Shown: piece after piece, positions 1-44,513 of the stretch
Numbering within the stretch: position 1 is the first letter of the stretch
How the letters are laid out: each line of letters opens with the position of its first letter
DNA from: Sphingobacteriaceae bacterium
Lineage (GTDB): Bacteria; Bacteroidota; Bacteroidia; Sphingobacteriales; Sphingobacteriaceae
Length of the DNA: 44,513 nt
NCBI GenBank assembly: GCA_947479815.1
Contig: CANKAT010000020.1
Coordinates: 1-44,513 of the forward strand
Direction of reading: 5' to 3'
Translations under genes and position numbers: made by a program
The notes under the pieces: model-generated
What the model was told of the DNA's origin: nothing
The model's input: the letters and a program-made list of their open reading frames with translations, nothing else
Databases searched by the model: none

Positions 1-96
1 AGCATCCTGATCGCTTGTACTTAATGCGCCAACCACCTGGTTGATGGTATTGGATTCGTACAAATTAGATTTAGTGATGGCCATGGCACTTGGCGT
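1..96 (-). repeat. Module shared with adhesin A (copy 1)
   Basis: Bases 1-96 match 7765-7860 with only two differences (positions 7 and 19), then similarity drops. Both copies encode the start of the last cadherin-like repeat (NETPSAMAITKSNLYESN). The match probably continues off the window. Confidence 0.9.
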
Positions 97-3000
97 TTCG
101 TTGACATCAGTAATAGTGATGGAAAGTGCTTTTTCAAAACTTAATCCACCCGCATCGGTTACTTTTATTCTTACCGCATAACTATTTTTAGTTTCGAAAT
201 CAAATGCCGTAGTAGTTTTTAAAGTGCTGCCATCTAGTGTAAAGCTTGCATTATCTGCAGATCCTGTTCCGGCAACTAATGCAAAAGTAAAGGTATCACC
301 AGCATCTTCATCTGTTCCTGCTAACGTACCTACACTAGTACCTGATGCAGCATTTTCAGCAACACTTGTTGCATTTGCAGTAATATTAGTTGGGGCTTCA
401 TTTACATTTGTAACAGCAATGGTCAATGCTTTTTCAAAACTTAAGCCACCCGCATCGGTTACTTTAATTCTTACACTATAGCTAGTCTTTGTTTCATAGT
501 TAAATGAACCAACTGCGCTTAATGAAGAACCACTTATGCTAAATCTTGCATTGTCTGTGTCGCCTGTTCCCGCTACTAGTGTGTAGGTAAATGTTTCGCC
601 AATGTTACTATCTGTTGCCGATAAAGTTGCAATACTAGCACCTGCTGCATTGTTTTCATTGACACTTGAAACAGAAGTTGCGATGTTTGTTGGAGCCACA
701 TTAACGATGCTAAAGGTCTGGGTCTTTGTACCCGTATAGATACCCATCCCCGTGATGGTCACCGTGGCCGTCCCTAAATTCGTATTATCACTGTAGGCAA
801 CTGTATAATCTGTACCTAGGGTCAAGGTCGTGGCACCATCCTTTACTACAATGGCTGGAGTTAAGGCTGATCCCGTGTAGGTTTGATTCGCGATGGGTTC
901 AATCGTCAAAGTACTCACTGCCTTCGATACGATGCTAAAGGTCTGGGTCTTTGTACCTGTATAGATATCCATACCCGTGATTGTCACCGTTGCCGTGCCT
1001 ACATTTGTGTTATTGCTGTAGGCAACTGTATAATCTGTACCTAGGGTCAAGGTGGTAGTACCATCCTTTACTACAATTGCTGGAGTCAAGGCTGATCCCG
1101 TGTAGGTTTGGTTGGCAATCGGGTCGATCGTCAAGCTGCTTGCTGCTTTGGCAGTTATGTTCGCAGTTAATCCTGTTGGTTGACTTACCGTATAATTACC
1201 AGCTGCTGTACCTCCTAAAGTGTAACCAGTTACAGTAACTGCTTTGTTTGTTCCTACACTTGCATTGTTAAATGTTGCAGTGGCTGTTCCAGCTAGTGTA
1301 ACATTCGCTTGGTCTGCTGTTACAACTCCTACAAGTGTTGCAGTGCCGCCCAGCGTTGCTGTTAGGTTAGCATCGTATTCTTTATTGCTCGCAGTAACTC
1401 CTGTGATCGTTAATCCTAGCGCAGTAACAGTACTAGAAACTGTTGCTACATTAACTGTTTGCGCATTTGTAGAAGTACAGGTTACATCACCAGAATAAGG
1501 AGATCCTACAACTGAACTATTCGATTTTAATCTTACATAAACCGTAGTGATTGAAACTGTTCCACTGGTTTGAGTTAATGTAACTGTATTACCAAAGCCA
1601 CTAGTTGGTGAAACACTTACTTCAAAACCACTTGGAGCTGTAACAATTATATCATTAGTTAAAGAAACACCGCTTACACTGAAGCTGGTATTGCTTGATG
1701 CAGTTGCATATATAGTAGTTAATGCCGCTAATGTTCCAGTTGTTGTAATGGTTGCTAAATCACTAACCGTAATGCCATTGCCCGTTAAATCTGCTAGTAC
1801 TACAGCAGGATCAGCTCCTGCGTTCCAATCTTCTGCTGCTGCTAAATTATATGTTGTTCCTCCAATTGAACTGGTTCCAATCTTATTCAACAATGCATTA
1901 ATGGATGTTTTATCTGTAGCATTAAGTGTAATGCTAAAACTTGTTGCATTAGTTAGCTCAACATTTGATGTAGTTAACGAGTAAGAGCTACCACCTTCTC
2001 CTGTGAGGCTTAACTTACTCACATCAATATCATTAGTTGCTCCTGCTATAGCTACTAGGTTTGTTCCAGTTACTACCAATGCCCCTGTTGAAGCATTATA
2101 CGTTGCTGAAGTAATGGTGGGTGGCGGTGGAACATAGGTATACACCCATGCCGCACCCTGAATTGAATTATCGGCATACCCTCCCAGGATGGCGGTAGTA
2201 CCATCCGCGCTGATCGAGACAGCGTAGCCTTGTTGTGCATTACCTACAGCTCCTGTTCCTACTAATTTATCTCCCCGCTGGCTCCAGGTAGTTCCGCTTC
2301 GGGTAAAGACCCATGCGGCTCCCTGATTTGTATTATCGAGATTTCCACCCAGGATGGCGGTAGTACCATCTGCGCTGATCGAAACAGCAACACCTTGCTC
2401 TGCAGCACCGGTATTTCCTGTTCCTACTAATTTTGCTCCCTGCTGGGTCCAGGTAGCCCCGCTTCGGGTAAAGATCCATGCGGCGCCCTGATTTGTATTA
2501 TCGAGATTTCCACCCAGGATGGCGGTAGTACCATCCGCGCTGAGGGAAACAGCAGCACCTTGCCGTGCAGCACCGGTATTTCCTGTTCCTACTAATTTAA
2601 CTCCCTGCTGGGTCCAGGTAGTATCGCTCCGGGTAAAGATCCATGCGGCGCCCTGATCTGAATTATCGCGATTCCCTCCCACAATGGCGGTATTTCCATC
2701 CGCGCTAAGCGAAACAGCCCGACCTTGTTGTGCAGCACCGGTATTTCCTGTTCCTACTAATTTTGCTCCCTGCTGAGTCCAGGTAGTTCCGCTTCGGGTA
2801 AAGATCCATGCGGCGCCCTGATCTGAATTATCGCGATTCCCACTCACGATGGCGGTATTACCATCTGCACTAATCGAAACAGCCCGACCTTGCCGTGCAG
2901 CACCGGTATTTCCTGTTCCAACTAATTTATCTCCCTGCTGGCTCCAGGTAGTTCCGCTTCGCGTAAAGATCCATGCGGCCCCCTGGAATGAATTATCTGC

Positions 3001-6000
3001 ATACCCTCCCATAATGGCGGTATTCCCATCTGCGCTGAGTGAAACAGCAACACCTTGCTGTGCATTACCGACAGCTCCAGTTCCTACTAATTTTGCTCCC
3101 TGCTGGCTCCAGGTAGCTCCGCTTCGGGTATAGATCCATGCGGCCCCCTGAGATGAATTATCGGTATCACCTCCCACGATGGCGGTATTCCCATCTGCGC
3201 TGATTGAAACAATGTAACCTTGATTCGCTGCACCGGTATTTCCTGTTCCTACTAATTTAGCTCCCTGCTGTGTATTGGGTGTAGGTGCAACGCTGAGCGT
3301 AAAGGTTCCGGTGGAAGAGACGGATCCACCAGCCGTTGTTAAGGATATTGTTCCTGTTACCGCTCCAGGCATAACCATTCCCACTAGGCTAGTTCCGGTA
3401 TTGGAAATGACGATGGCTGCTGTACCACCAATGGTAAAGGCTGTTGGAGTTCCCAGGTTGGTTCCGGTTATGGTCACCAATGTACCTACCGGGCCGCTGG
3501 CTGGGCTAAAAGAGGTGATTGTTGTTGGTGGAACAACGATGCTAAAAGTCGCGGTTTTCGTTCCTATATAGCTCCCCATCCCTGTGATCGTCACTGTTGC
3601 TGTCCCCACATTCGTATTGTTGCTGTAGGCAACTGAATAATGTGTGCCTAGGGTCAAGGTTGTGGGTCCGTCCTTTACTACAATTGCTGGGGTCAATGGG
3701 GACCCGGTATAGCTTTGGTCAGCAATGGCATCAATCGTCAGCCTACTGACCGCCGCATTTAACGTCATGACTCGATTACCTGTTCCCGAGCCAGAAACAG
3801 CAACAAATAAACCATTTCCATAGGCTAAACCATACCAGGCATTATTTACTATTGATTTTTGAGCCGTCCAGGTAATCCCATCCGGGCTGGTCATTACTCG
3901 ATTTGTTCCATTATCAGAAACAGCTACGAATAAACCATTGCCATAGGTTAAACTGTACCAATTATTATCTTCTGCCGATGTTCTTGCTGTCCAGGTAATT
4001 CCATCTGGGCTGGTCATGACGCGATTTCCCGTTCCCGAAGTAGCAACCGATACAAACAAACCATTCCCATAGGCTAAGCCCCCCCAATTATTGTCCGCTG
4101 CGGATGTTCGAATAGTCCAGGTAATCCCATCTGGGCTAGTCATCACGCGATTTCCTATGCCAGAAGTAGAAACCGCTACAAACAACCCATTTCCATAGGT
4201 TACATTATACCAATTATTATCTGCTGCAGATGTGCGAGCGGTCCAAGTAATCCCATCTGGGCTGGTCATTACGCGATTTCCTGTGCCAGAGGAAGCTACG
4301 GCTACATATAATCCATTCCCATAGGCTACATTCCTCCAACTATAATCTGCTGCGGATGTTCGAATAGTCCAGGTAATCCCATCTGGGCTGGTCATGACTC
4401 TATTTCCTGTACCAGAGGAAGCAACGGCTACAAATAAACCATTCGCATAGGTTATTTCCCACCAGCCATTATCTGCTGCGGATGTGCGAATAGTCCAGGT
4501 AATCCCATCTGGGCTGGTCATTACTCGATTTCCTGTGCCACTATAAGCAATTGCTACAAATACTCCGTTTCCATACGCTACTCCATACCAGGAATTATCT
4601 GCTGCAGATGTTCTTGAGGTCCAAGGAACTATCTCAAAAGTTTGGGTTTTGGTGCCTGCATAGTTGCCCATCCCCGTGATGGTTACCGTAGCCGTACCCA
4701 AATCGGTGTTCGCCGTATAGGCAAGAGTATAATCCGTGCCTAGGGTCAAGGTTGTGGCACCGTCTTTTACTATAATTGCTGGAGTCAAGGCTGATCCAGT
4801 AAAGGTTTGATTTGCAATTGCATCAATCGTTAAGCTGCTCGCTGCCTTTGCTACGATGCTAAAGGTCGCGGTTTTCGTGCCTACATAGTTGCCCATCCCT
4901 GTGATCGTCACTGTAGCTGTCCCCACATTCGTGTTGTTGCTGTAAGCCACTGAATAGTGTGTGCCGAGGGTCAAGGTGGTGGCATCATCCTTTACTACAA
5001 TTGCTGGAGTCAAGGGGGCGCCCGTATAAGTTTGGTTCGCAATGGCATCAATCGTCAGCCTGCTGACCGCTGCATTTGAAGTCATCACTCGATTTCCTGT
5101 TCCGTCCCTGGAAACTGCCACAAAAAGGCCGTTTCCATAGGCTATCCCATTCCATAAATTGTCTGCCGCGGAGGTGCGGGTGGTCCAGGTAATCCCATCG
5201 GGGCTGGTCATGACCCGATTTCCTGTGCCACTTGCCGCTACCGCAACAAAAAGACCATTGGCAAAAACTACTCTATTCCAATTTAAATCTGCTGCGGATG
5301 TTCTGGAGGTCCAGGTAATCCCATCCGGGCTGGTCATGACCCGATTTCCTGTTCCAGTGACGCCTCTAGAAACCGCTACAAAAAGACCGTTACCAAAAGT
5401 CACATAATTCCACTCGTTCTCCGCTGCTGAATTTTGCAAAGTCCAGTTTATACCATCGGGGCTGGTCATTACCCGATTTCCAGTTCCAGTTCCAGAAACC
5501 GCAACAAAAAGACCATTTGCGTACGTTACACTATTCCATGAATTATTTGCTGGAGAAGTCTGAGATGTCCAGGTAATCCCATCGGGGCTGGTCATTACTC
5601 GATTACCTGTTCCAGTGGCGGATACCGCAACAAAAAGACCATTGCCGTAGGTAACATTCAACCAGGCATTATCTGCTGCAGAAGTTTGAGATGTCCAGGT
5701 AATGCCATCTGGACTTGTCATCACTCTATTTCCAAATACAGTTGTAGACACTGCAACAAAAAGCCCATTGCCATAGGTAACGCTATTCCAGGTATTGTCC
5801 GCTGCTGATGTACAAGAGGTCCACGTAATGCCATCTGGACTAGTCATCACACGATTACCTGTTCCGCTTCCAGAAACAGCAACAAATAGCCCATTTCCGT
5901 AAATCACACTATTCCATTGATTATCTGCCGCGGATGTTCTAGAGATCCAAGTATCTTGTGCTTGTACTTGAAAACAAAAAAATAAATTGATAACAATAAA

Positions 6001-6054
6001 AGCAAAAAAATAAATTTTTTGGTTTTTGCGTGAAAACGAATTTGGTGTAAGCAA
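1..6054 (-). CDS. Giant multi-repeat T9SS-type surface adhesin B (partial, C-terminus off window)
   Basis: One frame stays open from about 6054 to base 1 (at least 2018 codons); I checked it at seven separate points. There is no in-frame ATG between the upstream TAG and the signal peptide, so TTG at 6054-6052 is the likeliest start. It gives a charged n-region, a hydrophobic stretch and a VQA-Q cleavage site near residue 35. Domains by approximate residue: seven 42-aa repeats with NRVMTSPDGITWT (35-325); two Ig-like repeats (328-475); a second set of seven 42-aa repeats (476-762); Ig-like (765-835); IPT/TIG (836-921); seven 55-aa FG-GAP-like repeats with SADGNTAIVGG (925-1303); an unassigned stretch; YDG-like (1541-1630); two more Ig-like repeats; cadherin-like repeats (1785 onward). 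By analogy with adhesin A, the missing end should carry a T9SS type-B sorting domain. The role as a surface adhesin is inferred from architecture. Confidence 0.85.
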   Translation of the reverse strand, partial: MLTPNSFSRKNQKIYFFAFIVINLFFCFQVQAQDTWISRTSAADNQWNSVIYGNGLFVAVSGSGTGNRVMTSPDGITWTSCTSAADNTWNSVTYGNGLFVAVSTTVFGNRVMTSPDGITWTSQTSAADNAWLNVTYGNGLFVAVSATGTGNRVMTSPDGITWTSQTSPANNSWNSVTYANGLFVAVSGTGTGNRVMTSPDGINWTLQNSAAENEWNYVTFGNGLFVAVSRGVTGTGNRVMTSPDGITWTSRTSAADLNWNRVVFANGLFVAVAASGTGNRVMTSPDGITWTTRTSAADNLWNGIAYGNGLFVAVSRDGTGNRVMTSNAAVSRLTIDAIANQTYTGAPLTPAIVVKDDATTLTLGTHYSVAYSNNTNVGTATVTITGMGNYVGTKTATFSIVAKAASSLTIDAIANQTFTGSALTPAIIVKDGATTLTLGTDYTLAYTANTDLGTATVTITGMGNYAGTKTQTFEIVPWTSRTSAADNSWYGVAYGNGVFVAIAYSGTGNRVMTSPDGITWTIRTSAADNGWWEITYANGLFVAVASSGTGNRVMTSPDGITWTIRTSAADYSWRNVAYGNGLYVAVASSGTGNRVMTSPDGITWTARTSAADNNWYNVTYGNGLFVAVSTSGIGNRVMTSPDGITWTIRTSAADNNWGGLAYGNGLFVSVATSGTGNRVMTSPDGITWTARTSAEDNNWYSLTYGNGLFVAVSDNGTNRVMTSPDGITWTAQKSIVNNAWYGLAYGNGLFVAVSGSGTGNRVMTLNAAVSRLTIDAIADQSYTGSPLTPAIVVKDGPTTLTLGTHYSVAYSNNTNVGTATVTITGMGSYIGTKTATFSIVVPPTTITSFSPASGPVGTLVTITGTNLGTPTAFTIGGTAAIVISNTGTSLVGMVMPGAVTGTISLTTAGGSVSSTGTFTLSVAPTPNTQQGAKLVGTGNTGAANQGYIVSISADGNTAIVGGDTDNSSQGAAWIYTRSGATWSQQGAKLVGTGAVGNAQQGVAVSLSADGNTAIMGGYADNSFQGAAWIFTRSGTTWSQQGDKLVGTGNTGAARQGRAVSISADGNTAIVSGNRDNSDQGAAWIFTRSGTTWTQQGAKLVGTGNTGAAQQGRAVSLSADGNTAIVGGNRDNSDQGAAWIFTRSDTTWTQQGVKLVGTGNTGAARQGAAVSLSADGTTAILGGNLDNTNQGAAWIFTRSGATWTQQGAKLVGTGNTGAAEQGVAVSISADGTTAILGGNLDNTNQGAAWVFTRSGTTWSQRGDKLVGTGAVGNAQQGYAVSISADGTTAILGGYADNSIQGAAWVYTYVPPPPTITSATYNASTGALVVTGTNLVAIAGATNDIDVSKLSLTGEGGSSYSLTTSNVELTNATSFSITLNATDKTSINALLNKIGTSSIGGTTYNLAAAEDWNAGADPAVVLADLTGNGITVSDLATITTTGTLAALTTIYATASSNTSFSVSGVSLTNDIIVTAPSGFEVSVSPTSGFGNTVTLTQTSGTVSITTVYVRLKSNSSVVGSPYSGDVTCTSTNAQTVNVATVSSTVTALGLTITGVTASNKEYDANLTATLGGTATLVGVVTADQANVTLAGTATATFNNASVGTNKAVTVTGYTLGGTAAGNYTVSQPTGLTANITAKAASSLTIDPIANQTYTGSALTPAIVVKDGTTTLTLGTDYTVAYSNNTNVGTATVTITGMDIYTGTKTQTFSIVSKAVSTLTIEPIANQTYTGSALTPAIVVKDGATTLTLGTDYTVAYSDNTNLGTATVTITGMGIYTGTKTQTFSIVNVAPTNIATSVSSVNENNAAGASIATLSATDSNIGETFTYTLVAGTGDTDNARFSISGSSLSAVGSFNYETKTSYSVRIKVTDAGGLSFEKALTIAVTNVNEAPTNITANATSVAENAASGTSVGTLAGTDEDAGDTFTFALVAGTGSADNASFTLDGSTLKTTTAFDFETKNSYAVRIKVTDAGGLSFEKALSITITDVNETPSAMAITKSNLYESNTINQVVGALSTSDQDA
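2150..3275 (-). repeat. Seven tandem ~55-aa FG-GAP-like repeats (array 3)
   Basis: Seven units of about 165 bp encode QQGAKLVGTG, then QGxAVSLSADGNTAIVGG, then DNSxQGAAWIFTRSGTTW. The N-terminal unit is preceded by TPNT and the last stops at GAAWVYTY without the TTW strand, again a split first and last blade. The family resembles FG-GAP_2-type repeats and is unrelated in sequence to arrays 1 and 2. Confidence 0.85.
3765..4630 (-). repeat. Seven tandem ~42-aa repeats (propeller-like array 2)
   Basis: A second array of the same repeat family, again with exactly seven units. Six end in MTSPDGITWT and the last in MTLNAAV. The unit before the first repeat (VPWTS) supplies the missing strand. It is separated from array 1 by two Ig-like domains, so this is not one continuous array. 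Intra-array nucleotide similarity is high. Confidence 0.85.
5074..5955 (-). repeat. Seven tandem ~42-aa repeats (propeller-like array 1)
   Basis: Seven coding repeats of about 126 bp. The consensus is RTSAADNxW, then YGNGLFVAVS, then GTGNRVMTSPDGITWT. The first six end in MTSPDGITWT or a close variant; the seventh ends at MTSNAAV and lacks the last strand, while an extra W-x-S strand precedes the first repeat. This pattern suits a closed seven-bladed beta-propeller with velcro closure. Confidence 0.85.
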
Positions 6055-6101
6055 GGGCTTTATGGATCTATTTTTGAATCTTTTTTGAGGCTATTGAATT
6101 G

Positions 6102-6998
6102 TTATTTCTTCTTAATTAAGTTCAGTTGCAAGCCGATCTCAAATGTTCCGGTGGCATAACTCTTCAATTCCTGAGTTGGATTGTTGTACAGTAAAAATAA
6201 TTGCCAGTCTTTCTTTTGATGATAACTCAAGCCAAAACTCATGCTCTTATTACTATGGTACATACTCATGAATCCTAACTGATCGGATGCGGTTCTGATT
6301 TCTGCACCCACATCAAGAATGTTCTGGAAATTACGAACACCGCGATAAGCCACTTTAGGCTCAACCTGCCAGTCGGTAAGTTTGATTTTATAACCGATTG
6401 ACGTAAAAAATGTACCGAAATCTGCTGATTGCGCATCTTCAATCTTTAATTGACGCTTCAGGTTCGATATCGAACCCATCACACTCAGGTTGCTTGAGGT
6501 ATAAGCCATACCAAAATCGCCATCTAAGATGCTTTCCTGATCATTGAAACGGATGGCTGTTTGGTCATTGGCTGAACCAACAATGGCCTGGTTATTTAAT
6601 CGTTCGGTTTGTAAGCCCAATGAAATACCAAAATGCAGTTTCTTGCTGTCATCATTCAAAGGCAAGTGGTAGGCATAGCTTCCCTGAATACGGCTGCGGT
6701 TAAGCAAGCCGGCCTCATCTTTGAAAAAATTAATACCCACACCTACTTTTTCAGTACCATAATCGCCTGTTACTGATACATTTTTGGGTGAACCCGGAAT
6801 GTTATCCCACTGGTTACGGTAACCCAGGTTTAAACGCATGCCACTTTGATATCCTGCCATAGCAGGATTAGCCAAATATTGGTTCTGGAAATACTGAGCT
6901 CCTAAAGGGTTAATTTGGGCGCTTGAACTAGAAATACTTGCTGTAAATACCAGTGCTAGCACACCTAGCTGTATAAATGGTTTGAAATTGTTTTTCAT
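6102..6998 (-). CDS. PorP/SprF-family type IX secretion membrane protein
   Basis: A 298-aa outer-membrane beta-barrel-type protein with a signal peptide (SSSSAQ near residue 28) and the PorP/SprF start QINPLGAQYFQNQYLANPAM, followed by GYRNQW. Its length is normal for the family. Known members, such as Flavobacterium SprF, are needed for secretion or surface attachment of a neighbouring large T9SS cargo with a type-B sorting domain. Here the gene lies 19 bp after adhesin A and 47 bp before adhesin B on the same strand, so the three probably form one transcription unit. It likely serves one or both adhesins. Family assignment is firm; which cargo it serves is inferred. Confidence 0.92.
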   Translation of the reverse strand: MKNNFKPFIQLGVLALVFTASISSSSAQINPLGAQYFQNQYLANPAMAGYQSGMRLNLGYRNQWDNIPGSPKNVSVTGDYGTEKVGVGINFFKDEAGLLNRSRIQGSYAYHLPLNDDSKKLHFGISLGLQTERLNNQAIVGSANDQTAIRFNDQESILDGDFGMAYTSSNLSVMGSISNLKRQLKIEDAQSADFGTFFTSIGYKIKLTDWQVEPKVAYRGVRNFQNILDVGAEIRTASDQLGFMSMYHSNKSMSFGLSYHQKKDWQLFLLYNNPTQELKSYATGTFEIGLQLNLIKKK

Positions 6999-7017
6999 CT
7001 GTTGGTTGTACTAAAAC

Positions 7018-10000
7018 TTATTTGGTTATTGTAATAAATCCTCTTTTACTTACTTTTTGACCTGAAGGTGAATCAAAGGTCAAAACATAGTAATAGGTAC
7101 CCGATGGAAGTGGTGCGCCATTAAATAAACCCGTCCAATCATTGGCATAACCTGATTTTTTGTATATCAATACATTAGAACGGTCCAGTATAATTAACTG
7201 ATTATTAGGGTAGCTGCTTAAATTTTCAATCACCCAATTATCGTTTACTCCATCTCCATTTGGTGTTAAAATATTGTTTGGAACAATGTTCCAATCTTCC
7301 ATCACCTCTACAGTAATGCTTAGGGTAGTTGAACTTCCATAAACGTTGGTTACCGTAACGGAGTAGCTCTGTGTTTGGCTAGGTTGAGCTACAGGATTAT
7401 AAATGTTTGCTGAACTTAAGCTAGCAGATGGACTCCAATTAAAAGAGGCCATATCTATTCCACTCACATTCAGCTTAGAGGTTAAACCCTTACTGATTTT
7501 AGGAGTGGCACTCGCTACTGCCTGTATTTGTGTGCCATATTCATTACCTGTACCTGTAAGTGTTGGTAGCTGACTGATGCTTACCGTATACACTTTCTCA
7601 AAGCTCAGGCCTCCTTTATCGGTAGTTCGAACACGAATGCTATAGGAGTTCTTAGTTGCAAAACTAAATACCTGCGATGCTCTGATTTGATTACCACTCA
7701 CATTAAATGCGGCATTATCTGTTGAGCCTACACCCGAAACCAAACTGTAGGTATGACTATCGCCAGCATCTTGATCGCTTGTGCTTAATGCGCCAACCAC
7801 CTGGTTGATGGTATTGGATTCGTACAAATTAGATTTAGTGATGGCCATGGCACTTGGCGTCTCGTTTACATCAGTAATGGAAATACTCAGTGTTTTTTGA
7901 AAACTTAATCCACCTGCATCGGTTGTTTGTATACGAATGCTGTAACTGCTTTTAGCTTCAAAATCAAATATGTCTTTTGCCCCTAGGGTATTTCCAGAAA
8001 GGGTAAATTTGCTATTATCAGTGCTCCCGGCACCGCTTACTAGGCTATAAGTAAAACTATCTCCTGCATCTGGATCTGTACTGGCAAGTGTTCCTATAGA
8101 AGCGCCAACTGCGTTGTTTTCATCAATAGTTGCGTTACTTAAAGCGATCGCCGTAGGTGCTTCATTTACATTTGCTATAGTCAGGGTAAATTCTTTTTGA
8201 AAACTTAATCCAGCTGCATCGCTTGTTTGGATACGAATTTTGTAACTGCTTTTGGTTTCATAATCAAAGGCTTCTGTTGCTCTAAGGGTACTTCCAGCAA
8301 TGGTAAATTTGTCATTATCATCGATATTCATCCTGGCACCGTTTAGGTCATAAGTGTTTACTAAGCTATAAGTAAAACTATCGCCAGCATCTTGATCTGT
8401 ACTGGCAAGTGTTCCTATAGAAGCGTCAATTGCGTTGTTTTCATCAATAGTTGCGTTACTTAAAGCAATTGCCGTAGGTGCTTCATTTACATTTACTATA
8501 GTCAGGGTAAATTCTTTTTGAAAACTTAATCCACCAGCATCCCTTGTTTGGATACGAATTTTGTAACTGCTTTTGGTTTCATAATCAAAGGCTTCTGCTG
8601 CTTTAAGGGTATTTCCAGTAATGGTAAATTTGCTATTGTCAGTACTTCCGGCACCGCTTACTAGGCTATAAGTAAAACTATCTCCTGCATCTGGATCTGT
8701 ACTGGCAAGTGTTCCTATAGAAGCGTCAATTGCGTTGTTTTCACTAATAGTTGCGGTACTTAATGTGATATTTGAAGGGGCACTATTTGAAGGGCCAAAA
8801 TGGTTCGATCTTCTTATGCCGGGTGTACCAAATAAACCACCCCTGAATGCTACATTCATTACAAATAAATTGTCAGTCTCTGCCAATGAGCTTACTCCAG
8901 TCTTATATACAGTTACTCTGGGTGCACCCCCTGGACCAGCTAGTGCCATAGGATAGATTATACCATTAGCATCTTCAGCTACCCCAACATTAATAAAACC
9001 AGCAAATGGAATAGCGGCGGCTATACCTGCGGTATTTGAATCTAATATAACCCCAAATTCGCTATTCGAAGTCCCGACAATTATATCGGATATATTTCCA
9101 TTATTAAGGTAGCCGGAAGCTATGCTTAGGCCGCCAACAGAAGTTGTATTATTGAAAGCAAAAAAATTATCTATTACAGTTGGCGAGTTGCCTTTACCAT
9201 TAGTATTAAATGATTTGATATTATATCCACCATTACTGGCTGGCGCAGTTATTACCTCATCAACTCCATCTCCATTTCTGTCTCCTGCAGCAACCCTCAC
9301 GCCTCCCGTAAATGCTGGAGAATAGGCAAAAAAATCATTGAGTGTTGAAGTGGTAACCGCACCAGTTGCACTACCAGCGTATACTTGAACCCGGGATCCA
9401 CCTGTTGCTCCTGCTCCAACTATAATATCGTCGAAATCATCTGCGTTGGTTCTTCCAGTTGCCACATAAACTCCGCCAGTAAAACTGGGCGCGCTAAATG
9501 CAAAAAAACTTTTCTGTAAAGATACTGCACCAGTTGATGGGTTTACATTATATACATTAACCTGTGGTCCTCCGCCTGGCCCTGCTCCTGTAATAACATC
9601 CATATTCCCGTCACCATTTATATCCCCTAAGGCAACTCGAACACCGCCCAAAAAACTTGAGGCATAAGCAAAAAAAGATACATAGGTTCCATTGGTAAAG
9701 GTGATAGTAACTAATGGCCCACCACCAGCATCAGCTCCAACGGCTGTAAATTTTGCTAATGAAGGCTGTCCAGCAACCATGGGTTGTGCAGGCGCAGTTG
9801 GAGCTATAATACTTGGAGTTGTAATTTGATTTGATGCAGCAGAAGCATTACTGGATCCTATTCCATTTACAGCCTTCACGGTAAAGGTATAGCTGGTACT
9901 AGGCGCCAAATTGCTAACAGAAATAGTACCTGATCCTGCTCCATAAAAGGTACCTGCACCTCCTGCTGGCGAAGAAGTGACCACATAACCTGTAATGGCC

Positions 10001-11028
10001 GACCCGCCATTATTGCTTGGCGCTGTAAAAGCAACAGTAGCGGTAGTAGGCCCAGTTGCAGTGGCAGCTCCAATAGTTGGGGCATCAGGAGCAGTAATTG
10101 GAGTTGGAGTTGTAATTTGATTTGATGCAGCAGAGGCCTTACCGAATCCATTTGTATTCCTAGCCTTCACCGTAAAGGTATAGTTTGTACTATGCGTCAA
10201 ATTGCTAACAGAAATAGTACCTGATCCTGCTCCATTAAAGGTACCTGTACCTCCTGCCGGCGAAGAAGTTACTTCATAACTGGTAATGGCCGACCCACCA
10301 TTATTGCTGGCTGCTGTAAATGCAACAGTGGCGGTAGTAAATCCAGTTGCTGTTGCAGTTCCAATAGTTGGAGCATCAGGAGTACCTGGTGTAACACTGT
10401 TGGATGGGGCCGATGGTGTGCCTTGACCGCCCATTGAATTTTCGGCAGATACCACAAAGGTGTAGGCAGTTCCATTCCTTAGTCCAGGAACTATAATTGG
10501 AGAGCTTATACCTGACATCATAATATTGCCGGGACTAGCAACTACCATGTACATAAAAATTGGTGTTCCTCCATCATCAGTTGGAGGTGTAAACGAAATA
10601 CTAGCTTGTTCATTACCCGCAACAGCCACCACGTTTGTTGGTTCATTTGGCCCCCTAACCGGAACTACCCAGTTGGAGACTTCTGAAGGGATACTTGAAC
10701 CTACTGCATTTACTGCTGTTATGGTAAAATTATATGGTGTATCAGAAGTTAGGCCAGTGATGGTAATTGTTCCACTTCCAGCCCCAGTAAAGATACCTGT
10801 AATTCCACCGGGCGAAGACGTAGCTACATATCTTAAAATGGGTGAACCACCATTATTTGTTGGCGCGGTAAATGAAACAGTGGCCGAGGTAGCACCTGTA
10901 GCTGTAGCCCATCCAATAGTTGGAGCACCTGGGGCAGTTTGCGCATTTATAGTTATCGGTAGTATAGCAAATAGAAAATAACTAAACCAATAAAGAATAG
11001 AGGTTTTCTTGGGTAGAGCAGATTTCAT
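7018..11028 (-). CDS. Multidomain T9SS cargo adhesin A with type-B sorting domain
   Basis: 1336 aa. A signal peptide ends at INAQ (about residue 30). Four fibronectin type III domains follow (about 28-406). Next is an FG-GAP/integrin-like propeller region (409-749) with calcium-loop motifs DINGDGNMD and DRNGDGVDE. Four cadherin-like repeats occupy about 749-1152, then an Ig-like domain (1151-1246). The last ~88 residues match the gliding-motility C-terminal (CHU_C, T9SS type-B) sorting domain, with ILTPNGDGVND and a KRGFITITK end. The protein should cross the outer membrane through the T9SS and stay on, or leave, the cell surface. It heads the adhesin A, PorP/SprF, adhesin B cluster. The ligand is unknown. 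Internal cadherin repeats are close to identical at DNA level (for example 8041-8103 against 8661-8725), a sign of recent duplication. Confidence 0.93.
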   Translation of the reverse strand: MKSALPKKTSILYWFSYFLFAILPITINAQTAPGAPTIGWATATGATSATVSFTAPTNNGGSPILRYVATSSPGGITGIFTGAGSGTITITGLTSDTPYNFTITAVNAVGSSIPSEVSNWVVPVRGPNEPTNVVAVAGNEQASISFTPPTDDGGTPIFMYMVVASPGNIMMSGISSPIIVPGLRNGTAYTFVVSAENSMGGQGTPSAPSNSVTPGTPDAPTIGTATATGFTTATVAFTAASNNGGSAITSYEVTSSPAGGTGTFNGAGSGTISVSNLTHSTNYTFTVKARNTNGFGKASAASNQITTPTPITAPDAPTIGAATATGPTTATVAFTAPSNNGGSAITGYVVTSSPAGGAGTFYGAGSGTISVSNLAPSTSYTFTVKAVNGIGSSNASAASNQITTPSIIAPTAPAQPMVAGQPSLAKFTAVGADAGGGPLVTITFTNGTYVSFFAYASSFLGGVRVALGDINGDGNMDVITGAGPGGGPQVNVYNVNPSTGAVSLQKSFFAFSAPSFTGGVYVATGRTNADDFDDIIVGAGATGGSRVQVYAGSATGAVTTSTLNDFFAYSPAFTGGVRVAAGDRNGDGVDEVITAPASNGGYNIKSFNTNGKGNSPTVIDNFFAFNNTTSVGGLSIASGYLNNGNISDIIVGTSNSEFGVILDSNTAGIAAAIPFAGFINVGVAEDANGIIYPMALAGPGGAPRVTVYKTGVSSLAETDNLFVMNVAFRGGLFGTPGIRRSNHFGPSNSAPSNITLSTATISENNAIDASIGTLASTDPDAGDSFTYSLVSGAGSTDNSKFTITGNTLKAAEAFDYETKSSYKIRIQTRDAGGLSFQKEFTLTIVNVNEAPTAIALSNATIDENNAIDASIGTLASTDQDAGDSFTYSLVNTYDLNGARMNIDDNDKFTIAGSTLRATEAFDYETKSSYKIRIQTSDAAGLSFQKEFTLTIANVNEAPTAIALSNATIDENNAVGASIGTLASTDPDAGDSFTYSLVSGAGSTDNSKFTLSGNTLGAKDIFDFEAKSSYSIRIQTTDAGGLSFQKTLSISITDVNETPSAMAITKSNLYESNTINQVVGALSTSDQDAGDSHTYSLVSGVGSTDNAAFNVSGNQIRASQVFSFATKNSYSIRVRTTDKGGLSFEKVYTVSISQLPTLTGTGNEYGTQIQAVASATPKISKGLTSKLNVSGIDMASFNWSPSASLSSANIYNPVAQPSQTQSYSVTVTNVYGSSTTLSITVEVMEDWNIVPNNILTPNGDGVNDNWVIENLSSYPNNQLIILDRSNVLIYKKSGYANDWTGLFNGAPLPSGTYYYVLTFDSPSGQKVSKRGFITITK
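7765..7860 (-). repeat. Module shared with adhesin B (copy 2)
   Basis: Counterpart of bases 1-96, inside the fourth cadherin-like repeat of adhesin A, 94 of 96 bases identical. The 3' flank, which would show how far the shared block extends toward the sorting domain, is outside the window for adhesin B. Confidence 0.9.
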
Positions 11029-11132
11029 AGATTGACTGGATTATTAGAACTAAAAAACAACTAAATTAACTCGTTTTTTTAAAAATTCGAATTTAGTGAT
11101 CTATCCAATGCAATTCATTTGATTTAAGTTAT

Positions 11133-11165
11133 AATTTGTATGATTTTATTAAAATCATACAAATT
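11133..11165 (-). terminator. AT-rich perfect hairpin at the 3' end of the AraC gene
   Basis: Arms 11133-11147 and 11151-11165 are perfectly complementary over 15 bp with a 3-base loop; the core arm is GTATGATTTT. It overlaps the last codons and stop of the AraC-type gene and lies ahead of adhesin A. There is no T-run after the stem on the minus strand, so it may be a weak terminator, an RNA-processing site or a protein-binding site. Confidence 0.45.
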
Positions 11166-12354
11166 TACTCAGCTTTTGGAGTTCATTATTTTTTTGTCCA
11201 ATAAACTCGGAGGGGGTACAATTCATTATTTTTTTAAATGCAATATTGAAGGTGCTTTTAGATGCAAAACCAGCCATTTTAGAAAGTGATTCAACAGTAA
11301 ATTTATCGCAAAATCCCTCTTCTATTTTGTCAATAACAAATTCAATTCGATACTTATTTACAAAGTCTGTAAATCGTTGATTAAATTTATGATTAATGAT
11401 AAAAGAAAGTTCTGAGACTGAAATATTTAATGCATGAGCTACCTCGTTGATACTAATAGTTGTTTTTAAAAATGGCTGATTCACTTTAAAATAGCTTAGT
11501 AATTCTTCTGTAGTTTTTTCATAATTTTTGGTTATTAATCGATGGCTAACTTTTAGTTTAGAATTATTTTCTTTTTCATTATTGGAGATGATGTTTGGGA
11601 AACCAAACAGTACTGCTGGATTTAATAATAAAAATGAGCTCAATATTAAATACCCTAATGCAATAAGTAAACCGGGTATTATTATAATCATTTTTGAGGT
11701 TCCTATTTCGGGGTTGAAGTAAAATAAAGCAAAAAGAAATAGAACAGAAATTAAGATTAAGCTACTATTCCAGTTAAAAATATTTACCCATTTTAATACA
11801 TGTTTTTTGTGTGTTTCATAAATAGGCGCAATCTTTTTTTTATTAAAAGTTAGTAGTAATTGCCATTGGAAAAACAAATAAATTGGAATTTGAATTATTC
11901 TAGCTCCTCTAATTATATTTTCTGCCAAAAAACCATCTTTTGAAGTGTAATTAATTGAATAGTCTTCAATAAGCAGCGCAACTAATTTTGATTTTTCAGT
12001 TGCACCCATCGTATATAATGGTAAATAATTTATTAAGCAAGCTACAAATGGAATAAAATGTAGCCAATCATATTTTTGAAAGGCAACTTCATTTTTTAAT
12101 AGGGTTCTGATGTAAAGGTATCCTAATGGAGGTATTAAAAAATTAAAAGGAGCGGCAGTTTTATAAAAGTGAGGTATATAAATAATCCAATTAGAAATAA
12201 TGAGTAAGTATGCTAAGGCACACCATGTGTTTGCAATGAAAAATACCGCTAAAATTCTGGATGAAAATAATTGATAGCTATCAGCTTTATTAAATAATAG
12301 ATATACCGTTATTGCAGAACAAAATATGGATCCTAAAAGAATTACTTCACCCAT
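11155..12354 (-). CDS. Membrane-anchored AraC-family transcriptional regulator
   Basis: 399 aa. The N-terminal ~250 residues contain about seven hydrophobic segments (for example ILAVFFIANTWCALAYLLII and IIIIPGLLIALGYLILSSF). The C-terminal ~100 residues form an AraC-type double helix-turn-helix, with ISINEVAHALNISVSELS as the first helix pair and FTVESLSKMAGFASKSTF, then CTPSEFI, as the second. Many Bacteroidota have this layout, in which a membrane part probably senses a signal and the HTH part binds DNA. The gene is divergent from the glycosidase operon at 12497 and lies 126 bp upstream of adhesin A on the same strand, so either could be its target. The signal is unknown. Confidence 0.88.
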   Translation of the reverse strand: MGEVILLGSIFCSAITVYLLFNKADSYQLFSSRILAVFFIANTWCALAYLLIISNWIIYIPHFYKTAAPFNFLIPPLGYLYIRTLLKNEVAFQKYDWLHFIPFVACLINYLPLYTMGATEKSKLVALLIEDYSINYTSKDGFLAENIIRGARIIQIPIYLFFQWQLLLTFNKKKIAPIYETHKKHVLKWVNIFNWNSSLILISVLFLFALFYFNPEIGTSKMIIIIPGLLIALGYLILSSFLLLNPAVLFGFPNIISNNEKENNSKLKVSHRLITKNYEKTTEELLSYFKVNQPFLKTTISINEVAHALNISVSELSFIINHKFNQRFTDFVNKYRIEFVIDKIEEGFCDKFTVESLSKMAGFASKSTFNIAFKKIMNCTPSEFIGQKNNELQKLSKFV

Positions 12355-12496
12355 TTTTGGTTTTTTTATCTTCTTGTATAACTAGATTTAAAGATATTAA
12401 ATATACTTACTTTTAGAATTAGTTTTTCTCTAAAAAATATTTCAACCGAAAATTCAAAATATTTCATCATTTTTATCTGAATCTAAATAGGTTAGA

Positions 12497-14785
12497 ATGA
12501 TAACGACTTTACAGAATAAGATATTCCTTGCTTACATTTTTGTTTCTATTTCCTTTTCAGCTTTATCTCAACCAAAACTTGATACCTATAATGTAGTCTG
12601 GACAAGCCAAAGTAAGAGCCCCTCTGGTTCCATGCCTTTGGGCAATGGAGATATTGGCGCAAATCTTTGGGTAGATGAACAAGGGCAACTGTGTTTGTAT
12701 ATTTCAAAAACTGATGCATTCAGCGAAATAGGGCGCTTATTGAAAGTCGGTAAAATCATTTTACGCACCAAACCTCAAATCTTAGCTGCTAAAGATTTTA
12801 ATCAAACCCTAAAAATCGAGGATGGCTTGATCCAGATCGAGGCTACAAACACTCAAAAGCAATCGCTATCCATTACCTGTTTAATTGATGCAAACCGACC
12901 TGTTTTGACTATTTCAGGCAAAAGTAATATGCCTCTTGAAGTTGAATTGGTGAATGCCATTTGGCGTACTAGTATTGATTCTCTGAAAGGCAGCGAAAGG
13001 CGAAGTGCTTATGGAATAATGGATTCTAAAAAACCAATAATGAGAGAAATAGATAGCATCATTTCTCAAAAAAATCAACTGATTTGGGTGCATCAAAATA
13101 AGTCTTCTATCTGGCAGTCTACCCTCGATAATCAGAATATTTCTGAGTTTAATCAATTAAGTAAAGATCCTTTATTGAATCAAAATTTTGGGGCGATTGT
13201 TTCTGGAACTAATTTTTATAATCAGAATAATAAAACTCTATTAAGTAAAAAGCCTCTTACAGAATTTGAACTAAATGTCGCGGTACTGAAAACGCAAAAT
13301 GTTCAGCTAAGTACTTGGAGAAAAGAAGCTCAGAAAATTTTAAAAAATGCAGAAAAGACCCCTTTTAGTGAACGGTTATTATCGCATAAAAATTGGTGGG
13401 CCGACTTTTGGAATCAACATTATATGCTGATTACTGCTGCAGATCAGGAATCTAAAACTATCCAGGATACTTATGCCGTTACTCAGGGCTATTTATTGCA
13501 ACGCTATATGAATGCATGCGCCGGCAGAGGTGGATTACCAATCAAGTTCAATGGATCTATCTTTAATGTAGACGTTGAAGATAATATGGGTAAAAAATAT
13601 TTATCAAATTACGATGCCGATTTTAGAGATTGGGGAGCTAATTATTGGTTTCAAAATACCAGGCTACCTTATTATTCGATGCTTTACTCCGGTGATTTCC
13701 AGCTGATGAAACCACTTTTTGATATGTATTTGAAAGCCCTTCCATTAGCTAAATACAGAACTCAAAAATATTTCAATCATGCCGGAGCCTATTTCCCAGA
13801 AACTATGACTCCATGGGGTACATTTACCATTGATAACTATGGTTGGGACCGATCTAAACTCAATTTGCCAGATGGTATTTCGCAAAATAAATACATCCGT
13901 TATGTTTGGGAAGGGAGTATTGAACTTTCTAAATTAATGATTGATTATTACGAGTTTACTAATGATCAAACCTATTTTAAAAATGAACTTTTGCCCTTTA
14001 TAAAAGAGATCGTTATTTTTTATAATACCCATTACCAAAGAGATACGAGTGGTAAAATTTCTATTCAACCTGCTCAATCATTAGAAACCTATTTTGAGGG
14101 GGTTATCAATCCATTGCCAGAAGTTGCAGGCCTACATTCGGTGCTTGATAAATTAGTGGAGCATGAACAGATCATTGCTGATCAAAGTTTTATGCAAGAG
14201 GTGACTTTAATGAAAAAAGCTCTTCCTGAGGTGCCTACAAAGCAAATAAATGGTTCAACAGCCTTATCGCCAGGTTATAATTTGGGTGAAAGAACCAATA
14301 TTGAAAAGCCTGAGCTCTATGCAGTTTTTCCTTATCGGGTTTATGGATTGGGAAAAGAAAAAGTAGAATCAGCTATTTTATCTCTCAATAGTAACGTAAA
14401 AGATCAGTTTAGCGGCTGGCAGCAGGATGCTATTTTTGCAGCTTATTTAGGTTTGACAGAAGATGCAAAGCGTATGGTTACGCATAATTTTACCACCAAG
14501 CATACAAAAAGTAGATTTCCTGCATTTTGGGGTCCAAATTATGATTGGGTACCTGATCAAGATCATGGAACAGTAAACATGCGGGCTCTGCAAAATATGC
14601 TGGTACAGTCAGAAAATGATCGGGTATTATTATTCCCGGCCTGGCCAAAAAACTGGAATGTTGAATTCAAAATGCATGTTCAGGGACAGCAAATTATTCA
14701 AGGCATCTATGACATGAGTAAAGGAGTTACCTTGATTAAGGGCGCTACAACTCCAATAAAATATTATTTGCCAAAAAGCAATTAA
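12497..14785 (+). CDS. DUF5703-domain GH95-like glycoside hydrolase
   Basis: 762 aa, secreted; a signal peptide ends near ALSQ (residue 25). The N-terminal part matches the DUF5703 pattern, with SGSMPLGNGDIGANLW (43-58) and LYISKTDAFSE. The rest resembles an alpha/alpha-barrel glycosidase of the GH95-like type, including DWGANYWFQNTRLPYY, YFPETMTPWG and PAQSLETYFEGVINPLPE. Known relatives act on polysaccharide side chains, but no precise substrate can be read from the sequence. It is the first gene of an apparent operon, 38 bp ahead of the SDR gene, and lies next to uronate-pathway genes. That suggests it releases a sugar, perhaps a uronate or fucose-like residue, feeding the enzymes downstream. 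Substrate is inference. Confidence 0.8.
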   Translation: MITTLQNKIFLAYIFVSISFSALSQPKLDTYNVVWTSQSKSPSGSMPLGNGDIGANLWVDEQGQLCLYISKTDAFSEIGRLLKVGKIILRTKPQILAAKDFNQTLKIEDGLIQIEATNTQKQSLSITCLIDANRPVLTISGKSNMPLEVELVNAIWRTSIDSLKGSERRSAYGIMDSKKPIMREIDSIISQKNQLIWVHQNKSSIWQSTLDNQNISEFNQLSKDPLLNQNFGAIVSGTNFYNQNNKTLLSKKPLTEFELNVAVLKTQNVQLSTWRKEAQKILKNAEKTPFSERLLSHKNWWADFWNQHYMLITAADQESKTIQDTYAVTQGYLLQRYMNACAGRGGLPIKFNGSIFNVDVEDNMGKKYLSNYDADFRDWGANYWFQNTRLPYYSMLYSGDFQLMKPLFDMYLKALPLAKYRTQKYFNHAGAYFPETMTPWGTFTIDNYGWDRSKLNLPDGISQNKYIRYVWEGSIELSKLMIDYYEFTNDQTYFKNELLPFIKEIVIFYNTHYQRDTSGKISIQPAQSLETYFEGVINPLPEVAGLHSVLDKLVEHEQIIADQSFMQEVTLMKKALPEVPTKQINGSTALSPGYNLGERTNIEKPELYAVFPYRVYGLGKEKVESAILSLNSNVKDQFSGWQQDAIFAAYLGLTEDAKRMVTHNFTTKHTKSRFPAFWGPNYDWVPDQDHGTVNMRALQNMLVQSENDRVLLFPAWPKNWNVEFKMHVQGQQIIQGIYDMSKGVTLIKGATTPIKYYLPKSN

Positions 14786-14823
14786 AGAATCGTTATAACC
14801 TATTTTAAATTATTCTAAGCAAC

Positions 14824-15630
14824 ATGTTCGAGTTAAATAATAAGGTAATTATAGTGAGTGGCGGCACCGGTATTTTGGGTGGCGCATTTATAAAGGCCAT
14901 TGCCAGTCAGGGCGGTAAAGTGGTTATTCTGGGCAGGAATGAACAGATCGGAAATAAAAGAGCTGCCGAGATCAATAAGGAAGGTGCTGAAGCCATATTT
15001 ATACCTGCTGATGTTCTTGAAAAGGATGATCTTGAATTGGCAAAGGATAAAGTATTGAGCACTTTTGGCCGCATTGATGGTTTAGTGAACGGAGCGGGTG
15101 GCAATATTCCGGAAGCTGTTTTATCTCCAGATAAAGATGTATTTGAATTGAACATTGAAGGTGTTCAAAAAGCAATGAACCTGAATCTTTGGGGAACGGT
15201 ACTTCCTGTTCAAGTATTTGGACCAGAGATTGTTAAATCTGGCAATGGAAGTATTGTGAATATTTCTTCGGTGAGTTCTGTCAGAGCTATCACCAAGGTT
15301 TTGGGTTATAGCATGGGAAAGGCAGCGATTGATTGTTATACCAAATGGTTTGCCGTTGAGATGGCAAATCGTTACGGTGATAAGATCCGCATGAACTCGA
15401 TTATGCCCGGTTTCTTTTTAACTGAACAAAATCGCACATTATTAACCCAGCCTGATGGATCTTTAACCAGTAGAGGGCATTCCATCATCAGTCATACCCC
15501 CTTCAAAAGATTCGGCAATCCCGAAGAATTATGCGGTGCACTGATCTGGCTTTTGAGTGATGCATCAAAGTTTGTTACTGGAACAACTGTTGGGGTAGAT
15601 GGTGGTTTCACGATTAATGGAGGAGTTTAA
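14824..15630 (+). CDS. SDR-family oxidoreductase, probable D-mannonate oxidoreductase
   Basis: 268 aa, classical short-chain dehydrogenase. The NAD(P)-binding glycine motif is SGGTGILGG (12-20), with NGAGG further in, the serine in NISSVSS and the catalytic YSMGK. The C-terminal GTTVGVDGG is typical. It sits 12 bp before uxuA. In Bacillus subtilis and many Bacteroidota an SDR beside uxuA serves as fructuronate reductase (D-mannonate oxidoreductase), interconverting fructuronate and mannonate ahead of dehydration by UxuA. The SDR class is certain. The substrate is inferred from the neighbour, and another hexonate is possible. Confidence 0.85.
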   Translation: MFELNNKVIIVSGGTGILGGAFIKAIASQGGKVVILGRNEQIGNKRAAEINKEGAEAIFIPADVLEKDDLELAKDKVLSTFGRIDGLVNGAGGNIPEAVLSPDKDVFELNIEGVQKAMNLNLWGTVLPVQVFGPEIVKSGNGSIVNISSVSSVRAITKVLGYSMGKAAIDCYTKWFAVEMANRYGDKIRMNSIMPGFFLTEQNRTLLTQPDGSLTSRGHSIISHTPFKRFGNPEELCGALIWLLSDASKFVTGTTVGVDGGFTINGGV

Positions 15631-15642
15631 TTGATTAAGCCA

Positions 15643-16857
15643 ATGGAACAAATCATTCATCCATCGTATGCAAATGTTCAGTATCGAATGGAACAAACTA
15701 TGCGTTGGTTTGGCCCAAATGATTCAGTTGCCCTGTCTGAGATCAAACAAGCCGGATGCACAGGCGTCGTATCGGCATTGCATCACCTGCCTGTTGGTGA
15801 GGTATGGTCGGTAAAAGAAATTACTATCAGAAAGGGATTAATTGAGGCTGCAGGAATGCAATGGACGGTGGTGGAAAGCGTTCCGGTTCATGAGGCTATA
15901 AAAACTCAGGCTGAGGGTTTTGAACACTATATTTTAAACTATCAGCAGACTATTCGTAATCTTTCTGAATGCGGAATTAAAAATGTAACCTACAATTTTA
16001 TGCCTGTTCTGGACTGGACCAGAACCGATTTAAACCATCAGTTAGCCGATGGCTCAAAAACTATTCGCTTTGAAATGGCTGCATTGGCTGCTTTTGATAT
16101 ATTTCTCCTAAAAAGAAAGAATGCAAGCCATGACTATGATGCCCCGACCACTAAAAGGGCTGAACAATTAATGTCATCCATGACTGAAGCTGAGGTAAAT
16201 CTTTTGGTTCAAAATATGCTCAAAGGCTTGCCGGGTAGCGATGAAGGATTTACGATGGAGCAATTTAAAAAAGCATTAGCCACCTATGATACTATTGATA
16301 GAGATCAATTGCAGCAGAATCTCATTTATTTCTTAAAAAACATTGTTCCCGTGGCCCAAGATTCTGGTGTGCTTATGTCTATTCACCCCGATGATCCACC
16401 CTTTGCTGTTTTAGGATTGCCCAGAGTAGTAAGCTGTGCAAAAGACATCGAAGCTTTGATTTCAGCAGTTCCGTCGGTTCATAACGGACTCTGTTTTTGT
16501 ACCGGTTCATTTGGTGTACTAGCAAGCAATGATTTGCCAGCTATGGCACGGGCTTTTGCTGATAGAATTCACTTTATCCATTTAAGAAGTACCAGAAGAA
16601 ATGAATACGGCGATTTTTTTGAAGATAATCATCTGGAAGGCAATGTAGATATGTATGCAGTGATGAGCGAGTTGGTTCTAGCCATGCAAAATAGAAAATG
16701 CTCCATTCCTGTCCGACCAGACCATGGTCACCAAATTCTGGATGATCTAAATAAGGTTACTTATCCGGGATATCCTGCAATTGGGAGGCTTCGCGGACTT
16801 GCAGAACTACGTGGTCTTGAATTGGGGATTTTGAGAAGTTTGCAGGAAAAAAATTAA
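15643..16857 (+). CDS. uxuA: Mannonate dehydratase
   Basis: UxuA family, which dehydrates D-mannonate to 2-keto-3-deoxygluconate in hexuronate breakdown. Family motifs are clear: [77 protein letters not shown] and [11 protein letters not shown]. The His, Cys and Asp residues in these motifs bind the metal and substrate in characterised members. Three starts are possible: TTG 15631 (right after the SDR stop), ATG 15643 and ATG 15688. The E. coli protein begins at the equivalent of 15688, so the true N-terminus may be 15 residues shorter than listed. It shares an operon with the SDR gene. Confidence 0.95.
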
Positions 16858-16897
16858 AATCAGCTTTTTTCGATACTTTTAACAAAAAAATAACCCA

Positions 16898-17644
16898 ATG
16901 AAAAAAACAGTATTAATTTTGATGCTTCTTATTAGCCAATTCAGCTTTGCGAAGCCAACAGACGACCGATTTTTCGAGTTAAGAGTATACTATTGCAACC
17001 CCGGTAAGCTGGATGCACTAGTTGCTAGGTTCAGAGACCATACGGTCAACTTATTTAAAAAGCATGGTATTGAAGGACTTGGATATTGGATACCCACTAA
17101 AAACACGGATAATACATTCTATTATTTAACGGCTTACCCAAGTAAAGAGGCTAGAGATGCATCTTGGAAAGCTTTTGCAGCTGACCCAGAATGGAAAGAA
17201 GTTGCCAGAAAATCAGAAGAAAATGGAAAAATTATTGCCAAAGCCACCATTCATTTCTTAAAGGCAACAGATTACACTCCTAAAATTAAAGCTTCAAAAG
17301 GCAACGAAATGCGCACTTTTGAAATGCGTATTTATACTGCAATGCCTGAAAAGCTTCAAAATCTTGAATCCCGTTTCAGAGATCATACCATGAAAATCTT
17401 TAAGAATAATGGCATGGATAACATCGCATATTTTACAACCATTGAAAGCGATTCTTCAGTACAAGCCAAATTGCTTTATTTTCTTGCCTACAAAAATGAG
17501 GCTTCTGCACGATTGTCTTGGGAAAATTTCCGCAAAGATCCTGATTGGATAAAGGCAAGCACTGCATCTGAAGTAAATGGTAAACTTGTAGAAAAAGTTG
17601 AATCTGTATACATGCAACCTACCGCATTCTCAAAATTTAAATAA
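16898..17644 (+). CDS. Secreted protein with two NIPSNAP domains
   Basis: 248 aa with an N-terminal signal peptide (hydrophobic residues 4-17, FAK cleavage region). Two NIPSNAP-type ferredoxin-like domains follow: FELRVYYCNPGKLDALVARF (about 27-120) and FEMRIYTAMPEKLQNLESRF (about 145-245). Each is followed by RDHT and a YxxxYP- or YFLAY-like stretch. The tandem layout suggests an internal pseudo-dimer. The function of bacterial NIPSNAP proteins is not settled. The gene is last in the glycosidase-SDR-uxuA run, 40 bp after uxuA, so a role in extracellular sugar processing or transport is possible but unproven. Confidence 0.88.
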   Translation: MKKTVLILMLLISQFSFAKPTDDRFFELRVYYCNPGKLDALVARFRDHTVNLFKKHGIEGLGYWIPTKNTDNTFYYLTAYPSKEARDASWKAFAADPEWKEVARKSEENGKIIAKATIHFLKATDYTPKIKASKGNEMRTFEMRIYTAMPEKLQNLESRFRDHTMKIFKNNGMDNIAYFTTIESDSSVQAKLLYFLAYKNEASARLSWENFRKDPDWIKASTASEVNGKLVEKVESVYMQPTAFSKFK

Positions 17645-17674
17645 GCAGTATTTATTTTTAGAAATAAAAAATTC

Positions 17675-17707
17675 AAAAGGGCTCTAAAATTTTAGGGCCC
17701 TTTTTTT
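17675..17707. terminator. Bidirectional terminator between convergent genes
   Basis: A 15-bp inverted repeat (AAAAGGGCTCTAAAA facing TTTTAGGGCCCTTTT, one G-T wobble) followed by a T run on the plus strand and preceded by A residues, hence T on the minus strand. It separates the NIPSNAP gene (plus) from the GH95-type gene (minus), whose stop codons lie 31 and 11 bp away. Confidence 0.85.
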
Positions 17708-17717
17708 GCTTTATAGA

Positions 17718-20015
17718 TTATATTCCTTTCAAATCAATGCTGCTGTTTGGCTCAAAATCTATCAAGATAAATCCAGATTCAGACTGACTGATTTTTACTT
17801 TTCCGATGATCTTTTGCTCAAATTTTACGAAAGGAGATTTTACTTTCAGGCTTCCGCCTTTCTCGGAATGAATATTTAATGTTTTAACTTTTCCGTTTTC
17901 TTTTTTGGCACTGACAAGGTAAGCGCCCTCGGCTCTCAAAGTTTTAAATGAAGCTGAACTCCAATTGGCTGGTATTGCAGGAAATATTTCAAGATAGCCT
18001 GCATGCGACTGGATCATCATCTCTTGTAATCCGGCGGCGAAAGCAAAATTTCCTTCCAGTGTGAATGGCCTGTAAACAAAGTCTGAATAGCCTGATTTGG
18101 TTTGATCTCCATTTAAATGGAAGCTATTAGTGGAACAAAATGCAGTCGAAAAAATGTTTAGTGCCTTTGCAGCACCTTCACCGTCTTTAGCTCTTGCCTT
18201 CAAATTGCCTAGCCAGGCATAAGAATACCCACACCACATTTTTGGCCCTACCGAATCCAATAGTTTTATACTAGAGCGGATTATGTTTTTTGATTCTTCG
18301 GAATCTTCCCATTTGATCAAGCCTAGGGGATGGATTGCCATGGTGTTTGAAAAATGACGATGCGATGTAGCATAGGGATAATCGGGAGCAATCATTAGTT
18401 CCATATTTTTTGAGAGCGCAAGACTAGGTAATTGCTCATAAATTTCTTGCCAATGATTGGCTTCTTCTGTCAGATTAAGTTCTCTGGCCAACTCTGCAGC
18501 TGTCTTGAAATTAAATTGCATGAGTGATAGGTCGTAATTGGTAGTTTTTGTGAACCAAGCACTGATATCATTGTCATTAATCTCGGGGCTTGAGCTGATT
18601 ACGAGCTTCCTTTTTCCAGACTCAGGATCTAAAATCGAAATTTGCTCTAAAAATTGGGCGGTTGATTTTATCCAGGGGTAGGCTTTATTTTTTAAAAAAT
18701 CCTTGTCCATGCTGTAGCGCCATTGAAGATAATAATGCTGAGAAACCCAGGCAGAAACCGTTGGGGATAGCGAATACTGGATCCAGCCTCCCATTTCAGT
18801 TCCATCTAAGGTGGTTACTCCGGGCACTGCAATTCCCTCTTTGCCGAAAAATTGTTTTGTATAGCGTTTGTAGTTCTCTTTGTTGGTTTCGAAATGATCC
18901 AAATAGGCCATGGCCTCTTCCAGATGATTTCCACTATAAGAGGGCCAATAACTCAACTGGGTATTCAAGTCATGGTGAAAATCGCCTTTCCAGGGTGGAA
19001 TTCTGCCATTATCGGCCGACCAAATTGCCTGTAAGGATATGGGTGGTGCATTTTTTCGGGCTGTAGATCCAAATTTATAGTGTTCCATTTCCCATTGATG
19101 CTGAAGTGTTTGGTCAGGAACTTTTAAATCAGATTTGGCCCAGAATGCCGACCACCAGGCCAGATGGCTTTTTCTGTGTTGGTCAAATCCTGTTTTCAAC
19201 AAAATTTGTAGCTCTTGTAGATCCAGATTGCTTTTGAAAACATCTGGATTACTGCGGATGGTCCAGACGCCCTCTACCGTGTTGGCACTTACTTTTTTCC
19301 AAGTCACGATCACATCATAGGAAAAGTTGCCCCAGCCTTTTTGATGATAGGTGATACTATTATTTATTTTAGTTACAGTGCCTTGTTCATATTCTAAACG
19401 CCCCAGATCATCTCCTCCAACAGGATCTCCACTTACTTTTATCGCTGCCTGATAGGAAGGTGGAATTAGTTCGATATCGAAATTATTCGGAAGGTTTTCA
19501 AACTTAAACCATCCAACAGGATTTACAGCATGCACAAATGAAGTTAATTTGGTACCATTCTTCCAGCTTATTTGGGAGGTAGCTTCATCAAGATTCAATT
19601 TAGCATCTGCAAGGATTAGGCCTTTTGTAAATTTAAACTCTAGTGCCGCTCCCGGAATTTTAGTTGGGGCCGGCTCCCTGTCATACGGCTGATCAAAATA
19701 TTCCTGAACCGGTTTATAATTATTGTTTAGTCGTTGTTCTACGATCCATTGGTAGCTGAACTCCTTTCGATGCAGGCCTTTCATCGGCCGGCTATCCCAT
19801 AGGTCGGCACGGTCTAATGCAAAGCGTATCGTTTTGTCCTTTTCCCAAACCAGCGATCCTATCATGCCGTTACCTAGGGGCATAGCCTCATCCCATTGTT
19901 TTGGTAGTGGATTAAATTGGTGAAATCTGGTTTGTGCTGATACCTCAGCAAATAGGCACAAATAAAGAACAAAGATTAAAATTATAGTCCTTGTTGGATT
20001 GATTTTCGGATTCAT
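17718..20015 (-). CDS. GH95-type glycoside hydrolase (alpha-L-fucosidase-like)
   Basis: 765 aa, secreted (signal peptide to VSAQ, about residue 28). The N-terminal GH95-type domain has AMPLGNGMIGSLVW and FALDRADLWDSRP; the catalytic barrel has HHDLNTQLSYWPSYSGNHLE (near 346-365) and SSSPEINDND (near 472-481). The C-terminal beta domain covers the last ~80 residues. Characterised GH95 enzymes cleave alpha-1,2-L-fucose or L-galactose. The usual NxN pair before the QxxYW motif reads DLN here, so the first Asn is Asp; a changed specificity is possible. It follows the sialidase by 41 bp and is probably co-transcribed. Family is clear, substrate uncertain. Confidence 0.85.
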   Translation of the reverse strand: MNPKINPTRTIILIFVLYLCLFAEVSAQTRFHQFNPLPKQWDEAMPLGNGMIGSLVWEKDKTIRFALDRADLWDSRPMKGLHRKEFSYQWIVEQRLNNNYKPVQEYFDQPYDREPAPTKIPGAALEFKFTKGLILADAKLNLDEATSQISWKNGTKLTSFVHAVNPVGWFKFENLPNNFDIELIPPSYQAAIKVSGDPVGGDDLGRLEYEQGTVTKINNSITYHQKGWGNFSYDVIVTWKKVSANTVEGVWTIRSNPDVFKSNLDLQELQILLKTGFDQHRKSHLAWWSAFWAKSDLKVPDQTLQHQWEMEHYKFGSTARKNAPPISLQAIWSADNGRIPPWKGDFHHDLNTQLSYWPSYSGNHLEEAMAYLDHFETNKENYKRYTKQFFGKEGIAVPGVTTLDGTEMGGWIQYSLSPTVSAWVSQHYYLQWRYSMDKDFLKNKAYPWIKSTAQFLEQISILDPESGKRKLVISSSPEINDNDISAWFTKTTNYDLSLMQFNFKTAAELARELNLTEEANHWQEIYEQLPSLALSKNMELMIAPDYPYATSHRHFSNTMAIHPLGLIKWEDSEESKNIIRSSIKLLDSVGPKMWCGYSYAWLGNLKARAKDGEGAAKALNIFSTAFCSTNSFHLNGDQTKSGYSDFVYRPFTLEGNFAFAAGLQEMMIQSHAGYLEIFPAIPANWSSASFKTLRAEGAYLVSAKKENGKVKTLNIHSEKGGSLKVKSPFVKFEQKIIGKVKISQSESGFILIDFEPNSSIDLKGI

Positions 20016-20056
20016 ATTAAATATCTCTGATTGATTTTTTAAGTAGAAATTATCCT

Positions 20057-21163
20057 TTATTTGAAATCTTTAAACTCTAGCTCTTGAAATACAATTCCTT
20101 CATAAGGTGATTGGATTCCTGCTTCATAAAAGCAAGCAAGATTTGAGTTGTTAAGTACCACCAGATTAGAATAAGCTGCAGGGCCTTCATGTAACACATT
20201 CTTCAATTTCCATGTTTGGCCCCTGTCAGTAGAGATCCTTACGGTCATATTGCTTCTTGAATTGGTACTTGCCGGGTTTGAAAAAGCAAGAAAGGGTTTT
20301 CTTCCCTTCTTATCATACCAGATCATGCTGGCCTGACAGATGGGCTCAATCAGTGTATGATCAGCTTTTAATTCCGACCAGGTTTCTCCACCATCTTTGC
20401 TTGTTGAGGTTTGCCGAACCCTGAATGAATTGTAGTTTCGCATATTCAGCAGAAGTTCACCTCCAGGCAGCTCTGCCACGGTACATTCATTCACCTGGTC
20501 TGTTGGGGTTGTGCCACCAAGTTTCCAGGTGATGCCGCCATCATCAGAATGTATGGTATGCGAATAATATTTCTTGGTTACGGCTTCTATATGGTCACTC
20601 GGTATTACCAAGCGGCCATTGTATTTTTTTGAGCTCAGTTGTATTCCATTAACCGGACCGGTAGCGTACCAGGTCCAATCCGGTTTTTTAACATCCGATG
20701 TTATTTCTATTGGTTTTGACCAGCTATTGCCGTCGTCAATTGAATTTAACACAAATATTCTGCGTGTATTTTTACTTTTTCCATCAATGATCATGGCCTC
20801 GGTATCACTGCCAAGATTCCAGGTAGCTAGTAAAATTATATTACCTGTTCTTCGATCAACTACCGGAGCCGGATTTCCGCAGGTATTATCTACATCATCC
20901 CAGATAATCATCATTTCTGACCAGGTTTTACCATTATCAGATGATCTTTTCACAACCAAGTCAATGTCACCCTGATCGCCGCCTCCATGTTTTCTTGCTT
21001 CGGCAAATGCAAGTAAAGTTCCCTTATTGGTATTCACAATTGCCGGTATTCGAAAAGATTTATAACCACTTTCTCCGCTTTTATAGAGGTAATTAAGTTC
21101 TTTAGATTGAGTGGTTTGAATCAGTAAATTCAGGAAAAAAAGTAATATGGATATTTTTTTCAT
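20057..21163 (-). CDS. Exo-alpha-sialidase (GH33-type, BNR/Asp-box repeats)
   Basis: 368 aa with a signal peptide. The sialidase features are FRIP (R38), [11 protein letters not shown] with the acid/base Asp, Asp boxes [32 protein letters not shown] and STDRGQTW, and further arginines in MRNYN (R242) and SRSNMTVR (R303). The presumed nucleophile is Y331 (AAYSNL), paired with the Glu near 226-230. Such enzymes remove terminal sialic acids from glycans in the periplasm or at the surface (EC 3.2.1.18). No sialic-acid catabolic genes (nanA, nanE) lie in the window, so use of the released sugar is unproven. It lies between the PIG-L deacetylase and the GH95-type gene on one strand. Confidence 0.9.
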
Positions 21164-21204
21164 TGATTTAATATAGAATGAAGGAAAGGTTTTACCATAG
21201 ATTT

Positions 21205-21236
21205 AAAAGCCATTATTTAATAGTATTAGGGCTTTT
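21205..21236 (-). terminator. Possible terminator after the PIG-L gene
   Basis: Arms AAAAGCC (21205-21211) and GGCTTTT (21230-21236) with an AT-rich loop; on the minus strand the stem ends in a T-run. The stem is short, so termination may be partial, leaving some read-through into the sialidase gene. Confidence 0.4.
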
Positions 21237-21265
21237 TTGTTAAATTCTATTCGCTTAGCCAACAC

Positions 21266-22279
21266 TTATTTATCCACTGCATTCTTTTCAATATAGTCAG
21301 TCAGGATAGAAACTGGGTTTCCGATATAATGGTAAGCTTCTGCCCATTCCAGTCCATATTTTTTACCAATTTCCTTGTCGGACGGTGTTCCTCTTTGCGC
21401 TTGAGAATCTTTATCCAGTACAAAATGTTTAACATAGTTGAAGTCTGCCGCTTCATCAGTATCGCCCAGTATTGGTAATTTTTTACCCTTTTCTGCCAAA
21501 CTCTTTTTAATTCTTGAACCATTATCTCCTCCTGGACCTTGTGTAGTAATCACCACATTGCTCTGAACTTTGGTATCGATATGCTTGCTTATATCTACTA
21601 TTCGGTTCACCAGCTGTGGGCCTCTAGCAAAATAGTAACGCTCATTTACGGCATGAGGTTTTACGACATCCAGTTGCTCTGGATAATCGACACTGCCCGA
21701 CATCCACCTTGCAGCTTCTACAGCCTGTGCAGTTACATAATGATCAGGATTTTCTTCATAATGTCCCCAAGGGTCATAACTGAAAATAGTATCAACTTTT
21801 AGTGATCTAAATAGGAAAATCAATCGTCCTTTTATTTCTTGGGTATTGTATTCATCCATCCGATGATTACGATATCCTAGATTATATACTTTTTTAAGGC
21901 CCAAAACTTTGGCAACTTTATCATTATCTTTTTCATTATTCAAAACTCTGTCGCCATCAGTACCGCTACCTGCTGCATCGTCATTAGTAATCCTGATTAG
22001 ATAGCCTGTATACCCTTCACTGATCAATTTGGCAATGGTTCCACCTGCAAATAAAGTTGCGTCATCAACATGCGGTTGAATAACGGCTAATACTTTACCT
22101 TCATGTGGCCTGCCTTTGAGGCTTCTTTCAATAAAGATATCATCGGCCGCTACAGCTTCATTCTGCCTGTTTTCTATTTTTTCGGAAGCCTGAGCCTCAT
22201 TACTTATTAGTGTTGCATAGGCAGCCGGGATAATTGCTCCCGCAGCTAGTCCCTTTGAGATAAAATTTCTTCTTTGCAT
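21266..22279 (-). CDS. PIG-L family deacetylase, exported
   Basis: 337 aa. The zinc motif is QPHVDDA (H70, D72, D73), a PHPDD variant, with the second His in ENPDHYVTAQAV (H180). This is the LmbE/PIG-L fold, whose members remove acetyl groups from N-acetylglucosamine-type sugars. The N-terminus MQRRNFISKGLAAGAI is Tat-like, with twin arginines and a hydrophobic core, so folded export with bound metal is likely. It is upstream of the sialidase and the GH95-type gene, which fits de-acetylation of an amino sugar in the same glycan. The substrate is not visible from sequence. Confidence 0.9.
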   Translation of the reverse strand: MQRRNFISKGLAAGAIIPAAYATLISNEAQASEKIENRQNEAVAADDIFIERSLKGRPHEGKVLAVIQPHVDDATLFAGGTIAKLISEGYTGYLIRITNDDAAGSGTDGDRVLNNEKDNDKVAKVLGLKKVYNLGYRNHRMDEYNTQEIKGRLIFLFRSLKVDTIFSYDPWGHYEENPDHYVTAQAVEAARWMSGSVDYPEQLDVVKPHAVNERYYFARGPQLVNRIVDISKHIDTKVQSNVVITTQGPGGDNGSRIKKSLAEKGKKLPILGDTDEAADFNYVKHFVLDKDSQAQRGTPSDKEIGKKYGLEWAEAYHYIGNPVSILTDYIEKNAVDK

Positions 22280-22354
22280 GATGGGTTGATTTCTTCATTC
22301 TAATATAGAAAATATCTGTTGGAATAAACTTGCTGAATTGGCAAAGCAATGCAA

Positions 22355-22386
22355 ACAAAAAAGCCGCTCCTTTTTTGGAAGCGGCT
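22355..22386 (-). terminator. Intrinsic terminator after the beta-barrel gene
   Basis: Stem AGCCGCT (22362-22368) with AGCGGCT (22380-22386), a further CC/GG pair with one bulged A, and a T-run on the minus strand (A residues 22357-22362 on plus). It lies 22 bp past the stop of the beta-barrel gene. Confidence 0.85.
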
Positions 22387-22407
22387 ATGCATAATGACTG
22401 TATTTAT

Positions 22408-25299
22408 TTAATTATAATTAGGGCCGCCACCTTGACCGTTTCCTGATCTATTATACATTCCAGGACCCATTGGTTGCATCTGCTGTTGCGGTTGCTTTCC
22501 ACTAAATTTTTGAATTCTCATGGTAAAACTTAGCATGACATATCGTGATAAACGGTTGCTTTGGCTATCGGTTATTACGTTACCAGTTACCGCACGTGAA
22601 ACGCTAGTGTTTTCATCTAAAAGGTCAAAACCTTGTAATCGAAGGGTAGCGCGTTTATCTTTAAAGAATTGCTTTTCAAGATAGGTATTGATTATAAATG
22701 GGTTAACAGCTAAGGCACTACTGTAACCATTATTGAATGATTTACTAAAATCAGATCCTATTAACCATGATTTAAGTAAGTATACTTTACTATTAAAGTT
22801 TAGCGAGTAAGTAGATACCTTGGTATTATTGTTTGTAATCGCATCATTTGTATTCGTGTTGAAGCTATATCTCAAACCAGGATTTAATTCAAAATTCTTA
22901 TTTGGATTGATCTGCATATTCAAACCCTGTGAGAAAATCCAGTTCTTACCTGTATTCTTCTTATTGTCTGTGAATGATATATTATTGATATAATTTGCTG
23001 ATCCATTGAATGAGAATACATATTTTTTCTGCTGGAATGGTTTAGAGTAATTGTAGAAGGCATTGGTAGTATAATAACCGTTTGTGTTAAGGTAACGTGA
23101 TTCCTGAACCAGTCCGATAGCCGGATCCATTTTACGAACAATGTTTGAAACGATCTTATTCTCGGTATAGTTACCAGTTAAGTTGAAGAATAAAACATCG
23201 CCTGAACTAAAATTGAAGTTATTATATCTAAAATTGAGGATATGTGCAAATTCAGCCCCCAGATTTGGATTACCATACACAGGGTATTGCGGATTAGAGA
23301 TATCTGGTGTTGGTTGCAATTGAATATAAGTTGGTTCATTTGCTCTTCCGAAATAATTGGCATTAAATGCTCTGGTACGTGAGAAATTATAGGAATACCT
23401 CGCTGATGGAATAATATTAAACCCGGTATTTCGGTTGGGTGTAGTCACTCCCATTACTATTGATCTGCCTTCCAAAACGTTAGGCTGAGCACTTAAACCG
23501 AATGAATAATTATATTTCTTTTGATTTACCCTGTAATTTATGCCAAAGCGGTTAGTACTGAAGGAATAATCGAAATCATTACTTAAGGAAGTATTGTAGG
23601 TGGAAAGTCCTGCAGGAGTAATATCAAATGTTTCCCGTTGATTTTTATAGTTAGTTGTACTATGGTTATAATTGAATTCCAGATTTGTTGTTGCACTTAA
23701 TGGCTCGTTATAAGAAAGATTAGAATTGATATTTGAATTCCTGTTATTATCATATAACTCCTGATTCCTGTAAACTGTTGAGGTTCCGCCATTAACGATA
23801 TAGTTGATGTATTGTGTTAACTGATCATCTTCCTGTTTAGTTTTTGCATTATTTGCAGAAACAAATAAGGAAAGGTTTCTCCCTCTTTTTTTAAGGCGAT
23901 GGTTGAGTAAGATATTAGCACCAAAATTAGGATTCTTAGAAACGGTGTTGTTTACAGAGGTACCATCTGAACTCAAACGATTATTGTCTGATTGAATATA
24001 ATTGGAGCTTCCTGCATCTGTGGTTCCGCCATAGCTGAACGAGGGACTGAATTTAATGAAATTCATACTGTCCGGTTTATATTCAAGATTCCAGTTGAAT
24101 CGGTGATTATCATTGATTAGATTTTTCACGGAAGTTTGATCAGTAGAGATCAACGAGCTTTGGAAATTATTTTGCTGAAGTTGATTGCTCAAAACGTCAT
24201 TATTACGGTCTGAATAACTGTAATTACCGTATGAGCTTAATTTACTGCCATAATCTTTACGATAGTTCAAGCCGATAGATCCAACTGCTGTGAGTCCGTC
24301 GCTGCTTCCTCCAACTCCCTGGAAACCACCACCACCAAAACCGCCACCGCCACCAGTAAAGCGCATGCCGCCACCACCACCACCACCTGATGTTTGAACA
24401 CGAGCACCACCGCCACCACCACCAAAACCGCCACCGCCACCAAAATTAAATACAGAACTATTGGTATTATTCAGATTGCCGATCAATGAAAATTGTTCAC
24501 TGTTATTATACGTGTTAGCAGTTAATGAACCTTGGTATCTGTCTTTATCTCCACCGCCAAGCGTTCCTCTGGCAAAATATCCTTTGTTTTTATCAGCTCT
24601 AATCGTAAAATTCAGAATCTTCTCAGGATCTCCGTTTCTGATTCCTGTCAGGTTTGCCTGATCGCCATAATCATCAATAATTTGTGCCGATTCAAGGATG
24701 TTGGCAGGAAGTTGCTGAGTAGCAGTCTTAACATCCCCACCAAAGAAGTCTTTACCGTTAATTCTAACCCGGGTAATGGCCTTTCCTTGTGCAGTTACAT
24801 TACCATCTTTATCAACCTCTACGCCAGGTAATTTCTTTAGCAGGTCTTCTGCTAAAGCATTTTCTCGCAAAGGATAATCAGATGCCCTGTAAACAATGGT
24901 ATCTTCCTTGATAGTAACTGAAGGGGTACCTGATATGACTACCTCGCCAAGCATTCTATTTTCGGATTTCAATGTGATTGGATCAAGTATTAAAGGGCTT
25001 GCTGCATCTTTGTATAAAAAACGCTTATTCAAAGCCTGATACCCAAGGCTTGATACGGTAATTAGAAATGTAGATGATTTTATATTTTTAAAAGCAAATT
25101 TACCATCTATATCTGTTCGGGTGAAAATAGTATCTTTTCCGGCAATAAATTTCACCGTAGCTGCAATAATGCTTGTTCCTGTTGAATCTTTTACTACCCC
25201 ACTTACCTCACGGCTTGTTTGTGCCATGGTACCATAGCTTAAAAATAAACCGATAATTAAGGGTAATATTCTTTTCATATTATTTTGTATTTTTTTCAT
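22408..25299 (-). CDS. Outer-membrane beta-barrel protein (TonB-receptor-like) with glycine-rich insert
   Basis: 963 aa with a signal peptide (to MAQ, about residue 27). A carboxypeptidase-regulatory-like domain follows (REVSGVVKDSTGTSIIAATV, about 31-115), then a plug-like region (LPGVEVDKDGNVTAQGKAITRVRING), then a long beta-barrel of the PF14905 type. A glycine-rich stretch at roughly residues 285-335 is made of GGGG and GFGG blocks with few other residues. The C-terminus is Gln/Pro/Gly-rich. Such proteins may import an unknown ligand or act as surface channels; no TonB box was confirmed. ATG 25299 and ATG 25278 are both possible starts. It follows the small secreted protein at 25350 by 50 bp and a terminator follows it, so the pair forms a likely operon. 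Confidence 0.88.
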   Translation of the reverse strand: MKKIQNNMKRILPLIIGLFLSYGTMAQTSREVSGVVKDSTGTSIIAATVKFIAGKDTIFTRTDIDGKFAFKNIKSSTFLITVSSLGYQALNKRFLYKDAASPLILDPITLKSENRMLGEVVISGTPSVTIKEDTIVYRASDYPLRENALAEDLLKKLPGVEVDKDGNVTAQGKAITRVRINGKDFFGGDVKTATQQLPANILESAQIIDDYGDQANLTGIRNGDPEKILNFTIRADKNKGYFARGTLGGGDKDRYQGSLTANTYNNSEQFSLIGNLNNTNSSVFNFGGGGGFGGGGGGARVQTSGGGGGGGMRFTGGGGGFGGGGFQGVGGSSDGLTAVGSIGLNYRKDYGSKLSSYGNYSYSDRNNDVLSNQLQQNNFQSSLISTDQTSVKNLINDNHRFNWNLEYKPDSMNFIKFSPSFSYGGTTDAGSSNYIQSDNNRLSSDGTSVNNTVSKNPNFGANILLNHRLKKRGRNLSLFVSANNAKTKQEDDQLTQYINYIVNGGTSTVYRNQELYDNNRNSNINSNLSYNEPLSATTNLEFNYNHSTTNYKNQRETFDITPAGLSTYNTSLSNDFDYSFSTNRFGINYRVNQKKYNYSFGLSAQPNVLEGRSIVMGVTTPNRNTGFNIIPSARYSYNFSRTRAFNANYFGRANEPTYIQLQPTPDISNPQYPVYGNPNLGAEFAHILNFRYNNFNFSSGDVLFFNLTGNYTENKIVSNIVRKMDPAIGLVQESRYLNTNGYYTTNAFYNYSKPFQQKKYVFSFNGSANYINNISFTDNKKNTGKNWIFSQGLNMQINPNKNFELNPGLRYSFNTNTNDAITNNNTKVSTYSLNFNSKVYLLKSWLIGSDFSKSFNNGYSSALAVNPFIINTYLEKQFFKDKRATLRLQGFDLLDENTSVSRAVTGNVITDSQSNRLSRYVMLSFTMRIQKFSGKQPQQQMQPMGPGMYNRSGNGQGGGPNYN

Positions 25300-25349
25300 A
25301 ATTGGTTTTTATTCCGTCTGGCTATTTTTTATGCCCAGGCAGATTTTTT

Positions 25350-26174
25350 TTATTTTACAGCAAGCGTACTCTTGATAAAAAACTCAGGTATAGTAATGGT
25401 TTTACTGTAAAAAACATTTCTTCTGGGCATTCCACCATACATTCCATTGTAGTTTCGACCGTATCTTCCATTATATCTTCCACCATAAGACCCACCATAC
25501 ATATCTTCATAATCATTCATATCTCTTTGTTGAATTGCTGCAGGTCCTTGAAATCCATTTATACGGATTCGGTAGGTTATCAGTTCAGTACTGCCAGGTT
25601 CAATTCCAAGTAAGCGGAGCGGTATGGCAATTTCCTGAATCATATTATTTTTTTCATCAAATGCAGTTGCCGCCTTTATTCCATACGTATTGTAAAGAGA
25701 TATCCCTCCGTCTACCAGTTCTTTAAATCCTTCTACTTTAATTTCTTTAATCTTTGAAATTATGCGCTTTTGAATTTCCTTAGGCTCCGGTTGTTCGGTT
25801 TCAATTACTTTTTTTCCAGGTGTTCTGTCGAGAATTGGAAAAGTTACTGTTGGAGGATTCTTTTTATTGCTTTCATAATTTGCAGAGAAGCTTATTCCCC
25901 TGGCAAGTATTTTAGTTAAACCCTCTTGCGAATTGTTTTTAATTGCGAGGTAAATATTTTCATGGTCATTGGATAAGCTATAGTATAGCTTGGTTTCATC
26001 ATTATATAAGTCAAGGCTATCTTTCCAATCAGTAATAAAGCCATCCACCTGAACTGGTTTTTCTGCCCATCGTGTAGTGATCAATTCTGCCTTCTTTTGC
26101 GACCAGCCCTGAACCGGAATAGCTAAAAAAGTACTCATGCAGAGAATAAAAAAGCTGTTGATTTTAATCATCAT
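25350..26174 (-). CDS. Secreted protein with CBM9/DOMON-like fold and Tyr/Gly/Arg-rich tail
   Basis: 274 aa with a signal peptide (to GWSQ, about residue 25). The N-terminal half has the pattern VDGFITDWKDSL, then KLYYSLSNDHENIYLAIK, seen in carbohydrate-binding CBM9-like or DOMON-like domains. The tail (about 220-250) is dominated by Tyr, Gly, Arg and Met (YGGSYGGRYNGRYGRNY), unlike the rest. I recognise no close functional family. It lies directly before the glycine-rich beta-barrel gene on the same strand (50 bp), so it may be a surface partner. The function is unknown. Confidence 0.7.
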   Translation of the reverse strand: MMIKINSFFILCMSTFLAIPVQGWSQKKAELITTRWAEKPVQVDGFITDWKDSLDLYNDETKLYYSLSNDHENIYLAIKNNSQEGLTKILARGISFSANYESNKKNPPTVTFPILDRTPGKKVIETEQPEPKEIQKRIISKIKEIKVEGFKELVDGGISLYNTYGIKAATAFDEKNNMIQEIAIPLRLLGIEPGSTELITYRIRINGFQGPAAIQQRDMNDYEDMYGGSYGGRYNGRYGRNYNGMYGGMPRRNVFYSKTITIPEFFIKSTLAVK

Positions 26175-26367
26175 ATAGGGTTAGACTTGATCATCAATTA
26201 AGGTTTAACGATACTTAGTAATGATTTCATTACAATTGGATTTGTATAATATAAAACAAGAAAATTGAATTTTTTGGCAATTGGTTTTCAGCAAAAGCTG
26301 CAAATATACCTTTGTATATACTCTCTTTTATTAAATTCAGGTAAGATTACCGTTATAAAGCAATAAT

Positions 26368-27624
26368 TTAATTACTCTTTTCTTCCCAGATCGATGCAAG
26401 GTTCACAAGGGTCTGAACGGCTTTTTGCATGTCCTGAACAGACACCCATTCCTGTTTACTATGAAATGCATGTTCGCCGGCAAAGATATTTGGGCAGGGT
26501 AATCCCATAAATGATAGTCTTGAACCATCTGTTCCACCTCTTATTCTCTGAAGTTTAGCTTTCAATCCTGTACGTTCAATAGCCTCTATCCCCAATTGAG
26601 TTAAGTTTGGATATCGATCAAGAATAGATTTCATATTCCGGTATTGCTCTTCTACAATAAATGCATAGCTAGAATTAGGATATGCTTTAATTGCTTGCTG
26701 AATAGTTTGTTCAAGTACCAGCTCATGACTTTTTAGCGATTCAGTATTAAAATCACGGATAATAAACTCAATTTCAGCTACTTCTACACTTCCACTAATT
26801 GAAACAGGGTGAATAAAACCTTCAAGATCTGAGCTGCTTTCTGGTGAAAGTGTTGCTTTAGGTAACAGGGAAACAATTGCTGAAGCTATTTTGATGGCAC
26901 TTTCCATTTTGTTTTTTGCAAAACCCGGATGGGCACTAATTCCATGAATAATCACCTTTACACCGTTGGCCGAAAAGGTTTCATTTTCAATCGATCCGGC
27001 ACTCTCTCCATCAATGGTATAGGCAAAATCTGCTCCCAGCTTTTTAATATCAACATGATCAACACCTCGGCCAATCTCTTCGTCAGGAGTGAAAAGAATT
27101 TTTATGGTGCCGTGCTTAATCTCAGGATGATTCATCAGAAATTGTGCCGCATCCATTATTTCAGCTATGCCTGCCTTATTATCTGCGCCAAGCAATGTTG
27201 ATCCACTGGCAGTGATCAAGTCATTGCCTATCTGATTTTTTAGATCGGGATGATCGTTCATGTAGATGATTTGTGTAGGATCATCTGGCAAAACTATATC
27301 CTGCCCCTGATAATTTTGATGAATGATTGCCTTTACATTTTCACCCGAACAATCGGGTGAAGTATCCATGTGCGAGCAAAAACAAATGACAGGCACTTTC
27401 TTCTCTGTATTGCCTGGAATGCTTGCATAAACATATCCAAAATCGTCTAGATGAGCATCTAATAAGCCCATTTCAAGAAGCTCAGAAACAAGTAACCTGC
27501 CCAGATTTTTCTGCTTTTCTGTGGATGGGCAAGTTGCTGAACTCGGATCAGACTGCGTATCAATTGCTGTATATTTTAAAAATCGATCGGTAACAGTATC
27601 ACTTATATTTTTGGGAGCGCTCAT
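26368..27624 (-). CDS. pepT: Peptidase T (tripeptide aminopeptidase)
   Basis: 418 aa, M20B metallopeptidase, close to the ~409-aa family length. Zinc and catalytic motifs are complete: CSHMDTSPD, LGADNKAGIAEI, FTPDEEIGRG, IDGESAG and GEHAFHSKQEW. It removes the N-terminal residue from tripeptides in the cytoplasm (EC 3.4.11.4). Transcribed alone and divergent from the mmcQ-like gene, with a -7-like box 28 bp before the ATG. Ordinary housekeeping function. Confidence 0.95.
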   Translation of the reverse strand: MSAPKNISDTVTDRFLKYTAIDTQSDPSSATCPSTEKQKNLGRLLVSELLEMGLLDAHLDDFGYVYASIPGNTEKKVPVICFCSHMDTSPDCSGENVKAIIHQNYQGQDIVLPDDPTQIIYMNDHPDLKNQIGNDLITASGSTLLGADNKAGIAEIMDAAQFLMNHPEIKHGTIKILFTPDEEIGRGVDHVDIKKLGADFAYTIDGESAGSIENETFSANGVKVIIHGISAHPGFAKNKMESAIKIASAIVSLLPKATLSPESSSDLEGFIHPVSISGSVEVAEIEFIIRDFNTESLKSHELVLEQTIQQAIKAYPNSSYAFIVEEQYRNMKSILDRYPNLTQLGIEAIERTGLKAKLQRIRGGTDGSRLSFMGLPCPNIFAGEHAFHSKQEWVSVQDMQKAVQTLVNLASIWEEKSN

Positions 27625-27651
27625 TTTTTTCTAGCTTTAGGTCAGTTCATG

Positions 27652-27659
27652 CAAAATTA
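27652..27659 (-). promoter_or_regulatory. Putative Bacteroidota -7 box for pepT
   Basis: TAATTTTG on the minus strand matches TAnnTTTG and lies 28 bp upstream of the pepT ATG. No good TTG was found at the usual upstream distance, so confidence is limited. Confidence 0.4.
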
Positions 27660-27728
27660 GCTAAAACATCCTGCATGAATAAATTAGCCAAATCTGACCA
27701 CTATTTTTTGATCAATTATTGATGTCAA

Positions 27729-28067
27729 ATGAACATTGAAAGTTTAAGAGATTATTGTCTATCAAAAAAAATGGCAGAGGAAAGCTTTCCTTTTGGTGAT
27801 GATACGCTCGTTTTCAAGGTTATGAATAAGATCTTTCTTTTATCTGGTTTAAATCAGAGCGATCGTTTTAATGTAAAATGTGATCCCGATAAGGCCATTT
27901 TGCTGCGTGAAGAGTTTGATGAAGTACAGCCTGGCTGGCATATGAATAAAACACATTGGAATACTGTATTTATGAATGGTAGGTTAAGTGATTCCCAGTT
28001 AATGGAAATGATCGATCATTCTTATGATCTAATAATAAGCAGTTTACCAAAAAATAAACGATTTTAA
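27729..28067 (+). CDS. MmcQ/YjbR-family DNA-binding-like protein
   Basis: 112 aa, whole-length match to the MmcQ/YjbR (CyaY-like fold) family: LRDYCLSKKMAEESFPFGDD, VFKVMNKIFLL, PGWHMNKTHWNTV. These small proteins have a double-wing fold suggested to bind DNA, but their role is not established. Just 9 bp before the pterin dehydratase, so probably one transcript. Function left open. Confidence 0.9.
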   Translation: MNIESLRDYCLSKKMAEESFPFGDDTLVFKVMNKIFLLSGLNQSDRFNVKCDPDKAILLREEFDEVQPGWHMNKTHWNTVFMNGRLSDSQLMEMIDHSYDLIISSLPKNKRF

Positions 28068-28076
28068 AATATAATT

Positions 28077-28331
28077 ATGGCTTGGAAAGAAGTTGAAAAT
28101 AAAACAAATGGCGCGCAGTATCTTGAAAGGGAATTCGTCTTTAAAGATTTTATTTCTACCTGGGCATTTATGAATAAAGTGGCATTATTGGCCGAAAAGT
28201 TTGGGCATCATCCTGATTGGTCTAATTCATACAATAAGCTATCAATCAGGTTAAGTTCACACGATGCCGGCAATATAATCACTGACAAGGATAGGAATCT
28301 TGCTAATCTTATCGATAAGCTAGACCATTGA
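28077..28331 (+). CDS. Pterin-4a-carbinolamine dehydratase
   Basis: 84 aa, short but full for this family (4a-hydroxytetrahydrobiopterin dehydratase, EC 4.2.1.96). Conserved residues are present: FKDF, KVALLAEKFGHHPDWSNSYN (H44, H45) and SSHDAG (H62, D63). Classical members recycle pterin cofactor after aromatic amino-acid hydroxylation, but no phenylalanine hydroxylase is in the window. It follows the mmcQ-like gene by 9 bp. Confidence 0.93.
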   Translation: MAWKEVENKTNGAQYLEREFVFKDFISTWAFMNKVALLAEKFGHHPDWSNSYNKLSIRLSSHDAGNIITDKDRNLANLIDKLDH

Positions 28332-28490
28332 TCGTATATTTGTTTATTGCATTATGCTTAGAAGCTGCTTTTTAGATTTTATTAAGATGTCAAAAAATAG
28401 TTCTACTATTCTGTTTCTTGATACAACACTTTTGAGTTCAACTTATAATTAAAAAATATCCCATTGACCATTTGATTGGTTCAATAAAAT

Positions 28491-28498
28491 TAGATTTG
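28491..28498 (+). promoter_or_regulatory. Putative -7 box for the rhomboid gene
   Basis: TAGATTTG matches TAnnTTTG and ends six bases before the rhomboid ATG, which would give a leaderless or nearly leaderless mRNA. A TTTG lies upstream at 28471-28474 with a 16-base spacer, slightly short. Confidence 0.4.
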
Positions 28499-28504
28499 AA
28501 ATAA

Positions 28505-29137
28505 ATGGAGAGTTTTATCAATGACACCCCTGTAGCTACACTAATTTTTATTTTCACGATAGTGACGAGTATTTATGCTTTTTCAAATGCTGAGGTATAT
28601 GGAAAGTTTATGCTGCATCCCTATAGTGTGAGCCGTGGCCGCCGGCTTTATAGTATGATCACCAGTGGTTTGATCCATAAAGATTGGACTCATTTATTGG
28701 TGAATATGCTTTCTTTTTATTTTTTCGCATTCACCCTTGAAAAAACATTTGTGTCCTTGAGCAGCTGGGGCCATGTTCAATTTGGGGTATTGTATATCGC
28801 CAGTATCATTCTAAGCGATATTACCTCAATCTTTAAGCATAAAGAAGATTTTTGGTTTAATAGCCTTGGAGCATCAGGTGCTGTTTGCGCAGTAGTATTC
28901 GGCTATATTTTATTCTATCCAATGAGTAAAATGATGATCTTCCCAATACCAATTCCCATTCCGGCTGTAATTTATGGTTTCTTATTTTTAGGATATTGCT
29001 GGTACGCATCACGTAATTCAAGGGATGCAATTAATCATGATGCCCACTTTTTTGGGGCACTAACTGGTGTTTTTTTCACCATAATTTATCACCCCGATGT
29101 GGCTGGTTATTTTGTGAATCAATTGACCGGTAGATAA
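28505..29137 (+). CDS. Rhomboid-family intramembrane serine protease
   Basis: 210 aa, six predicted membrane segments. The catalytic dyad is intact: S124 in LGASGAV and H181 in HDAHFFGALTG. N67 in HLLVNM fits the oxyanion position. It cleaves single-pass membrane proteins within the bilayer; the substrate is unknown. The upstream gap (28332-28504) is AT-rich, with a -7-like box directly before the ATG. Confidence 0.92.
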   Translation: MESFINDTPVATLIFIFTIVTSIYAFSNAEVYGKFMLHPYSVSRGRRLYSMITSGLIHKDWTHLLVNMLSFYFFAFTLEKTFVSLSSWGHVQFGVLYIASIILSDITSIFKHKEDFWFNSLGASGAVCAVVFGYILFYPMSKMMIFPIPIPIPAVIYGFLFLGYCWYASRNSRDAINHDAHFFGALTGVFFTIIYHPDVAGYFVNQLTGR

Positions 29138-29163
29138 GCTATAATCTGGATCAGTTTTTCTAT

Positions 29164-30153
29164 TTAAGAAGGTAAATCAACTGAATGCGCGGGTAAGAAT
29201 TCATTGTTTTCATTTAAAAGGTAACTCATCGGATTTTCAGGATCCTTCAGTATTTCGAACAATAGGATACCCCATGGTTTCCAGAAATTTTCTAGAACCT
29301 GTGCAAAGGTTTTATTTTGCCAGCTATCAAAGAGTGGTTTATTACTCATTCCCCTTAAAGGCATCGCCTCTATAAACACAGCATCGGCTGTTGGCATTAC
29401 AGTATATTCTGGTAATCGGTTGAACAGGTAATTCGAATAAAAAAATCGGGCACAGATCTCCTCGAATTGAGCTGGATGTACAGGTTGTGTAGTGATTTTT
29501 ATAAGGGTATCTTTATGATATATCGCATTTGTACCATTATCCTGCAAGCAGGCAATGATTCCAAAATCTTTCATTGCTATTGAAAAAGTAAGCGTATTGA
29601 TTTCATCTCGGTAATTGAACAGATCCTGTTTGGCATCAATCTTAAAAACGCGAATGGACCATGGCAGATTTCCTTCAAAAACAATTGACTTATTGAGTGA
29701 TTGAAGCATCAGGTGGAGGTTCCCAAATTTGTGGACGAGCGATTGTGAAAAAATAAACTCTTCTCCTTTAGCCTTCTGCTGCATCATGCCTATGCGTATT
29801 TCATTGAATAGAATACCATAAACCATTTTGCCAATCCATTGAAATAATTTTAATTCAGGCAATTGTATTACAGAATCATATCCTGATAAAAAGGCAGTTC
29901 TTATTTCTTTTTCTAGAGGTTCAATGGCATCATCATAAACTTTGCTGGAGCATGGCAGTTTCAAATGACTGTAGGTCGACATGCTTTCATCAAGAAGTTT
30001 GAAAGGCTTATCCTGAAGCTGGTACTCCTGCATTAGCCAAAGTGGAAAAACCTGGATCTCCTCTTCAGTTGATTGAAGTTTTTCGCCGCTCAGAAAGCAA
30101 GATTGTTTACTGAAATTTAAACGTTCGAAAGGTTTGTATAGTTGAACTGCCAT
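29164..30153 (-). CDS. Conserved Bacteroidota protein of unknown function
   Basis: 329 aa from ATG 30153 (MAVQLYKPFERL); a longer TTG start at 30162 is less likely because a -7-like TACCTTTG (30160-30167) overlaps it. The N-terminus contains CFLSGE, and the body is rich in aromatic and acidic residues (LPELKLFQWIGKMVYGILFN, FSQSLVHKFGNLHLMLQSLN). No signal peptide, membrane segment or known catalytic motif stands out. I have the impression that similar proteins occur in Pedobacter relatives but recognise no function. Convergent with the rhomboid gene. Confidence 0.75.
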   Translation of the reverse strand: MAVQLYKPFERLNFSKQSCFLSGEKLQSTEEEIQVFPLWLMQEYQLQDKPFKLLDESMSTYSHLKLPCSSKVYDDAIEPLEKEIRTAFLSGYDSVIQLPELKLFQWIGKMVYGILFNEIRIGMMQQKAKGEEFIFSQSLVHKFGNLHLMLQSLNKSIVFEGNLPWSIRVFKIDAKQDLFNYRDEINTLTFSIAMKDFGIIACLQDNGTNAIYHKDTLIKITTQPVHPAQFEEICARFFYSNYLFNRLPEYTVMPTADAVFIEAMPLRGMSNKPLFDSWQNKTFAQVLENFWKPWGILLFEILKDPENPMSYLLNENNEFLPAHSVDLPS

Positions 30154-30516
30154 TAATAACAAAGGTAGTAAACCCGCTTATTTTATTTCGGAAGCTTTGG
30201 TATTTGTTTCGTACTATTTTTTTGCCTCGTCAAAAATCTTTGCAGCTTGTTTACTTTTGAAACAATACAATATACAGTCCAGAACTACATAAGAGGGTCT
30301 ATTTGTAAAAAAATCTTACGCAAGTAAAATGGCATTCATTTTTATTTAAAATTATAACATTAATAGATTAAATTAAACCCATGAAACCTCTAAGATCTTG
30401 CCTAAAGCAGACATACACTTTGGCTGAAATCAGCAAGCAATCTCTTGATCAACTGAAAACAAAAATAAATAATATAAGCTCATGCAAGTTTCATAGCTTA
30501 TAAAACAAAATTTTCT
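30154..30516. other. Intergenic region upstream of the PQQ/cytochrome gene
   Basis: 363 bp without a confident gene. A TAnnTTTG-like TACTTTTG lies at 30252-30259 on the plus strand. A 40-codon ORF (30381-30503) ends 13 bp before the next ATG; it has no family signal and may be chance or a leader peptide. Nothing like a tRNA or known riboswitch was seen. Confidence 0.5.
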
Positions 30517-32412
30517 ATGAAAAATAGTTATTCATGGTTGGGATTAAGTTCATATCTGTTTGGTCTGTTTATTTTTCTCGCCTTTGCGGCAATAAGCTGT
30601 AATTCTAACATGAGTGATCTACCTCCCAGCGATAAAGACAATGGCGGTTTAATATTACCTGGCGGTTTTGAAGCACTCGTGGTTATTGATAGTATAGGTG
30701 GAGGTTCAGTCATCGCACAGAAGGTAAGTCAACTTTCTAAATCTGCCATTTACAAACCGCCACCTGAAATTAAAGGAGCACCCAAAAGCACTCAATTAAG
30801 CCGCCCAAATAATCAACCTGCAGGTAATTATGTTGGAGCCAGGCATTTGGCGATAAATGACAATGGAGATATTTATGTAAAACTCAGAACTCCAACTACC
30901 GATGGTTTTGGTAATGCAGCTCTTCGAGATGTCAATGGTGATGGCAAAGCAGATACGGTGAAGATTTGGGGTAAGTACGAAAACCGCAACAGGGGAACGG
31001 CCATGAAAATACATAATGGTTATCTCTACTACAGTTCCGAACTGGCTGTTTATCGCAGTAAACTAAAACCGGGGCAATTGGTACCCGACAGTGAAATGGA
31101 AACGGTGATAATTGATGATCCTGTCTACCATGAGCATCAGGCAAAAGCCTTGTCATTTGACGGTAAGGGGCATATGTTTGTGTCATGGGGTATAGGAACT
31201 AACTCCTGTCAAACAGAGAACAGGCGGCCCGGCTCTCCGGGATTAAATCCTTGTCCGGATATGGTAGACCATGGAGGGATTTGGATGTTTGATGAAAACA
31301 AACTGAATCAGAAGCAAAGCGACGGAACAAGATATGCTACAGGGATGAGAAGTATTGTAGGAATGGCATGGGATGATGACACGGAATCGCTTTATGCAGT
31401 GCATCATGGAAGGGATGATTTCCGCTTGCTATGGCCTGAATTTTATTCGCCATGGAAAAGCGCCATGCTTCCGGCAGACGAGCTTTTCAAAGTGGACAAA
31501 GGACTTGATGGGGGCTTTCCCTATTACTATTATGACCAAATGCTGGGAAAGAAAATTCTTAGCCCTGAATATGGCGGTGATGGTAAAAAGGAGGGTGCTG
31601 GTGCAAAGTTAGTAAAACCACTTATTGGATTCCCGGGGCATTTTGCACCCAATGATATTTTATTTTACAAAGGCAATCAGTTCCCTTCTCGTTATAAAGA
31701 AGGCGCATTCATTGCGATGCATGGTTCAACCAACCGCGTTCCCTATCCTCAAGTTGGATATGTTGTTTTGTTTGTCCCAATGAAAAATGGTCTGGTTACA
31801 GGCCCATGGGAGGTATTTGCCGATGGCTTTGCCGGAGTAGATACCATTGCGATAGCGAATGATGCAAAGTATAGGCCAATGGGTTTGGCTGAAGGCCCGG
31901 ACGGTTCATTATTTATTGGGGATACTCAATTAGGTAAGATCTGGCGGGTTATGTACAAGGGCGATAAGTCTGCTTTTGGCGCTAAGCAACTAGCGGCCCT
32001 AGAAAAACGCAAAAACACAAGGTCTTATCTTAAAACTCCTAATGAGATGGAAGACAATCTGGATAGAAAAGGGAAGCCTGTTCATGCTGCCTTGGCATAT
32101 AATATTTATTGCAGGGCCTGTCATCAAGCTGATGGTAGTGGCGACGGAAACCGATACCCCCCTCTTGCAAGATCTGAATGGGTTAACAGTGATAAAACTG
32201 TGTTGATCAATATTGTGTTGAATGGCATGACTGGTCCGATACAGGTTAAAGGACAGCCCTATAATGACACCATGCCGGCACATGCCTCCTTTCTTACGGA
32301 TAAGGAAATTTCAGGGATTCTGACTTATGTTAGAAGTAATTTTGGAAACAAGGCAGGACCGGTAACAGAAGTAGAAGTTGCTACAGCGAGGAAGAATTTA
32401 AGTAAAAAATAA
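30517..32412 (+). CDS. Lipoprotein PQQ-type sugar dehydrogenase fused to cytochrome c
   Basis: 631 aa. The lipobox is AAIS-C with lipid-modified C28. A PQQ-dependent dehydrogenase (sorbosone/glucose dehydrogenase-like) beta-propeller spans about 50-500, with ARHLAINDNGDIYVKLR, RDVNGDGKAD, GIGTNSCQ, GMRSIVGMAWDDDTESLYAVHHGRD, GFPGHFAPND and GLAEGPDGSLFIGDT. A C-terminal cytochrome c domain follows, with CRACH (532-536) and the probable axial Met586 in TMPAHASFL. It would oxidise a sugar or alcohol in the periplasm and pass electrons to its own haem, then to the respiratory chain. The fusion is common in this phylum. Substrate not determined; PQQ binding is inferred from family. Confidence 0.9.
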   Translation: MKNSYSWLGLSSYLFGLFIFLAFAAISCNSNMSDLPPSDKDNGGLILPGGFEALVVIDSIGGGSVIAQKVSQLSKSAIYKPPPEIKGAPKSTQLSRPNNQPAGNYVGARHLAINDNGDIYVKLRTPTTDGFGNAALRDVNGDGKADTVKIWGKYENRNRGTAMKIHNGYLYYSSELAVYRSKLKPGQLVPDSEMETVIIDDPVYHEHQAKALSFDGKGHMFVSWGIGTNSCQTENRRPGSPGLNPCPDMVDHGGIWMFDENKLNQKQSDGTRYATGMRSIVGMAWDDDTESLYAVHHGRDDFRLLWPEFYSPWKSAMLPADELFKVDKGLDGGFPYYYYDQMLGKKILSPEYGGDGKKEGAGAKLVKPLIGFPGHFAPNDILFYKGNQFPSRYKEGAFIAMHGSTNRVPYPQVGYVVLFVPMKNGLVTGPWEVFADGFAGVDTIAIANDAKYRPMGLAEGPDGSLFIGDTQLGKIWRVMYKGDKSAFGAKQLAALEKRKNTRSYLKTPNEMEDNLDRKGKPVHAALAYNIYCRACHQADGSGDGNRYPPLARSEWVNSDKTVLINIVLNGMTGPIQVKGQPYNDTMPAHASFLTDKEISGILTYVRSNFGNKAGPVTEVEVATARKNLSKK

Positions 32413-32447
32413 AGGATGAATCTTTTATTAGATGAACGTATTTAGCA

Positions 32448-32462
32448 CACGCGGTACGCGTG
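32448..32462. terminator. GC-rich hairpin between convergent genes
   Basis: CACGCG and CGCGTG arms of 6 bp with a 3-base loop. It is unusually GC-rich against its AT-rich surroundings. No T-run follows, so this is weak as a terminator, but its place between the convergent PQQ and MFS genes fits. Confidence 0.3.
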
Positions 32463-32478
32463 CGCCAGAAATGTTATC

Positions 32479-33783
32479 CTAGCTCTCCCGCTCTAGAAGC
32501 GAAGTTTCTTTCGTATCCTTCATCCCAACATAAACCAGCAGCGACAAAAATATACAGCCACTGATATACCAGTAAAAATAAGACTCATGCCCGATATCTT
32601 TCAGGTACAAGGCAACGTATTCTGCCGTTCCACCAAAAATGGCAACAGTGAGGGCATATGGCAGACCAACACCAAGTGCGCGTACCTCTGCCGGGAAAAG
32701 TTCAGCTTTCACAACGGCATTGATACTGGTATAGCCACTGACAATGAACAACCCCGAAAGGAGTAGAAAAAAAGCGGTATACTGAGATGTGGTATGGCTC
32801 AGGGCAGTTAGGAGTGGAACCGTGCAGACGCTTCCTAAAACTCCAAAACTGATTAGCAAAGGCCGCCGGCCGATCCGGTCAGAAAGTGCCCCAAATACGG
32901 GTTGGATTAAGGCGAATATCAGCATGCTTATAAATGAGATCAGGGTAGATTCGGCCTTACTGAGGTTGACCGTATACACCAGGAATTTTTGCATATAGGT
33001 GGTATAGGTATAAAAGGCAAGGGTGCCGCCAAGAGTTAAACCAACCACTATGAGTAGTGCTTTGGGATGTTTTAACAATTCTCTGATCGTGCCTTTACGC
33101 TCATCAGACCTATTTTTTTGATTTTCAAAAGCTTTAGTCTCAAACAATATACTTCGAAGGTAAAGCGCAACTAGCGAAAGAATAGCACCAATCACAAAAG
33201 GGATACGCCAGCCCCATGCGTGCAATTCCGCATCGCTTAAAACCTTTTGAAGAATCAACTGGATACCAAGTGCGAATAATTGTCCGCCGATAAGTGTCAC
33301 ATACTGAAAACTGGAATAAAACCCGCGCCGGTTCTTAGTAGCCATTTCACTCAGATAGGTTGCCGATACACCATATTCACCACCCACACTTAACCCCTGC
33401 AGTAAACGCGCAAAAAGCAGCACTATGGGGGCAATGATACCGATTGACTGATAAGTCGGAATAAAGGCAATTAGCAAAGAGCCAAATGACATGAGCAGTA
33501 CAGAAAGAGTCATGCTTTGCTTGCGTCCAACCTTATCTGCTATCCTTCCAAAGATCCATCCTCCGATGGGACGCATCAGAAATCCCAATGCAAAGATGCC
33601 GGCAATATTGAGTAGCTGGGCAGTTTTATTACCTTGAGGAAAGAATGAAGCTGAAAAATAAAGTGCAAAGGCAGAATAGGCATACCAGTCGTACCACTCT
33701 ACCAGATTACCTATGGAGCCACCAAATATGGCTTTTAGCCTGCTGCTGGAAATTTTTTCGGGACTTAATGAATCTGTATGCAA
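32479..33783 (-). CDS. MFS transporter, KgtP/ProP-like (metabolite:H+ symporter family)
   Basis: 434 aa, close to E. coli KgtP (432). About twelve membrane segments; the family loop motif GRIADKVGRKQS and the start FGGSIGNLVEWYDWYAY, then LFARLLQGLSVGGEYG, are typical of this group, which moves 2-oxoglutarate, proline, betaine and similar solutes with protons. The start is TTG at 33783; no in-frame ATG lies upstream before a stop, and the first membrane segment begins within 25 residues. Convergent with the PQQ gene. The exact substrate cannot be told, though 2-oxoglutarate-type acids are the closest guess. Confidence 0.88.
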   Translation of the reverse strand: MHTDSLSPEKISSSRLKAIFGGSIGNLVEWYDWYAYSAFALYFSASFFPQGNKTAQLLNIAGIFALGFLMRPIGGWIFGRIADKVGRKQSMTLSVLLMSFGSLLIAFIPTYQSIGIIAPIVLLFARLLQGLSVGGEYGVSATYLSEMATKNRRGFYSSFQYVTLIGGQLFALGIQLILQKVLSDAELHAWGWRIPFVIGAILSLVALYLRSILFETKAFENQKNRSDERKGTIRELLKHPKALLIVVGLTLGGTLAFYTYTTYMQKFLVYTVNLSKAESTLISFISMLIFALIQPVFGALSDRIGRRPLLISFGVLGSVCTVPLLTALSHTTSQYTAFFLLLSGLFIVSGYTSINAVVKAELFPAEVRALGVGLPYALTVAIFGGTAEYVALYLKDIGHESYFYWYISGCIFLSLLVYVGMKDTKETSLLERES

Positions 33784-34397
33784 TCTGATTTATTTTTTAT
33801 AATGATAGGAGTTTTTGCTTGAAAAAAGAATAATGGATACAGGTGGCAGGCCTACGCTAGTGGGTGATTAGGATATTATTCACTAAAGCTACAATTGACT
33901 ATCATTCAGCCCCCCTTATTGGTATGTTCCAACTACACTATTACGGTGTATAATTATTCTTGATACTTACTCATCCAATGGCCAAGGATTGAAATTCTCA
34001 ATCGTTATTCAGCACAACGTACAGGTTATCTTCTATTATAAACATTTGAAATTTATTCGCTGAAATTTTATCAGATCTGTTCATACCTTAAATCTATATT
34101 ATTAGGGTAATTAAGCTAGTTTGGACAGGGATATCTATGGCAATTTTATCTCTTTTTCGGGTTCTATAGTGGTATTTCTGGTTTAGGATGGTTCACCTAA
34201 TAACACTATAATCACTCGTATTAATCCGAGCTTTTTCAAGATTAGAAGTCATAATTTTACCCCTGCTTTTTTGTTCCGAAACCAACTGATTGGAGAAATC
34301 TGCCAGAGCTCTTCTATAAAACTATTTTGTGTTTCAGAATCATTTTTTTTAACATTAAACGGTATTTAATGTTCTCTTGTTAGCTAAATACAGCGCA
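33784..34397. other. Long intergenic region with no recognised gene
   Basis: 614 bp without a supportable ORF on either strand. It contains an inverted repeat AACATTAAA / TTTAATGTT (34351-34359 and 34365-34373) close to the DUF2490 gene end, and a run of T before it. I see no tRNA-like structure or clear promoter. It may contain decayed coding sequence or an unrecognised RNA. Confidence 0.5.
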
Positions 34398-35165
34398 CTA
34401 AAAATTTAAAATTGTGCTCAGTAGTATTCCTTTATTGTTTTGAAACACATTACTTCCATTTACTTCTCTGGATAGTTGTACCATTTGATTCAGGTAACCA
34501 CCTTCAATACGGAGTTTGGATGAGTAGCGATATCCTAAAAGTATTCCCAATCTGTTCTGGTCGAAAACATTTTCATTCACGTTTTTTCCAACACCAATGA
34601 ATAGCTCATCATAAACAGCTGCGTAAGGGGTATTATCGCCAATTGTATTTCCCTTCAAAGGAATTTGTAAACGAAATAGATAACGGAATCTGTTGGAATA
34701 GACAAACTGCTCTTCTTTTTCTGATAAAGCATTGGAATATCTTCCGATCCATCTTTGCTCTAGCATGAATCGATGGCTGAGTTCAAAGTTTCTGATCTTA
34801 TCGCTCAGGTTTACCATTTGCCAGGACCGATGTTCTGTGAATTGTTTGCCTAAATTATTCAATGGGATATCTCCGTAATTATAGGTTTCTGCTAATGCAT
34901 ATCCTGCCCGAATACTAAGCTTTGGGTTTACTGTAAAGTTTATTCCTGTCCGCATCAGGTTCTGCATGGGTTTTGTGATCAGACCATCGCGTCTCCATTG
35001 AAACTCAGAATTAAAGGTCCAAGTATTGTTTAGTTTGATATTTGCACTAAATGCATACCAGCCAATCGTATTTGGATCGGTTATCCTGGTGTTTTGTGAA
35101 TAGGAAACCAGAGTAGTTGTACAAAGCACAAGGGCAAGCACGAGTTTTTTCATTTCCTTTTTCAT
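34398..35165 (-). CDS. DUF2490-domain outer-membrane-type protein
   Basis: 255 aa with a signal peptide (to SYSQ, about residue 24). The body has alternating aromatic/polar strands (GWYAFSANIKLNNTWTFNSE, YSNRFRYLFRLQIPL) and a C-terminal STILNF ending in Phe, consistent with a small outer-membrane beta-barrel. DUF2490 members have no known function. It is last after the carbonic anhydrase gene, with a terminator between them, so its expression is probably separate. Confidence 0.88.
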   Translation of the reverse strand: MKKEMKKLVLALVLCTTTLVSYSQNTRITDPNTIGWYAFSANIKLNNTWTFNSEFQWRRDGLITKPMQNLMRTGINFTVNPKLSIRAGYALAETYNYGDIPLNNLGKQFTEHRSWQMVNLSDKIRNFELSHRFMLEQRWIGRYSNALSEKEEQFVYSNRFRYLFRLQIPLKGNTIGDNTPYAAVYDELFIGVGKNVNENVFDQNRLGILLGYRYSSKLRIEGGYLNQMVQLSREVNGSNVFQNNKGILLSTILNF

Positions 35166-35232
35166 CTAAATCACAAAATGGAAGCAATAAATATATTTTC
35201 TATTTATTTTTATTATATGCCTTTATGCTTGT

Positions 35233-35263
35233 AAAAAGGGCACCTGATATTGGTGCCCTTTTT
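35233..35263 (-). terminator. Intrinsic terminator after the carbonic anhydrase gene
   Basis: Perfect 12-bp arms AAAAAGGGCACC (35233-35244) and GGTGCCCTTTTT (35252-35263) with a 7-base loop and T-run on either strand. It ends the SulP/carbonic anhydrase operon nine bases past its stop. Confidence 0.9.
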
Positions 35264-35272
35264 AATTTAGGT

Positions 35273-35914
35273 TTATTTCAGGATCAATGTATCATCATAA
35301 AATTCTACCTCGCCCGTTGAAATATCATGTGTTCCTCCAACAATTCCAATCTGTCCACTCGCTATCATCTCTTTTAAAATAGGGCTTCTTTCAATGATTG
35401 CTTTAACAGTACGCTTAACATTAATGCTAGAAACCTTTTCAACAAAAACTGAATTTCCTGAATTTCTGTTTTCCTTTACGGTAACCTCATCATCCACAGC
35501 AGGTCTTATTTTTGTTAAAAGTGCGGTAAGATTTCCCATTTCAACATGATCACATGCTCCTTTTATTGCCCCACATTTGGTATGGCCTAACACAACGATG
35601 ATCTTTGAACCTGCTACTTTACATCCAAATTCCATGCTGCCAAGAATATCTTCATTAATGATATTTCCTGCAATTCGAACACTGAATACATCACCTAATC
35701 CCTGATCAAATATTAGTTCTGCCGAAGTTCTTGAATCAATACAGCTCAATATAACCGCAAATGGATGTTGTCCATCAGAGGTTTCATTTGCTTGCTGTAA
35801 AAGGTTTCGGTTGATTTTCAAATTACTTACAAATCGCTTATTGCCATCCTTTAAAAGTTCCAGTGCTTTAGATGGAGAAATTGATTCCTGTAATTCTTTC
35901 GTAAGTGTTTTCAT
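35273..35914 (-). CDS. Beta-class carbonic anhydrase
   Basis: 213 aa, cytoplasmic. The zinc-site residues are all present: C58-x-D60-x-R62 (CIDSR) and H111-x2-C114 (HTKCG). It interconverts CO2 and bicarbonate (EC 4.2.1.1). It starts 4 bp after the SulP transporter gene and shares its transcript, so it likely balances imported bicarbonate with CO2 for carboxylation reactions. Length and motifs are normal. Confidence 0.96.
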   Translation of the reverse strand: MKTLTKELQESISPSKALELLKDGNKRFVSNLKINRNLLQQANETSDGQHPFAVILSCIDSRTSAELIFDQGLGDVFSVRIAGNIINEDILGSMEFGCKVAGSKIIVVLGHTKCGAIKGACDHVEMGNLTALLTKIRPAVDDEVTVKENRNSGNSVFVEKVSSINVKRTVKAIIERSPILKEMIASGQIGIVGGTHDISTGEVEFYDDTLILK

Positions 35915-35918
35915 AATC

Positions 35919-37475
35919 TTAATTTTTAGTTGGTTCTATAAAATTGATGGTTTCTACTTTAATATTTTTCATTTTGGCATTAGTTCGATAGTTGACTATC
36001 AACTCAACTACATCATGCGCTATAGATTTAGATTTTGTACAATCAATAATCACTCTAGAATCTGCAGGTATTTCATCTAAAACTTTCAATACGCTGGCTT
36101 TGTTAAAGAAAGAGACTTCTTGTGCAAGCTCCAGATGATAAACCTTTTGCCCATCTTCAGTACTGGTATTTGACTGTAAATGGTGTGAATTTCTATAACT
36201 GTGACGTAGTGTGTAGAAGATTCCGAAAAGTAAACCAATAGTTATACCCTTAAGGAGGTCAGTTAATAATATGGCTATTACGGTTGCTACAAATGGGATG
36301 AATTGTTCCCAACCCAATTTATACATTTGCTTAAAGAGTTCAGGTTTAGCTAGTTTATAGCCTACCATGATTAAAACTGCCGCCAAACTTGCAAGTGGAA
36401 TCATGTTCAAAAGGCCCGCAATGGTGATGGCACTAATTAATAGGAACACGCCATGCAGGATAGCAGACATTTTCGTTTTTCCACCAAATGAAATATTTGC
36501 TGAGCTTCGAACAATTACCTGGGTAATTGGCAAACCGCCAATCATTCCCGAAAGGATATTTCCTAAACCCTGAGCTTTTAGTTCTCTGTTTGTTGGGGTG
36601 ACTCTTTTGAATGGATCTATTTTATCTGTTGCCTCAACACAAAGTAGCGTTTCCAGACTAGCCACGATTGCCAATACTAGTGCAATTTTATATATTTCAG
36701 GGTTATTCAATTGAGTAAAATCGGGAAAAGTAAACTGGGTTAAGAACTGCGAGAAATTTTCTGCAACAGGAAGTTGTACCACCTGATTGCTTGCAAGACT
36801 AAAGTTCAAGATTCCGTTTTGGAATAGATAATTCATCACAATTCCTAGAATTACGACAACGATCGGTCCCTGAATCAACTGAAATATTTTATGTTTTTTA
36901 GTTAAGACAGTATCCCATAAAATTAAAATAGCAATGGATACAGAGGCAATTAGTATTGCGCCTGGTGTTACCCATTCAAATGCTGAAGCTAATGCTGAAA
37001 AGGTATTCTCACCATCAGCCTGAAAAAATGCATCGTCACCTTCAGTGTCCTTATCATATCCTAAAGCATGTGGAATCTGTTTTAATACAATGAGAAGCCC
37101 TATACCGGTTAGCATCCCCTTGATTACAGATGAAGGAAAGAAGTAGGCTATAAAACCTGCCTTGGCAAAGCCCATGGCCAATTGAATGACACCCGCTATG
37201 ACTACTGCCAATAAGAAAGCAGGCCATGAACCAAGTGTTGCAATTGATGTGAGCACAATTACTGCAAGTCCGGCTGCTGGTCCGCTAACACCAAGTGCTG
37301 ATCCGCTTGCCATTCCAACAATGATTCCGCCAACAATTCCGGCAATGATCCCTGAAAAAAGCGGTGCTCCTGATGCAAGGGCAATACCCAGACAAAGCGG
37401 AACAGCCACGAAAAACACGACAATACTCGCTGGGAGGTCGCTTTTAAGTTCTTTAAACATGTTTTTTGATTCCAT
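35919..37475 (-). CDS. SulP-family anion transporter with STAS domain (probable bicarbonate transporter)
   Basis: 518 aa; about 10-14 membrane segments (1-420), including PLCLGIALASGAPLFSGIIA, then GVSGPAAGLAVIVL, and QGLGNILSGMIGGLPITQVI. The C-terminal STAS-like domain is at roughly 430-518 (VIIDCTKSKSIAHDVVELIV). SulP members carry sulfate or bicarbonate. Direct coupling to a carbonic anhydrase gene (4 bp) makes bicarbonate the likelier cargo, as in BicA-like transporters. Regulated probably by the divergent TetR gene through the operators at 37509-37544. Confidence 0.93.
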   Translation of the reverse strand: MESKNMFKELKSDLPASIVVFFVAVPLCLGIALASGAPLFSGIIAGIVGGIIVGMASGSALGVSGPAAGLAVIVLTSIATLGSWPAFLLAVVIAGVIQLAMGFAKAGFIAYFFPSSVIKGMLTGIGLLIVLKQIPHALGYDKDTEGDDAFFQADGENTFSALASAFEWVTPGAILIASVSIAILILWDTVLTKKHKIFQLIQGPIVVVILGIVMNYLFQNGILNFSLASNQVVQLPVAENFSQFLTQFTFPDFTQLNNPEIYKIALVLAIVASLETLLCVEATDKIDPFKRVTPTNRELKAQGLGNILSGMIGGLPITQVIVRSSANISFGGKTKMSAILHGVFLLISAITIAGLLNMIPLASLAAVLIMVGYKLAKPELFKQMYKLGWEQFIPFVATVIAILLTDLLKGITIGLLFGIFYTLRHSYRNSHHLQSNTSTEDGQKVYHLELAQEVSFFNKASVLKVLDEIPADSRVIIDCTKSKSIAHDVVELIVNYRTNAKMKNIKVETINFIEPTKN

Positions 37476-37504
37476 TTAAACTAATTTTTCTTTTATTGAT
37501 AATG

Positions 37505-37512
37505 CAAAGATA
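37505..37512 (-). promoter_or_regulatory. Putative -7 box for the SulP/carbonic anhydrase operon
   Basis: TATCTTTG on the minus strand matches TAnnTTTG and overlaps the start of the first operator-like site (37509-37523). A regulator bound there would block RNA polymerase. The SulP ATG is 30 bp downstream. Confidence 0.6.
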
Positions 37513-37523
37513 GTATTATTATT
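37509..37523. promoter_or_regulatory. Operator-like site 1 (imperfect)
   Basis: GATAGTATTATTATT, two mismatches to the perfect palindrome at 37530-37544, whose start lies exactly 21 bp further, about two helical turns. Same-face binding of two dimers is plausible. Confidence 0.6.
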
Positions 37524-37529
37524 TTAAAT

Positions 37530-37544
37530 GATAGTATTACTATC
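37530..37544. promoter_or_regulatory. Operator-like site 2 (perfect palindrome)
   Basis: GATAGTATTACTATC: 7-bp arms GATAGTA and TACTATC with a 1-base centre. It is in the 115-154-bp space between the divergent SulP and TetR genes, the usual place for a TetR operator. Confidence 0.65.
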
Positions 37545-37568
37545 TCATAAAATTGTAAAACTTTTATC

Positions 37569-37576
37569 TACTTTTG
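37569..37576 (+). promoter_or_regulatory. Putative -7 box for the TetR gene
   Basis: TACTTTTG matches TAnnTTTG, placed 54 bp before ATG 37630. The nearest TTG upstream (37553-37555) is at a 13-base spacing, shorter than usual. Confidence 0.45.
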
Positions 37577-37629
37577 TAATCTTGAAATAATTGAAAGCAA
37601 TTTGGGTTTACGATTTAGAGATTAGATCT

Positions 37630-38304
37630 ATGGAATTACACCTTCAAATAAAGATGAATGAGAAATTGTTTGTTCGTAATCCCGAGCAAACAGAATTGGG
37701 AAGGAAGATCATTGAATTTAGTATTCGGCTTATTCATGAAAATGGTTTTGAAGCCTTTACATTTAAAAAGCTAGCTGAAGTTATTGGCTCTACAGAGGCG
37801 GGGATTTATCGTTATTTTGAAAACAAGCATCGTATATTAATCTATCTAACCGCTTGGTATTGGAGCTGGCTTGAGTTTCGGGTTACATTTCACCTGAATA
37901 ATGTCTCAGATCCCTCTATTAAATTGAAGAAGCTAATTCAATTACTTGCTGCCAATGTTGTGGATGATGACAGCACCCTATATGTAGATGAAAGTCTACT
38001 GCACCAAATAGTTATTGCCGAAGGATCAAAAGCTTACCTAACCAAGCATGTTTCAGAAGATAATAAAGACAGGTTATTCAAACCCTACAAAGATCTTTGT
38101 TCTTTGATAGCCGGCATTATTCTTGAGTACAATCCAGCGTATACACACCCTCGTTCTCTTGCCACTACCATCATTGAAATGGCAAATTTGCAAATGTTTT
38201 TTATGCATCACCTGCCTTCACTCACAGATTTTGGTCAGAGTAAGGATGAGCAGCTTGTTGTAGAATTTCTTGAGGATCTGGTTTTCTGTAGTATTCGTAA
38301 ATAA
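37630..38304 (+). CDS. TetR-family transcriptional regulator
   Basis: 224 aa from ATG 37630; TTG 37591 and ATG 37654 are alternatives. The last gives MNEKLFVRNPEQTELG, which looks like the usual family start. The N-terminal HTH is FTFKKLAEVIGSTEAGIYRYFENK (about 43-66 here). The C-terminal part would hold the ligand pocket and dimer face. Its gene is divergent from SulP/carbonic anhydrase with two 15-bp palindromic sites between them, so it likely represses that operon and itself. The ligand is unknown. It ends 4 bp before the convergent nitrilase-family gene. Confidence 0.9.
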   Translation: MELHLQIKMNEKLFVRNPEQTELGRKIIEFSIRLIHENGFEAFTFKKLAEVIGSTEAGIYRYFENKHRILIYLTAWYWSWLEFRVTFHLNNVSDPSIKLKKLIQLLAANVVDDDSTLYVDESLLHQIVIAEGSKAYLTKHVSEDNKDRLFKPYKDLCSLIAGIILEYNPAYTHPRSLATTIIEMANLQMFFMHHLPSLTDFGQSKDEQLVVEFLEDLVFCSIRK

Positions 38305-38308
38305 AGAA

Positions 38309-39274
38309 TCACTTTTCTTTGTTGCTTCCTGAATTTAGCCAAGCCACATTCAGTTCAGAATGATGTTCTTTGCCAAGAATATCTTTATAAAGATCTGGTC
38401 TTCTAGCCTTTGTATAGCGGTATCCTCCTGCCATTGTTAGTTTTTCTGGAATAAGTGTTGAACTAACCAATGAGTCATCAAAGGATCTGCACTCTGCCAA
38501 AATATCCCCAAACGGATCAATGATCATGGAACATCCATTTTTTAACTGGTCATCATCCATCCCGATAGGATTTGAAAAAACAGCATATATTCCATTATCG
38601 TAGGCTCTTGATGGGAGCCATTTCATCAGCCATTCTCTTCCTTTCATCCCATCAAATTCTAGGCGAAGCGAGGTGGGGTCATTTTCGCGGTTCTGCCATA
38701 AACCAGGATCTACAAAGCCTGCACCTGGCCTTGTTGAAGGTGTGCACATGGTAACATGGGGCATGAATACTATATTAGCCCCCAGTAATACTGTTGCGCG
38801 TACATTTTCAATGACATTATTATCATAGCAGATCAGAATTCCGCATTTCCATCCGTGGAGATCAAATACGGTATAACTATTTCCAGGGTTTATATGTGCA
38901 TTGATAAAAGGGTGCAGTTTTCTATGCTTTGCGATAAGCCCATTTTTATCAACGCATACATAGGCCTTAAATATCTTATCGTCTTTATCTTTCTCAAAAA
39001 GTCCTGCTAGAATTGTAATATCATGCTTTTTGGCAATCTCAGCTAATTTCAGGATGCTTGGTCCATCAGGAATAATTTCAGCAACTTCAAGCATCTGATC
39101 TTTTGATAAGTACCTTGCAAAGGTGTAACCTGTAATTGAACATTCATGGAAAGCAATGACTTTAGAACCCTCGGCTGCTGCCTTTGCGGCTAATTTGTCA
39201 ATAACTGATAGATTATATTCCTTATTACCACTTTTATTTTCAAACTGAGCAGTGGATATTTTTAAATTTTTCAT
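38309..39274 (-). CDS. Nitrilase-family carbon-nitrogen hydrolase
   Basis: 321 aa, with the catalytic triad E44 (FHECSITGY), K119 (KHRKLHPF) and C149 (GILICYDN). These enzymes hydrolyse amides or nitriles, for example N-carbamoylputrescine or omega-amides. The substrate is not determinable. The C-terminal end overlaps nothing and sits 4 bp from the convergent TetR gene. Confidence 0.92.
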   Translation of the reverse strand: MKNLKISTAQFENKSGNKEYNLSVIDKLAAKAAAEGSKVIAFHECSITGYTFARYLSKDQMLEVAEIIPDGPSILKLAEIAKKHDITILAGLFEKDKDDKIFKAYVCVDKNGLIAKHRKLHPFINAHINPGNSYTVFDLHGWKCGILICYDNNVIENVRATVLLGANIVFMPHVTMCTPSTRPGAGFVDPGLWQNRENDPTSLRLEFDGMKGREWLMKWLPSRAYDNGIYAVFSNPIGMDDDQLKNGCSMIIDPFGDILAECRSFDDSLVSSTLIPEKLTMAGGYRYTKARRPDLYKDILGKEHHSELNVAWLNSGSNKEK

Positions 39275-39427
39275 TTCCCTATCTGTACTTTTTTCAGAAG
39301 CCTAAATTTAATCATTAGACTTTCTTCTGCGTGAGAAAGAAGGATATTTATTAATTCAAAAAAATATGGGTCAATAATCTATCTCCCTGTCATAAATTTC
39401 GTTATTTCGTGCATTAATATATTCTTT

Positions 39428-40447
39428 ATGAAGATCAGCTATAATCCTTTCGAACTAAACCTCAAGCATCCGTTTACTATTGCCAAGTTTTCGCGTACTT
39501 CTACTCCAATTATGCTGATGGAGATCAGTCATGAAGGTTTTACCGGATTTGGCGAAGCCTCTATGGTGCCATATATGGGTGAGAATATTGAATCTGCAAT
39601 GGCTTTTATGTCTAAAGTGGATCTTTCTTGGTTAAAAGCACCTTTTGATTTTGATGAAGTGATTGCTTATTTGGATAGCATAGCTCCTGGAAATCCAAAT
39701 ATTAAGGCTGCTGTGGATATAGCTCTGCATGATCTTCGAGGAAAAATCGAACAAAAACCTTGTTTTCAATATTTCAATTCGGATCCTTCAAAAATGCCTC
39801 CTACTTCTTATACACTTGGTATTGACACACCTGAAGTGCTAATACAAAAGATCAAAGAAGGCGAAAATTGTCATATCATTAAGGTGAAACTTGGAAGGGA
39901 TAATGATAAGGAGTTGATCAACACCATTCGATCGGCAACCGATAAACCATTATATGTTGATGCTAATCAGGGATGGACAGATAAGCAACAGGGTCTGGAT
40001 ATGGTATGCTGGCTGCACGAACAGGGAGTGGTTTTAATTGAGCAGCCGATGGCTAAAGATGATCCTGATTCCAATGCCTGGATCACTGAGCGAAGTCCAA
40101 TAGCCATAGTTGGAGATGAATCTGTTCAGCGATTTGCTGATGTAGAAAAAGCGAAGGGTGTTTATCATGCCATCAATATGAAGCTGATGAAAAGCGCCGG
40201 TATGCATGAAGGTTATCGAATGATTAGGAAAGCAAAAGAGCTCGGCTTGAAAACCATGATCGGCTGTATGAGCGAAACTAGTTGTGGTACCCTTGCAGCA
40301 GCAGCTTTAGCACCACTGTGCGACTGGGCTGATCTTGACGGTCCATTCTTAACCAGTAACAACCCATATAAAGATCCTGATTTTAAGGATGGGAAATGGG
40401 TGCTGTCTGACTTGGCAGGATTGGGATTAAAAAATCAAAATAAATAA
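39428..40447 (+). CDS. Dipeptide epimerase (enolase superfamily)
   Basis: 339 aa. The muconate-lactonizing-enzyme-type barrel is intact: K152-x-K154 (IKVKLG), D178 (VDANQGW), E205 (IEQPM), D230 (GDES), K252 (NMKLMK) and the D302-x-D304 region (DLDG). This is the signature of L-Ala-D/L-Glu-type dipeptide epimerases (EC 5.1.1.20), which recycle murein peptides. Exact dipeptide specificity is not readable from sequence. Peptidases M61 and M28 lie nearby. Confidence 0.92.
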   Translation: MKISYNPFELNLKHPFTIAKFSRTSTPIMLMEISHEGFTGFGEASMVPYMGENIESAMAFMSKVDLSWLKAPFDFDEVIAYLDSIAPGNPNIKAAVDIALHDLRGKIEQKPCFQYFNSDPSKMPPTSYTLGIDTPEVLIQKIKEGENCHIIKVKLGRDNDKELINTIRSATDKPLYVDANQGWTDKQQGLDMVCWLHEQGVVLIEQPMAKDDPDSNAWITERSPIAIVGDESVQRFADVEKAKGVYHAINMKLMKSAGMHEGYRMIRKAKELGLKTMIGCMSETSCGTLAAAALAPLCDWADLDGPFLTSNNPYKDPDFKDGKWVLSDLAGLGLKNQNK

Positions 40448-40451
40448 GATC

Positions 40452-40643
40452 TTATTTTCCTTTATTGGTAAGGCTTTTTACGCTTTTTACCAGCCTGAAC
40501 TTAAGGTAGATCAGCATAGCTAATGGTGGAATTCCGGCAAAAAGGTATAAATAATACTTGTTCTTAAATGACCAGACTAGACAGATTACAATAACAATAA
40601 TTGCTACGTTCAAGAAAATATTTAACAGGATTTTTTTTAGCAT
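40452..40643 (-). CDS. Small two-helix membrane protein
   Basis: 63 aa; two hydrophobic segments (about 5-25 and 30-47) with a basic C-terminus (KSVKSLTNKGK). It starts 6 bp after the rhodanese stop, so is probably co-transcribed. It resembles small Sphingobacteriales proteins without known function (perhaps DUF6358-like, from memory only). Convergent with the epimerase, 4 bp apart. Confidence 0.65.
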   Translation of the reverse strand: MLKKILLNIFLNVAIIVIVICLVWSFKNKYYLYLFAGIPPLAMLIYLKFRLVKSVKSLTNKGK

Positions 40644-40649
40644 ATCAGA

Positions 40650-40967
40650 TTAATAAACCGGCATATCTGGTTCAAATTCAGCTTTCCATGCAAGAATGCC
40701 ACCCTTTAAATTATAAAGATTAGTATAGCCTAATTGTTGTTCAAGCTGATTCAGGGCAGCTGCGCTTCTTGCACCGCTGCGGCATTGCATGATTACAGGT
40801 TTATCTTTACTTATTTTTGATGCTTCAAGTATAACACCGGCAAGCGGAATGTTTTCGCCATTCAGATTTGACATTTCATATTCAAAAGTTTCACGTACAT
40901 CAATCAATTGGAAATCTTCCTTATTGTCGATCATCATCTTAAGTTCAAGTACTGTTATTTCCTTCAT
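40650..40967 (-). CDS. Single-domain rhodanese-like protein
   Basis: 105 aa from ATG 40967 (MKEITVLELK); the longer frame to 41054 adds 29 residues with no rhodanese signal. The active-site loop is QCRSGARS with C62, the usual six-residue sulfurtransferase loop. Conserved LIDVRETFEY and NLKGGILAW are present. It moves sulfur in the cytoplasm. Next to the small membrane protein. Confidence 0.93.
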   Translation of the reverse strand: MKEITVLELKMMIDNKEDFQLIDVRETFEYEMSNLNGENIPLAGVILEASKISKDKPVIMQCRSGARSAAALNQLEQQLGYTNLYNLKGGILAWKAEFEPDMPVY

Positions 40968-41226
40968 GCTGATTTTTATTAGGATGTAAAGGTACGTTTT
41001 TCTGTAATTAATACTAAATATCAGACCTGCTAAACTATAATCTTGACGCTGCAATAAGCCTTGTTAGGTGGCTATGTCATGTATTTTGTTTTTACGGAAA
41101 GTCTAGCTGCTATTCTTTACGGAATGATCTTATGAATGCTAAATTCACTATTGACCAGCAGCTAGATTAGTAGGTTCTTTATCCAACACATTTTTTTTAA
41201 CTTCATCCCGCCAATTAAACTAACCA

Positions 41227-43044
41227 ATGAGAACAAGCTTATATCTCCTTTTATTGTTATTTTCTACCCTGAACTTATCCGCTCAGAAACCACTAGAATA
41301 CAGGATCTCATTTCCCAATGCGGTTCATCATGAGGCAGATATTGAATTGCTAATTCCTGATGTTCCTACAGGCCCCTTAACTTTTAGGATGAGCCGATCA
41401 TCTCCAGGAAGGTATGCAACCCATGAGTTTGGAAAGAATGTTTATGCTGTAAAAGCATTTAATGAAAATGGGAGTGAATTACCAGTAATTCAGATTGAAG
41501 GTGATGTTTATAGAGTAGATAAGCATAATGGAACCGTTAAGATATCGTATACTGTGTTCGGTAACTGGGTTGATGGTACTTATCTGGCAATTGATGAAAT
41601 ACATGCTCATTTAAATATGCCTGCGGCTTTTATGTGGGTTCCCCTACTTACCGGAAGGCCAATTCAAATCAAATTCAATGACCTGAATAAATATGGCTGG
41701 AAAGTGGCCACTCAATTAAAGCCTACAGTACTTGCAGATACGTTCACTGCGCCTGATTTGAATTATTTTATGGATAGTCCGGTTGAACTTTCTGATCATC
41801 ATTTATTTAGTTGGGCAGACAGAAATACAGATAATACCGAACAGCTCATTCGCGTGAGTTCTCATAGTGTTGATAATAAGGATGTGGTGTTTGGTTATGC
41901 CAAAATGGTTGAACATTTGGTTAAAGAATCAAAAGCTGTGTTTGGCGAATTGCCAAGGTTTGATCAGGGCACCTATACTTTTTTGCAGGATGTAAGTAAG
42001 GATAATGCAGGTGATGGCATGGAGCATAGAAATTCAACCGTAATCACCGATACACAGAATAAGATTGCGGGTAACGAGGAAGAGCTTCTGGGTACGTTTT
42101 CGCATGAGTTTTTTCATGCCTGGAATGTGGAACGTATTCGTCCAAAAACTCTGGAGCCTTTCAATTTTTCGCATGCCAATATGAGTTCTGAACTTTGGTT
42201 TGCAGAAGGTTTCACGCAGTATTATGGCAATCTGATCTTAAAAAGAGCAGGTTTTCTTTCAGACAGACAATATCAGAGCGTACTTTCCGATATTCTAAAC
42301 GGCGTATTGAATTCTCCGGGTGCTTCAAGCTTTTCTGCACCTCAAATGAGCCGCCGTGCAGTTTTTGTGGATGCTGGAGTTTCTGTGGACAGGAATAATT
42401 ATGCTAATACCTTTACCTCCTACTATACCTATGGTGCCTTTATTGCACTGGGCCTTGATCTTCGTTTACGGTCAGAATTTAAACTTACACTGGATGATTT
42501 TATGCAGGCTGTATGGAAAAAACATGGCAAATCAGAAATACCGTATTCAATCCCGGATTTGCAAAATGTGTTGGGAACACTAACCAATACCAGGTTTGCA
42601 GAAGATTTTTTCCATAGGTACATTTACGGTACTGAAAAGAATGATTATGTAAAGTTACTGGCCAATGCTGGGCTGGAACTTCGGAAAGCTGAACCCGGAA
42701 AGGCAAGTATTGGGAACCTCAGATTGAATTTGAGACCAACAGATGGGAGGAATGTAGTTTCAGCTGCAACTGTCAAGGGAACCGCGGCATATGAAGCAGG
42801 AATTGATATAGGGGATTATATTTCAAGGATCGGCAATGATGATGTGAACGGAAGGCTTGATGGTATACTCAGTAAATACAAACCTGGCCAAAACATTTCA
42901 GTTACTTTCGAACATAAAGGCAGAATAAAAACTGCCAATTTAAAACTTCAGGAAAGTAATTTACTTGAGGTAGTGGAAAATGAAAAGGCAAGTCTGGAGC
43001 AAATCAGGTTCAAAAACGACTGGTTATCATCAAAAATTAAATAA
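41227..43044 (+). CDS. M61-family metallopeptidase with C-terminal PDZ domain
   Basis: 605 aa with a signal peptide (to LSAQ, residue 20). An N-terminal beta domain is followed by the zinc site H293-E-F-F-H297 (HEFFHAWNVERIRP) and the third ligand E327 (WFAEGFTQYYG). A PDZ domain covers about 495-578 (AAYEAGIDIGDYISRIGNDD). Relatives are glycyl aminopeptidases. Exported, probably periplasmic. It lies 47 bp before the M28 gene and is likely co-expressed with it. Confidence 0.93.
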   Translation: MRTSLYLLLLLFSTLNLSAQKPLEYRISFPNAVHHEADIELLIPDVPTGPLTFRMSRSSPGRYATHEFGKNVYAVKAFNENGSELPVIQIEGDVYRVDKHNGTVKISYTVFGNWVDGTYLAIDEIHAHLNMPAAFMWVPLLTGRPIQIKFNDLNKYGWKVATQLKPTVLADTFTAPDLNYFMDSPVELSDHHLFSWADRNTDNTEQLIRVSSHSVDNKDVVFGYAKMVEHLVKESKAVFGELPRFDQGTYTFLQDVSKDNAGDGMEHRNSTVITDTQNKIAGNEEELLGTFSHEFFHAWNVERIRPKTLEPFNFSHANMSSELWFAEGFTQYYGNLILKRAGFLSDRQYQSVLSDILNGVLNSPGASSFSAPQMSRRAVFVDAGVSVDRNNYANTFTSYYTYGAFIALGLDLRLRSEFKLTLDDFMQAVWKKHGKSEIPYSIPDLQNVLGTLTNTRFAEDFFHRYIYGTEKNDYVKLLANAGLELRKAEPGKASIGNLRLNLRPTDGRNVVSAATVKGTAAYEAGIDIGDYISRIGNDDVNGRLDGILSKYKPGQNISVTFEHKGRIKTANLKLQESNLLEVVENEKASLEQIRFKNDWLSSKIK

Positions 43045-43091
43045 AAACAGAATAAAATCATCCGATAGATTCATCGAATTCAATAAATAAC

Positions 43092-44387
43092 ATGAAAAGA
43101 TTATACGCAGGCTTTATCGCCATTTTATTTCTGGCATCATGTGTAGCTCAGAAACCAGAACAGATCATTAAAGAGGCAAATGTTGCCCGTATCATCAAAA
43201 CACTTTCTTCTGATGAAATGGAAGGAAGAGGTACTTTTACCCCGGGTATTGATAAGGCTGCGAAATTTATTGAGAATGAATTTAAGCAGATCGGACTTAA
43301 ACCCTTGACAGGGGATACTGATTTCAGGCAAAATTTTAGTGTAAAACGAATTAAAGCCGGAGAAATAAACGTCACCATAAATGGAAAGCTTGTTGATCAG
43401 CAAAATGTATTGGCCATTTCAGACTTGCCTTCTTTAAAGTTCAACAATACTTCTGGGAATAGCATTATTCAAATTGCTGCAGGAGAGCAATTTATTCAGC
43501 GATATCGTGAAATATCTGCCCTGAAAACGGAGGTTTTGGTTCTGGTTGATACTAAACATGCTGCCCTATTTAAACGTCTGAAGGATAATTCTTCGAGAGG
43601 GCGGATCGTTGAGAAAGTTAAGGATTCAGGTGCTGCAGTATTTGTACTTGGCGAAACTGATGCGAATTCTTACAGTGTAAGCGCCTCCAATATCATTGAG
43701 GAGCTTCCTTTATTTAATGTTGCAGGAATGCTTCCTGGAAAATCAAAAGAAAAGGAACTGGTATTGATTTCTGCTCATTACGACCATCTTGGTATTGTGA
43801 AGTCGGTTGATGGCGATGCTATTGCTAATGGTGCGGATGATGATGCTTCTGGAACAACAGCGGTGATATCTTTGGCACAATACTATAAGAAATTAAACAA
43901 TAATGAGCGTACGCTGATATTTGTTGCCTTCACTGCAGAAGAGGTTGGAGGTTTCGGTGCCCGTCATTTTTCATCTTTATTGAATCCGGATGATGTAGTG
44001 GCTATGTTTAATATTGAAATGATTGGCAAGGAGTCTAAATTCGGAAAAAATGCAGCATTTATAACAGGATACGAACGATCAGACTTTGGCGAAATACTTC
44101 AGAAAAACCTGGAAGGAACTGATTTTAAATTTCATCCAGATCCTTATCCAACGCAAAATTTATTTTATCGCAGTGATAATGCAACACTTGCAGCCCTAGG
44201 AGTTCCGGCACATACCATCTCAACTGATGAAATCGATATAGATAAGTTCTATCATACTGTAAATGATGAATTTGAAACACTTGCTGTATCCAATATCTGG
44301 GCTACAATAAAGGCTATCGCATTAAGCGCAAGAAGCATTGTAGCAGGAACGGATACACCGAAGAGGATTCCAAAATTGAATCAGTAA
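43092..44387 (+). CDS. M28-family zinc peptidase, lipoprotein
   Basis: 431 aa with lipobox LAS-C (C17). Metal residues: H229 (SAHYDHLG), D249-D251 (GADDDASG), E283/E284 (TAEEVGG) and H388 (FYHTVND). The fourth ligand position, Asp in most M28 enzymes (NxDMxG), is Glu here (NIEMIG, E309); this appears to be a subgroup feature and need not abolish activity. An inserted PA-like region (about 100-215) separates the two halves of the fold. It is probably an aminopeptidase on the outer membrane or periplasmic face. Downstream of the M61 gene by 47 bp. Confidence 0.92.
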   Translation: MKRLYAGFIAILFLASCVAQKPEQIIKEANVARIIKTLSSDEMEGRGTFTPGIDKAAKFIENEFKQIGLKPLTGDTDFRQNFSVKRIKAGEINVTINGKLVDQQNVLAISDLPSLKFNNTSGNSIIQIAAGEQFIQRYREISALKTEVLVLVDTKHAALFKRLKDNSSRGRIVEKVKDSGAAVFVLGETDANSYSVSASNIIEELPLFNVAGMLPGKSKEKELVLISAHYDHLGIVKSVDGDAIANGADDDASGTTAVISLAQYYKKLNNNERTLIFVAFTAEEVGGFGARHFSSLLNPDDVVAMFNIEMIGKESKFGKNAAFITGYERSDFGEILQKNLEGTDFKFHPDPYPTQNLFYRSDNATLAALGVPAHTISTDEIDIDKFYHTVNDEFETLAVSNIWATIKAIALSARSIVAGTDTPKRIPKLNQ

Positions 44388-44405
44388 TCCTGATTTTTAT
44401 CAGGA
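44388..44405. terminator. Possible bidirectional hairpin after the M28 gene
   Basis: TCCTGAT and ATCAGGA arms (7 bp) around TTTT, right after the M28 stop and just before the end of a convergent partial gene. No strong T-run, so only a weak terminator. Confidence 0.4.
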
Positions 44406-44413
44406 AGTTTGGA

Positions 44414-44513
44414 TTACAATTTTTTCCTCATCACATAATCATTCAACACAAAATGATGGTAATTAATATCTACAGTCTGGTAGATATCAAAACCAATCTT
44501 GCTGTAGAAATGA
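44414..44513 (-). CDS. C-terminal end of a probable GNAT acetyltransferase (partial)
   Basis: The minus-strand frame ending at TAA 44414-44416 encodes HFYSKIGFDIYQ, then a basic end VMRKKL. The FYxKxGF motif is typical of the C-terminal part of GNAT N-acetyltransferases. Only about 33 residues are visible, so the start and substrate are unknown. Confidence 0.6.
   Translation of the reverse strand, partial: HFYSKIGFDIYQTVDINYHHFVLNDYVMRKKL

Follow-up and report, generated by a model that had tools for sequence, protein, structure and literature searches.

Adhesin B and its neighbourhood

The window analysed here, 44,513 nucleotides long, is the entire contig C20 of a Sphingobacteriaceae genome (G000). 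It begins, on the minus strand, within the gene of a large putative surface protein, adhesin B, followed by the genes of a PorP/SprF-family protein and of a second protein of similar make-up, adhesin A. The features on which we rely are these:

1..6054 (window 6054..1), minus strand: adhesin B open reading frame, 2018 aa, 3' end cut by the contig end
Domain order, N-terminal part: signal-like N-terminus (by eye), propeller 1, two MBG-like repeats, propeller 2
Domain order, middle part: one MBG-like repeat, IPT/TIG-like stretch (by eye), propeller 3
Domain order, C-terminal part: YDG domain, two MBG-like repeats, cadherin repeats
5068..5955 (aa 34-329), minus strand: predicted propeller 1, seven 42-aa blades, its N-terminal strand serving as strand D of blade 7
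5938..5946 (aa 37-39), minus strand: predicted Velcro strand of propeller 1 (model strand E4-6)
3754..4632 (aa 475-767), minus strand: predicted propeller 2, seven 42-aa blades, 72% identical to propeller 1
2119..3294 (aa 921-1312), minus strand: predicted propeller 3, seven 55-aa FG-GAP_2 blades, alpha-integrin-like
3253..3273 (aa 928-934), minus strand: predicted Velcro strand of propeller 3 (model strand E8-14)
1..200, minus strand: contig-end segment, 86-87% identity to window 7765-7964 and to contig C125
6102..6998, minus strand: PorP/SprF-family outer-membrane protein gene directly upstream of adhesin B (PF11751, E 1.5e-46)
7018..11028, minus strand: adhesin A, with fn3, FG-GAP, cadherin and T9SS type B C-terminal domain

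The cadherin/CTD region of adhesin A is common to adhesin B, and the contig stops within a stretch also present in adhesin A and in contig C125, each ending in a type B domain. Because the contig-end stretch matches these two, the missing C-terminus of adhesin B is expected to resemble theirs and to form a type B C-terminal domain. Adhesin B would be exported and held at the surface through this domain together with the neighbouring PorP/SprF protein, a likely surface anchor for type B adhesins by analogy with the type B CTD proteins found bound to PorP-like proteins (PMC9143113). Adhesin A also has FG-GAP/FG-GAP_3 matches at around aa 460-595, possibly a further propeller of another type. Elsewhere in the same organism (L092, contig C132), a seven-unit FG-GAP_2 array occurs with a T9SS type B sorting domain.

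Unit counts, predicted fold and family of the three arrays

The initial annotation had proposed exactly seven units in each of three arrays (42, 42 and 55 aa), and direct counting agrees: NRVMT occurs seven times in array 1 (aa 67-321) and seven times in array 2 (aa 509-760), and QQG.KLVGTG seven times in array 3 (aa 929-1259). Tandem Repeats Finder returned periods of 126 and 165 bases, matching the 42- and 55-aa units, and the unit layout is therefore not a product of chance. The residue ranges given earlier (35-325, 476-762 and 925-1303) were correct to within a few residues, as was the description of the ends, with a short final unit whose absent strand is placed ahead of the first unit in all three arrays. 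In array 1, DTWISRTSAADN precedes the first W..V.YGNGLFVAV and the final unit ends past NRVMTS; array 2 has the same layout, a strand before the first unit and a shortened last unit; in array 3 a free QQGAKLV strand comes first and the last unit ends after QGAAWVYT.

AlphaFold (AF2) models of array 1 (from an alignment of 20 seven-unit arrays; mean pLDDT 94.8, pTM 0.93) and of array 3 (from 17 arrays; pLDDT 92.0, pTM 0.92) have the same architecture. DSSP assigned 28 strands in seven sheets to each, in the order D-(ABCD)x6-ABC, with a lone strand D first and A-B-C last; the alignment rows were picked from seven-unit relatives, which may favour closure, though the query itself has seven. In VIA-align the array 1 model matched virginiamycin B lyase with Z 33.0 (276 residues, 2.2 A) and nvWrap-T, a designed seven-bladed protein, with Z 28.2, each superposition taking in both termini of the model. 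The best solved structural matches of the array 3 model were all alpha-integrin propellers, and its superposition on integrin alpha-4 likewise covered both termini (Z 39.9, 363 residues, 3.0 A). From the strand order and the full superposition on closed rings we conclude that arrays 1 and 3 would close as well, the N-terminal strand D presumably completing the last blade by pairing with its A-B-C sheet. For these two arrays the proposed ring closure of a seven-bladed propeller is thus upheld by predicted structure (both pLDDT >90) and superposition; array 2, given its 72% identity to array 1 and its unit layout, would fold in the same way.

As to the family of the 42-aa repeat, the top Foldseek matches of array 1 were Ycf48 structures (E 2.1e-12, TM 0.72), and its alignment profile reached Ycf48 from sequence alone (E 1.7e-5). 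A PDB search with the single array 1 sequence found weak matches to symmetric designed trefoils and nothing else, and these we put down to repeat composition. The hairpin between strands C and D reads SPDGI[TN]W in 12 of the 12 complete copies in arrays 1 and 2, which fits the short Asp-box, S/T-x-D/N-x-x-x-W/F/Y. In the array 1 model this motif occupies residues 39-45, between strand C (36-39) and strand D (46-48), and Asp-boxes sit between these same strands (PMC8023676). The classical Asp-box (BNR), S-x-D-x-G-x-T-W, has no occurrence in arrays 1 and 2; the short form (S-x-D-x-x-x-W), one residue shorter, was described by Quistgaard and Thirup (2009; PMC2716378).

Pfam holds no family of its own for the 42-aa repeat. 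Two of its models, DUF6242 (PF19755) and EPTP (PF03736), exceed their cut-off on the whole of array 1, and we accepted membership in neither; for EPTP no single stretch passes alone, so that the match is probably a sum of weak repeat matches. NCBIfam matches to array 1 were judged chance-like, and the motif was not found printed in the literature searched. Where phage relatives of the 42-aa arrays carry an annotation, it names them Ycf48-like, photosystem II assembly factor or BNR, and kinship with Ycf48/BNR is therefore already recognised in databases. These annotations qualify the earlier suggestion of a poorly described family.

Array 3 scored 49.8 bits against FG-GAP_2 (PF14312; curated cut-off 23), and the same model matched 19 of the 19 rows of its alignment. 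The alignment profile reached integrin alpha-4 (E 8.4e-8), and in a previous modelling study the best template given for FG-GAP_2 is an integrin structure, 5ffg (PMC8078820). A PDB search with the array 3 sequence alone gave no useful match; in the viral scan the single sequence likewise found none, and the alignment used as query did. The integrin calcium loop DxDxDG had no match within aa 925-1310.

Blade number and blade divergence among relatives

With one fixed filter, and with the three arrays of the window included, seven units were counted in 22 arrays of the 42-aa repeat and in 44 of the 55-aa repeat, which are not independent events, because many of the arrays counted are orthologues or near copies. 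Most of the other arrays passing the filter involve a contig end or frame break (L039, L050, L085, L091), nesting (L046) or a split unit (L121). The expectation that the unit number would be constant among homologues is met almost everywhere by seven, but there are real exceptions with five or six units. A phage array (L045) has six, and a cut copy (L047) agrees; L088 and the third array of L102 have five FG-GAP_2 units each, with normal ends and beside seven-unit relatives:

L088, ORF +2, aa 920-1187: five-unit FG-GAP_2 array
L102, ORF +1, aa 1084-1354: five-unit FG-GAP_2 array

A divergent copy from Bacteroides fragilis (L040), with an uncertain unit count, and L130 are possible further exceptions. 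Counts at L130 are irregular: across a run of large ORFs its arrays have 3, 4 and 5 units that can be made out, which may reflect either divergence of the blades or true odd numbers. Divergence was too great for a count at this locus, at L101, L100 and L126, and in parts of L125.

Three seven-unit arrays in a single ORF were found at L082, L084 and L037, which refutes the view that three propellers in one protein are rare: such proteins are met with fairly often, and their design was known before. L082-L085 cover a cluster on contig C33 of G116 in which four or more large genes each encode two or three seven-unit FG-GAP_2 arrays; in L085 one array is interrupted by a frame change. At L046 (ORF +1, aa 194-802), the units at 367-654 make up an entire seven-unit array that apparently lies inside blade 4 of another propeller, the unit positions placing four blades of the host ahead of the insert and the second half of blade 4 plus three more behind it.

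These counts bear on whether the arrays might instead be open stalks, solenoids or beads on a string, with seven units each by coincidence. Other repeats do vary in number, as with the MBG-like repeats of adhesin B itself, in groups of 2, 1 and 2, and a 51-aa repeat present in 23 copies in L033. Yet both models are propellers of the closed type, with pLDDT >90, that superpose fully on solved ones, and seven is seen again in dozens of homologous arrays, four of them in L037, so we give open stalks next to no credence. For the closed propellers that we favour, seven would be retained since the ring closes with seven such blades.

A different reading is that the arrays are very recent expansions, or in part an assembly artefact, so that seven is a snapshot of a number not yet settled. 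DNA identity between blades averages 72-83%, relatives with five or six units exist, and recent amplification of propellers has been documented (PMC9218822). Against this, the blades of array 1 differ at 62% of silent sites and 8% of amino-acid-changing sites, those of array 2 at 41% and 13% and those of array 3 at 25% and 12%, all rough values from short segments. These figures speak for old divergence under strong protein constraint, units so different would not readily collapse in assembly, and seven recurs across phyla; we hold a recent or artefactual origin to be very unlikely, and fresh blade duplication is rejected on the silent-site divergence. Since silent sites are far diverged while the protein is nearly unchanged, the symmetry seems to be maintained by selection.

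The blades also speak to how the arrays are related. Between arrays 1 and 2, blades in the same position and blades in different positions have the same protein identity, 0.74 (p 0.54; for DNA, p 0.075), and for want of a position-by-position match a whole-propeller duplication giving rise to the two is rejected or has been erased. Nearly all other array pairs tested likewise lack such a match. Positional matching is present in orthologous pairs (G057-G099, 0.83 vs 0.52; G098-G129, 0.80 vs 0.50; p 0.0002 in each) and in a single paralogous pair, from G116. Since blade i is not the best match to blade i, the arrays would either have arisen separately from single blades or have been homogenised, and Pereira and Lupas (2022) described the same pattern of separate amplification or homogenisation in other propellers (PMC9218822).

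Probable binding role and comparison with known propellers

The relatives point to what the propellers may do. Some relatives of the 42-aa arrays have T9SS type A sorting domains; in others the array is joined to a phage tail protein or lies within one. At L042 (1388-2884 and 2863-6285; L043 and L044 are alike) two adjacent genes both hold seven-unit arrays, one fused at the front of a phrog_394 tail protein and the other inserted in a phrog_376 tail protein. L045 (4864-6843) is a phage tail fibre with an Mtd N-terminal domain and the six-unit array, Velcro ends intact; L047 carries the same units. Since T9SS surface proteins and phage tail proteins alike contain such relatives, adhesion or receptor binding would be the likeliest role. 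The variable positions of the adhesin B blades fall at the start of strand A, in the B-C loop and at the end of strand D, and the YGNG and SPDG hairpins hardly vary; by propeller geometry we take the former to lie on one face and the latter on the other. Ligands (glycans or proteins) would then be bound most likely through the face of the B-C and D-A loops.

It might be argued that the propellers are catalytic or scaffold modules, as many propellers are enzymes and the structural neighbours found here include the enzyme virginiamycin B lyase and scaffold proteins. The context is, however, one of T9SS, PorP/SprF, cadherin and MBG-like domains, the relatives carry T9SS sorting domains or lie in phage tail proteins, and, because the blades are nearly identical, no single blade stands apart with a catalytic set. 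A catalytic or scaffold role therefore appears very unlikely.

Taken together, we read adhesin B as a ligand-binding T9SS surface protein with three closed seven-bladed propellers of two lineages in its N-terminal two thirds, MBG-like and IPT-like spacers and a cadherin stalk, a reading to which we assign a probability of roughly 0.85. A broader proposal, which we consider possible though somewhat short of an even chance, is that the 42-aa repeat represents an undescribed seven-bladed lineage with a short Asp-box in each blade, used as an interchangeable receptor-binding head of T9SS surface proteins and phage tails, its symmetry and its seven blades kept in the long term by selection and not by recent duplication. 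Neither the lineages of the two propeller types nor the way in which they amplify is new; a mild novelty lies in a short-Asp-box seven-bladed lineage, long symmetric and common to secreted surface proteins and phage tails. Adhesin B combines nearly symmetric natural propellers of two lineages in a single chain, and relatives supply versions with five, six and seven units, a set that would allow a direct test of whether blade number follows from ring geometry or from history. The same propeller in T9SS surface and phage tail proteins points to a common binding module.

Among known systems, Ycf48, a photosystem II assembly factor and seven-bladed Asp-box propeller, is the best Foldseek match and the sole strong profile match of the 42-aa arrays. 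The two nonetheless share only about 15% identity, and adhesin B has the short Asp-box in place of the classical one, stands outside any photosynthetic context and has nearly identical blades, whereas those of Ycf48 are divergent. The EPTP/EAR repeats of LGI proteins (PF03736) resemble array 1 in the Pfam score above cut-off, and EPTP repeats form seven-bladed propellers. The short Asp-box in the C-D hairpin likens the 42-aa repeat to five-bladed GH32/GH43 propellers and CBM32 domains, in which the motif has been reported (PMC2716378), but the ring of adhesin B is seven-bladed. Array 3 resembles FG-GAP_2/alpha-integrin propellers in its Pfam score and its seven-bladed, integrin-like fold; it differs in being bacterial, in lacking DxDxDG and in having nearly identical blades. 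Finally, the adhesin B arrays are like the highly repetitive propellers that Pereira and Lupas described in 2022 (PMC9218822) in that blades exceed 60% identity and arrays resemble one another at the level of the blade and not by position, but the clearest of those cases show few silent changes, whereas the silent sites of adhesin B are heavily diverged.

Follow-up and report, generated by a model that had tools for sequence, protein, structure and literature searches.

Predicted tandem operators between a TetR-family regulator and a SulP/carbonic anhydrase operon in a Sphingobacteriaceae bacterium, and evidence for a link to bicarbonate supply

In a 44,513-nucleotide stretch of DNA from a Sphingobacteriaceae bacterium (contig CANKAT010000020.1; the whole stretch is hereafter called the window), we found two 15-bp sites, O1 and O2, between a TetR-family regulator gene and an operon for a SulP-family anion transporter and a beta-class carbonic anhydrase (CA), and sites of the same design are kept upstream of homologous regulators. 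The reading that we favour, and hold to be rather likely, is that TetR is a local repressor of SulP/CA working through O1 and O2, whose inducer most likely reports a shortage of bicarbonate or the agent that causes it. Within this reading, repression of SulP/CA by TetR is predicted with strong confidence, while the linkage of the signal to bicarbonate, deduced from gene context, stands about evenly balanced. From the sites, their spacing, the overlap with a -7 box, their conservation, their covariation with the recognition helix and the gene context, all of which can be read from sequence, we infer binding, repression as opposed to activation, and the inducer.

In the mechanism that we propose, two TetR dimers would sit on O1 and O2, 21 bp or two helical turns apart and hence on one face of the DNA, and since O2 covers the -7 box and O1 the -33 region of the SulP/CA promoter, their binding would shut the operon. 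With O1 immediately upstream of its promoter, tetR is probably self-controlled as well. An inducer bound in the TetR core would then permit expression of the operon, so that the cell would import and interconvert inorganic carbon. A shortage of bicarbonate, or an agent causing it, would be the most likely inducer, since this regulator and operator turn up repeatedly next to unrelated bicarbonate importers, next to carbonic anhydrases and, at a few loci, next to bicarbonate-using enzymes.

The gene cluster and its operator sites

The regulator is encoded on the plus strand at 37630..38304 as a protein of 224 amino acids from the ATG at 37630, the start from which its homologues also align, and it carries an N-terminal TetR_N helix-turn-helix (Pfam PF00440, 34.8 bits against a cut-off of 24). 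On the minus strand lies the SulP gene (35919..37475; Pfam Sulfate_transp PF00916, 210.7 bits against a cut-off of 23.2), whose product is a probable bicarbonate transporter, and which scored 123.3 bits against the cut-off of 880 of the BicA equivalog NF050096. A gap of 4 bp separates it from the gene for the beta-class carbonic anhydrase (35273..35914, minus strand; Pro_CA PF00484, 133.8 bits; NCBIfam PRK15219, 252.2 bits against a cut-off of 221). The third gene of the cluster (34398..35165, minus strand) encodes a DUF2490 protein by Pfam, which recurs beside SulP, bestrophin and CA genes in Bacteroidota and methanotrophs and for which an outer-membrane role is a guess; a hairpin of 13 pairs with a T-run tail lies between the CA and DUF2490 genes at 35232-35264, and the DUF2490 gene may be transcribed separately from SulP/CA. 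A nitrilase-like gene at 38309-39274, convergent with tetR, is retained in the genus and absent from more distant relatives. The window's genome holds three TetR_N genes and two Pro_CA genes, and the closest named relative, a Daejeonella metagenome-assembled genome (MAG; locus L038), has a TetR of 90% identity and the same neighbours. Among cultivable relatives this arrangement occurs in Flavobacterium degerlachei DSM 15718 (L082), with SulP and CA, and in Pedobacter caeni DSM 16990 (L073), with CA as the only one of the two.

The intergenic region was read directly. O1, at 37530..37544, is a perfect 15-bp palindrome, GATAGTATTACTATC, with 7/7 arm pairs, and it is kept in homologues; O2, at 37509..37523, reads GATAGTATTATTATT, with two mismatches to O1 (13/15) and 5/7 arm pairs, and both are listed without a strand. 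The original prediction had described a perfect palindrome and a 13-of-15 copy starting exactly 21 bp apart, with the imperfect copy overlapping the operon's -7 box, and the letters bear this out in every particular. The Bacteroidota -7 consensus is TAnnTTTG. The -7 box of the SulP/CA operon is found at 37505..37512 on the minus strand as TATCTTTG; its plus-strand reading, CAAAGATA, is the reverse complement of that consensus facing SulP and has four bases in common with O2. A second -7 box, TACTTTTG, lies on the plus strand at 37569..37576 and faces tetR. No clear -33 element was seen at either the SulP/CA or the tetR promoter in this intergenic sequence, and TetR might still activate instead of repress.

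Taken by itself, the window sets the pair only weakly apart from chance: at up to three mismatches it holds four strand-wise matches, all at O1 and O2, while 100 shuffles of its full length gave a mean of 1.52 matches and 6/100 reached four. The perfect palindrome has one copy in the whole genome of 3.2 Mb. The decisive evidence came from homologues. We scanned 300 bp upstream of tetR in a deduplicated set of 162 distinct TetR homologues, 161 of which had usable upstream DNA, with mismatch counts that ignore the centre base of the palindrome. Sites with at most one, two or three mismatches were present at 77, 119 and 140 of the 161, where shuffles averaged 0.02, 0.2 and 2.6; in a smaller set of 106 upstream regions of 350 bp, 64 had a site with at most one mismatch and 91 with at most two (shuffles, 0.0 and 0.25). 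Conservation so far beyond the shuffles indicates that the site is not due to chance, and the comparison of orthologous intergenic regions that the original prediction had proposed as a check, with loss of the sites as its refutation, thus came out in its favour.

The regulon appears to be local in the window's genome, where the other sites all have two mismatches and lie mostly inside reading frames, so that none was accepted as a further target. As a map of the regulon across 296 Bacteroidota genomes the perfect palindrome proved too rare a word, with matches in 8 genomes and in 3 for the reversed control.

Neighbours of the regulator in close and distant relatives

Relatives were collected by a homologue search of genome contigs, from which the best 80 of 590 were kept, and from 47 TetR places in family genomes, which gave 30 loci, 20 of them refetched with wider flanks; the final set comprises 166 loci. 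An alignment was made of the window's own protein with 109 of 123 non-redundant ones, 14 divergent ones having been removed by hand. Among the best 80 of the 590 are Methylobacter, Crenothrix, a methanotrophic symbiont of Bathymodiolus, Nitrotoga and a Bdellovibrionales MAG, and six such genomes each hold one TetR copy. Sorting by three neighbours per side defined loci with genes for bicarbonate supply or use (H), loci with exporter genes (E) and others. At identities of at least 60%, 53 of 66 distinct homologues have a CA, SulP, bestrophin or SbtA gene within three genes, and 5 of the 66 have exporter genes.

As to specificity, SulP relatives at an E value of 1e-150 or better are present in 156 of 251 family genomes; in those 251 genomes, 10 of the 11 SulPs of at least 74% identity adjoin TetR (the exception is in genome G077), while among the matches listed none of the paralogues of 52-58% does. 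Several members of the genus carry both SulP types, and the window's genome carries one. Across four genomes with 19 TetR_N genes, a Pro_CA gene is found on the same contig for 4/4 orthologues and for 0/14 unrelated TetRs, the remaining one being a paralogue of 44% identity.

The partners vary. Fused SulP-CA frames occur at L051, L060 and L078, and in the Candidatus Nitrotoga locus (L051:2092-7001) one such frame lies on each side of TetR. Sua5, PEP carboxylase, carbamoyl-phosphate synthase (CPSase), biotin carboxylases and PurK all use bicarbonate, and a few loci place TetR beside such enzymes, namely CarB, AccBC, pyruvate carboxylase, PEP carboxylase and Sua5. By Pfam, L048 has a bestrophin gene with a biotin carboxylase, a PYC_OADA carboxylase and Sua5 downstream, in the order also seen at L045; the CPSase large subunit (CarB) occurs at L040 and L063, a biotin carrier at L040, SbtA with Sua5 at L095, and PEP carboxylase at L056. 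In both of the two genomes with a match, the CarB next to TetR is additional to another copy, the third searched genome giving none, and most of seven genomes hold further, weaker YrdC-like matches besides Sua5, which the genome of L093 does not. We gave little weight to PurK as a target, since it was the only copy found in 6/8 genomes and its adjacency may be housekeeping. At L040 (2-7135), CarB, biotin carrier and biotin carboxylase genes diverge from TetR, and downstream come DUF4133 and TraG genes of conjugation, so that the locus may belong to a conjugative element with extra bicarbonate-using enzymes. Plasmids as the usual carriers found no support, the plasmid search returning a single match, in Hymenobacter, at 47% identity. 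Because the same TetR and operator adjoin unrelated bicarbonate genes elsewhere, the putative link of TetR to bicarbonate supply is supported by this genomic context.

More distant homologues have other neighbours. Of 395 Bacteroidota genomes drawn, 55 had TetR matches, counting that of the window, and we fetched 60 of the 61 other places, at 37-52% identity, leaving out a 37% place in genome G356. Genes for an ABC exporter adjoin 47/60 of these homologues and bicarbonate supply genes 8/60, and 42 of 63 exporter loci carry the same operator at up to two mismatches. An operon of TetR, ABC exporter, HlyD and OEP under this operator is widespread in Bacteroidota (L136-L195). The original prediction, that TetR controls bicarbonate uptake and carbonic anhydrase, perhaps in answer to a CO2-related metabolite, stands in part: operators placed so that they would control the SulP/CA operon, their conservation and the helix-operator covariation described below speak for it, but a regulator dedicated purely to CO2 is counted against, since most distant homologues adjoin the exporter under the same operator.

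The exporter loci raise a rival, which we regard as rather unlikely, that TetR senses a toxin or drug and has the ABC-HlyD-OEP exporter as its ancestral target, having been recruited to bicarbonate supply in the window's lineage because a toxic compound starves cells of bicarbonate, for example by inhibiting carbonic anhydrase or as an anion ionophore. In its favour, besides the exporter counts, conservation reaches at least 85% at 14 positions of the ligand domain among H rows and E rows alike, which suggests that the two groups may share a ligand; moreover, exporter genes are joined to bicarbonate genes in some loci, a single TetR at L171 having a divergent CA and the exporter downstream, and L093 and L114 combining SbtA, Sua5 and exporter. 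However, no exporter gene lies next to the window's TetR, and the ligand may have changed in the bicarbonate group because C157, H186, K151 and D155 are conserved mainly there.

Some contexts have no obvious link to bicarbonate, with VTT/TerC, Usp or NhaA genes, and VTT/TerC, NhaA and bestrophin-type genes have roles at alkaline pH. The relatives that lie beside VTT (DedA-like) and TerC (5 loci, among them L094 by Pfam), beside NhaA and an Na/Ca exchanger (L099) or beside bestrophin could thus speak for a cluster that answers pH or anion stress, in which SulP and bestrophin exchange anions and carbonic anhydrase buffers pH; we find this improbable, since it leaves the SbtA, CarB, AccBC, pyruvate carboxylase, PEP carboxylase and Sua5 neighbours unexplained, to which bicarbonate is common as substrate or cargo.

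A local repressor answering to bicarbonate shortage stays our preferred reading. With rather less than even confidence we extend it to a horizontally shared switch, in which one TetR family with one operator design would sense a shortage of bicarbonate, or an agent behind it, across at least three phyla, among heterotrophs as well as chemolithotrophs, and would be freely combined with SulP, bestrophin, SbtA, carbonic anhydrases and extra copies of CarB, AccBC, pyruvate carboxylase and Sua5, sometimes on conjugative elements. How non-photosynthetic bacteria sense and correct a shortage of bicarbonate is poorly known, although carboxylations in lipid and nucleotide synthesis and in tRNA modification depend on it. 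Through a repressor dedicated to this task and its readable operator, one could list the genes deployed against such a shortage and approach unknowns that keep recurring, DUF2490 and the bacterial bestrophins among them; should the inducer be confirmed, the system would also offer a ready-made reporter of inorganic carbon inside the cell.

Pairing of the sites and covariation with the recognition helix

We examined spacing in 74 H loci, including those that also have exporter genes, taking a best site of at most three mismatches and a second of at most four. The second site lay at an offset of -21 in 39 loci, +21 in 10 and -22 in 6, against a mean of 0.08 for the other offsets from 15 to 60. 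Sites paired at 21-22 bp were present in 51/74 H loci (23/74 being single-site), and pairs occurred in 7/53 E and 5/13 other loci. Among divergent non-proteobacterial H pairs, 41 of 43 have a left site that overlaps CAAAnnTA at 5/6 positions or more, versus 1 of 17 single-site loci, from which we conclude that the second operator sits on the divergent promoter. It is very unlikely that O2 is a mere -7 box resembling the palindrome, with TetR acting at O1 alone and mostly on itself. In favour of that reading are the four bases that O2 shares with the box, the poor conservation of its outer arm and the existence of single-site H loci. Against it, the GA between CAAA and TA, free in the -7 consensus, is kept, as is the GTA beyond, and in proteobacterial pairs without that box (L045, L046, L047, L055, L064, L074) the second site persists at 22 bp.

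Ancestry confounds the raw difference in pairing between H and E loci: contrasts of paired sites against neighbour class, drawn on a 123-row tree, gave six supported contrasts and a sign test with a median p of 1, which does not support the idea that paired operators track bicarbonate neighbours independently of ancestry.

Both the recognition helix of TetR and the palindrome are nearly invariant. Lys57 occurs in two of the 166 TetRs, both with GAC...GTC palindrome arms, and Ala58 in four, whose upstream sites all come closer to GTT...AAC arms. Both sets are small and confined to a single family each (f5 and f8, respectively), so that together they amount to two events at best. Because these rare changes in the recognition helix accompany matching changes in the palindrome, they support direct binding of the palindrome by TetR, as indirect but specific evidence.

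The regulator compared with known systems

An AlphaFold2 model of TetR, with a pLDDT of 94, shows the all-helical fold of the family, including a separate ligand domain, and the structures that match it best belong to TetR proteins, reaching a Z of 16.6 (rmsd 3.3 over 184 residues). The nearest folds are the acyl-CoA-binding regulators FadR and AibR, weakly so (TM about 0.5-0.6), and TetR scored 30.4 bits against the cut-off of 200 of the FadR equivalog NF053878. No fold match named the ligand, though TetR might sense an acyl-CoA. Like TetR, QacR, FadR and AibR, the window's regulator has TetR_N, the TetR fold and palindromic sites beside its own gene and a divergent operon; unlike them, it has a ligand domain without a close match among solved TetRs, operators paired two turns apart and bicarbonate-linked targets.

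In autotrophs, the LysR-type proteins CmpR, CcmR and CbbR regulate the uptake of inorganic carbon and adjust transporters such as SbtA and BicA to the carbon supply. They belong to another protein family than the window's TetR, and unlike these autotrophs the window's host is presumably heterotrophic, as judged from its relatives. The original prediction knew of no described case, and in agreement with this our searches of an open-access library found no TetR regulator of SulP/CA. The adjacency of SulP and beta-CA resembles known SulP-carbonic anhydrase pairs and fusions, with BicA of cyanobacteria as the counterpart for SulP. A SulP/beta-CA operon is discussed for Methylococcus capsulatus (PMC11423575), and unlike in the window no TetR regulator is described for it in the consulted portion of that article, which also cites Felce and Saier 2004 on SulP-CA fusions. 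A further article, as far as its consulted portion goes, concerns MpsAB (PMC6689103).
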